Assembly: GCA_947629515.1 (NCBI GenBank)
Contig: CANRDY010000011.1
Coordinates: forward strand, 1 to 38,473
Direction: 5' to 3'
From: an uncultured Clostridia bacterium
GTDB lineage: Bacteria; Bacillota; Clostridia; Christensenellales; Borkfalkiaceae
Length of the DNA stretch: 38,473 nt
This document shows, piece after piece, positions 1-38,473 of this stretch. The translations under genes and the position numbers were made by a program. Position 1 is the stretch's first letter. Each line of letters starts with the position of its first letter. The notes beneath the pieces were generated by a model that saw only the letters and a list, made by a program, of their open reading frames with translations, was not told the origin of the DNA and did not search any database.

Positions 1-125
1 CTTGCACTATGCGCAAGCTCATCTCGTGCGGCAAAACAGCGGGTGTCCGCTGTTTTGAGAAACCCCGCACTCGACCCAAGGTGGTCTGTGCTTGCTCTTT
101 GAAACGCGAACCTTTCCAAATAATA
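1..125. repeat. Truncated 3' part of a composite hairpin repeat
   Basis: The window opens inside a repeat also seen at 35996-36290 (near full length, reverse) and 38300-38473 (5' part). It contains the hairpin CAAAACAGCGG/CCGCTGTTTTG (32-57, loop GTGT). It ends in a segment (about 85-112) shared with the short copies at 2945, 23950 and 26060. The first 52 bases are identical to the last 52 bases of the window. No gene is present. Confidence 0.85.
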
Positions 126-127
126 AC

Positions 128-262
128 CACCACAACTTTTTTGCGCCGGCAAAAAAATTTCACTTGCGGCGGAACGCCGCAAATTTCACTTTTGCCGTCA
201 GGCAAAAATTTCACTTTTTTGCGCCAGCAAAAAAATTTCACTTTTTGCGTAAGTAAAAAATT
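128..262. repeat. Array of five variable hairpins with constant ATTTCAC spacers
   Basis: After a CACCACAAC boundary there are five consecutive inverted repeats: TTTTTTGC/GCAAAAAA (137-156), TTGCGGCG/CGCCGCAA (164-182), TTTTGCC/GGCAAAA (190-207), TTTTTTGC/GCAAAAAA (215-234) and TTTTTGC/GTAAAAA (242-258). Loops are 3-4 bases (GCCG, GAA, GTCA, GCCA, GTAA). The four internal spacers are the same 7 bases, ATTTCAC. Stem sequences differ but stay complementary. A related array in the opposite orientation, with the same CACCACAAC boundary, lies at 33501-33584. No gene lies here. Confidence 0.85.
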
Positions 263-279
263 ACCTGATCACTTTACTC

Positions 280-299
280 AAAAGCCCCGCAAGGCTTTT
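280..299 (+). other. Short hairpin upstream of the rplK leader
   Basis: AAAAGCC and GGCTTTT form a 7-bp stem around a 6-base loop, just upstream of the L1-type leader. It could end upstream transcription, but no clear U-tract follows. I found no convincing promoter for rplK between it and the array upstream. Confidence 0.4.
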
Positions 300-301
300 A
301 A

Positions 302-352
302 ATAGGTGGGAGAGCGCGTCAAATCTTTCAGGGCGCGCCCGATATAACCACC
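302..352 (+). promoter_or_regulatory. L1-binding leader RNA (23S L1-stalk mimic) of rplK-rplA
   Basis: The sequence ATAGGTGGGAG ... GATATAACCACC pairs GGTGG (305-309) with CCACC (348-352). Inside is a hairpin, GCGCGTC (314-320) against GGCGCGC (332-338). The paired flanks closely resemble the L1-binding arm of 23S rRNA (ATAGGTGGGAG ... GAAATACCACC). In other bacteria L1 represses its own operon through such a mimic. The strong SD AGGAGG (354-359) follows directly, so L1 binding could block initiation at rplK. Confidence 0.75.
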
Positions 353-369
353 GAGGAGGAACAAAATTT

Positions 370-795
370 ATGGCAAAGAAGATTACCGCGGTAGTCAAAT
401 TGCAACTCCCCGCAGGTAAAGCCACGCCCGCACCCCCCGTAGGTTCTACGCTGGGTCCCCACGGCATCAACATTCCCGGCTTCACCAAGGAGTTCAACGC
501 CAAAACGGCGGCGCAGGCGGGACTTATAATCCCCTGCGTAGTCACCATTTACCAGGACAGAAGTTTCACTTTCGAGCTGAAAACACCCCCCACGCCCGTA
601 CTTATCAAAAAGGCGTTGGGGCTTGAAACGGCGAGCGCGCGTCCCAACAAGGACAAGGTAGGCAAGCTCACCAAAGCTCAGGTGGAAGAGATCGCAAAGA
701 CCAAGCTCCCCGATCTGAACTGCACCGATCTGGAATCGGCTAAGAGCATGGTCAAGGGCACGGCGCGCTCGATGGGCGTTACGGTAGAGGAATAA
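370..795 (+). CDS. rplK: 50S ribosomal protein L11
   Basis: L11 binds the GTPase-associated region of 23S rRNA at the base of the L7/L12 stalk. The 141-residue length is normal. The N-terminal domain shows PPVG (22-25) and LGPHGINI (28-35), and the C-terminal rRNA-binding domain includes [12 protein letters not shown] (71-82) and RSMG (133-136). The ATG follows AGGAGG by 10 bases. It is the first gene of a two-gene unit with rplA. The usual upstream neighbours secE-nusG are not in the 369 bases before it, which hold repeats and the L1-type leader. Confidence 0.98.
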
Positions 796-809
796 GGGGG
801 TCGAAATTT

Positions 810-1499
810 ATGAAACTTGCAAAGAAGTATTCCGACAGCCTCAAATCTTACGACCGTTCCAAGGCATACGATCTCAACGAGGCGTTAAAAGTCACTCTCG
901 ACAGCGCGAAGGCTAACTTCGACGAAACTATAGAACTTCACATAAGATTGGGCGTAGACCCCCGTCAGGCAGACCAGCAGGTGCGCGGCGTGCTCGTTCT
1001 TCCCAACGGCACGGGCAAGACCAAGCGCGTGCTCGTAATAGCCAAGGGCGACAAGGCGGACGCGGCGACTGCCGCAGGCGCGGACTACGTGGGCGCGGAA
1101 GACGCGATCGCGCGTATCCAGAAGGACAACTGGTTCGACTTCGACGTAATAATCACCACCCCCGATATGATGGGTATGGTGGGAAGGATCGGACGTATCC
1201 TCGGACCCAAGGGCTTGATGCCCAACCCCAAGAGCGGGACCGTTACCATGGACGTTGCCAAGGCAATTGCCGAGGTAAAGGCAGGTAAAGTTGAGTATCG
1301 TCTCGACAAGACGGCTATAATTCACGTAGCCATCGGCAAAAAGTCGTTCGGGGTCGAAAAGCTCGCCGAGAACTTCACCGCCCTTATGGACGCGGTCGTA
1401 AAGGCAAAGCCCGCCGCCGCAAAGGGACAGTATATAAAGAGCGTTACGCTTTGCTCCACCATGGGACCGGGCGTAAAGGTAAGCTACAACAAGGGCTAA
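810..1499 (+). CDS. rplA: 50S ribosomal protein L1
   Basis: L1 forms the mobile L1 stalk at the E site and is the usual translational repressor of this operon. Residues 131-144 carry the family signature [14 protein letters not shown]. Length is 229 residues, as expected. The SD AAGGGGG overlaps the rplK stop codon, so the two genes are translationally close. The 23S-like structure ahead of rplK is the likely target of L1 feedback. Confidence 0.98.
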
Positions 1500-1523
1500 A
1501 ATTTAAAATCCGCATAAAAACGG

Positions 1524-1552
1524 TTGACAAAATCGTTGAGCGCGGATATAAT
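1524..1552 (+). promoter_or_regulatory. Sigma-A promoter of rplJ-rplL
   Basis: TTGACA (1524-1529) and TATAAT (1547-1552) are both perfect consensus with 17 bases between. Transcription should start near 1559, giving a leader of about 177 bases. Confidence 0.9.
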
Positions 1553-1558
1553 CAAACG

Positions 1559-1735
1559 GTAAATTAAATCTTTCGCCCAAGACAGCGGGTGCGCAAACGC
1601 GCTTGAACTTCCCGCCGAGGCAGAGGATATTCCACCAAAATCGAGGGCGAAAGCCCAAGGAATTTCCCCGCGCCTTTGTAATGGACGCGGGGTTTTTATA
1701 CGGCGCGCTTTCAAGGGCGTGCAAAAGGAGGTAAT
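1559..1735 (+). promoter_or_regulatory. L10 leader RNA with attenuator
   Basis: The conserved core of the Firmicutes L10 leader is present: CCCAAGACAGCGGGTG (1576-1591) with its partner CCCGCCGAGG (1611-1620). A long-range helix CTTTCGCCC (1570-1578)/GGGCGAAAG (1645-1653) closes the domain and competes with a local GGGC-GAAA-GCCC hairpin (1645-1656). An intrinsic terminator follows. Binding of L10-(L12) to this RNA is known to lower expression of its own operon. Confidence 0.88.
1666..1698 (+). terminator. Attenuator terminator in the L10 leader
   Basis: CCCCGCG (1666-1672) pairs with CGCGGGG (1686-1692), followed by TTTTTA. It lies between the L10-binding domain and the rplJ SD, so it can end transcription before rplJ. 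Confidence 0.8.
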
Positions 1736-2257
1736 ATGTCGGCTAATTTCGAAGCCAAAAAGGAAGTCGTTTCCGAAATCACCCAAAAGATACAGCAGTC
1801 CAAGTCGGTCGTATTCGTCGATTACGAACGTCTGACCGTTGCCGAAGCGACCGCCCTTCGCATAAAGTGCAGGCAGGCGGGTTGCGAATACAAGGTATAT
1901 AAAAACACCCTTGTAAGAAAGGCGTTGAACGCGCTCGGGCACACCGAATTCGACGAAGATCTCAACGGTCCCACGGCGATGACCTTCGCCCCCGACGAAA
2001 CGGCGGCGGCAAAGCTCATGGTAGCCGCGGCTAAGGAGTACGAGGACAAGATCGTATTGAAGAGCGCGTTTGTCGACAACGGCTATGTGGGCAAAGACGA
2101 CGTAAAGTCGCTTGCGGCAATGCCTTCGAGGGAGGAACTCATCGCAAAGATGCTCGGTTCTTTACAGTCGCCCGTTTCAAAACTTGCGGGCGTACTCGAA
2201 AGTTTGCTTTCGTCGCTTCCCCGCGCACTCAACGCGGTTGCCGCGCAGAAGTCGTAA
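1736..2257 (+). CDS. rplJ: 50S ribosomal protein L10
   Basis: L10 (P0-type stalk base) anchors L7/L12 dimers to the ribosome. The 173-residue length is normal. The N-terminal rRNA-binding domain begins with an acidic/basic helix and a QSKSVVFVDYERLTVAEATALR segment type typical of L10. The C-terminal helix (from about residue 145, LAGVLESLLSSLPRAL) is the docking site for L12 dimers. SD AAGGAGG is 4 bases from the ATG. It is co-transcribed with rplL and controlled by the L10 leader. Confidence 0.97.
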   Translation: MSANFEAKKEVVSEITQKIQQSKSVVFVDYERLTVAEATALRIKCRQAGCEYKVYKNTLVRKALNALGHTEFDEDLNGPTAMTFAPDETAAAKLMVAAAKEYEDKIVLKSAFVDNGYVGKDDVKSLAAMPSREELIAKMLGSLQSPVSKLAGVLESLLSSLPRALNAVAAQKS

Positions 2258-2326
2258 ACAGGGTCGCGCTCCCTTAAAAAGGCGCAAAAAATTCAAAATT
2301 CTAAAAATCAAAAGGAGAATAAAAAA

Positions 2327-2713
2327 ATGGCAGACATTCAGAATCTTATAAACGAAATCAAAGGTATGACGGTACTTGAGCTCAATCAGCTCGTAAAGGC
2401 AATCGAAGAGGAATTCGGCGTGAGCGCGGCGGCTCCCGTAGCGGTTGCGGCACCCGTAGCGGGCGCGGCTACGACCGGCACGGCTCCCGCGGCGGCTGAG
2501 GAAAAGACCGAGTTCAACATCGTATTGAAGGACGCCGGTGCGAAGAAGATCGACGTTATCAAGGTCGTACGTACATTCACGGGTCTCGGACTTGTCGAGG
2601 CTAAGGCGGCAGTTGAAAAGGGCGGCGTGCTCAAAGAGAACGTAGCCAAAGAGGAAGCGGAGAAGATACTTGCGGATTTGAAGGCGGCGGGCGCGACGGC
2701 GGTTCTTGAGTAA
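2327..2713 (+). CDS. rplL: 50S ribosomal protein L7/L12
   Basis: This is the stalk protein that recruits translational GTPases. The 128 residues show an N-terminal dimerisation helix ([20 protein letters not shown]), an Ala/Pro-rich hinge (about 36-58) and a C-terminal domain containing [15 protein letters not shown] and [12 protein letters not shown], the factor-binding surface. A strong SD (AAAGGAG) precedes it. rpoB-rpoC, the normal next genes in Bacillota, are absent; the following 590 bases are repeats. Confidence 0.97.
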
Positions 2714-3245
2714 TTGCTGCCGCAAACTTCGTATATGCTTCGCATAACATTGTCGCGCTCCGCTTTTGCTTGGTCACTTACGTCATTGTAAGCTCCCTCG
2801 CAAACTGCTCGCGCTCCTCGTTCTGCTCGCATCTACAAAGTTTCTCACTTCGTACAGCTATTGCCCATTCCTCCCCTTCCATTTGGAGGGGGAGGGTTAG
2901 GGTGGGGGTAGAACTTTCAAATATTATCGGAGCACAATAAGCCACTGTCATTTCGAGGGATATGAGACCCGCGTAAGCGGGCGATTGACCGAGATAATCC
3001 CCTCGTGGTCTGCTCTTGCTCTTTGAAACATAAAAACAATTTTAAAAAAATTAACATTATCATTCGCTCCCCTTCGTCTGCGACGAGGGGGAGCTGTCTG
3101 CGTAACAGACTGAGGGGGTGCGTTCTTAACATTAACAGAACACATTAAGTCCCTTTTTGCGCGCGGGCGCTTCAAACGCCCGCGCGCAAAAAGTGCCCTC
3201 ATATACTCCGTTAAAATTAAAAATTTCACTCTGCGGCGAAAACGC
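2714..3245. repeat. Repeat-filled gap after rplL
   Basis: No gene is seen. In order it holds: a copy of the repeat with ACTTCGTATATGC and CACTTCGTACAGCT (2723-2858, also at 6497, 23771 and 25868); a C/G-rich inverted segment CCTCCCC/GGGGGAGG (2870-2913); a short composite repeat with GTCATTTCGAGGGATATGA and hairpin CCCGC-GTAA-GCGGG (2920-3030); a 65-base double-hairpin repeat (3062-3126); and the palindrome GCGCGCGGGCG/CGCCCGCGCGC near 3158-3187. Confidence 0.8.
3062..3126. repeat. 65-base double-hairpin repeat, copy 1
   Basis: Matches 38231-38295 except for a few bases. Hairpin 1 is CTCCCCTTCGTC/GACGAGGGGGAG with loop TGC. Hairpin 2 is GTCTG-CGTAA-CAGAC. In the other copy hairpin 2 reads GTCCG-CGAAG-CGGAC, a compensatory T-A to C-G change. 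Confidence 0.85.
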
Positions 3246-3274
3246 TTGACAGCCGCCCGTATAAAAAGTAAAAT
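3246..3274 (+). promoter_or_regulatory. Promoter of the cyclophilin-like lipoprotein gene
   Basis: TTGACA (3246-3251), 17 bases, TAAAAT (3269-3274). The start codon at 3307 follows an AT-rich stretch with only a weak SD. Confidence 0.75.
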
Positions 3275-3306
3275 AAAATAGTATAAATAGCGGATAAATT
3301 AAAGCA

Positions 3307-4260
3307 ATGTTAAAAAACGTATTCAAAAAGTTCATATTGACGCCGATAGCGGCGGTAATAGCGGCGGCGATCCCCTTGTCGGCGACCCTCGTCAGCGGTT
3401 GCACGCTCGAAACCGACCACCCCGTGGTAAGGATAACGGCAGAATTTTCGGACAAGAGCTACGATCTGGAGTACACCCTTTACAGGAACATGTACCCCAA
3501 CACCGTGCGCCGCTTTATAGAGCTTGCGGCGGCGGGCTACTACGACGGCATGATAGTCCACGACTACCGCGCGGGTCAGGATTGGGTTTCGGGAATGTAC
3601 TCCTGCAATAACGGGGAGTACGCCGAAGCCGTAAGCACGAGCTCGGCAAACGACTACCTCGATCTGCATGACAAGGAGAGTGAGTTCTTAAAACTCTTCG
3701 ACGAGAAGCGGCTGTCCGTCTCGGTCTACGCCAACCAGCGTTTCGACGACGGCGACAACGCGTTCGTCTCTGCCGAGGAAGCTCTGCCCACCCTCATAGG
3801 CGAGTTCAAGAGCAACATTCAGCAGCAGATAGACAAGGGCGCGCTCGACGACGAGCTCGGCGTTCTGAAAATGATTTATTATTCCAAAGATACCGAGCAG
3901 AAGGTGTACGTAAAGTCCACGTCCGACCAGACCATAATGGCGGATTACAAGAACAACGCGGCTACGACGGCGTTCGCCATGCAGGTGGGTAACTCCACGG
4001 CGTACGGCGACTCGGGCTACTGCGTATTCGGCAAGATCAAAAACCTTTCCGACCTGCAGTCGCTCGTCACGGACGTAGAGGAAGCCCTTGCGGACAACAC
4101 CCCGACGACCGTCAGCGTCTCGGGCGTCAACGTCGACCCCCTCACGGACAGGCGTTTTTCCGAGAGCTATCCCAACGCCAACATAAGCCTTGTTACCACG
4201 GGCAATTTCACCTTGCCCGCGATCCCCATCAAGCTGACCGTCAAAGTGGTAAGCTATTGA
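3307..4260 (+). CDS. Lipoprotein with degenerate cyclophilin (PPIase-like) domain
   Basis: The 317-residue protein starts with a basic, hydrophobic signal peptide and the lipobox LVSGC (Cys32), so it should be a membrane-anchored extracytoplasmic lipoprotein. Residues about 39-85 resemble the cyclophilin N-terminus (VRITAEFSDKSYDLEYTLY..., MYPNTVRRFIELAAAGYYDG). A late FGKIKNLSDLQSLVTDVEEAL matches the cyclophilin FGxVxxGxxVVD strand-helix. However, the motif after GYYDG, normally FHR...FMIQGGDP, reads VHDYRAGQDWVSG, so the catalytic Arg and the FMxQ segment are missing. About 100 extra residues with no recognised homology lie in the middle. Isomerase activity is doubtful; a chaperone or scaffold role is possible. 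Confidence 0.7.
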   Translation: MLKNVFKKFILTPIAAVIAAAIPLSATLVSGCTLETDHPVVRITAEFSDKSYDLEYTLYRNMYPNTVRRFIELAAAGYYDGMIVHDYRAGQDWVSGMYSCNNGEYAEAVSTSSANDYLDLHDKESEFLKLFDEKRLSVSVYANQRFDDGDNAFVSAEEALPTLIGEFKSNIQQQIDKGALDDELGVLKMIYYSKDTEQKVYVKSTSDQTIMADYKNNAATTAFAMQVGNSTAYGDSGYCVFGKIKNLSDLQSLVTDVEEALADNTPTTVSVSGVNVDPLTDRRFSESYPNANISLVTTGNFTLPAIPIKLTVKVVSY

Positions 4261-4277
4261 TATTACTAAGTTAACAA

Positions 4278-4318
4278 ACGCGCCCCGCGGCGAAAAGCCG
4301 CGGGGCGCGTAAATTTTT
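4278..4318. terminator. Terminator between convergent genes
   Basis: ACGCGCCCCGCGGC (4278-4291) pairs perfectly with GCCGCGGGGCGCGT (4297-4310) around GAAAA, followed by AAATTTTTA on the plus strand. It ends the lipoprotein transcript. It may also work for the opposing EF-G-like gene. Confidence 0.85.
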
Positions 4319-4323
4319 ACCTT

Positions 4324-6372
4324 TTAATTATTTCCCGTAATTTTTGCGGCGAGCTGGGGAGGAACTTCCTCGTACCTTGCAAACTCTGCCGAGAACTTGC
4401 CCCTGCCCCTCGTCATAGCCCTGAGGTCGGTGGTGTACTTGCCTATTTCCGAAAGGGGCACTTCCGAAATGACGGTGGTCATATCGCCGTCGGTGTGGCT
4501 TTCGACTATCCTGCCCCTGCGCTTGGAGATGTCGCCCATGACCGCGCCGAGATATTCGCCGGGGGTGGCGGTCTTTAATTTGACCACGGGTTCGAGCAGA
4601 ACGGGCTGCGCGTTCTTCATTCCCTCGCGGTAGGCGAGAGCCGCCGCCGCCTTGAACGCCATTTCCGAGCTGTCCACGTCGTGGTAACTGCCGTCGAGCA
4701 GGGTCGCCTTTACGCCCGTGACGGGGAAGCCCGCCAGAACGCCCCTTGCCATGCACTCTTTAAGCCCCTTTTCGACCGCGGGGATATACTGTTTGGGAAC
4801 GGCTCCGCCTACGACTTCGTCGGCAAACTCGAACGCCTCTGCGCTCGGTTCGAAGCGCACCTTGCAGTGACCGTATTGCCCGTGTCCGCCCGTCTGTTTT
4901 TTGTGCTTGCCCTCGGCTATAGCCGTGCCCTTTATGGTCTCGCGGTAGGGAATGGCGGGTTCGGTCAGCTTTACGTCGACGCCGTAGCGCGATTTGAGCT
5001 TTTTGCACAGTATTTCAAGGTGAATTTCGCCCTGTCCGCTCAAAATCATCTCGCCCGTTTCGGAGTTCTTTTCTATGGAGAAGGTGTAATCCTCTTCGCG
5101 CATCTTGGTAAAGCCCGCAAATATCTTCTCCTCGTCGCCCTTGACGGCGGCGTTGACCGCCATGGAGAGAGTGGGGCGGGGGAAGCGGATCGCCTCGAAT
5201 TGCAGGTTCTGCCCAACGGCGCACAGCGTGTCGTTGGTGTCGGTGCAGGTCAGCTTGTTGACCGCGCCTATGTCTCCCGCCGAAAGCTCGCTCACCGCCT
5301 CGGTCTTTTTGCCTTTGAGCACGTATATCTGGCTTATGCGCTCTTCCTTGCCCTTTACCGAGTTGAACACGGTCATGCCGGGTTTCAGCTTGCCGCGGTA
5401 GACTTTGATATAATTGAGCTTGCCCGTGTAGGGGTCGGAGGAAGTCTTGAACACGTGCGCGGCGAAAGAGCCATCCTCGTCGCAGTCCACGTGCACCATT
5501 TCGTCCGCGGCGTAGTCGGCGGCTATCACCGACTGCCTTTCGCTTGCGGCGGGCATGTAGCGCACTATCTCGTCGAGGAGGTTTATGACCCCGCGGTTCT
5601 GCAACGCGCTTCCCGCCATTACGGGGAATACGCTCCCCGTCATTATGCCCTTTCGTATGCCGTAAACTATGTCGTCGGTCGAAAGCTCGCCGTCGGTGAA
5701 GAACTTGTCGAGCAGTACGTCGTCGTTTTCGGCGGCGGTCTCCATAAGGCTCTGACGCATTTCTCCGAGCTGTTCGGCGAGGGTCTCGGGTATTTCGGTC
5801 TCGGTTCTGCCCGTCGAGGAGAACTTATACGCCTTTTGCTGAATGGCGTTGACGTAGCCCGTCATCTTGCCCTCGGAAATTATTGGGATCTGAATGGGGG
5901 CGAGCTTGCCCGAATACTTTTCGGCAAGGGCGCGCACCGTGCCCTGATAGTCGGCGTTGGGCTTGTCCATGCCGTTTATGAAGATTATGAGCGGCTTGCC
6001 GAGTTTGAGGCAGTAGTCCATTACCGATTCGCTGCCTATGGGGAGTATGCCGTTCGCGCCGATGACGAGGATCGCCCCGCCGCACGCCGCAAGTCCCTCG
6101 TGGCGTTCGCCCTCGAAGTCATAAAAGCCGGGCAGATCCAACAGGTTTATCTTGGTCTCTTTCCAGATGAGGTACGCCGCCGAGGTGTATACCGAGATCT
6201 TTTTGGTTTTTTCGGCTTCGTCGAAGTCCATAACGGTCGTGCCCGCTTCGATAGAGCCCATGCGGTCGACCGCGCCGCCGTTGAAGAGCATTGCCTCGGC
6301 AAGGGTGGTTTTGCCCTCGCCGCTGTGACCGATGATTGCGATGTTTTTGATGCTTTTTGAATTGATAGTCAT
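4324..6372 (-). CDS. EF-G2-type translational GTPase (EF-G paralogue)
   Basis: The 682 residues have the full EF-G domain order. G1 is GHSGEGKTT (15-23), as in the EF-G2 branch rather than GHIDAGKTT of canonical EF-G. The switch II motif is DLPGF (79-83) in place of DTPGH, so the catalytic His is Phe. G4 is NGMD (133-136) instead of NKMD. The switch I region GTTVMDFDEAEKTKKISV also departs from RGITI. C-terminal EF-G domains IV-V are recognisable (GQGEIHLE, YREGM, DGDMTTVISEVPLSEIGKYTTDLRAMTRGRGKF). EF-G2 proteins are poorly understood; GTP hydrolysis is likely slow or altered. The canonical fusA is not in this window. SD AAGGCGG precedes the ATG. Confidence 0.9.
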   Translation of the reverse strand: MTINSKSIKNIAIIGHSGEGKTTLAEAMLFNGGAVDRMGSIEAGTTVMDFDEAEKTKKISVYTSAAYLIWKETKINLLDLPGFYDFEGERHEGLAACGGAILVIGANGILPIGSESVMDYCLKLGKPLIIFINGMDKPNADYQGTVRALAEKYSGKLAPIQIPIISEGKMTGYVNAIQQKAYKFSSTGRTETEIPETLAEQLGEMRQSLMETAAENDDVLLDKFFTDGELSTDDIVYGIRKGIMTGSVFPVMAGSALQNRGVINLLDEIVRYMPAASERQSVIAADYAADEMVHVDCDEDGSFAAHVFKTSSDPYTGKLNYIKVYRGKLKPGMTVFNSVKGKEERISQIYVLKGKKTEAVSELSAGDIGAVNKLTCTDTNDTLCAVGQNLQFEAIRFPRPTLSMAVNAAVKGDEEKIFAGFTKMREEDYTFSIEKNSETGEMILSGQGEIHLEILCKKLKSRYGVDVKLTEPAIPYRETIKGTAIAEGKHKKQTGGHGQYGHCKVRFEPSAEAFEFADEVVGGAVPKQYIPAVEKGLKECMARGVLAGFPVTGVKATLLDGSYHDVDSSEMAFKAAAALAYREGMKNAQPVLLEPVVKLKTATPGEYLGAVMGDISKRRGRIVESHTDGDMTTVISEVPLSEIGKYTTDLRAMTRGRGKFSAEFARYEEVPPQLAAKITGNN

Positions 6373-6429
6373 AAATTTTTTCCGCCTTATCGTGCGCGCA
6401 CCACATCGCGCGCAAAGTTATGTATCTAC

Positions 6430-6458
6430 ATTATATTATAAGTATGCAAATTTTTCAA
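6430..6458 (-). promoter_or_regulatory. Promoter of the EF-G2-type gene
   Basis: Read on the minus strand: TTGAAA (6458-6453), 17 bases, TATAAT (6435-6430), giving a leader of about 50 bases before the ATG at 6372. Confidence 0.8.
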
Positions 6459-6496
6459 GGGGTATTTTTGGGAAAAAACTTGTTTTATCCTTTGCT

Positions 6497-7080
6497 CCCG
6501 TTAAACTTCGTATATGCGTCGCAAGCGTTCCGCTTGACCAAGTGTCTTAACGTCGTTGAGGTAATACGGCGGATAGGCTGTTCAACATAAAGCGGTGTCG
6601 CGCTTGCGTTTTTGCTCAGTAAGGCTAACGCCTTCGGTACGACACTTACGTCATTGTAAGCTCCTGTCGCAAAATCCGCGCGCTCCTTGCATAACTCGCA
6701 TCTCCGAAGTTTCTCACTTCGTACAGCTGCCGAAAAGCCCGAATAAGCGGCGCAATACTGTGTTGAACGTCGCTCCGCCTTGTTCGTGTACTTCATTGTA
6801 CACTCGCTTCGGTCGTCGCTTGTTCGCCTTGTCTTGCTTGCTTCTCGAACTTTCTCACTTCGTACAGCAACCCCTACCCTCGCCCTCCCCCTTGAGAAAG
6901 GGGAGGGAATATGGGCGGAGAAATTACAAGGGGGAGGAATGAAAGGTGGGGGTTCACCGCGGCGACACGCCGCTTTCCGTTGAACAGCCTACCCGCCGTC
7001 CCACTTCCCCGCCGTTAAGAATCCCGCCCGCGGCGACACGCCGCTCAAGCGGAACGCTTGCACCCCATTCCCGCCACAAA
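6497..7080. repeat. Repeat-filled gap before the S10 promoter
   Basis: No gene is supported. It contains the ACTTCGTATATGC repeat (6497-6730), here interrupted by AAGCG-GAA-CGCTT and CTTCGGT-type hairpins; a derivative copy ending in CACTTCGTACAGC (6755-6870); a G/C-rich hairpin block with CCCTCCCC/GGGGAGGG (6869-6955); and GTTGAACAGCC ... CCGCCGTTAAGA with GGCGACACGCCGCTC and AAGCGGAACGCTT (6970-7070). Open frames here are made of repeat sequence. Confidence 0.8.
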
Positions 7081-7326
7081 AATGTTACTTTCTCACAAAA
7101 ATGGTGTTATATTACATTTTCAAAAGTCCATAAGAAAATTTAATACATATTTTTTGCGGACTAAGCGGCAAAACTTTGTCGGGCGGTTATTGGCGCAATT
7201 TACCATATCTTGTGGAATTTTGGGCTATTTCGGCACAATTTTTTCGGGGCGGGGAAGCGGGGCGGAAAATCCCCCCAAACGGGCGCAAAAAAGGCAAAAA
7301 AAGTGCAAAATATGCCCGTTTTTTGG
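7081..7326. other. AT-rich non-coding stretch upstream of the S10 promoter
   Basis: Short open frames exist but have no convincing SD and no recognisable protein, and the sequence is biased (A-tracts, GGCGGGGAAGC-type runs). I see no defined element before the promoter at 7327. Confidence 0.5.
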
Positions 7327-7355
7327 TTGACAAAGTTTTTTTGCTATATTATAAT
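7327..7355 (+). promoter_or_regulatory. Main promoter of the S10-spc-alpha supercluster
   Basis: Perfect TTGACA (7327-7332), 17 bases, perfect TATAAT (7350-7355). Transcription should start near 7362, leaving a leader of about 233 bases before rpsJ. Confidence 0.92.
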
Positions 7356-7361
7356 AGTCGA

Positions 7362-7594
7362 GCGTGTTCAGAAAAAGTGCGTATGGGTTGAGGCGTAAAG
7401 TTACTGCAAAACTCCGTTTTAAGCTCACGGAACAGATAATTTACGCTGACAATTGTCCGACATCGATTCGGGCGGCTAACCGTGGCTTTTGCAAAAAGCA
7501 CCGAAAGGTGTTTTTTTAGTGCAAAAACCGCGATACACACGGTTAAGTTGACGCGAAATACATTTTTTTCGAGTTAGTAGAAAGGAGTTAAACC
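7362..7594 (+). promoter_or_regulatory. Structured S10-operon leader RNA
   Basis: Two domains can be folded by eye. Domain 1: GCGTAAA (7393-7399) pairs with TTTACGC (7440-7446) around TCCGT/ACGGA (7413-7431). Domain 2 is a long near-continuous hairpin: TAACCGTG (7477-7484)/CACGGTTA (7538-7545), then GxTTTTGCA (7485-7493)/TGCAAAAxC (7520-7528), then AAAAGCACC/GGTGTTTTT capped by a GAAA tetraloop (7503-7506). The apical hairpin with its T7 run (7511-7517) looks like an intrinsic terminator, so attenuation is possible. No ligand or ribosomal protein partner can be assigned from sequence alone. Confidence 0.65.
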
Positions 7595-7894
7595 ATGGCA
7601 GGACAGAAAATCAGAATAAAACTTGCGGCGTACGATCACGAGCTTGTAGACCTTGCGGCTCAGAGGATCGTCGAAACAATGAAAAAGAGCGGCGCGAAGA
7701 TAGCGGGACCCGTTCCCCTTCCCACCGAAAGGGAGATAGTCACTATACTTCGTTCTCCCCACAAGGACAAGGACAGCCGCGAACAATTCGAACAGCGCAC
7801 CTATAAGAGGATAATCGACATATACACCCCCAACGCAAAGCTGCTCGACACCGTTCACCTTCCCGCAGGCGTCGATATCAAAATAAAACTCTAA
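7595..7894 (+). CDS. rpsJ: 30S ribosomal protein S10
   Basis: S10 is a head protein of the 30S subunit and also, as NusE, an antitermination factor. The 99 residues include [15 protein letters not shown] near the start and [17 protein letters not shown] in the middle, both family hallmarks. SD AAAGGAG precedes the ATG. It opens the supercluster directly, whereas in most Bacillota tuf and fusA precede it. Confidence 0.98.
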
Positions 7895-8073
7895 GTTCAA
7901 TCGGATACTCTACGGCGATGCGACGACGGGCTTCAGACGTTTGAACCGCAAAGGGTCGAACCCGAAATCAAAGCATTTCGGGTAAGAACCTTAAAAGGGT
8001 CGGAACGCAGAAAAGGCCCGGCGCGACGCAAAGGCGCGGTATCTTAAAAATATTTTTCGGAGGATCTTTATCA
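7895..8073 (+). other. Structured intergenic region between rpsJ and rplC
   Basis: This 179-base gap is long for the operon. It holds the perfect hairpin CCCGAAAT-CAAAGC-ATTTCGGG (7961-7982) flanked by two similar blocks, GAACCGCAAAGGGTCG (7942-7957) and GAACCTTAAAAGGGTCGG (7986-8003). SD CGGAGG precedes rplC. A site for feedback within the operon is possible but unproven. Confidence 0.45.
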
Positions 8074-8703
8074 ATGAATAAAGCAATCATCGGACGTAAA
8101 GCGGGCATGACCCAGATCTTTACGGCGGAGGGAAAGGTTATCCCCGTCACCGTAATAGAGGCGGGTCCCTGCCCCGTAGTACAGGTCAAAACGGTAGAAA
8201 AGGACGGCTATGCCGCCGTTAAGCTGGGTTTTGGCGAGGTAAAGGAAAAGGCTTTGACTAAGCCCGAACTCGGACAGTTCAAAAAGGCGGGAGTAAAGCC
8301 CTGCAAAGTGCTCAAAGAGTTCCGTCTCGAAAACGCCGAGACGTACGCGGCGGGAGCCGAGATAAAGGCTGACGTGTTTGCCGCGGGCGACAAAGTCGAC
8401 GTGCACGGCGTATCCAAAGGACACGGCTATTCGGGCGTCATCAAAAGGTGGAACCAGCACCGTCTCAAAGAGACGCACGGCGTAGGTCCCGTTCACAGGG
8501 AACCGGGTTCCATGGGCGCGAACAGCTCTCCCTCGAGGGTGTTCAAGAACAAGAGGCTTGCCGGTCAGTACGGCGTTGAGAACGTCACAGTGCAGAACCT
8601 CGAAGTAGTGCGCGTGGACGTGCAGAGGAACTGCCTGCTCATAAAGGGTTCGGTACCGGGACCCAACGGCGCGGTCGTTACCATAAACGACGCCGTTAAA
8701 TAA
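8074..8703 (+). CDS. rplC: 50S ribosomal protein L3
   Basis: An early assembly protein near the peptidyl-transferase centre. The 209 residues start with the typical [16 protein letters not shown]. The central loop reads [15 protein letters not shown] and [30 protein letters not shown], the family signature; its conserved Gln (here WNQHR) is a methylation site in some bacteria. L3 and L4 are 14 bases apart. Confidence 0.98.
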
Positions 8704-8717
8704 GGAGGACGCGAGAT

Positions 8718-9344
8718 ATGCCTAATATTACAATATATAAAATGGACGGCACCGAGGCGGGTCAGATGACCCTCTCCGAAAAGGTGTTCGGCGCAGAATA
8801 CAACGAACCGCTCATTCATCAGGCGGTAGTTACCCGCCTTGCCAACGAAAGGCAGGGCACGAAATCGACCCTCACCCGCACCGAAGTGCGCGGCGGCGGC
8901 AGAAAGCCGTGGAGGCAGAAGGGCACGGGCAACGCCCGTCAGGGCTCTATCCGCGCTCCCCAGTGGACCAAGGGCGGCGTGGTCTTCGCCCCCAAGAGCC
9001 GCGATTTTTCGAAGGGTATGAACAAAAAGGCAAAGACGGCGGCGCTCATCTCCGCGCTCTCCAAAAAGGTAGCCGACGGCGAACTCATCGTGGTGGACGG
9101 CGTTCAGGCTAAAGAGGGCAAGACAAAGGAGATGGCGGCTTTCAGAAAGGCGTTGAAGCTCGACAAGTCGGCGGTCCTCGTAATGGACAACGACGACATG
9201 AACGTAATTCTCGCCGCAAGAAACCTTAAAAAGTTCTCGACTTTGCCCGTTGCGCAGATCTCGGCGTACGAGGTAGTTGCCAACGCAAAGGTCGTTCTCA
9301 CAAAGACGGCAGTCGAAATAATTGAAAAGGAGTACGGAGAATAA
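8718..9344 (+). CDS. rplD: 50S ribosomal protein L4
   Basis: L4 lines the exit tunnel with an extended loop. The 208 residues contain the loop signature RTEVRGGGRKPWRQKGTGNARQGS and the C-terminal VLTKTAVEIIEKEYGE. The stop codon overlaps the rplW start (TAATG at 9342-9346), which couples the two. L4 represses this operon in gamma-proteobacteria; no such site can be claimed here. Confidence 0.98.
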   Translation: MPNITIYKMDGTEAGQMTLSEKVFGAEYNEPLIHQAVVTRLANERQGTKSTLTRTEVRGGGRKPWRQKGTGNARQGSIRAPQWTKGGVVFAPKSRDFSKGMNKKAKTAALISALSKKVADGELIVVDGVQAKEGKTKEMAAFRKALKLDKSAVLVMDNDDMNVILAARNLKKFSTLPVAQISAYEVVANAKVVLTKTAVEIIEKEYGE

Positions 9345-9634
9345 TGTTTGCCGAAGATATAATAATCAGACCGCTCCTTACCGAAAAGGGTTACGACGGC
9401 ATAGCGGACAAAAAATACACCTTCGTGGTGGCGAAGTCCGCCGATAAAAGGCAGATAAAAGCGGCGGTGGAAAAGCTGTTCGGCGTGAGCGTCGAAAGCG
9501 TGAATACCGTCAACTGCAAGGGCAAGCTCAAGAGAATGGGCAGGAACGAGGGATACACCCCCGATTACAAAAAGGCGATAGTACAGCTCAAAGCCGATTC
9601 CAAAACGATAGAGTTCTTCGACTCGCTGTCTTAA
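9344..9634 (+). CDS. rplW: 50S ribosomal protein L23
   Basis: L23 sits at the tunnel exit and docks trigger factor and SRP. The 96 residues begin EDIIIRPLLTEKGY and contain FVVAKSADKRQIKAAVEKLFGVSVESVNTVNCKGKLKRMGR, both diagnostic. It starts inside the rplD stop codon. Confidence 0.98.
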   Translation: MFAEDIIIRPLLTEKGYDGIADKKYTFVVAKSADKRQIKAAVEKLFGVSVESVNTVNCKGKLKRMGRNEGYTPDYKKAIVQLKADSKTIEFFDSLS

Positions 9635-9649
9635 AATAAGGAGAAAGTT

Positions 9650-10477
9650 ATGGCAATTAAGAGATATAAGCCCACTTCTTCGGCGCGCCGTTTCATGACG
9701 GTGAGCGCGTACGACGAGCTTTCGGGCGATAAGCCCCAGAAGAGTTTGATGCACGACAAGCGCAAGACGGGCGGCAGAAACAATCAAGGCAAGATAACCG
9801 TTCGCCACATAGGCGGCGGCAACAGGATCAAATACAGAGTAATTGACTTCAAGCGCAACAAGGACGGCGTTCCCGCCACGGTCAAGTCGATACAGTACGA
9901 CCCCAACCGTTCGGCAAACATCGCGCTCCTTGCTTACGCGGACGGCGAAAAGAGATACATTCTCGCTCCCGTCGGTCTGAACGTGGGAGACAAAGTGCTC
10001 TCGGGCGCGGGCGCCGACATCAAGTCGGGCAACTGCCTGCCCCTTTCCGAGATCCCCGTAGGTACGGTCATTCATGCCATCGAGCTTAAACCCGGCAGGG
10101 GCGCGCAGATAGCGCGCGCGGCGGGCATAAGCGCGCAGATAATGGCAAAAGAGGGCGCGTACGCAACGCTGAGAATGCCCTCGGGCGAAATGAGGCTCGT
10201 ATCGCTCGCGTGCAGGGCTACGGTAGGACAGGTGGGCAACCTCGAACACGAGATAATCCGCGTGGGCAAGGCGGGCAAGACCCGTTACCTCGGAATACGT
10301 CCCACCGTGCGCGGTTCGGTCATGAACCCCAACGACCACCCTCACGGCGGCGGCGAGGGCAAGAGCCCCGTCGGACACGCGGGTCCCATGACCCCTTGGG
10401 GCAAGCCCGCGCTGGGATATAAGACGAGAAAGAAGAAGAATCCCACTTCCAAATTCATATTAAAGAGAATCAATTAA
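9650..10477 (+). CDS. rplB: 50S ribosomal protein L2
   Basis: L2 is needed for subunit association and peptidyl transfer. The 275 residues end with the C-terminal signature [19 protein letters not shown], including the functionally important His in HPHGGG. The N-terminal OB-like domain carries [25 protein letters not shown] lies 5 bases before the ATG at 9650. Confidence 0.98.
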
Positions 10478-10490
10478 GGAGGAATAGAAG

Positions 10491-10769
10491 ATGTCAAGAA
10501 GCGTCAAAAAAGGACCTTATGCCGAAGAAAGACTTATGGCAAGAATCGAGGCGATGAACGCTGCCGGCGAGAAGAAAGTCGTAAAGACGTGGTCTCGCGC
10601 GACGACGATATTCCCCCAGATGGTAGGACACACGATAGCCGTTTACGACGGCAGAAAGCACGTGCCCGTATACATTACCGAGGACATGGTAGGCTGCAAG
10701 CTCGGCGAGTTCGCGCCCACCCGCACTTTCAGGGGCCACGCGGCAAAGTCCGCCGCCGCCAAGAAGTAA
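10491..10769 (+). CDS. rpsS: 30S ribosomal protein S19
   Basis: S19 works with S13 at the head near the A site. The 92 residues start [14 protein letters not shown] and carry [51 protein letters not shown]-type text across 35-84, diagnostic of the family. AAGGAGG precedes the ATG. Confidence 0.98.
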
Positions 10770-10779
10770 GGAGTAAGTT

Positions 10780-11169
10780 ATGGCAAGCAATATGAATAAA
10801 AAGCAGGAAAGAATTGCCGGGAACAAGGACAAACGCCCCTACGCTACGGCAAAATACCTGAGAATTTCTCCCTATAAGATAAGAACGGTGCTCGCGCTCA
10901 TACGCGGCAAGAGCGTCGAAGAGGCGGAGGCTATACTCACCTACTGCAACAAGGGCGGCTGCGACGAAGTTAAAAAAGTCCTCCTGTCCGCTGCGGCAAA
11001 CGCCGAGCACAACAACGGCATGGACAGAAGCGACCTTGTGGTAGCCGAAGCCTTCGCGAACGGCGGACCTCATCTCAAAAGGATGCAGCCCGTATCCAAG
11101 GGCAGAGGTCATGCGATACTCAAAAGAACGAGCCACGTAACCGTCATACTCGACGCGAAGAAGGTATAA
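10780..11169 (+). CDS. rplV: 50S ribosomal protein L22
   Basis: L22 contributes the second tunnel-constriction loop. The 129 residues show AKYLRISPYKIRTVLALIRGKSVEEA and, in the loop and tail, RMQPVSKGRGHAILKRTSHVTVIL. It carries a short Lys-rich N-terminal extension before the core domain. SD AAGGAG precedes it. Confidence 0.97.
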   Translation: MASNMNKKQERIAGNKDKRPYATAKYLRISPYKIRTVLALIRGKSVEEAEAILTYCNKGGCDEVKKVLLSAAANAEHNNGMDRSDLVVAEAFANGGPHLKRMQPVSKGRGHAILKRTSHVTVILDAKKV

Positions 11170-11179
11170 GGAGAGATAT

Positions 11180-11851
11180 ATGGGACAAAAAGTTAATCCT
11201 CACGGTTTAAGAGTAGGAATAATATCGGCGTGGGACACCCAGTGGTACGCCGATAAAAAGAACTTCGCGCCTCAGCTCAAAGAGGACAGCGATATCCGTG
11301 CCTTCCTCAAAAAGAAGTATTACGACGCGGCTATAAGCAAAATAACCGTAGTCCGCGCCGCCAATAAGATAGAAGTGGGAATTTACACGGGTCGCCCCGG
11401 CGTTCTCATCGGCAAGGCGGGTTCGGAGATAGAAGTAATAAAAAAGGACCTTGCCAAAATAGCCAAGGGTAAGGTCATCATAATCAACGTCAGAAAGATC
11501 GAAAGGATAGATCAGGACGCACAGCTCGTAGCCGAGGCGGTCGCCGCCCAGCTCGAAAAGCGCGTATCTTACAGAAGGGCGGTAAAACAGCAGATAGCCA
11601 AAGTCGCAAAGACGGGCGTAAAGGGCGTTAAGATAAACGTCGGCGGCAGACTCGACGGCAGGGAAATTGCCGGAAGCGAGAGCTACCACGAGGGGTCGAT
11701 ACCCCTTCAGACCCTCCGCGCGGACATAGACTACGGCTTTGCGGAAGCCCACACCACTTTCGGCGTTCTCGGCGTAAAGTGCTGGATATACAAGGGCGAA
11801 GTGCTCGACAGAGCAAAGAGGCTCATCATATCCGAGGGAGGCGAAGAGTAA
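11180..11851 (+). CDS. rpsC: 30S ribosomal protein S3
   Basis: S3 is at the mRNA entry tunnel and contributes helicase activity. Length is 223 residues. The N-terminus GQKVNPHGLRVGII and the KH-domain loop IYTGRPGVLIGKAGSEIE (GxxG type) are clear. The C-terminal domain has GRLDGREIAGSE and GVLGVKCWIYKGE. SD AAGGAGA precedes the ATG. Confidence 0.98.
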   Translation: MGQKVNPHGLRVGIISAWDTQWYADKKNFAPQLKEDSDIRAFLKKKYYDAAISKITVVRAANKIEVGIYTGRPGVLIGKAGSEIEVIKKDLAKIAKGKVIIINVRKIERIDQDAQLVAEAVAAQLEKRVSYRRAVKQQIAKVAKTGVKGVKINVGGRLDGREIAGSESYHEGSIPLQTLRADIDYGFAEAHTTFGVLGVKCWIYKGEVLDRAKRLIISEGGEE

Positions 11852-11854
11852 ACC

Positions 11855-12289
11855 ATGTTAATGCCCAAGAGAGTCAAAAGAAGAAAACAGCATCTCGGCA
11901 AGATAAAGGGCCGTGCGCAGAAGGGCAATAAAATTGCCTACGGCGAATACGGACTTGTTGCCGAAGAGGGCGGCAGGATAGCTTCCAACCAGATAGAGGC
12001 GGCGCGTATCGCGATGACGAGGTTCATCAAGCGCGGCGGTCAGGTTTGGATAGACATATTCCCCCACAAACCCATAACCAAACACCCCGCCGAAGCCCGT
12101 ATGGGTTCAGGTAAAGGTTCGGTGGAGTATTGGGTAGCCGTTGTCAAACCCGGCAGAGTAATGTTCGAAATGTCGGGCGTCAGCGAGGACGTGGCAAGGG
12201 AAGCCATGAGGCTTGCCGGACACAAGCTCCCCATAAAATGCAAGTTCGTAAGGAAATGCGACGAAGGCGGTGAGGCAAATGAAAGCTAA
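11855..12289 (+). CDS. rplP: 50S ribosomal protein L16
   Basis: L16 helps position A-site tRNA. The start [16 protein letters not shown] is the family form, which supports the ATG just 3 bases after the rpsC stop. [23 protein letters not shown] (residues about 86-108) is diagnostic. The 144 residues end with an acidic tail. The 3' end overlaps the start of rpmC by 11 bases. Confidence 0.98.
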
Positions 12290-12473
12290 GGAAATAGTAA
12301 ATCTGAGCGACGAGGAGCTCAATAAAAGGCTTCAGGAACTGAAGACCGAATTGTTCAACCTCCGCTTCCGCCATGCGAGCGGTCAGCTCGAAAACCCCCT
12401 TTCGATAAACCTCGTAAAAAAGGACATCGCAAGGGTGAACACGGTCATCCGCGCAAGGCAGTTAAAGGCGTAA
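12279..12473 (+). CDS. rpmC: 50S ribosomal protein L29
   Basis: L29 is a two-helix protein by the tunnel exit. The chosen ATG gives [18 protein letters not shown], the standard start; an in-frame GTG 9 bases upstream would add three residues but is too close to the SD-like GGCGGTGAGG. The 64 residues contain [17 protein letters not shown] and [12 protein letters not shown]. It overlaps the end of rplP. Confidence 0.96.
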
Positions 12474-12484
12474 AGGAGTAGAAA

Positions 12485-12745
12485 ATGCAAGAAAGGACAA
12501 CTTTGAGAAAGGAGAGAGTCGGCATAGTCGTGTCGAGCAAGATGGATAAGACGGCGGTAGTTGCCGTGACCGAAAAATCCAAGCATCCCCTCTACAAAAA
12601 GACCATAACCAAGACTACCCGCTTCAAGGCTCACGACGAGAACAACGAGTGCAGCGAAGGCGACACCGTGCGCATCGTCGAGACCCGCAAGTTCGCAAAG
12701 ACCGTAAACTGGCGCGTCGCGGAAATAATCGAAAAGGCGAAGTAA
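12485..12745 (+). CDS. rpsQ: 30S ribosomal protein S17
   Basis: S17 is a primary 16S-binding OB-fold protein. The 86 residues include [40 protein letters not shown] and [11 protein letters not shown], all typical. SD AAGGAG precedes it. A long non-coding gap follows inside the operon. Confidence 0.98.
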
Positions 12746-12996
12746 TAACGCGGATAAATTACCGCGCAAAAAGCGGGGAAAGGATCTGAAAAATCAAGTT
12801 CGAACCGCAAAAAACGCAATATATATTGCAATTTATGGCTGAAAAGCCGAAAAAAGCGGAATAAATTTCCGCGAAAGTAAAGAGCAAGATTGAACGGTAC
12901 GCGCAAAGGAGAGCGGGCGACTCACCCCGCTTATGTGCGCGGCGGGGCAATCCTCTGCGACAGTTGTAATTTCAAATCAAAAAAGGAGTGAGATTT
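12746..12996 (+). other. 251-base intra-operon region with serial hairpins
   Basis: No gene is present between rpsQ and rplN, which are normally adjacent. Five small inverted repeats can be seen: CGCGG/CCGCG (12749-12766), the 14-base perfect palindrome GCAATATATATTGC (12816-12829), GGCT-GAAA-AGCC (12837-12848), GCGGAA/TTCCGC (12856-12872) and AGCGGG/CCCGCT (12911-12930). There is no U-tract or consensus promoter. It could be a regulatory or processing site, or decayed repeat DNA. Confidence 0.55.
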
Positions 12997-13365
12997 ATGA
13001 TACAACCTCAGACAAGGCTCAAAGCCGCCGACAACAGCGGCGCGAAAGAGCTTATGTGCATAAAGGTGCTCGGCGGATCGTGGCGCAAATACGCCAACAT
13101 CGGCGACGTTATCGTCTGCTCCGTCAAGACCGCAGCCCCCGGCGGAGCCGTTAAAAAGGGCGAAGTGGTCAAGGCGGTGGTAGTGCGCAGCGCAAAGGGC
13201 ATCAGGCGGGGCGACGGTACCTATATAAGGTTCGACGACAACGCCGCAGTTATAATAAACGCAAACCAGGAGCCTCGCGGAACGCGTATATTCGGACCGA
13301 TAGCGAGGGAACTGCGCGAAAAGAATTACATGAAGATAATTTCGCTCGCGCCGGAAGTGCTGTAA
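12997..13365 (+). CDS. rplN: 50S ribosomal protein L14
   Basis: L14 lies at the subunit interface. The start [18 protein letters not shown] is the family standard. The ATG is 8 bases after AAGGAG, so the in-frame GTG at 12988, which lies within the SD, is rejected. The 122 residues include [19 protein letters not shown] and [13 protein letters not shown]. Confidence 0.98.
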
Positions 13366-13380
13366 GGTGAGGAGAAAGTT

Positions 13381-13806
13381 ATGAACGTAAAACTCAACGA
13401 CAACGTACTCGTTATCTGCGGTAAATACGCAGGCAGGCAGGGCAAAGTTATCGCCACCTCTCCCAAGAACGGCACGGTGACGGTGGAGGGCATAAACCTT
13501 CACAAGAAGTCCAAAAAGGCGAGAAAGGCGAACGAGGTCTCGCAGATAGTCGAGATCGAAGCCCCCATCGACGCGTCCAACGTAATGGTCGTGTGCGACG
13601 CGTGCGGGAAGCCCATAAGGGTAAAGCACAGCGCGGAGGGCGGAGTAAAGCACAGGGTATGCCCCAAGTGCGGGGCGACGCTCGACAAGGCGTACTCCGG
13701 CAAAACCGCAAAGGCCGCCGCAAAGAAAGAGGAACCCAAAAAGCGCGTCAGAAAGCGCGCGAAGAAAGCGGCGGAGGGCGAATCCGCCGAAGATAAGGAC
13801 GAATAA
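13381..13806 (+). CDS. rplX: 50S ribosomal protein L24, zinc-ribbon form with basic tail
   Basis: L24 starts 50S assembly. The KOW motif is at the N-terminus ([20 protein letters not shown]). Two CxxC pairs, CDAC and CPKC, bracket the C-terminal segment, which suggests a zinc site as in some other C+ L24 proteins. The protein is 141 residues, about 35 more than usual, with a Lys/Ala/Glu-rich C-terminal tail (about 112-141) of low complexity. Confidence 0.95.
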
Positions 13807-13817
13807 GGAGGCGTAAG

Positions 13818-14405
13818 ATGGCAAACGCGAAAAAAGCGGCAAAACAGGAAACAGCCGAAAAGTATGTTCCCAGAGTTTTGCAGATATACGAAAAGGAAGC
13901 AGTGCCCGCCCTTACGTCGAGATTCGGCTACAAGAACCCCATGCAGGTTCCCAAGCTCGTCAAGATAATAATAAGCTCGGGACTCGGCGACATAAAGGAC
14001 AACGCAAAGTCCATACAGATAGCGCAGAACGAATTGAAGCAGATCACGGGTCAGCAGCCCGTGCTCACCAAGGCAAAAAAATCGGTAGCCAACTTCAAGG
14101 TGAGAGAGGGCATGACGGTAGGACTTAAAGTCACCCTCCGCGGCAGAATGATGTACGACTTCTACGACAAGTTCGTGTCGATCGCGCTCCCCCGCGTGCG
14201 CGACTTCCGCGGCGTTCCCACCGACAGTTTCGACGGCAAGGGCAACTACTGCATGGGCGTAAAGGAACAGCTCATATTCCCCGAGATCTCATACGATCAG
14301 GTAGAGAAGATCAGGGGTATGGATATCTGCATAGTGACCACGGCAAAGACCGACGAAGAAGCAAGAGAGCTTTTGAGGGCGCTCGGAATGCCCTTTAAGA
14401 AGTAA
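13818..14405 (+). CDS. rplE: 50S ribosomal protein L5
   Basis: L5 binds 5S rRNA and contacts P-site tRNA and S13. The 195 residues contain [35 protein letters not shown] and [16 protein letters not shown]. An Ala/Lys-rich N-terminal extension of about 14 residues precedes the core. SD AAGGAGG is present. Confidence 0.98.
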
Positions 14406-14414
14406 GGAGTAAAT

Positions 14415-14600
14415 ATGGCAAAGAAATCAATGATAAACAAGCAGCAGAGACCTGCCAAATATTCAACGAGAGCTTACACAAGGTGCTCCATTTGCGGCAG
14501 ACCGCACGCGGTGCTCAGAAAGTACGGCGTGTGCCGTATTTGCTTCCGCAATCTTGCTTACAAGGGACAGATCCCCGGCGTGAAGAAATCGAGTTGGTAA
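14415..14600 (+). CDS. rpsN: 30S ribosomal protein S14, zinc type
   Basis: The 61-residue short form has two CxxC motifs (CSIC and CRIC), a zinc site that tethers it to the 30S head. [19 protein letters not shown] and [18 protein letters not shown] are diagnostic. No second, zinc-free S14 is in the window. Confidence 0.98.
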
Positions 14601-14610
14601 GGAGAAAGTT

Positions 14611-15003
14611 ATGACAGATCCCATTGCAGATATGCTCACCCGCGTGAGGAACGCGATAAGGGCAAACAAAGAGACGGTGGAAATTCCCTCGTCCAACATG
14701 AAAAAGGCGATAGCCGACATAATGCTTTCGGAAGGATACGTCAAAGACGTGAAGATAGCTGAGGACGGCTACAACGGAAAGATAATAATCACCCTCAAAT
14801 ATGTCGGCAAGAAGAAGAACGTAATAAACGGACTCAAAAGGGTATCCAAGCCCGGCTTGCGCACGTATGCGGGCGTTGAGAACATGCCCCGCGTAATGGA
14901 CGGGCTCGGCATAGCCGTGCTTTCGACCAACAAGGGCATAATGACGGACAGGCAGGCAAAGGCGCAGAACGTAGGCGGCGAAGTGCTCTGCTATATCTGG
15001 TGA
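14611..15003 (+). CDS. rpsH: 30S ribosomal protein S8
   Basis: A primary 16S-binding protein that represses the spc operon in Escherichia coli. The 130 residues begin [18 protein letters not shown] and end [19 protein letters not shown]...GGEVLCYIW, the family form. No S8-binding mimic was searched in detail. Confidence 0.98.
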
Positions 15004-15013
15004 GGAGGCAGCT

Positions 15014-15562
15014 ATGTCGAGAATTGGTAAATTACCCGTAGCTCTGCCCGCGGGCGTTACGGTCGCCTTCGAAGAGGGCGTTATTACCGTAAAGGGACCC
15101 AAAGGCGTGCTCACCCAAAAGGTGACGGGAGATATTGACGTAAAGGTGAACGGAGCCGAGGCGGAGGTGATAAAGACCTCCGAAGCCGAGGGCACGGACG
15201 CAAAGCACGGACTTTACCGCGCGCTTTTGCACAACATGGTCGTGGGCGTTTCGGAGGGATACACCATCTCGCTCAACGTCAACGGCGTAGGCTGGAAGGT
15301 GGCAAAGAGCGGAAACAAGATAGTTCTGAACGTGGGCTTTTCGCACCCCGTCGAATTTTCCGAACCCGCGGGCGTGACGTTCGCCTGCCCGAGCGACAAG
15401 GAAATAACCGTGTCGGGCATCGACAAGACGGTCGTAGGTCAGACGGCGGCGAATATCCGCAAGATAAGAATTCCCGAACCCTACCACGGTTACGGCATCT
15501 CGTACAAGGGTGAAGTGATCGAGCGTAAGGAAGGCAAGACGGGAGGCAAGGGCAAGAAGTAA
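15014..15562 (+). CDS. rplF: 50S ribosomal protein L6
   Basis: L6 lies near the factor-binding site. The 182 residues show two repeated domains; the start [15 protein letters not shown] and the C-terminal [18 protein letters not shown] are typical, although the latter usually reads EPYKGKGIRY. The Gly/Lys tail is normal. Confidence 0.97.
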
Positions 15563-15627
15563 CGCCCGCCGCGCAAGCGGACGGGGCGCAACCCGCTTTA
15601 TCGGCGGACTGCCCGAAGGAGATCGTT

Positions 15628-15996
15628 ATGATAAACAAGATAGACAAGAACAAGGAAAGACAACGCCGTCATGCGCGCGTCCGCAAAAAGATAAGCGGCA
15701 CGTCGGCTGTTCCCAGACTGAGCGTTTTCCGCTCTCTCAATCACATATACGCCCAGATAATCGACGACACGAAGGGCACGACGCTGTGCTCCGCCTCGAC
15801 GCTTGAAAAAGACGTAAAGGCAAAGATCGCCGACATGACCAAGACGCAGGCGGCAAAGGCCGTTGGCGAGGCGGTCGGACAAAAGGCAAAAGCTCTCGGC
15901 ATAGAGAGCGTGGTGTTCGACAGGGGCGGATATCTTTACTGCGGTCGCGTGCAGGCGGTCGCCGACGGCGCGAGAGAAGCCGGACTCAAATTCTAA
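15628..15996 (+). CDS. rplR: 50S ribosomal protein L18
   Basis: L18 binds 5S rRNA with L5. The 122 residues include [38 protein letters not shown] and the C-terminal [32 protein letters not shown] precedes the ATG; the 65-base gap from rplF carries no gene. Confidence 0.98.
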
Positions 15997-16006
15997 GGAG
16001 CGCGAA

Positions 16007-16540
16007 ATGGAAGAGAAGAAAGAAAGACCTCAGAGAAGGGATCAAAGGAAAAGGCAAGAGGACGACGGGCTTGTCAAAAAGCTCATACAGGTCAACCGCG
16101 TCACCAAGACGGTAAAGGGCGGCAGGAACATGCGCTTTGCGGCTCTCGTCGTGGTAGGCGACGGCAAAGGCTCGGTGGGCTACGGACTCGGCAAGAGCAA
16201 GGAAGTCCCCGAAGCCATCGAAAAAGCCAACGCGCAGGCAAAGAAGAACATGCGCAAGGTCAACCTGCAGGGAACGAGCATACCCCACACGGTGCTCGGC
16301 GTATTCGGCAGAGGGTCGGTTCTCATGATGCCCGCCGCCGAAGGTACGGGCGTTATAGCGGGCGGTCCCGTGCGCGCGGTCATGGAGGCCGCGGGCGTAA
16401 AGGACGTAAGAACCAAATCGCACGGAACTTCCAACCCCATCAACTGCGTAAAAGCGGCAATATACGGACTGTTCGAGCTTAAATCGCCCGAAGAGGTCGC
16501 CGCCGCCCGCGGTAAGAGCGTGGAAGACCTTAAAGCGTAA
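16007..16540 (+). CDS. rpsE: 30S ribosomal protein S5
   Basis: S5 supports decoding accuracy and mRNA unwinding. The 177 residues contain [23 protein letters not shown] in the dsRNA-binding-like domain and [21 protein letters not shown] in the C-terminal domain. A charged N-terminal stretch of about 25 residues precedes the core. Confidence 0.98.
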
Positions 16541-16552
16541 GGGAGGCTTGGA

Positions 16553-16726
16553 ATGATAAAGGTAACGCTTACGAAGAGCTATTCCAACGAAGTTGCGTCG
16601 GTAAAGGCGACGATGGCGGCGTTGGGGCTTAAAAAGATAGGACAGAGCAAGACTTTCGAAGAGACGCCCGCAAACATGGGTCAGCTCCGCAAGGTCGCGT
16701 ATCTCGTCAAAATCGAACAGGCATAA
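16553..16726 (+). CDS. rpmD: 50S ribosomal protein L30
   Basis: This 57-residue frame lies between rpsE and rplO, the normal place for L30. It begins [12 protein letters not shown], and has [19 protein letters not shown] followed by [13 protein letters not shown]. These match the bacterial short L30 (GLxKxxxxxxxxDTPxxRGMxxxVxHLV), though the ED/NTP region reads [17 protein letters not shown] lies 6 bases ahead of the ATG. Confidence 0.95.
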
Positions 16727-16739
16727 AAGAGGTGCTTAT

Positions 16740-17189
16740 ATGAGAATAGACACTTTATCGCCCGCAGAGGGTTCGAACATTCCCGCCAAGAGATTGGGCA
16801 GGGGCATAGGCTCGGGACTCGGCAAAACTTCGGGCAAAGGACATAAAGGACAGTGGGCGCGTTCGGGCGGCGGCGTTCGTCCCGGCTTCGAGGGCGGTCA
16901 GATGCCCATGCACAGGCGCGTACCCAAGCGCGGCTTCCACAACAAGTGGGCTGTGGAATACACCATAGTCAACATCGGCACGCTCGAAAATCTGCCCGCG
17001 GGGACGGTCGTAGACCTTGCCTACGCGGAGGAACACGGGCTTTGCAAGCACGTAAAGAACTCGGCGGGGCTTAAAGTTTTGGGCAAGGGCGAACTGACCA
17101 AGGCTTTGACCGTAAAGGCGGCGAAGTTCTCGGCGAGCGCAAAGGAAGCCATCGAAAAGGCGGGCGGCAAAGCCGAGACCGCAGAGTAA
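16740..17189 (+). CDS. rplO: 50S ribosomal protein L15
   Basis: A late-assembly protein. The 149 residues begin with [28 protein letters not shown], whose Gly-rich tail threads into 23S rRNA, followed by [17 protein letters not shown]. The C-terminal KOW-like domain is present ([33 protein letters not shown]). Confidence 0.98.
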
Positions 17190-17227
17190 ACTCACCCGTC
17201 TTATAAGGGCGGCGCACGAGGTTTGAT

Positions 17228-18586
17228 ATGTTTGAAACAATTAAGAATTGTTTTAAGGTAAAGGAGATAAGGAAGAAGATATGGATAACCTTATTGCTTC
17301 TTCTCATCTTCCGTCTGGGCTGTTATATACCCGTACCGGGCATTGACACGGCTACCTTTTACAACGAAATATCGGGCAACGAATTTCTGAGCGTAATGTC
17401 GTCCATTACGGGCGGATCGCTTGCGCAGGCAACGCTGTTCGCGCTCGGCATAAGCCCCTACATCAACGCTTCGATAATAATCCAGCTTCTTACGGTGGGC
17501 ATACCCGCGCTCGAAAGGCTTTCGAAGCAGGGCGAGGACGGCAGAAAGAAGATAGCCCAGATAACGAGGTACGTCACCATAGGTCTTGCCATAGCGCAGG
17601 CGGTGGGAATAATAGTCAACTTCGGCATACAGGGCAACGCGCTCGACCTCGTAATATTCGGCAGTAACACGATAGGCGTAACGGGAGCGCAGTGGTTGGC
17701 GGGCATATTCCTTGCGACCGTCTACACGGCGGGCGCGATGCTCGTCATGTGGATAGGCGAGAGGATAACCGAATACGGCATATCCAACGGCATATCTCTC
17801 ATCATCTTCATCGGCATACTGTCGACGGCGGGACTTACCGTCATCTCCAAAATTCAGGAGGGCTTCACGACCAACGTCAACGCGTTCTGGGAAATTCTCG
17901 GGTTCGTGCTTCTGACCATCGTGGAGTTTGCGGCGATCGTCACGGTCGACCTCTCCGAAAGGAGAATACCCGTACAGTACGCAAAACAGGTCAAGGGCAG
18001 AAGAATGTACGGCGGACAGTCGTCGGTCATTCCCATAAGGATCTCCGGCTCGGGCGTTATGCCCCTCATCTTCGCGTTCGCGCTCATCTCCTTCCCCCAG
18101 ATGATAATATCCCTCTTCTGGCCGGGAAGCGGCGCGGAACAGGGCATAACCCTCTGGTTCTCGGGTTCGTCGTCGCAGTGGTACGGACAGCTCATATACA
18201 TGATAACGCTGTGCGTGCTCATATTCGCGTTTGCGTTCTTCTATGCGTCGATGCAGTTCAACCCCGAGGACGTCTCCAAGACCATTCAGCAGAACGGCGG
18301 CTTTATACAGGGCATACGCCCCGGCAAGCCCACCGCGCTCTATCTTAAAAAGATCTCCAACCGCATAACCCTGTTCGGGGCGATATATCTCTCGCTCGTG
18401 GCGTTCATACCCTCGATCCTCTCGATGGTGCTCACAAGCCTGAATATAATTTCGGCGGGTGCGACGTCGCTGCTTTCGGTGTTCTCCACCACGGGTATAC
18501 TCATAGTCGTCTCCGTCGCGCTCGAACTCGACAAGCAGATGGAAAGCCAGCTTATGATGAAGAACTACAAGGGCTTTTTGAAGTAA
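17228..18586 (+). CDS. secY: Preprotein translocase subunit SecY
   Basis: The channel of the Sec translocon. The 452 residues show about ten hydrophobic segments. Family marks are RLGCYIPVPGID at TM1, a plug-region ISGNEFLSVMSSITGGSL, ALGISPYINASIIIQLL in TM2, and GIRPGKPTALYLKKISNRITLFGAIYLSLVAFIP in the cytosolic loop before TM9. The stop codon overlaps the adk start (TAATG, 18584-18588). Confidence 0.98.
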   Translation: MFETIKNCFKVKEIRKKIWITLLLLLIFRLGCYIPVPGIDTATFYNEISGNEFLSVMSSITGGSLAQATLFALGISPYINASIIIQLLTVGIPALERLSKQGEDGRKKIAQITRYVTIGLAIAQAVGIIVNFGIQGNALDLVIFGSNTIGVTGAQWLAGIFLATVYTAGAMLVMWIGERITEYGISNGISLIIFIGILSTAGLTVISKIQEGFTTNVNAFWEILGFVLLTIVEFAAIVTVDLSERRIPVQYAKQVKGRRMYGGQSSVIPIRISGSGVMPLIFAFALISFPQMIISLFWPGSGAEQGITLWFSGSSSQWYGQLIYMITLCVLIFAFAFFYASMQFNPEDVSKTIQQNGGFIQGIRPGKPTALYLKKISNRITLFGAIYLSLVAFIPSILSMVLTSLNIISAGATSLLSVFSTTGILIVVSVALELDKQMESQLMMKNYKGFLK

Positions 18587-19209
18587 TGAACATAATTCTT
18601 TTGGGTGCGCCCGGCGCGGGCAAGGGCACGCAGGCGAGCAAAATAGCCGCAAAGTACGGCTTGATGCACATCTCCACGGGCGACATATTCCGCGCAAACA
18701 TAAAGGGCGGAACGCCTATAGGCAAAATAGCAAAGTCGTATATCGACGCGGGCAAGCTCGTCCCCGACGAGGTGACGTGCGAGATAGTAAAGAACCGCCT
18801 TTCGGAAGAGGACGTAAAAAAGGGGTATATGCTCGACGGCTTCCCCCGCAATCTCTTTCAGGCCGAAGAACTCTCGAAGTTCGCAACTATCGACGTCTGC
18901 TTAAATATCGACGTCCCCCGCGACCTGTTGATGGACAGGATCTGCGGCAGAAGGGTATGCTCGTGCGGCGAGAGCTATCACGTCTCCACCCTCAACGGTT
19001 CCAACGTGTGCGCAAAGTGCGGCAGGGAGCTGTATATAAGGGAAGACGACAACCCCGCCACCGTCGAAGCCCGTCTTAAAACCTACGAGGAGCAGACGGC
19101 TCCGCTCATAGGTTACTACAAAAAAAAGGGCAAGCTCGTCACGGTGCACGGCGGCAAGGGTTCGCCCGACGAGGTATTTGCGCAGATAGTGCTTGCGCTC
19201 GGCGAATGA
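18586..19209 (+). CDS. adk: Adenylate kinase
   Basis: Catalyses ATP + AMP to 2 ADP. The P-loop GAPGAGKGTQA (7-17), the AMP-site ISTGD and DGFPRN are intact. The LID domain carries Cys residues for zinc (RRVCSCGESYH ... CAKCGREL), but the first pair is C-x-C rather than the usual C-x2-C. The DDNPATVEARLKTYEEQTAPLI segment is standard. Length 207. Translation probably restarts from the overlapping secY stop codon, as no strong SD is visible. Confidence 0.97.
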   Translation: MNIILLGAPGAGKGTQASKIAAKYGLMHISTGDIFRANIKGGTPIGKIAKSYIDAGKLVPDEVTCEIVKNRLSEEDVKKGYMLDGFPRNLFQAEELSKFATIDVCLNIDVPRDLLMDRICGRRVCSCGESYHVSTLNGSNVCAKCGRELYIREDDNPATVEARLKTYEEQTAPLIGYYKKKGKLVTVHGGKGSPDEVFAQIVLALGE

Positions 19210-19210
19210 A

Positions 19211-19957
19211 ATGGTGACCGTTAAGTCTGTGGAGGAGATCGCGCTCATGCGCGAGAGCTGCCGCGTTGTTAAAAAGACCCTCGAATTCGTGGGGAGGAAC
19301 ATACGGGCGGGAATGACCACCAAGCAGGTCGACGAACTCGTATACAAGTATATAATCTCAGAGGGGGCGACCCCGTCGAGCCTCGGCTACTGCGGCTATC
19401 CCGCAAGCTCGTGCGTCTCCGTAAACGAGGTGGTCGTTCACGGAATACCCTCCGACAGAGTGCTTTCGGACGGCGATATAGTCAGCGTCGACATAACCGC
19501 CGAAAAGAACGGATATAACGGCGACGCGGCGAGGACGTTCCTCATCGGCAACGTCTCGGAAGAGAAGAGAAAGCTCGTAAAAGTCACCGAGGAGTGCTTT
19601 TTCAAGGCTCTCGAGGGGCTCAGGGCGGGCACGCCGCTCTACGATATCGGCAACGCCGTGCAGACTCACGCCGAAAGCCACGGTTACAGCGTCGTAAGGG
19701 CGCTCGTGGGGCATGGTATAGGCAGGGAAATGCACGAGGACCCCTCGGTTCCCAACTACGGAAAAAAGGGCACGGGCATGCGCCTCAAAGCGGGAATGAC
19801 TATTTGTATCGAACCTATGATAAACATGGGCACGTACAAGGTCAACTTCTCGAGAGAGGACGGCTGGACGGTGACGACGGCGGACGGGCTTCCCTCGGCG
19901 CACTACGAAAACACGGTGCTCATTACCGAGGACGGCGCAGAGATTTTGACGCTTTGA
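19211..19957 (+). CDS. map: Methionine aminopeptidase, type I
   Basis: Removes the N-terminal Met from nascent proteins. All five metal ligands are visible: Asp in VSVDIT, Asp in YNGDAARTF, His in GHGIGREMHEDP, Glu in CIEPM and Glu in HYENTVLIT; the substrate His in VVVHGIP is also present. The ATG one base after the adk stop gives 248 residues and the standard start MVTVKSVEEIALMRESCRVV. An upstream in-frame TTG inside adk is rejected. No strong SD is seen. Confidence 0.97.
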   Translation: MVTVKSVEEIALMRESCRVVKKTLEFVGRNIRAGMTTKQVDELVYKYIISEGATPSSLGYCGYPASSCVSVNEVVVHGIPSDRVLSDGDIVSVDITAEKNGYNGDAARTFLIGNVSEEKRKLVKVTEECFFKALEGLRAGTPLYDIGNAVQTHAESHGYSVVRALVGHGIGREMHEDPSVPNYGKKGTGMRLKAGMTICIEPMINMGTYKVNFSREDGWTVTTADGLPSAHYENTVLITEDGAEILTL

Positions 19958-19964
19958 GGAGCTT

Positions 19965-20264
19965 ATGAAAGTGACCACACCCCGGCGAGGCGGCGTTTGC
20001 GTCAGCCGGCAAGGGCGGGACAAGGGAAGATATTACCTCATAAAAGAGGTCAATAAGGACGGCACGGTGACCGTGACCGACGGTAACTTCCGCAAACTCT
20101 CCGCTCCAAAGAAAAAAAATATAAAACATCTCACGCTTTTACCCGATCTTGCCGAGGCGATAGCCGAAAAGTTCGAAGAGGGCAGGCAGGTGTACGACAC
20201 CGAGATATATTCCGCGCTCCGTCCCTATAACGATGTAAAAGGCGGCGAGGGCGAAAATAAATAA
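19965..20264 (+). CDS. KOW-domain RNA-binding protein (L14e-like)
   Basis: A 99-residue protein found between map and infA in many Clostridia. The N-terminal half has a KOW-like strand pattern ([36 protein letters not shown]); the C-terminal half is acidic and helical ([30 protein letters not shown]). SD GAGGAG overlaps the map stop codon. It is likely ribosome-associated, but its role is not established. Confidence 0.85.
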
Positions 20265-20275
20265 AGGAGTGCTTA

Positions 20276-20497
20276 ATGTCGAAGGACGACGTAATCGAAA
20301 CCGAGGGAAAAGTAATAGAGTGTCTGCCCAACGCCAACTTCAAGGTACGGCTTTCAAACGGGCACGTCATAACGGCGTATATATCGGGCAAGCTCAGACT
20401 CAACTATATAAGGATAATCGAGGGCGACAGCGTAAAGCTCGAAATAAGCCCTTACGATTTGACCAAAGGCAGAATAACGTGGCGCAGCAAGAACTGA
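20276..20497 (+). CDS. infA: Translation initiation factor IF-1
   Basis: IF-1 occupies the 30S A site during initiation. The 73-residue OB-fold protein has [32 protein letters not shown] and [28 protein letters not shown], both typical. SD AAAGGAG precedes the ATG. Confidence 0.98.
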
Positions 20498-20522
20498 GCC
20501 GAAACATTCAAGGAGAACAACC

Positions 20523-20639
20523 ATGAAAGTAAGACCTTCCGTAAAACCCATGTGCGACAAGTGCAAAGTCATAAAGCGTAACGGCAAAGTTATGGTAATT
20601 TGCTCTAAGAACAAGAGCCATAAACAGCGTCAGGGTTAA
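20523..20639 (+). CDS. rpmJ: 50S ribosomal protein L36, zinc type
   Basis: A 38-residue protein beginning [19 protein letters not shown] and ending [10 protein letters not shown]. It keeps the C-x2-C ... C ... H zinc ligand pattern (Cys11, Cys14, Cys27 and a distal His), and is one residue longer than the usual 37 near the last ligand. SD AAGGAG is 7 bases from the ATG. It lies in its normal place between infA and rpsM. Confidence 0.97.
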
Positions 20640-20795
20640 GTTATTCGAACGCGCACGCATACCGCGCGCGCTTTGACGCGCTTTAAAAAAGCGAAAACAA
20701 TTCCGCGTCTTATCCCCCCGCATTCCGATCTATCGGGGGACGGGGCGTCGGTTGACATACACTCATTTTTAATATAAACAAGGAGAAAATTTTGT
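20640..20795 (+). other. Candidate structured leader before rpsM (alpha operon)
   Basis: This 156-base gap carries two hairpins: CGCTTT-AA-AAAGCG near 20679-20694 and TCCCCC/GGGGGA around 20713-20740. SD AAGGAG (20780-20785) and ATG (20796) follow. A TTGACA lies at 20752-20757, but its partner TATAAA is at 15-base spacing and would start transcription at the SD, so a promoter is doubtful. Regulation by S4, as in other alpha operons, is possible but not shown. Confidence 0.4.
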
Positions 20796-21170
20796 ATGGC
20801 ACGTATTGCCGGCGTAGATCTACCCAGAGAAAAGAGAGTCGAAATAGGGCTCACGTACATCTACGGGATAGGGCTTAAAACGTCGCAGAAGATTCTTGCG
20901 GCGACGGGCGTCGACCCCGATACAAGGGTCAAAGACCTCGACGAGACCACCGTATCCAAATTAAGAGAATATATCGATCACAACATAAGGGTTGAGGGTG
21001 AACTCAGGAGCGAGGTATCCCTCAACATCAAACGCCTTATGGAAATAGGCTGCTACCGCGGGATAAGGCACAGAAAGGGGCTTCCCGTAAGGGGTCAGTC
21101 CACCAAGACCAACGCGAGGACGAGAAAGGGTCCCCGCCGCACGGTTGCCAAGAAGAAGGGCGCGAAGTAA
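20796..21170 (+). CDS. rpsM: 30S ribosomal protein S13
   Basis: S13 contacts P-site tRNA and L5. The 124 residues begin [26 protein letters not shown] and end [31 protein letters not shown], the full family pattern including the basic tail that reaches the P site. Confidence 0.98.
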
Positions 21171-21186
21171 GGAGGACGTATAGAAT

Positions 21187-21588
21187 ATGGCACAGCAACA
21201 GAAAAAACAGACTACGACGAGAAAACGCCGTGAGCTTAAAAAGGTCGACAGAGGTCAGGTGCACATTCAGTCCTCGTTCAACAACACGCTCGTAACGGTG
21301 ACCGACGCGCAGGGCAACGCCATAAGCTGGTCGTCGGCGGGCAGCCTCGGGTTCAAAGGATCGAGGAAGGGCACGCCCTTTGCGGCGCAGATGGCGACCG
21401 AAACGGCGGTAAAGGCGGCAAAGGAACACGGACTTCGTTCGGTCGAAGTGTACGTAAAGGGTCCCGGCGCGGGCAGGGAATCGGCAATAAGGGCAATAGG
21501 CGCGTGCGACGTGGAGATAACGCTCATCTCCGACGTATCGCCCATACCCCACAACGGATGCAGACCCCCCAAACGCCGCAGAGTATAA
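21187..21588 (+). CDS. rpsK: 30S ribosomal protein S11
   Basis: S11 forms part of the platform near the mRNA exit. The 133 residues include ASFNNT-type text ([24 protein letters not shown]), GTPFAAQMA and the C-terminal [27 protein letters not shown] precedes it. Confidence 0.98.
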
Positions 21589-21605
21589 GGAAGGAGGTAT
21601 AAAAA

Positions 21606-22229
21606 ATGGCAACTTACAGGCAGGCAAAATGCCGTCTTTGCAGAAGAGAGGGCGCAAAGCTCTTTTTGAAGGGCGACAAGTGCTACACGGGCAAATGCCC
21701 CTTCGATAAAAGACCCTTGGCTCCCGGCGTGCACGGCGCGTCGAGGAAGAAGGTTTCCGAATACGGACAGCAGCTGCGCGAAAAGCAGAAAGTAAAGCGC
21801 ATATACGGAGTGCAGGAAGGACAGTTCCGCGCATATTACGAGCGCGCCGACGCAATGAAGGGCATCACGGGCGAAAACATGCTCTCCCTTTTGGAGCGCA
21901 GGCTCGATAACGTGATATTCCGCATGGGCATAGGCGCGAGCCGCGCGCAGAGCCGCCAGCTCGTCAATCACGGTCACTTCCTCGTAAACGGCAGAAAGGT
22001 CAACATTCCCTCTTTCATAGTAAAGGCGGGCGACGTTATAACCGTTAAAGAGAGCAAGAGCGGCAACAAGTTCTTCGAAGAGATAAAGACGATGAAAGCG
22101 GCGAACATGCCCAAATGGCTGGAATTCGACCCCGCCAAGTTAGAGGGCAAAATACTCGCGCTTCCTCAGAGGGACGATATAGACAGTCAGATAGCCGAAC
22201 ACATGATTGTCGAGCTGTACTCCAAGTAA
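21606..22229 (+). CDS. rpsD: 30S ribosomal protein S4, cysteine (zinc) form
   Basis: S4 nucleates 30S assembly and binds nascent rRNA. The 207 residues carry four Cys near the N-terminus (9, 12, 26, 31), a zinc knuckle of the C+ form. [24 protein letters not shown] and the S4 RNA-binding domain ([38 protein letters not shown]) are clear. It lies just ahead of rpoA, as in many Clostridia. Confidence 0.98.
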
Positions 22230-22254
22230 AACCATAAATTAAGGAGGAAGTTTT

Positions 22255-23208
22255 ATGATCGAAATGGATATGCCCAAATTGGAGGCGGAAGAGAGCGAGG
22301 ACCAGTCCTATTGCAAGGTCGTCGTAGAACCGCTTGAAAAGGGCTTCGGGCTTACGATAGGCAACTGCCTCAGAAGAATACTGCTCTCCGCGCTTCCCGG
22401 TGCGGCGGCGCAGGGGATAAGGTTCCTCGACGGCAGCGTCAAGCACGAATTTTCCGCCGTTGCGGGCGTTAAAGAGGACGTTACCGAAATAATCCTCAAC
22501 CTCAAATCGCTTGCCATAAAGACGGCGGTCACCGATAAGGATTACGTAAAGGTCGTTCACCTCTACAAAGAGGGACCTTGCGAAGTTAAGGCGAGCGACA
22601 TAGCCGAGGACGCCGAGATAGAGATAATCAACGGCAACCAGCACATATGCACTATCGACGAGGGCGGCAAAATCGACCTTGAAATAACGATAGGCAGGGG
22701 CAGGGGCTACAAGGGCGCAGACCACACGCGGACGGAGCTGTTGGATTACATTCCCATAGACTCCATCTATACCCCTGTGAAAAAGGTCAACTATACGGTT
22801 GAAAACACCCGCGTAGGTCAGAATACCGACTACGACAAGCTCACTTTGGAAGTATGGACGAACGGCGCGTTCAGCGCAAAGGAAATAGTGTCGCTTGCGG
22901 CAAAGATAATGCAGGACCACATTTCGCTCTTCGTCGACCTTTCGGAATCCATAAGGGATATGGACATACTCGTCAAGAACGAGGACGACAAGCAGGCAAA
23001 AATACTCGCAATGGCAATCGAGGATATGGACCTTTCGGTTCGATCCTACAACTGCCTCAAACGCGCGAACATACACACGGTGGAAGACCTTACCAAGAAG
23101 ACCGAAGACGAAATGCTCAAAGTCAGGAATCTCGGCAGGAAATCGCTCGACGAAGTTATTTCCAAACTTCAATCCTACGGACTTTCACTTTCAAAAAAGG
23201 AGGACTGA
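22255..23208 (+). CDS. rpoA: RNA polymerase subunit alpha
   Basis: The assembly scaffold of RNA polymerase. The N-terminal domain has [21 protein letters not shown], and the C-terminal domain (about 250-310) has the two-helix motif [15 protein letters not shown]-type text ([21 protein letters not shown]) and [14 protein letters not shown], the UP-element contact region. Length 317 residues. rpoB and rpoC are elsewhere in the genome. Confidence 0.98.
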
Positions 23209-23211
23209 CAT

Positions 23212-23718
23212 ATGCCCGGCAAATTAGGCAGAACGGCAAGCCAGAGGAACGCGCTTTTAAGAAGTCAGGCGACCGACCTTCTCTGGTACGGCAAAATTAC
23301 AACCACCGCGGCTAAGGCAAAGGAACTTCAGCCTTACGTCGAAAAGATAATCACAAAGGCAATATCGGTTTACGACGACAACGAGGAATTCGACGTTAAA
23401 ACGACCGATAAAAAGGGCAAGGAAACGACCGTAAAGAGCGTTAAAGACAGCCCCAAGAAGCTCGCCGTAAGGCGCGCGCTCATGGGAAAGCTGCGCGACG
23501 TGCAGGAAGTTAAGCCCTTTTCGGAAAAGAAGTCGGAGTACAGGGAGAGGACCAAGGATATACGCCATCCCATAATGGAAAAGCTCTTCAACGAGATCGC
23601 GCCCAAGTACGCGCAGAGGAAGGAAGAGTCGGGTCAGGGCGGCGGATACACGCGCATTTATCTTTTGGGCACTCGTCGCGGCGACGGCGCCGAAGAGGCG
23701 ATAATCGAACTTGTGTAA
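23212..23718 (+). CDS. rplQ: 50S ribosomal protein L17 with internal insertion
   Basis: L17 closes the supercluster. Conserved parts are [44 protein letters not shown] and, at the end, [25 protein letters not shown]. The protein is 168 residues compared with about 115-130 normally, because of lysine-rich inserts at about 56-80 and 97-118. The gene starts 3 bases after the rpoA stop. Confidence 0.96.
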
Positions 23719-23736
23719 TTTAATGTAAATAAATAT

Positions 23737-23765
23737 GCGGCGGGCACTTTGCAAGTGCCCGCCGC
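23737..23765. repeat. GC palindrome after rplQ
   Basis: GCGGCGGGCACTT and AAGTGCCCGCCGC form a perfect 13-bp stem with loop TGC. No U-tract follows, but its place 18 bases after rplQ suits a terminator or mRNA-end stabiliser. It belongs to the GCGGCG...CGCCGC family seen at eight further sites. Confidence 0.85.
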
Positions 23766-24265
23766 TTTGCTACCGTTAAACTTCGTATATGCTTCGTTCT
23801 GTGGTGTCGCGCTTGCGTTTTTGCTCAGTCATTTACGTCATTGTAAACTCCTTTCGCAAAATCCGCGCGCTCCTTGCATAACTCGCATCTCCGAAGTTTT
23901 TAACTTCGTTCTTGCATTTTTAAATAATATCGGAGCTTATTATGGCACTGTCATTTCGAGGGATATGACACGCGCCGTAGGCGCGGGATTGACCGAGAGA
24001 ATCCCCCCGTGGTCCGTGCTTGCCCTTTGAAACCAACACCCAATTCCAAATATTATCGTATCACATTATTTGCGCGCGCGGGTGAACCCCCACCTTCTAT
24101 TCCTCCCCCTTGTAATTTCCCCTCTCTATTCCCTCCCCTTTTTTAAGGGGGAGGGGAGGGTAGGGGTTTTTCTATAATATCCACCTTACAAAAACTCCGC
24201 TATACTGCGGAACAGACCCGTTCGACGCGCTTCGCTTGCTCAGGGTGACAGTTATTATTAGGATA
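23766..24265. repeat. Repeat-filled gap after rplQ
   Basis: No gene. It holds an ACTTCGTATATGC repeat (23771-23913), a short composite repeat with GTCATTTCGAGGGATATGA and hairpin CGCGCC-GTA-GGCGCG (23925-24035), the C/G-rich hairpin block CCCTCCCC/GGGGAGGG (24083-24176), and a segment with CCGCTATACTGCGG and CGCTTCGCTTGCTCAGGGTGAC (24183-24250), related to the widespread GTCACCCTGAG repeats. Confidence 0.8.
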
Positions 24266-24302
24266 GCGGCGGGGCGGGCTGTTTTACAGCCCGCCCCGCC
24301 GC
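24266..24302. repeat. 37-base GC palindrome
   Basis: Two 17-base arms, GCGGCGGGGCGGGCTGT and ACAGCCCGCCCCGCCGC, around TTT. The same palindrome occurs at 25827-25863 with loop AAA, and with a compensated base pair at 38067-38104. Confidence 0.9.
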
Positions 24303-24410
24303 TTAATGTTGAACAGCCTAAATGCCGTATTGCCTACGCCGTTAAGACACTTGGTCAAGCGGAACGCTTACGACGCATATACGAAGTTTAACGGTAGCAA
24401 AGCTGTGTCC
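24303..24410. repeat. Reverse copy of the GTTGAACAGCC / ACTTCGTATATGC repeats
   Basis: GTTGAACAGCC, CGCCGTTAAGACACTTGG, AAGCGGAACGCTT and GCATATACGAAGT appear in the reverse order of the copy near 6497-6590. No gene. Confidence 0.75.
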
Positions 24411-24484
24411 CGCCGCATATTCCGGCATATATATGAATATATTTAAGGGTGTGAAACTTTTTTCAACAAATAATTGCAATTTTC

Positions 24485-24512
24485 TTGACATATATTTTTT
24501 TAGTGATATAAT
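24485..24512 (+). promoter_or_regulatory. Promoter of small membrane protein 1
   Basis: TTGACA (24485-24490), 16 bases, TATAAT (24507-24512). Confidence 0.88.
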
Positions 24513-24544
24513 TTTGTATGAATTCAAATAAAGGAGATACATAT

Positions 24545-24784
24545 ATGCAGGATCTTATCAAACAAGTGAACTCATTGCCCCTCATCGTCAAAGTGCTCCT
24601 TTGCATACCCGCTGTGGAAATTTTCTACGGTATATGCAGGATCATCAACCAGGCGACGAAGCAGCCCATCGACGCGCTCTATCTGGTGCTCGCGATACTC
24701 ACCGTGTTCCCCGGCGCGTTCTTCATGTGGATAGTTGACCTTGTATGCGTGCTTATGTACGGTCACGCTTGCCTTCTCGGCTAA
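24545..24784 (+). CDS. Small membrane protein 1, tandem paralogue
   Basis: A 79-residue protein with two hydrophobic segments (about 12-34 and 45-72). The ATG is 8 bases after AAGGAG (24531-24536); an in-frame ATG at 24518 lies within the promoter's start region and is rejected. Its sequence resembles the next gene: a shared pattern LLxIPxVE...ILxxF.GxxFxWIxDLVxxLxxxH. No known family was recognised. Each of the two genes has its own strong promoter and terminator, so they may be expressed separately. Confidence 0.75.
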   Translation: MQDLIKQVNSLPLIVKVLLCIPAVEIFYGICRIINQATKQPIDALYLVLAILTVFPGAFFMWIVDLVCVLMYGHACLLG

Positions 24785-24805
24785 TCGAAAAAGAGCAGTT
24801 TTAAC

Positions 24806-24838
24806 GCCCCGTGGCTTTCAGCCGCGGGGCTATGCTTT
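24806..24838 (+). terminator. Terminator of small membrane protein 1
   Basis: GCCCCGTGGCT (24806-24816) pairs with AGCCGCGGGGC (24820-24830), with one G-U pair, loop TTC, then a T-rich TATGCTTTTA. Confidence 0.75.
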
Positions 24839-24909
24839 TACGGTGTTTCGCTTTATCCGAAAATTTGAATTTATCCAAAAAAAGGAGTGAAATATTTGTC
24901 GATATTAGT

Positions 24910-24937
24910 TTGACATACGCCCGAGATATGATATAAT
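24910..24937 (+). promoter_or_regulatory. Promoter of small membrane protein 2
   Basis: TTGACA (24910-24915), 16 bases, TATAAT (24932-24937), the same spacing as the promoter of the upstream paralogue. Confidence 0.88.
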
Positions 24938-24967
24938 ATAATCAATAAAATATAAGGAGAGGAAACA

Positions 24968-25201
24968 ATGTTTGCAACCTGGTTCAACAAACAAAGCCGT
25001 CTTATCCAGATTCTCCTTCTGTTAATCCCCGTAGTAAACTGGGTTACGGAAATTCTCGTAAGATGGTCGGCAGCCCTCAAAACCAAGAGCCTTGTAACCA
25101 TAGTAGTAGCGATCCTCGTTACTTTCTTCGGTTTGGCTTTCGGTTGGATCGACCTCGTATGGTGCTTGCTTTTCAAACATCTTGTGTTTGCAAAGGCGTA
25201 A
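24968..25201 (+). CDS. Small membrane protein 2, tandem paralogue
   Basis: A 77-residue protein with two hydrophobic segments (about 12-32 and 42-70). The C-terminal AFGWIDLVWCLLFKH aligns with FFMWIVDLVCVLMYGH of the upstream gene, and LLLLIPVVNWVTEIL with VLLCIPAVEIFYGI, so the two probably arose by duplication. SD AAGGAGAGG precedes the ATG. Function unknown; the short loop between the helices is basic (RWSAALKTK). Confidence 0.75.
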   Translation: MFATWFNKQSRLIQILLLLIPVVNWVTEILVRWSAALKTKSLVTIVVAILVTFFGLAFGWIDLVWCLLFKHLVFAKA

Positions 25202-25215
25202 ATCAGAGGAATCAA

Positions 25216-25258
25216 TTAAAACGTCGCGCTTGTTCGGGCGCGGCGTTTTAATTTTTAC
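25216..25258. terminator. Terminator of small membrane protein 2
   Basis: TTAAAACGTCGCGC (25216-25229) pairs with GCGCGGCGTTTTAA (25238-25251), with one G-U pair, followed by TTTTTA. The T-run overlaps the 3' end of the opposing yfcE, so it may serve both directions. Confidence 0.85.
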
Positions 25259-25788
25259 TTTGAAATTACACCTAAAACCTCTCCGTCGAGAGCCTGCAAA
25301 AAGAATACCTTGCCGTCAAAGATAATATATGCGCGCGTTTGCGCTTCGTCTTTGGGAAGCGATACCGAGCCGGGGTTCAAATGCAAATAGCCCTCTTCGC
25401 GCGAGATGAGCGGCACGTGCGTGTGACCGGTCACATATACGTCGCCCGCGCAGAGGGGCGGCGGTTCTTTATGACCGTGCGCAAGAAAGACGCGCGTTTT
25501 GCCGCAGAGGAGCGTCGCGCTTTCCGAAAGAATGGGGAACGGCAGGACCATTTGGTCGACCTCGCTGTCGCAGTTGCCGCGCACGCAGATTATTTTATGT
25601 TTGAGGGGCGCAAGCATTTTTGCGACTTCGGCGGGGGCGTACTCCTCGGGCAGAGGGTTGCGCGGACCGTGGTAGAGCACGTCGCCGAGCAGTGCAAGCA
25701 CGCTTGCCCTTTCCTTTTTGAAAGCCGAAAGAACCATTCGGCAGTACTTAGCCGAACCGTGGATATCAGACGCGAACATTATTTTCAT
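25255..25788 (-). CDS. yfcE: YfcE-type metallophosphoesterase
   Basis: A dinuclear-metal phosphodiesterase of the MJ0936/YfcE group. Motifs in order: DIHG (8-11), GDVLYHG (35-41), GNCD (71-74), HGH (104-106) and GHTH (121-124). The insert GPRNPLPEEYAPAEV and VRGNCDSEVDQM closely follow Escherichia coli YfcE. Length 177 residues. Physiological substrate is unknown for the family. The start codon is 9 bases after a -10 box, so the mRNA is predicted to be leaderless. Confidence 0.93.
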   Translation of the reverse strand: MKIMFASDIHGSAKYCRMVLSAFKKERASVLALLGDVLYHGPRNPLPEEYAPAEVAKMLAPLKHKIICVRGNCDSEVDQMVLPFPILSESATLLCGKTRVFLAHGHKEPPPLCAGDVYVTGHTHVPLISREEGYLHLNPGSVSLPKDEAQTRAYIIFDGKVFFLQALDGEVLGVISK

Positions 25789-25797
25789 AGTGCTTTT

Positions 25798-25826
25798 ATG
25801 ATAGCACGTTGAAAGGCAGTTGTCAA
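25798..25826 (-). promoter_or_regulatory. Promoter of yfcE, predicted leaderless
   Basis: On the minus strand: TTGACA (25826-25821), 17 bases, TATCAT (25803-25798) with an extended TGC just upstream, then 9 bases to the ATG at 25788. There is no SD. The -35 box abuts the palindrome at 25827. Confidence 0.85.
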
Positions 25827-25863
25827 GCGGCGGGGCGGGCTGTAAAACAGCCCGCCCCGCCGC
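25827..25863. repeat. 37-base GC palindrome next to the yfcE promoter
   Basis: Arms GCGGCGGGGCGGGCTGT and ACAGCCCGCCCCGCCGC with loop AAA, the reverse complement of the copy at 24266. It starts at the base after the yfcE -35 box. Confidence 0.9.
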
Positions 25864-26698
25864 TTTGCTACCGTTAAACTTCGTATATGCTTCGTTCTGC
25901 TGTGTCGCGCTTGCGTTTTTGCTCAGTCACTTACGTCATTGTAAGCTCCTTTCGCAAAATCCGCGCGCTCCTTGCATAACTCGCATCTCCGAAGTTTCTC
26001 ACTTCGTTCTGGCAACTTACTTCGTTCTTACTTTATAAATAATATCGGAGCACATTAAGGCACTGTCATTTCGAGGGATATGAGACCCGCGTTAGCGGGC
26101 GATTGACCGAGAGAATCCTCTCGTGGTCTGCTCGGGGCACTTTGAAACGGTATACAAAAGAAAACGATTGCGCGAGAGTTTTCTCGTGGGCGGGTAAACC
26201 CCCACCTTTCATTCCTCCCCCTTGTAATTCCTCCGCCTCATATTCCCTCCCCTTTTTCAAGGGGGAGGGGAGGGTAGGGGTTTTTAATTATATTCACCTT
26301 ATAAAAAACTCCGCTATACTGCGGAATAGACCCGTTCGACGCGCTTCGCTTGCGAGGGGTCGAGTGCGGATTTCTCAAAACAGCGGACACCCGCTGTTTT
26401 GCCGCACGAGATGAGCTTGCGCATAGGCAAGGCGCAAGCGGTGCCCGAGAACGGCGTTCTCCCTTACGCCGTTCGAGAAAGAATGAAAGAGGGGGGGGTG
26501 CTTCCCGTTGAACAGCCCGCGCGCTCGTCCACTCTCAACGCCGTTAAGATACATGGTCAAGCGGAACGCTTGCGATACGCCGCTCAAGCGGAACGCTTAC
26601 GGAACGCTTGCGTTGAACAGCCGTTACGCCGTACTACTTCCCCGCCGTTAAGACACTTGGTTAAGCGGAACGCTTACGGAACGCTTACGGAACGCTTG
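25864..26698. repeat. Repeat-filled gap between yfcE and cls
   Basis: No gene. It holds an ACTTCGTATATGC copy (25868-26020), a short composite repeat with CCCGC-GTTA-GCGGG (26035-26150), the C/G-rich hairpin block (26193-26286), CCGCTATACTGCGG with CGCTTCGCTTGCGAGGGG (26311-26360), a piece of the composite repeat with CAAAACAGCGG/CCGCTGTTTTG (26361-26480) and GTTGAACAGCC blocks (26508-26698). The latter contain GGAACGCTTAC in tandem (26667-26690) and AAGCG-GAA-CGCTT hairpins. Confidence 0.8.
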
Positions 26699-28297
26699 CT
26701 ACACCAGCGGGGCGAAGAGGCGGAGGATAAGCCGCGAAAACCGCTTGGCGGGTGAAATTTTGCCCTCGCTTAACGGCGCACATTGGGCAAGGCACGCCTC
26801 AAAGTCCCGCTCGGCGCAGTTCGCCACCTCGCCCGTAAACGCCGCGCCGCACTCGTAGTTGAGCCTCATCGAGCGGAAATCGAAGTTATAGCTCCCCAAA
26901 AACGCGCCGCCGTCGATAACGACGGTCTTTGCGTGCATAAACCCCGGCGTATACTCAAAGAACTTCACGCCGCTCTCTTTTAAGGTCGCCGCCGTCGCCT
27001 TGGAAAGCTCGAACGCGTAGGGCTTATCGGGCACGTGCGGCAGAATGATTTTAACGTCCAGCCCCCGCCGCGCGGCGCACGCCAACGCCTGCGCCAAATT
27101 TTCGCCCACGCAAAAGTAGGGCGTGGTTATGTGCACCCGCCTTTTCGCCGCGTGTATGGCGTTCGCGTACATCTCCTCGGCAAACGAGGCAAGCGGCGGG
27201 CTTCCGCAGTAGGGCAGGCAGATCCCTGTCCCGCACACTTCATAACTTGCGCCCTTTTCCTCTGTCGAACCGACCGCGCCCGCTCTGCGGTCGCACGTTG
27301 AACGTCCCCCGACGTCGCCGCCCGAAATCGGCGATTGAGCAGGGTGGACGTTACTGATTGGCGGTTCTTCGATATCGCCGCCCGTCGGTTCTTCCAAAAG
27401 GTGAAAAAAGGGGAGAGGGGCTTTGGGGAGCGAAAGCTCGCAACTACCCCGCCACATTGCAAGGAACATGCCGTCGAACGCGGCGGCGGCCTGCCCGTAG
27501 ACGGCGAACCCCGAGTCCTTCCAGCTGCCGTAGGGCGACGTCAGCCCCGCGTACTCGTCGGCGATATTCACGCCGCCCGAAAAGGCGCATACGCCGTCGA
27601 CGGCAATTATCTTGCGGTGGTCGCGGAAGTTGAGGCGGGAGCGGGGAACGGGGGTTATGCGCCTGAAAATGCGCACTTCCGCGCCCGCGGCTTTAAGCTC
27701 TTTTATATCCTTTTTGCCGAGTTTGAACGCCGTGCCCACGCCGTCGAAGAGTATTTTTATCTCCGCCCCGCGCGCCTTGGCTTTTTTGAGGGAAGAGACG
27801 AGCCGCGAAAAAATTTCGCCCCGCGCCGCTATAAAAAACTCAATATATATTGACTTTTTTGCCCGCGCGATGACCTCGAACGCCCTTTTGAGCATCGCCT
27901 CGCCCGTGGGAAAATACTCGGCGCGCCCGTACTTTGCCTCGCACGTGCCGCACAGTTTTTGGGCGCACATGCCCGCGGGGGAGAGGGGTTGGTCTTTGAT
28001 TTTCAAAACGCCGTAAACGCGCGGGCGCACCGCCGCCAAAAGGTACAAAGCCGCCCCCGCGATAGGCACGGAAGCGATGAGCATGAACCACGCGCACTTG
28101 CTCTCGGAAGAACCGCCGCGGATCAAAACCGCGGCGGCGGTCAGAATACTCAAAAACCACGCCGCCGCATACGCCGCGGCAAGGGGGAGCACGGCGGGGA
28201 TAAAAAGGCATAAAAAAATAATTGCGGCTATCTGCGCCGCAATCAATACGATATATAAAAAATTTACCGAAAATATTATCTTGCGAAGGGTACGCAT
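26699..28297 (-). CDS. cls: Cardiolipin synthase (phospholipase D family) with in-frame insert
   Basis: Condenses phosphatidylglycerol into cardiolipin at the membrane. Two or three N-terminal hydrophobic segments (about 8-60 and 70-90) precede two PLD domains with intact HKD motifs: H227-x-K229-x4-D234 and H455-x-K457-x4-D462. The 532-residue length is slightly above average because residues about 298-352, between the domains, form a Gly/Pro/Glu-rich stretch with internal repeats (EEPTGGDIEEPPIS, SPISGGDVGG) that does not look like the family. The stop codon touches a repeat block. No SD is visible at the chosen ATG; it may be co-transcribed with the dehydrogenase upstream. Confidence 0.9.
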   Translation of the reverse strand: MRTLRKIIFSVNFLYIVLIAAQIAAIIFLCLFIPAVLPLAAAYAAAWFLSILTAAAVLIRGGSSESKCAWFMLIASVPIAGAALYLLAAVRPRVYGVLKIKDQPLSPAGMCAQKLCGTCEAKYGRAEYFPTGEAMLKRAFEVIARAKKSIYIEFFIAARGEIFSRLVSSLKKAKARGAEIKILFDGVGTAFKLGKKDIKELKAAGAEVRIFRRITPVPRSRLNFRDHRKIIAVDGVCAFSGGVNIADEYAGLTSPYGSWKDSGFAVYGQAAAAFDGMFLAMWRGSCELSLPKAPLPFFHLLEEPTGGDIEEPPISNVHPAQSPISGGDVGGRSTCDRRAGAVGSTEEKGASYEVCGTGICLPYCGSPPLASFAEEMYANAIHAAKRRVHITTPYFCVGENLAQALACAARRGLDVKIILPHVPDKPYAFELSKATAATLKESGVKFFEYTPGFMHAKTVVIDGGAFLGSYNFDFRSMRLNYECGAAFTGEVANCAERDFEACLAQCAPLSEGKISPAKRFSRLILRLFAPLV

Positions 28298-28408
28298 AAA
28301 ATTATGCGCGGGGGGAAGGATCGCCTTTTGGGGGTTCGCCCTTTAAGAACCGTATTTTAAGTACCGTCCGCACAGCCGTTCGCCCTTTGAGAACAGTCTA
28401 AAAACACG

Positions 28409-29425
28409 TCAGAGTATCATTTTGATGATAGTCAGCTTGTTTTTGTTGACGTTTTTCGAGCACATTTCGGTGAGTATCTTCACGGGGTCGTACTCGGTGA
28501 GCACTTCCTTTTCGAACACGTCGGTGTTGACCGCGCCGTGAATGAACATGTTTATTACGGCGTCGGTGTAGTCGTACGCGTCGGAAACGCCGAACACTGT
28601 CAGGTTCTTGTCGAGAATGTCGTAGGCGTCGAGGCTCGAAGAAACGGCGGAATGGCTGCAAAGCACCACCGTGCGCCCCGCGCCGACCAGCCGCGTCGAA
28701 AGAGACATATTGAGTCCCGAACTCGCGCAGTACACCGCCGCGTCGCAAAGATGCCCGCCCGTCGCATTCAGAATGTTGGCTTCAAGGTCGTCATCGGCGG
28801 AAAAATTGTAATATATTCCGCACTTTTTGGCTCTTTCGAGGTTGGCGGGGTTGTTGTCGATTATTATGGGAACTACCTTGTGGTATTGCAGAACCTGCGC
28901 AATTATGTTGCCCGTAAAGTTGCCGCCCACGACCGCGACCCTCTGTCCCGCAGAGAGATTGAGTTTGTCGTAGATATTTTCGGCAATTCCCACCGTTTCT
29001 ATGCACAGCGCGTCCAGATCGCCCACGCTGTCGGGAAGGGGGGCGACTTCGGTGTATTCGCACACCACAAAGTCGCGCAAAAACCCGTCGAAGTCCTTGC
29101 CCGCAACGGTGACCGAGCGACATTCGCGGGGCTTGCCGCTTCTGCACGCAACGCACTCGCCGCACGCGCGCGTCGGTTCGAAGTAAACGCGCATGCCCTT
29201 TTCAACGCCGTAGCAGTTCTCCCCCGCCTCGGTAACTATGCCCACGGCGGCTCTGCCTATCGTCTTGGGATAGGCGGGGCGTACCGCTCCGCTGAACAAA
29301 AGCGCGTCGTAATTTCCCAAAAGGGCGTACGACACCTTTACCTTTACCTGCGTGGGGGAAGTTATATCCGCGCCCGTATGTTCGTTGACGAGCGTTTTTG
29401 AACCTTTAAGCAACCAATTATCCAT
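28409..29425 (-). CDS. Medium-chain dehydrogenase lacking the catalytic zinc site
   Basis: A 338-residue MDR (alcohol dehydrogenase) fold protein. The structural zinc lobe is intact with Cys88, Cys91, Cys94 and Cys102. At the catalytic site, the usual C-x2-D reads G37-N-Y-D40, and the GHE motif reads G57-R58-A59, so the Cys and His ligands are missing. The Rossmann motif VVGGNFTG (166-172) suggests NAD(P) binding, with NN at the end of beta-2. Substrate unknown. The start codon lies 11 bases after a TATAAT box and has no SD. cls follows 111 bases downstream. Confidence 0.8.
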   Translation of the reverse strand: MDNWLLKGSKTLVNEHTGADITSPTQVKVKVSYALLGNYDALLFSGAVRPAYPKTIGRAAVGIVTEAGENCYGVEKGMRVYFEPTRACGECVACRSGKPRECRSVTVAGKDFDGFLRDFVVCEYTEVAPLPDSVGDLDALCIETVGIAENIYDKLNLSAGQRVAVVGGNFTGNIIAQVLQYHKVVPIIIDNNPANLERAKKCGIYYNFSADDDLEANILNATGGHLCDAAVYCASSGLNMSLSTRLVGAGRTVVLCSHSAVSSSLDAYDILDKNLTVFGVSDAYDYTDAVINMFIHGAVNTDVFEKEVLTEYDPVKILTEMCSKNVNKNKLTIIKMIL

Positions 29426-29436
29426 ATCTTTAGCCC

Positions 29437-29465
29437 ATTATACGCTATTTGCCGCGCTTTTGCAA
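29437..29465 (-). promoter_or_regulatory. Promoter of the dehydrogenase, predicted near-leaderless
   Basis: On the minus strand: TTGCAA (29465-29460), 17 bases, TATAAT (29442-29437), then 11 bases to the ATG. A transcript would carry at most a few bases before the start codon. Confidence 0.75.
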
Positions 29466-29543
29466 CTAAAATTAAACAATAAAATTTTTAATAAATTTTT
29501 TGGGGCAAATTAACGCAAAATTCAACTTCAAGCGTAAAAACAA

Positions 29544-29572
29544 TTGACTTGAAGATTTAAATGACATATAAT
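29544..29572 (+). promoter_or_regulatory. Promoter of rpmE
   Basis: TTGACT (29544-29549), 17 bases, TATAAT (29567-29572), about 28 bases before the expected leader end and start codon. Confidence 0.85.
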
Positions 29573-29607
29573 AGTTTAGCATCAGAAGAAATTTAGCGAG
29601 GTAGACT

Positions 29608-29811
29608 ATGAAGCCCGAAATACATCCCGAGTACCACGAAGTAACGGTCGTATGCGCTTGCGGGGCGACTTTTACCACGGGAACTACAAAAAACGTGGAG
29701 ACCCTTAAAGTCGATATCTGCAACAAATGCCATCCTTTCTTCACAGGCAAACAGAAGCTGGTAGATACAGGCGGCCGTGTGGACAAATTCAAAAAGCGTT
29801 ACAATATCTGA
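29608..29811 (+). CDS. rpmE: 50S ribosomal protein L31, zinc type
   Basis: The 67 residues contain C-x-C (Cys16, Cys18) and C-x2-C (Cys37, Cys40), the zinc-binding form of L31. Typical parts are [55 protein letters not shown] lies 8 bases ahead. In Clostridia it commonly precedes yqhQ-prmC-prfA, as here. Confidence 0.97.
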
Positions 29812-29841
29812 TAAAACGGCTTCCTTCGAAGCCGTTTTATT
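29811..29841 (+). terminator. Terminator after rpmE
   Basis: ATAAAACGGCTTC and GAAGCCGTTTTAT form a perfect 13-bp stem with loop CTTC, starting in the last base of the stop codon. The T-run is in the stem (TTTTAT). Read-through into the fusion gene, which has no separate promoter that I can see, is likely partial. Confidence 0.8.
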
Positions 29842-29863
29842 GTCTTTGCGAAAAAGGTAGAAG

Positions 29864-31678
29864 ATGGGAAAGAAAAAGATCTGCGGAACCTATATAGGCG
29901 GACAGGCGGTAATAGAGGGCGTTATGATGATGGGCAAGACCTGTCAGGCGTGCGCCGTGCGCGACGGAGACGGCAAAATTCAGGTCGAAGCCCTGCGCCT
30001 CAACAAAAGCCCCGCCGTACAAAAAGCCGCAAAAATACCCTTTGTAAGGGGGGTAATAAACCTGTTTTCATCGCTCGTGCGCGGCACAAAGACGCTCATG
30101 CGTTCGGCGGCGGTGTACGGCGACGACGAGGAAGAGGGCGGAAAGATGAGCAAATGGCTCGCCGCCAAGTTCAAACTGAGCGTAATGGATGTCGTTGCGG
30201 CGATCTCCGTCGTGCTCGGGATAGTGCTCGCGGTGGGGATATTCGTGTTCCTGCCCAACTTCGCCGTTCAAAAACTTGCCGACGTATTCCCCGTTTTGAA
30301 AGACGCGCTGTGGACGAGCCTGCTGCTCGGCGGGTTCAAGCTGGTTATTTTCCTCATATATATGGCGGTAATTCTCATTCTCAAAGACATTCGCCGCCTT
30401 TATCGCTACCACGGCGCGGAGCACAAGACCATCAACGCCTACGAGCGCGGAGTGCCCCTCACCCCCGAAAAGGTCAAAGAGGTCTCGCGCATACACGACA
30501 GGTGCGGCACTTCGTTCATATTCATAGTTTTGATAATAAACATCGCCGTCATCTCGCTGGTGTTCTGGGCTTCGGGAGTGGACGGCATAGAAAACGGCGT
30601 GTTAAAATTCTTCGCGCGGGTGGGAACGGAAGTCGCGCTTCTGCCCGTTATAGCGGGAATTTCCTACGAGATACTCAAATTCCTCGCCCGCTTTCACAAC
30701 CCCGTGGCGACCTTTTTCAAACTGCCCGGCATGCTCCTCCAAAAGGCGTTGACCACGCGCGAACCCGACGAGGATATGATAGAAGTTGCGATAGCCGCGT
30801 TCAACAAAGTGCTCGAAATGGACGCCGATCCTTCCGTACCCGAGAGCTATTTCGTCACGGGCGGAGTGCTTTCCAAAATGCTTGCAAGGACCAAAAAGCA
30901 GTTTGCCGAGAGGGGTGTAGACGAGAGCGACGCTGAGTGGATATACGCCATAGTGCTCGGCATAAAGCGGAGCGAGCTGCAAGAGGACAGACCCGTTAAG
31001 CCCTCCGAGAGCAAGCGGATAAACGAGATAGTTTCAAAAAGGCTTACGGGCAGACCTCTTTGGTATATAATAGGCGACGCCGAGTTCTACGGTCTTAAAA
31101 TAAAGGTGGACGAGCGCGCGCTCATTCCACGCCCCGAGACCGAGCTTCTTGCCGAAGCCGCAATAAAGAGCGTTGAAAAGGGCAGCAAAGTGCTGGATAT
31201 GTGCACGGGTTCGGGCTGTATCGCCATTGCCATTGCAAAGGAGTGCGCCCCGCTGGGCGTTACGGTGACGGCTTCCGACCTCTCGGACGCGGCTATAATG
31301 CTCGCCCGCGAGAACGCCCGGCTGAACGGCGTTAAGATAAACTTCGTCGTGGGCGACCTCTTCGAAAACGTGAGGGGCAGGTTCGACGTCATAGTGTGCA
31401 ATCCCCCCTATATAAAGAGCGGAGAAATTCCCCTTATCCAGAGGGAAGTGCGCGAGTTCGAACCGAGAGCCGCCCTCGACGGCGGCGAGGACGGGCTGGA
31501 CTTTTACAGGCGCATAGCCTCGGAAGTCAAGAACTACATCGCAAAGGACGGACTGCTCATAATGGAGTGCGGCGAGGGTCAGACCGAAGCTATATTGCAG
31601 CTCTTCAAAAAGAGGGCGTACGCCATGGTCATAAAGGACCTTGCGGGCGTCGACAGGTTCATAAAAATAGCCTTCTGA
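29864..31678 (+). CDS. prmC: YqhQ (DUF1385)-PrmC fusion: membrane protein joined to release-factor methyltransferase
   Basis: A single 604-residue frame. Residues 1-315 are YqhQ/DUF1385: GGQAVIEGVMMMG, several membrane segments (about 107-130, 150-174, 215-236, 255-275) and the hallmark YHGAEHKTINAYE (182-194). Residues about 330-604 are PrmC: the N-terminal bundle with PLWYIIGDAEFYG, IPRPETE (421-427), the SAM motif DMCTGSGCIA (445-454, with C for the usual G) and NPPYI (513-517). PrmC methylates the Gln of the GGQ motif of release factors, and its substrate RF1 is encoded next. The fusion would tether this reaction to the membrane. I see no frameshift that could make it an artefact, as codon bias is even across the joint. 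Confidence 0.92.
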   Translation: MGKKKICGTYIGGQAVIEGVMMMGKTCQACAVRDGDGKIQVEALRLNKSPAVQKAAKIPFVRGVINLFSSLVRGTKTLMRSAAVYGDDEEEGGKMSKWLAAKFKLSVMDVVAAISVVLGIVLAVGIFVFLPNFAVQKLADVFPVLKDALWTSLLLGGFKLVIFLIYMAVILILKDIRRLYRYHGAEHKTINAYERGVPLTPEKVKEVSRIHDRCGTSFIFIVLIINIAVISLVFWASGVDGIENGVLKFFARVGTEVALLPVIAGISYEILKFLARFHNPVATFFKLPGMLLQKALTTREPDEDMIEVAIAAFNKVLEMDADPSVPESYFVTGGVLSKMLARTKKQFAERGVDESDAEWIYAIVLGIKRSELQEDRPVKPSESKRINEIVSKRLTGRPLWYIIGDAEFYGLKIKVDERALIPRPETELLAEAAIKSVEKGSKVLDMCTGSGCIAIAIAKECAPLGVTVTASDLSDAAIMLARENARLNGVKINFVVGDLFENVRGRFDVIVCNPPYIKSGEIPLIQREVREFEPRAALDGGEDGLDFYRRIASEVKNYIAKDGLLIMECGEGQTEAILQLFKKRAYAMVIKDLAGVDRFIKIAF

Positions 31679-31812
31679 AAGTGCGGCGTTCCCAAAAAAA
31701 ACGCGTTCCCGCACAAGTAATATTCCCGCACAAATAACGTTCCCCCAAAGGCGTTTCAGGTAAAAAGCGTTGCGCGTTTTGAGCGTTCAAAAAACGCGTT
31801 CCCCGATTTATT

Positions 31813-32895
31813 ATGCAAGACAAGATGATTTTAAGGTTACAGGCGATATACGGGCGTTACGGCGAGCTTTCGCAAAGGCTTGCCTCGCCAGAGCTGCTCG
31901 AAAACGCGCAGGAGTACGCCGCCGCGGCAAAGGCGCGGGCGGAGATAGAGGAGACCTGCTTAAAGTACGAGGAATACCTCAACTGCCAAAAATCGCTCGA
32001 AGAGGCGGAAAAGGGCAGAGAGGGGGAGAGCGATCCCGAGATGCGCGCACTCTTCGACGAAGAGGCGTTTGCGTTGAAGGAAAAGCTGTCCTCTTTGAGA
32101 GAGGAGCTTAAAATACTGCTTTTACCCGCCGATAAGAACGACGGGCGCAACTGCATAATGGAGATACGCGCGGGGGCGGGCGGCGAGGAAGCCGCGCTGT
32201 TTGCCGCCGAGCTGTACAGAATGTACGTCGGCTTTTGCGAAAAACGCCGCTTAAAGACTGAGATAGTCGATATATCCCGCACCGAGCTGGGCGGCGTAAA
32301 GGAAGCGGTTATAAACATAAGCGGCAAGGGGGCGTATAAGCTGTTGAAGTACGAGAGCGGCGTGCACCGCGTTCAGCGCGTTCCCGAAACCGAATCGCAG
32401 GGCAGAGTTCATACCTCCACCGCAACGGTGGCGGTTCTGCCCGAGGCTGAGGACGTCGAGGTCGAGATACGGGACGAGGACGTCAGGATCGACGTCTACC
32501 GCTCTTCGGGCGCGGGCGGGCAGAAGGTCAACAAGACCGAAACGGCGATACGTTTGACCCACTTCCCCACGGGCATAGTCGTCACCTGTCAGGACGAGCG
32601 CAGCCAGCTCAAAAACAAGGACAAGGCGTTCAAGGTCTTGCGCTCGCGGCTGTACGACTACTACGAGAGCAAAAACCGCAACGCGTACGACGCGCACCGC
32701 AAAAGCCTTGTGGGCACGGGCGACAGAAGCGAACGCATACGCACCTATAACTTCCCGCAGGGCAGAGTGACCGACCACAGAATAGGGCTTTCGCTCTTCA
32801 ATATCGAGAGCTTTATGATGGGCGACATAGGCGAGATGATCGAAGCCCTCGCCGTAGCCGAGCGCGAGGCGTTGCTTGCGGGAGAGGACTATTAA
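31813..32895 (+). CDS. prfA: Peptide chain release factor 1
   Basis: Terminates translation at UAA and UAG. The GGQ motif is at 235-237 in SGAGGQKVNKTETAIRLTH, and the recognition tripeptide is P191-E192-T193, matching RF1 (PxT) rather than RF2 (SPF). Length 360 residues. No SD is visible before the first ATG; a second ATG is 12 bases downstream. It follows the PrmC domain that would methylate Gln237. The 134-base gap before it contains repeated CGTTCCC and CGCACAA units but no gene. Confidence 0.97.
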   Translation: MQDKMILRLQAIYGRYGELSQRLASPELLENAQEYAAAAKARAEIEETCLKYEEYLNCQKSLEEAEKGREGESDPEMRALFDEEAFALKEKLSSLREELKILLLPADKNDGRNCIMEIRAGAGGEEAALFAAELYRMYVGFCEKRRLKTEIVDISRTELGGVKEAVINISGKGAYKLLKYESGVHRVQRVPETESQGRVHTSTATVAVLPEAEDVEVEIRDEDVRIDVYRSSGAGGQKVNKTETAIRLTHFPTGIVVTCQDERSQLKNKDKAFKVLRSRLYDYYESKNRNAYDAHRKSLVGTGDRSERIRTYNFPQGRVTDHRIGLSLFNIESFMMGDIGEMIEALAVAEREALLAGEDY

Positions 32896-32913
32896 AACCG
32901 ATTATATGTTCGA

Positions 32914-32935
32914 ACCGTTTTTTCGGGGGAACGGT
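32914..32935 (+). terminator. Possible terminator after prfA
   Basis: ACCGTT (32915-32919 region) pairs with AACGGT (32930-32935) across a loop containing TTTTCGGGGG. No clear U-tract follows, so the call is weak. Confidence 0.35.
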
Positions 32936-33065
32936 CGGTTGAGCCGTTGTTAAGAAAAGGCAGTACAAGGCGGTCAGGCCCCGACGGTTCGTCAAAAAAA
33001 AGGGACGCGGCAAAGAGCGGCGACGGGGCGTTTTTTTAAGAAAATTTATAAAAAGTTGAATATAT

Positions 33066-33491
33066 ATGAAGATTTCCACAAAAGGTCGCTACGGAATGAG
33101 GATAATGCTCGACGTGGCAAAAAACAGCAGACAGCCCGCCAAGACGGCGGACATAGCGGCGCGGCAGGACATACCAAAGAAGTATGCCGAGCAGATCTGC
33201 GCCGCGCTTGCAAAGAGCGGATTGTTAAAAAGCGGCAGGGGTGCGGCGGGGGGCTACGCCCTTGCAAAGCCCGCGCGGGAGTACACCGCGTACGAAATTC
33301 TGCGCGCCCTCGAGGGCGACCTTCTGCCCGTGGAATGTGCCGCGCCGCAGAGCGACTGCGCGCGCAGCGGCGGGTGTGAAGTGCGTAAGCTGTGGACGGG
33401 GTTATACGGCTGTATCCGCGACTATTTGCAGAGCGTCACCTTACAGGACCTCTTATCCGAAGGTTCTTCCGCCGATTTTTACGAGATATAG
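33066..33491 (+). CDS. Rrf2-family transcriptional regulator, Fe-S type
   Basis: The 141 residues have the Rrf2 winged HTH (MKISTKGRYGMRIMLDVA, then DIPKKYAEQICAALAKSGLLKSGRGAAGGYAL) and three Cys at 91, 98 and 104, close to the 92/98/104 cluster ligands of IscR. It probably binds an Fe-S cluster and responds to iron-sulfur or redox state. No isc or suf genes are nearby in the window; the downstream region is non-coding. The ATG has no SD. Confidence 0.88.
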   Translation: MKISTKGRYGMRIMLDVAKNSRQPAKTADIAARQDIPKKYAEQICAALAKSGLLKSGRGAAGGYALAKPAREYTAYEILRALEGDLLPVECAAPQSDCARSGGCEVRKLWTGLYGCIRDYLQSVTLQDLLSEGSSADFYEI

Positions 33492-33500
33492 TCGTTATTG

Positions 33501-33584
33501 GTGAACTTTTTGCCTTGCGGCAAAAGTGAAATTTGCGCTACGCGCAAGTGAAATTTTTTTACTACGTAAAAAAGTTGTGGTGAA
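33501..33584. repeat. Array of three variable hairpins with GTGAAAT spacers
   Basis: The reverse-orientation counterpart of the array at 128-262. Units: TTTTGCC-TTGC-GGCAAAA (33508-33525), TTGCGC-TAC-GCGCAA (33533... wait-free call: 33533-33547) and TTTTTTAC-TAC-GTAAAAAA (33555-33573). The spacers at 33526-33532 and 33548-33554 are both GTGAAAT. The right boundary GTTGTGGTG is the reverse complement of CACCACAAC, which starts the other array. Confidence 0.85.
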
Positions 33585-33590
33585 GAGTGT

Positions 33591-33619
33591 GCGGCGGGCG
33601 GCATTTTGCCGCCCGCCGC
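33591..33619. repeat. 29-base GC palindrome
   Basis: GCGGCGGGCGGCA-TTT-TGCCGCCCGCCGC, perfect 13-bp stem. The copy at 36293-36321 is its exact reverse complement (loop AAA). Confidence 0.9.
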
Positions 33620-33734
33620 TTCACGCTTGATTGGAACGTGTGCTGTTTTCCTTTAAGCAATAAAGATACATAGTCAAGCGGAACGCTTGCGGCGGGCGCG
33701 TGGCAACGCGCCCGCCGCTACATATATTTTTTTC
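33620..33734. repeat. Repeat remnant and palindrome before the LRR gene end
   Basis: A GTCAAGCGGAACGCTTGC segment (33673-33690) with hairpin AAGCG-GAA-CGCTT runs into the palindrome GCGGCGGGCGCGT-GGCA-ACGCGCCCGCCGC (33689-33718). The latter lies 17 bases beyond the stop codon of the minus-strand lipoprotein and could act as its terminator. Confidence 0.75.
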
Positions 33735-35360
33735 TTACCCTCTCAGCAAATATTTTTTAAGGTTTTCGGCGAGGTAGTCGAGGGCGGAAGAGGGGGAAGA
33801 AAGCAGGTCGGGGGAAACGGGGTCGGACCGGTCGCCGTCTTTGTCGGAGCTTATCCGCCAGCCCGTCGGCTCGGCGAACTCCACGCCCGTCAATTCGGGG
33901 CAGTTTGCAATGACGTTCCGCCCAAATTTCTTCAGCCCCGCACCCAGCTTCAAACTCTTCAAATTAAGGCAGCCCCAGAACGCGCCGTCGCAAATTTCAA
34001 CCACACTGTCGGGCAGACAAATTTCGGTCAAAAGAGTGCTCGAAAAGGCATATCTGCCTATCTTTTGCACCCCCTCGGCGATCTCCACCGCCGTCACGCG
34101 ACTCTCTTCAAACGCATACTCGCCGATTTCTATTACGGGCGAACCGTTGTATTCGGACGGGATATAAACTTCGGTGTCGGTGCCCGTATATCCCGTAACC
34201 ATCAACCCGCCGTCGATTTCTTCGAACACCAAACCCTCGGTAGGCTTGCGGGACTCTTTGGGTTCTTGGGGAACAGGATCTTGCGATCCTTCCTGCCCGT
34301 CCTTGTCCTTATCCTCGGGCGGGTCGGTATCGTTTCCCTGCTCGGTTTTTTCGTCGGGGTCATTATCTTCCTCGGGCGTTTCCTCTTGTTGTCCGCTTTC
34401 TGTTTCACCTTGCCCGTCCTCAATATCGCCTTGTCCGCCCTTTTCGGAATCGTCCTCTGTATCACCTTTATCTTCGGATTCTTCGGGCGGGGTTTGCGGC
34501 TCGGTTTCACCATCATCTTTATCCTTATTATTTCCCTCGTTTTCGTCGGGGGAAGGATCGGTATTTTGCGGTTCCCGCGATATATCCGGCTCTTTTTCCT
34601 CCGAGTCGGGGTCTGTTACTTCGGGTTCGGTTTTACTATCGCCGCCTTGCGGTTCGGTATCACCGCCAACGGTTTCTCCGCCGCGCGAGGGTTCGGGAGC
34701 AAGCTCGTATACAGCGTGCACGGTTATGTCGCCTTTAAGCTCGTAGTCTTCCCAACGCCCTATGCAACCCTCGCGCGGCGGCACGGGCGGTTCCTCTATG
34801 CTTTCGCCCGTCTTGTACTGTATCTCTTCAATTATGTCATCGCCAACAACAAAACGCGCGGTGTACGTATTCGCTTCGTACACCGCGCGTATGTCCTTAT
34901 TTCCGCCGTCTGCCGCGTATTCCTCCCAGCTGCCCGTGTAACCCTCAACCTCGGGCACGTCGGGTTCATCTATATCTGTATCCTCGACCGTGTATTCGAC
35001 CTCGGCTATTTTTTGGTTGTCACGACCGTAAAATGTCAATGTATATTTAATCGGAACCCATTTTGCCGTGAGGCGCACGTTTCTCCGTATGCTCTCGTTG
35101 AAGTTGAATTCGGTATCGTTAAAAGCCCAAAAGACAAACTCGTAGCCCTTTTTTGTGCCGCTTATATCGAGGTTTTCGGCGAGGGCGTTCTCCTTGACGT
35201 TGACTTCTTTTATGACTTGTCCGCCGTCGACGTAGGTAACCTTATAATACCTTTCCTCGAACGCCTGCGCGCCGTTCCCCGATTCGCAACCCGCGGCAAG
35301 GCAAGCCGCCGCCGCGACAATCGCAAGCGCAATCAACGCAACAACTACCCTCTTTTTCAT
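33735..35360 (-). CDS. Surface lipoprotein with InlB-type repeats, acidic linker and leucine-rich repeats
   Basis: The 541 residues start with a signal peptide and lipobox LAAGC (Cys25). Residues about 36-215 hold three beta-rich repeats of the InlB B/Listeria-Bacteroides type (e.g. VTYVDGGQVIKEVNV ... GYEFVFWAF ... LTAKW, and two units with GYTGSWEEY and GCIGRWEDY). A low-complexity Glu/Asp/Pro/Gly/Thr linker follows (about 215-385). The C-terminus has BspA-type leucine-rich repeats (IGEYAFEESRVTAVEIAEGV, IGRYAFSSTLLTEICLPDSV, ICDGAFWGCLNLKSLKLGAGL). It is likely displayed on the cell surface for adhesion or binding. SD GAGGG precedes the ATG. Confidence 0.85.
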   Translation of the reverse strand: MKKRVVVALIALAIVAAAACLAAGCESGNGAQAFEERYYKVTYVDGGQVIKEVNVKENALAENLDISGTKKGYEFVFWAFNDTEFNFNESIRRNVRLTAKWVPIKYTLTFYGRDNQKIAEVEYTVEDTDIDEPDVPEVEGYTGSWEEYAADGGNKDIRAVYEANTYTARFVVGDDIIEEIQYKTGESIEEPPVPPREGCIGRWEDYELKGDITVHAVYELAPEPSRGGETVGGDTEPQGGDSKTEPEVTDPDSEEKEPDISREPQNTDPSPDENEGNNKDKDDGETEPQTPPEESEDKGDTEDDSEKGGQGDIEDGQGETESGQQEETPEEDNDPDEKTEQGNDTDPPEDKDKDGQEGSQDPVPQEPKESRKPTEGLVFEEIDGGLMVTGYTGTDTEVYIPSEYNGSPVIEIGEYAFEESRVTAVEIAEGVQKIGRYAFSSTLLTEICLPDSVVEICDGAFWGCLNLKSLKLGAGLKKFGRNVIANCPELTGVEFAEPTGWRISSDKDGDRSDPVSPDLLSSPSSALDYLAENLKKYLLRG

Positions 35361-35426
35361 AAGTAAATCCCTCTTATCTTTTGCTTCATTACACGGTCTT
35401 TTTACCGCATAATGCGCTTTGATTAT

Positions 35427-35455
35427 GTTATATCACCGTATCTTTTAATTTGCAA
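35427..35455 (-). promoter_or_regulatory. Promoter of the LRR lipoprotein gene
   Basis: On the minus strand: TTGCAA (35455-35450), 17 bases, TATAAC (35432-35427), followed by the palindrome CGCATTATGCG near the expected start. Confidence 0.65.
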
Positions 35456-35460
35456 CAATT

Positions 35461-35501
35461 TGAGCGAACTTTTTTCAAAAATTTCGAAAAAAGTTCGCTC
35501 A
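35461..35501. repeat. Perfect 16-bp inverted repeat
   Basis: TGAGCGAACTTTTTTC (35461-35476) and GAAAAAAGTTCGCTCA (35486-35501) around AAAAATTTC. It lies 6 bases upstream of the -35 box of the LRR promoter and about 150 bases downstream of the orphan promoter at 35657. It could be a terminator, an operator or the 3' hairpin of a small RNA. Confidence 0.9.
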
Positions 35502-35656
35502 TCTCTTAATTCTATACAAAATCGCGGTAAGTGTTAAAAATTTTAATAAGGGGTTTAGTTGCTTACGCTGAACAGTTAATTGGTTAATAAGCACTGTATG
35601 AGGCTTTGTAAGGTAACGGCAATTATCTTAAAACCCTACGCCCTCAAAACACCTAT
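35502..35656 (-). other. Possible small transcript from the orphan promoter
   Basis: Downstream (minus strand) of the promoter at 35685-35657 no gene can be recognised: the frame at the expected start closes after three codons. A transcript ending at the 35461-35501 hairpin would be about 190 bases. A 24-residue frame with a weak SD begins inside the hairpin and is not convincing. Confidence 0.35.
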
Positions 35657-35685
35657 ATTGTAGCACATTGTACCAAAAATAACAA
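35657..35685 (-). promoter_or_regulatory. Orphan promoter of the XRE-gene type
   Basis: On the minus strand: TTGTTA (35685-35680), 17 bases, TACAAT (35662-35657). The stretch ATGTGCTACAATATAGGTG matches ATGTGCTACAATACAGGCG of the XRE-like gene at 36743 in 17 of 19 bases. No gene follows at the 9-base distance seen there. Confidence 0.7.
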
Positions 35686-35734
35686 GGGGTTGGATAATTT
35701 TTTTGCTGTTTATTTTGATATTTTTTTGTAATTA

Positions 35735-36400
35735 GCGGCGGGGCGGGCTGTTGTCACAGCCCGCCCCGCCCGCATTTCTAATAATGACTGTCACCCTGAG
35801 CAAGCGAAGCGCGCCGAACGGGTATATTCCGCAGTATAGCGGAGTTTAATAAGGTGATTATTATAGAAAACCCCCTCCCTTGTGTTCCCTCCCCCTGTTC
35901 TTTCTTCTATTCCCTCCCCTTCCGTTTCGGAGGGGGAGGGGTAGGGTAGGGGTAGCGGGAGTAAGCAAGGGGCAATGAACGTACAATTTTTTGGTTCGCG
36001 TTTCAAAGGGCAAGCGCGGACCACGGGGGGTCGAGTGCGGATTTTTCAAAACAGCACAGTGCGCTGTTTTGCCGCACGAGATGAGCTTGCGCATAGTGCA
36101 AGGCGCAAGCGGTGCCCGAGCGCGGCGTTGTTCCTTACGCCGCGCGAGAAATCTCACTTAATCTGCCGTTTCCCGCAAGCGGGAACCCTCGGCAGAGCGT
36201 CGGGCTTACGCCCTCGCGCGAACCCGCTACGCGGGATTCTTATGTCGTTCGAAATGACAGTGCCTTAATGCGGTTCCGATAATATTATAATTGCGGCGGG
36301 CGGCAAAATGCCGCCCGCCGCTCTACGTTGAATAACTTTAATACTGTCTTACTTCCCCGCCGTTAAGAATTCCGTCTGTGGCGACACGCCGCTCAAGCGG
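35735..36400. repeat. Repeat-filled gap with a near full-length composite element
   Basis: No gene. In order: imperfect palindrome GCGGCGGGGCGGGCTGT ... ACAGCCCGCCCCGCC (35735-35773); GTCACCCTGAGCAAGCGAAG and CCGCAGTATAGCGG (35785-35850); C/G-rich hairpin block (35868-35961); the composite element in reverse (about 35996-36290), with hairpins CAAAACAGC/GCTGTTTTG, CCCGC-TAC-GCGGG and the end GTCGTTCGAAATGACAGTGCC; the palindrome GCGGCGGGCGGCA-AAA-TGCCGCCCGCCGC (36293-36321); and AAGCGGAACGCTT segments (36325-36419) that run up to the next stop codon. Confidence 0.8.
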
Positions 36401-36419
36401 AACGCTTGGGAACGCTTGC

Positions 36420-36743
36420 TTAATCCTTTAAGCATACTATATTTTCGACTATGGTCTCGGCTAATTGCGCATAAAACAGTAAATCTTCCATGGGCACTCT
36501 TAAAAGACTGTATTCATGCATTATTATGGTATCCGCGTGCACGCAAAATGCTTCCGCAAGTTTTTGGCGGCTTATACTGCGGGTTTCGTAAATATTGCAA
36601 TTTGCACAATCTGCGCAACATTTATCCCTGTTCAGTTCAAGCAAGTCGCAGACGTTGCGCTTAAACGTCAGATCGTGTTCTCTCAACCAACGCAGTTTTG
36701 CCGCCGTCTTTTGCCAATCGACGCATCTTTTCTTGATTTCCAT
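36420..36743 (-). CDS. XRE-type regulator with cysteine cluster inside the HTH (copy A)
   Basis: A 107-residue protein starting MEIKKRCVDW. It resembles an XRE helix-turn-helix: helix 1 (about 11-24, KTAAKLRWLREHD), then an insert of about 30 residues with Cys32, Cys42, Cys43, Cys46 and Cys49, then SRQKLAEAFCVHADTIIMHE (58-77) as helices 2-3 and MEDLLFYAQLAE as helix 4. It aligns with copy B (37700-38026) without gaps, with 38 of 107 positions identical by hand count, including Cys32, 42, 46, 49 and 104. C42-x3-C46-x2-C49 suggests a metal or redox site. An upstream ATG 51 bases earlier lies inside the promoter and is rejected. Confidence 0.72.
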   Translation of the reverse strand: MEIKKRCVDWQKTAAKLRWLREHDLTFKRNVCDLLELNRDKCCADCANCNIYETRSISRQKLAEAFCVHADTIIMHEYSLLRVPMEDLLFYAQLAETIVENIVCLKD

Positions 36744-36752
36744 ATCGCCTGT

Positions 36753-36781
36753 ATTGTAGCACATTCCGACAAAATTAACAA
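36753..36781 (-). promoter_or_regulatory. Promoter of XRE copy A, predicted leaderless
   Basis: On the minus strand: TTGTTA (36781-36776), 17 bases, extended -10 TGC-TACAAT (-10 at 36758-36753), then 9 bases to the ATG. Same geometry as copy B. Confidence 0.82.
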
Positions 36782-36849
36782 TACTTAACCTCATTTTTTA
36801 TTTGTTTTTTGTTAAAAAACGCGCGGTAAGACATGTGCCTGCGGAATAA

Positions 36850-36879
36850 GCGGCGCGCTTGACTTGTCAAGCGCGCCGC
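36850..36879. repeat. GC palindrome upstream of the XRE A gene
   Basis: GCGGCGCGCTTGAC-TT-GTCAAGCGCGCCGC, perfect 14-bp stem. It separates the diverging XRE A promoter from the promoter of the next gene. Confidence 0.88.
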
Positions 36880-36908
36880 CCCCATACCGTTAAGACTTTT
36901 AAGACCGT

Positions 36909-36937
36909 TTGATTTTGGCTTGCGGCTATGATATAAT
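36909..36937 (+). promoter_or_regulatory. Promoter of the orphan 171-residue gene
   Basis: TTGATT (36909-36914), 17 bases, TATAAT (36932-36937), leaving a leader of about 35 bases with GGGAG (36959-36963), rather distant from the ATG. Confidence 0.72.
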
Positions 36938-36977
36938 ACAGACGATAAATTGAAATTCGGGAGTAAAAAAACCGCTT

Positions 36978-37493
36978 ATGTCAATGAAATGCTTTTTGGC
37001 TTTGGAAACGCCGCTTCAAAAGACGGCTTATAAGTATAAAGACATTCTGAGAACCATTCATAGCGGCGATATGTGGTATGACGGCGGGATAACATTTAGG
37101 GCGGAATTGTCCGAACAGGAAAAGTGTTGTTTGGGAAATATCTTTAAGGGCTTCTGCTGTTATGCCATAGACAGCGAATTCGGGCTTGATTACGAAAAAC
37201 GGCTTCGCTCCGTAATATCCGAAAATTTTGCGGCAAATGCGCTTGAGGAACTAAAATGGCTGAAAGCATTTGCAAAAAAACAGCTTCTAAGGCAAGACGT
37301 TTTTATGATCGTCGATCTTTGGCTTGGTCGAAAAACCGAAATCAGAGAGCAGAAGATCATCGACATAAACAATTGGGAGTTGTCAGAGGAAAACGATTTT
37401 TCTTTTGAATACGGGGTCACTTATCGATTTGTCGATAACTCCGAAGAGGCGGAAGAACGTCGCCGCCAAAGAGCAGCACGCTTTTCGGTTTAG
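36978..37493 (+). CDS. Orphan protein of unknown function between two XRE-like genes
   Basis: The 171 residues were not recognised. It is predicted soluble and mixed helix/strand, with no signal peptide. Parts rich in Cys (EKCCLGNIFKGFCCYAI), a basic-helical middle (ALEELKWLKAFAKKQLLRQD) and a charged C-terminus ending EEAEERRRQRAARFSV are visible. An ATG 6 bases downstream is an alternative start (MKCFLALE). The gene is more AT-rich than the ribosomal genes, with freer use of TTT, AAA and ATT codons, which suggests acquisition. It may be regulated by, or be the partner of, the flanking XRE-like proteins; this is inference from position only. Confidence 0.65.
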   Translation: MSMKCFLALETPLQKTAYKYKDILRTIHSGDMWYDGGITFRAELSEQEKCCLGNIFKGFCCYAIDSEFGLDYEKRLRSVISENFAANALEELKWLKAFAKKQLLRQDVFMIVDLWLGRKTEIREQKIIDINNWELSEENDFSFEYGVTYRFVDNSEEAEERRRQRAARFSV

Positions 37494-37661
37494 TGTGATG
37501 AATTTCAATTAAAAAACGTTATACTGCAGATCAAACCCGTTCGTCGCGCTTCGCTTGCGAGGGGTGACGGTCATTATTGAAGTTGCAGCAAACAAGATAA
37601 AATTCCCCCTGCACGCGCAATATTTTCCCCGCAAAAAATAATAAAAAAACAAGTCGAACTC
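37494..37661. repeat. Remnant of the GTCACCCTGAG-type repeat
   Basis: CGTTATACTGCAG, CCCGTTCGTCGCGCTTCGCTTGCGAGGGGTGAC and GGTCATTATTGAAG (37513-37580) match the segment at 24188-24250 and 26311-26360, here in a degraded form. The remainder up to the XRE B promoter is AT-rich with no feature seen. Confidence 0.7.
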
Positions 37662-37690
37662 TTGTTATTTGTGTGGGAATATGTTACAAT
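37662..37690 (+). promoter_or_regulatory. Promoter of XRE copy B, predicted leaderless
   Basis: TTGTTA (37662-37667), 17 bases, extended -10 TGT-TACAAT (37685-37690), then 9 bases to the ATG at 37700. No SD. Confidence 0.83.
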
Positions 37691-37699
37691 ATGTGCGCA

Positions 37700-38026
37700 A
37701 TGGCGATAAAGAGAAGATCTATCGATTGGAAAAAAACGGGTGAAAAACTTAAGGATATCAGGCTGACGAACGACGCCTTGAAGAGTTTTGTCTGTCACGC
37801 CCATAACAAGAATACGCCGCAGTGCGACGACGATTGCTTTAACTGCTGTTTCGGCATGTGCTACTTCATAAGCCGCAGGGAGCTTGGCGAGGCTTTCGGC
37901 GTGAGCGACTCGGTCGTTCTGAATTGGGAGCACGGCAGAAGCGCGATGTTCTATGAGGATCTTGAACTGTACGCACGTATAATCGGCTTTTCGATCGAAG
38001 CTCTGCTTTGCTACAAGGACGATTGA
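37700..38026 (+). CDS. XRE-type regulator with cysteine cluster inside the HTH (copy B)
   Basis: A 108-residue protein starting MAIKRRSIDW. Helix 1 (KKTGEKLKDIRLTND) is followed by a Cys-rich insert with Cys32, 42, 46, 49, 50 and 54. Then comes a standard XRE core: SRRELGEAFGVSDSVVLNWEHGRSAMFYEDLELYARIIGFSIEALL, where LGEAFGVS.SVVLNWEHGR is helices 2-3 with the typical W-E-x-G. Conserved with copy A are Cys32, C42-xxDC46-xNC49 and the end C-x-KD. An upstream in-frame ATG (37673) lies between the -35 and -10 boxes and is rejected. It probably binds DNA; the Cys cluster may sense metal or redox state. Confidence 0.8.
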   Translation: MAIKRRSIDWKKTGEKLKDIRLTNDALKSFVCHAHNKNTPQCDDDCFNCCFGMCYFISRRELGEAFGVSDSVVLNWEHGRSAMFYEDLELYARIIGFSIEALLCYKDD

Positions 38027-38473
38027 GCGTATTATAATTCCCAAATATTCGGCGCAGTAATATGAAGCGGCGTGGCGGGCTGTTAAAACAGCCCGCCACG
38101 CCGCAAGCGTTTCGCTTGACCAAGTGTCTTAACTACGTGAAAGCAAGACGAGCGAGCGTTCTAATCAAGCGTGAACAACCCCCACCTTTAATCCCTCCCC
38201 CTTGAAAAAGGGGAGGGATTAAGGAAAAAAATTCGCTCCCCTTCGTCTACGACGAGGGGGAGCTGTCCGCGAAGCGGACTGAGGGGGTGCGTTCTAAATA
38301 TTATCGGAGCTTATTATGGCACTGTCATTTCGAACGATATGACACGCGCCGTAGGCGCGGGATTGAGCGAGAGTTCTCGCGCGGCGTAAGGAGCAACGCC
38401 GCGCTCGGGCACCGCTTGCGCCTTGCACTATGCGCAAGCTCATCTCGTGCGGCAAAACAGCGGGTGTCCGCTG
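38027..38473. repeat. Repeat-filled right end of the window
   Basis: No gene. It holds palindrome GCGGCGTGGCGGGCTGTT-AA-AACAGCCCGCCACGCCGC written as two 18-base arms (38067-38104); a GTTTCGCTTGACCAAGTGTCTTAA segment; a C/G-rich hairpin block (38165-38222); the 65-base double-hairpin repeat (38231-38295); and the 5' part of the composite element (38300-38473) with hairpin CGCGCC-GTA-GGCGCG. The last 52 bases equal the first 52 of the window. Confidence 0.85.

Follow-up and report, generated by a model that had tools for sequence, protein, structure and literature searches.

Tagged hairpin arrays between the genes of an uncultured Clostridia bacterium and scattered relatives: a tentative reading as a REP-like DNA repeat

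The window, by which we mean the whole stretch of 38,473 nucleotides that was analysed, holds two arrays of short hairpins joined by the 7-base tag ATTTCAC, and the same design recurs between the genes of the source genome and in scattered members of its order. We tentatively read these arrays, with slightly less than even confidence, as a dispersed, intergenic, non-coding DNA repeat of tagged single-strand hairpins, REP-like in kind and with a putative trans-acting reader. Each unit consists of the tag and then a short near-perfect palindrome, whose loop, on the tag strand alone, usually takes the form C(GNA)G or C(GNNA)G. When single-stranded, as at replication forks, the tag strand would fold into very stable DNA mini-hairpins, and a putative trans-acting protein would recognise tag plus hairpin. 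Such recognition, acting through copying of the arrays or through a job on DNA, may keep tag and pairing and free the sequence of the stems, which would diverge by ordinary mutation, later compensation, whole-unit exchange and rare template switching. Such a DNA-strand hairpin element, with a trans-acting reader that knows the tag, would fit the finding that shape, loop type, tag and, in the related genus g68, orientation relative to replication are kept while stem sequence is free.

Arrays of the window and the source genome

The first array, at 128-259 near the start of contig C11, comprises the lead CACCACAAC and five hairpins linked by four exact ATTTCAC tags. Hairpins, stems and exact spacers are present at 128-262 as an earlier note on this DNA had described them; the fifth stem, given there as TTTTTGC, does form a hairpin, but its other arm, GTAAAAA, gives a G.T pair. 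Hairpin 5 is followed by ATTACC, with no fifth tag there. Upon RNA folding of positions 110-275 all five hairpins formed (z = -4.57), and none of 200 shuffled sequences was equally stable. An Rfam scan of the window returned as its sole match the ribosomal protein L10 leader (RF00557, 1558-1707), an ordinary regulatory RNA, and nothing at the arrays; no element body was read beside either array. In relatives nusG precedes rplK, as judged by reading, and it was not seen before rplK on the window contig.

Table 1. Features of the two hairpin arrays in the window and of the neighbouring gene.
Feature	Positions	Strand	Basis
Lead CACCACAAC, usual 5' end of source-genome arrays	128..136	+	sequence; CACCACAACTTTT at 22 genome places
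Hairpin 1, TTTTTTGC-GCCG-GCAAAAAA	137..156	+	sequence, RNA folding
Tag ATTTCAC	157..163	+	pattern match
Hairpin 2, TTGCGGCG-GAA-CGCCGCAA, most frequent unit (18 of 164 units read)	164..182	+	sequence, folding
Tag ATTTCAC	183..189	+	pattern match
Hairpin 3, TTTTGCC-GTCA-GGCAAAA	190..207	+	sequence, RNA folding
Tag ATTTCAC	208..214	+	pattern match
Hairpin 4, TTTTTTGC-GCCA-GCAAAAAA	215..234	+	sequence, RNA folding
Tag ATTTCAC	235..241	+	pattern match
Hairpin 5, TTTTTGC-GTAA-GTAAAAA, one G.T pair	242..259	+	sequence, RNA folding
L11 ribosomal protein gene; the first array lies about 110 bp upstream	370..795	+	context
Second array: lead CACCACAAC, hairpin TTTTTTACGTAGTAAAAAA, tag, TTGCGCGTAGCGCAA, tag, TTTTGCCGCAAGGCAAAA, then AGTTCACC	33502..33582	-	pattern match

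The source genome as searched (1.70 Mb, 92.6% complete) contained 96 (50 + 46) matches to ATTTCAC-N13-24-ATTTCAC, compared to 0 + 0 for the reversed-pattern control. Reading of 35 stretches around two-tag matches, together with the window, yielded 43 array clusters (the second cluster of L069 being doubtful) and 164 units. Their repertoire is limited to 67 different units, with TTGCGGCGGAACGCCGCAA occurring 18 times, and CACCACAAC or a variant opens most of the arrays. Among distinct units standing between exact tags, 33 of 34 were at least 80% Watson-Crick symmetric, as against 0.4% of shuffled units, and the single unit below this threshold is a hairpin with one extra A in its run. Only nine non-Watson-Crick pairs were found in the 160 scored units, four of the 164 being left unscored. 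Several contigs (C11, C14, C19, C28, C43, C49 and C54) start or end near arrays, so the assembly was probably broken by these repeats.

None of the 43 clusters lies inside a script-called gene; the arrays are intergenic. Where a called gene stood on each side (35 arrays), the gap was codirectional in 27 cases, convergent in 7 and divergent in 1. The shortage in divergent gaps is only suggestive, because these account for just 9 of the 68 gaps of at least 100 bp in the same stretches. Such an arrangement bears on an unlikely alternative, namely that the arrays work as RNA, whether within 5' or 3' untranslated regions or as small RNAs, and that a protein binds the unpaired AUUUCAC between the hairpins. 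The strand of the window array does fold as RNA, 34 of the 35 arrays lie downstream of at least one neighbouring gene, many occupy codirectional gaps, and in these gaps 19 of the 27 run along the genes. Furthermore, many REPs are believed to act as RNA, according to the available part of PMC3733652. However, the other 8 arrays, of the 35, are antisense to both neighbours, the 19:8 excess reaches only p 0.05, and the divergent-gap shortage is weak evidence for the reason given.

Occurrence in relatives, viral contigs and plasmids

In a set of 41 genomes that included the source, the 24 congeners carried no more than three two-tag matches apiece, none of the listed ones being palindromic. A three-tag pattern matched 31 of 395 genomes of the order, while its reversed control matched 4 genomes, and palindromic arrays were read in 25 of the 395, source included. 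Among the 31, G039, G103, G269 and G288 proved on reading to hold plain repeats, G120 and G163, represented by counts rather than listed sequence, were left out of the 25, and the case of G199 is weak; in G039 the two-tag units are palindromic although the three-tag matches are plain repeats. Array genomes are scattered over many families, and within one genus arrays may number dozens in one species and none in the next. G263, a congener of the source genome, carries arrays with wholly different stems. In a phylum sample of 398 genomes, holding no other member of the order, palindromic arrays were found in the source genome alone; six other genomes matched the pattern, and their units were non-palindromic in all six. 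Counts for order and phylum refer to exact ATTTCAC only.

The earlier note had allowed that other copies might hold random, non-complementary sequence between the tags. In the order this was not the case: 147 of 166 distinct units were at least 80% paired, in a set excluding L186 (source genome) and the plain repeats L190, L201, L204 and L208. In GTDB contigs 36 of 41 units were so paired, and of the five below the threshold four came from non-clostridial records; shuffled units reached 0.4 to 2% across the sets. Among named GTDB contigs the TTTT...AAAA type occurred in 20 records. In 16 of them, from Clostridia or Bacillota, the units were palindromic save for one exception, while the four other records (Bacteroidetes, Lacihabitans, Treponema and one labelled Campylobacter) had non-palindromic units. 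The signal is therefore the tag plus palindrome and not the pattern alone, and within what was searched this combination belongs to Clostridia and a few viral-collection contigs.

In viral contigs the three-tag pattern matched at least 120 stretches. The 80 analysed gave 81 clusters, 77 of them non-palindromic and classed as plain repeats; the four palindromic clusters lie on three contigs (L256, L300 and L314), and no array of the TTTT..AAAA type was found in viral contigs. A de novo scan of all the 120 viral stretches retrieved yielded 7 ATTTCAC arrays. Plasmids gave a weak 32-base match in 12 E. coli plasmids (E 0.05), and L314 matched plasmids over 14% of the query, at its two tRNA-Ser genes and not at the array. 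Carriage by phages or plasmids was rejected on these grounds, viral arrays being few and plasmid matches weak or outside the array.

Several order genomes carry a bipartite form, in which a terminator-like hairpin is followed by GTGAAAT-tagged hairpins, an AAATCC...GGATTT closing stem and then ATTTCAC-tagged hairpins of opposite sense. Similar copies were also found on a named Oscillospiraceae contig (L134) and on L314, a 38 kb contig of the viral collection. Of the 16 bipartite loci scanned, 12 had a called tRNA gene. The inverted tag sense between the halves was seen in L094, L096, L198, L218, L223, L228, L229, L249 and L314; these elements are common to several families, and their stems are similar but covarying (TTGAT..ATCAA, AAT..ATT). 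In tRNA-side copies a terminator-like hairpin, read off rather than counted, separates the tRNA from the array, which argues against the arrays acting as RNA elements.

Stems, loops and tags

Cells with a double-sided stem change exceeded 300 column shuffles in every length class listed. For units of length 17 in the order set (43 units), 111 double-sided cells were counted versus a shuffle maximum of 34, with pairing at 92% versus at most 51%. The excess is clear in the order set (lengths 13 to 19) and modest in the source genome (9 cells versus a maximum of 6); when pairs rather than cells are counted, those with double-sided change may fall under the shuffle maximum, as for length 17 (6 versus 7). 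Comparison of the close species G418 and G450 over 24 orthologous units, these being the ones pairable by eye among the matches listed, revealed 13 identical units, 10 one-sided stem changes, no two-sided change and 5 loop changes. This gives no support to templated hairpin synthesis, which the earlier note named, besides selection for structure, as a means of changing the two arms at once; it implies that pairing is lost by single-base steps in one arm, with mending or replacement following later.

Template switching may nevertheless occur now and then, as suggested by three source-genome units that are exact loop-inverted forms of commoner units with the arms intact; loop inversion is one footprint of template switching according to the available part of PMC8794818. 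The same three units favour the highly improbable alternative that template switching in replication alone, without function or recognition, keeps the stems perfect, and the available text of PMC8794818 holds that template switching can make and mend stems and that in E. coli it occurs more often on the leading strand. Such a neutral process, however, leaves unexplained the constant 7-base tag and its shift to another tag, and the close species show one-sided rather than two-sided changes. Moreover, loops should then invert freely, yet in distinct units at least 80% paired, pooled over the three sets, GNA loops outnumbered TNC loops by 100 to 2, and GNNA loops outnumbered TNNC loops by 49 to 2.

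Closing pairs were C-G in 67 of 71 GNA loops and in 67 of 68 GNNA loops. RNA would favour GNRA loops; the third base of the GNNA loops was a purine in 27 units and a pyrimidine in 22, showing no such preference, which argues against an RNA element. Terminator-like hairpins in the same stretches had GNA in only 1 of 13 triloops; this row alone was used from the control of other hairpins, since that control was read on both strands and its balance of GNA and TNC is uninformative. DNA mini-hairpins with GNA loops are extraordinarily stable, and the melting point with GAA lies 6 degrees higher than with GTA (Yoshizawa 1997, as cited in the available part of PMC6479982). From this loop chemistry we infer that the loops probably resemble the known stable DNA mini-hairpin more than they do RNA tetraloops. 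Mismatches in distinct units were G.T in 11 cases and A.C in 5, a slight excess that would favour RNA although the cases are too few to decide between RNA and DNA.

The tag constant in the earlier note holds for the source genome as ATTTCAC (147 of 160 tags, with ATTTAAC in 12 and ATATCAC in 1), but relatives also use AATTCAT, ATATCAC and ATTTCAT, and the consensus across relatives is AWWTCAY. In the G437 stretches 50 tags were read, namely AATTCAT 26, ATTTCAC 9, AATTCAC 7, ATTTCAT 7 and ATATCAC 1, so that this genome mixes several tags and the change is incomplete. G137 carries four hairpins at the L241 site, and their tags are ATTTCAC or ATTTCAT. The first two hairpins of G437 are the same as in G137, the third has a covarying outer pair (G-C to A-T) and the fourth is different, while AATTCAT stands in all four G437 linkers where G137 has ATTTCAC or ATTTCAT. 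A tag swap with the same first stems would point to a trans-acting factor; no protein able to read the tag was found.

At the L241 site G450 has no array, and its orthologous stretch (L399) shows low-complexity AATTCATAATTCAC and AATTCTGAATTC repeats where the array would stand. Another site, L244, carries hairpin arrays in 4 of 17 genomes (G137, G450, G322 and G437) and none in the other 13, and the units differ among the four, except that those of G137 and G450 are the same. Comparison with empty sites gave no target-site duplication, the intergenic DNA of the relatives being too different. Units of the form CGTGAGCG..CGAACG and its variants in G036, G139, G176, G429 and G431 make an imperfect hairpin with tandem G.A mismatches in the same place; they recur across families and fall below 0.8 paired.

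Orientation, candidate movers and known repeats

In one related genus, g68 (family f4), array orientation is tied to replication. On the 3.41 Mb contig of G322, 100 of 109 two-tag matches were listed (44 of 44 forward, 56 of 65 reverse) and merged into 48 arrays; among these, the ATTTCAC strand was lagging-sense (C-rich) in 43 of 48 (p 1.4e-8). The switches in orientation coincide with GC-skew sign changes at 0.85-1.02 and 2.55-2.72 Mb, as judged from 20 evenly spaced samples, one of which, at 2.21 Mb, was contrary. In G418, where the matches listed covered about 67 of the 68 on the forward strand and 33 of the 77 on the reverse strand, all 26 forward-strand arrays among these lie at 1.18-2.50 Mb, where the sampled skew is negative (+ strand C-rich), and one reverse array (2431894) lies inside this forward half. 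For G450 the matches listed were 50 of 74 forward and 0 reverse; for this reason the reverse arrays of G418 and the 20 of 20 arrays of G450 were left uncounted. Non-palindromic rows (G418 1541123 and 1634761, G450 61604) were dropped. Evenly spaced stretches, 60 of 8 kb and 20 of 20 kb, were read on both strands and held 16 lagging-sense arrays out of 17 (G322 3 of 3, G418 6 of 6, G450 7 of 8), the G450 exception lying next to one of opposite sense. Another six stretches of 20 kb held no array. G418 and G450 share many arrays and are not independent, while G322 is more distant.

Genes in the sampled stretches had leading:lagging ratios of 66:53 in G322, 59:62 in G418 and 72:44 in G450. Since genes lack a matching strand bias, transcription does not explain the orientation of the arrays in g68. 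That orientation tracks replication and not genes argues further against an RNA element and suggests that the hairpins act at the DNA level. Replication orientation was not evident in the source genome, where neighbouring arrays on a contig agreed in 8 of 17 pairs; by local skew 28 of 41 arrays lay on the C-rich strand (p 0.03), a bias that C-rich repeats beside the arrays may cause.

KOPS, Chi and the fork-trap Ter sites are orientation-bearing chromosome sites. The arrays might likewise be working sites that tell direction and owe their persistence to selection rather than mainly to self-copying, a reading that we regard as rather improbable. It would accommodate the orientation in G322 and in the evenly spaced stretches of all three genomes, which the genes do not follow, and the presence of arrays in four genomes at the one site L244 despite differing units. 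It would also fit the crowding of the listed G322 arrays around the GC-skew terminus, 28 of 48 lying within 0.5 Mb versus 14.1 expected (p 4e-5), a figure that the nine unlisted reverse rows would lower slightly. On the other hand, a vital system should not be missing from most sister species, and the arrays are patchy within genera; orientation was not evident in the source genome, and KOPS, Chi and Ter need no hairpins. We return to the DNA repeat with a trans-acting reader as the preferred reading. A replication-coupled form of the element is also conceivable, though on balance we doubt it: tag and extra-stable GNA-loop mini-hairpins would be installed or kept mainly lagging-sense and served by a putative tag-reading protein, whose preferred tag would have shifted from ATTTCAC towards AATTCAT in at least one species.

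A REP/BIME-like family mobilised on single-stranded DNA by a RAYT or an IS200/IS605-type Y1 transposase is very unlikely. The tag 5' of the palindrome, the intergenic copies and the strand polarity are REP-like, TnpAREP reads tag plus hairpin as far as the available text of PMC8266576 goes, and the f4 array genomes tested (G137, G322, G392 and G418) all have two to four Y1 genes. The tag, however, is neither GTAG nor CGTC, and PF01797, which covers Y1 transposases including RAYTs, had no match in the source genome (92.6% complete). Among 27 array genomes PF01797 matched 10, in 9 of them above the cut-off, as compared with 10 of 38 relatives with few or no arrays (G000, G036 and G039 left out), a small difference. 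Moreover, the surroundings of Y1 genes in G322, G418, G137, G392 and G246, read as 14 stretches each of about 5 kb, contain one array (L548 in G137, about 1 kb from the Y1 gene), which is about the expectation for scattered arrays. A Y1 enzyme is thus not required, and no association with the arrays was seen in the stretches read, although one might still act in g68; as mover in the source genome a RAYT/IS200 transposase was rejected, being absent there and present in just 10 of 27 array genomes. Y1 genes of about 250 aa were seen at L542, L547 and other stretches around f4 Y1 genes, and two of the matches were read as frames of 249 and 251 aa.

With REPs and BIMEs the arrays share short palindromes, an unpaired motif at one end and many intergenic copies, and subfamilies with alternative complementary stem residues are described in the available part of PMC3733652. 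They differ in the tag (ATTTCAC versus GTAG/CGTC), in the head-to-tail order of units with several different stems per array, in loops mainly of the C(GNA)G or C(GNNA)G type, in the orientation tied to replication in one genus and in that no RAYT was found in the source genome; CGTC REPs likewise occur without an associated RAYT (PMC3733652, in its available part). The arrays thus have the many intergenic short palindromes of REP/BIME, and lack here both the GTAG/CGTC tag and a RAYT, for which reason we do not file them as REPs despite the broad REP-like outline. IS200/IS605 (IS608-type) ends resemble them in forming a single-strand DNA hairpin with a short guide sequence 5' of it, and a change of guide retargets the element, both according to the available text of PMC8266576; the arrays, in contrast, have many hairpins per copy and no single element body with a transposase gene. 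IS608 and ISDra2 are reported to target the lagging-strand template (PMC6006769, available part), whereas in g68 the lagging-sense strand is the one that bears GNA.

Known extragenic palindromes keep a family sequence, while the arrays keep structure, loop type and tag and leave sequence largely free, as though a component of the cell reads shape plus tag. The orientation in g68 makes testable the old question of what interspersed palindromes do (at forks, in segregation or in copying), and the arrays offer many independent hairpins for measuring the evolution of paired bases. The earlier note's view that this is not CRISPR stands. As in CRISPR, a constant piece alternates with a variable one; a CRISPR repeat is tens of bases long with unrelated spacers, whereas here the constant piece has 7 bases, the variable piece is self-complementary and units are common to dozens of loci per genome. 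No cas genes were found among the nine window proteins scanned in Pfam. Identity with integron attC sites is unlikely, the units being about 25 bases long without genes between them. As the earlier note had it, the design matches no named element: Rfam gave none for the window, nor did literature titles and the opening lines of abstracts outside subscription journals.

BOX-type repeats of pneumococcus are intergenic and modular with a variable number of inner modules, as the arrays are, but the sequence of their inner module is fixed, whereas the array hairpins vary. Further kinds of interspersed module, each combining a constant linker of its own with variable palindromes, for example AAAACAGCGGGTGTCCGCTGTTTT, GTTGAACAGCC...CGTTAAGACAC and AAGCGGAACGCTT, were seen in the flanks of source-genome arrays (L057-L091) and in positions 1-127 of the window, which resemble other interspersed repeats of this genome; its intergenic regions look like ordered mosaics of tag/palindrome modules.
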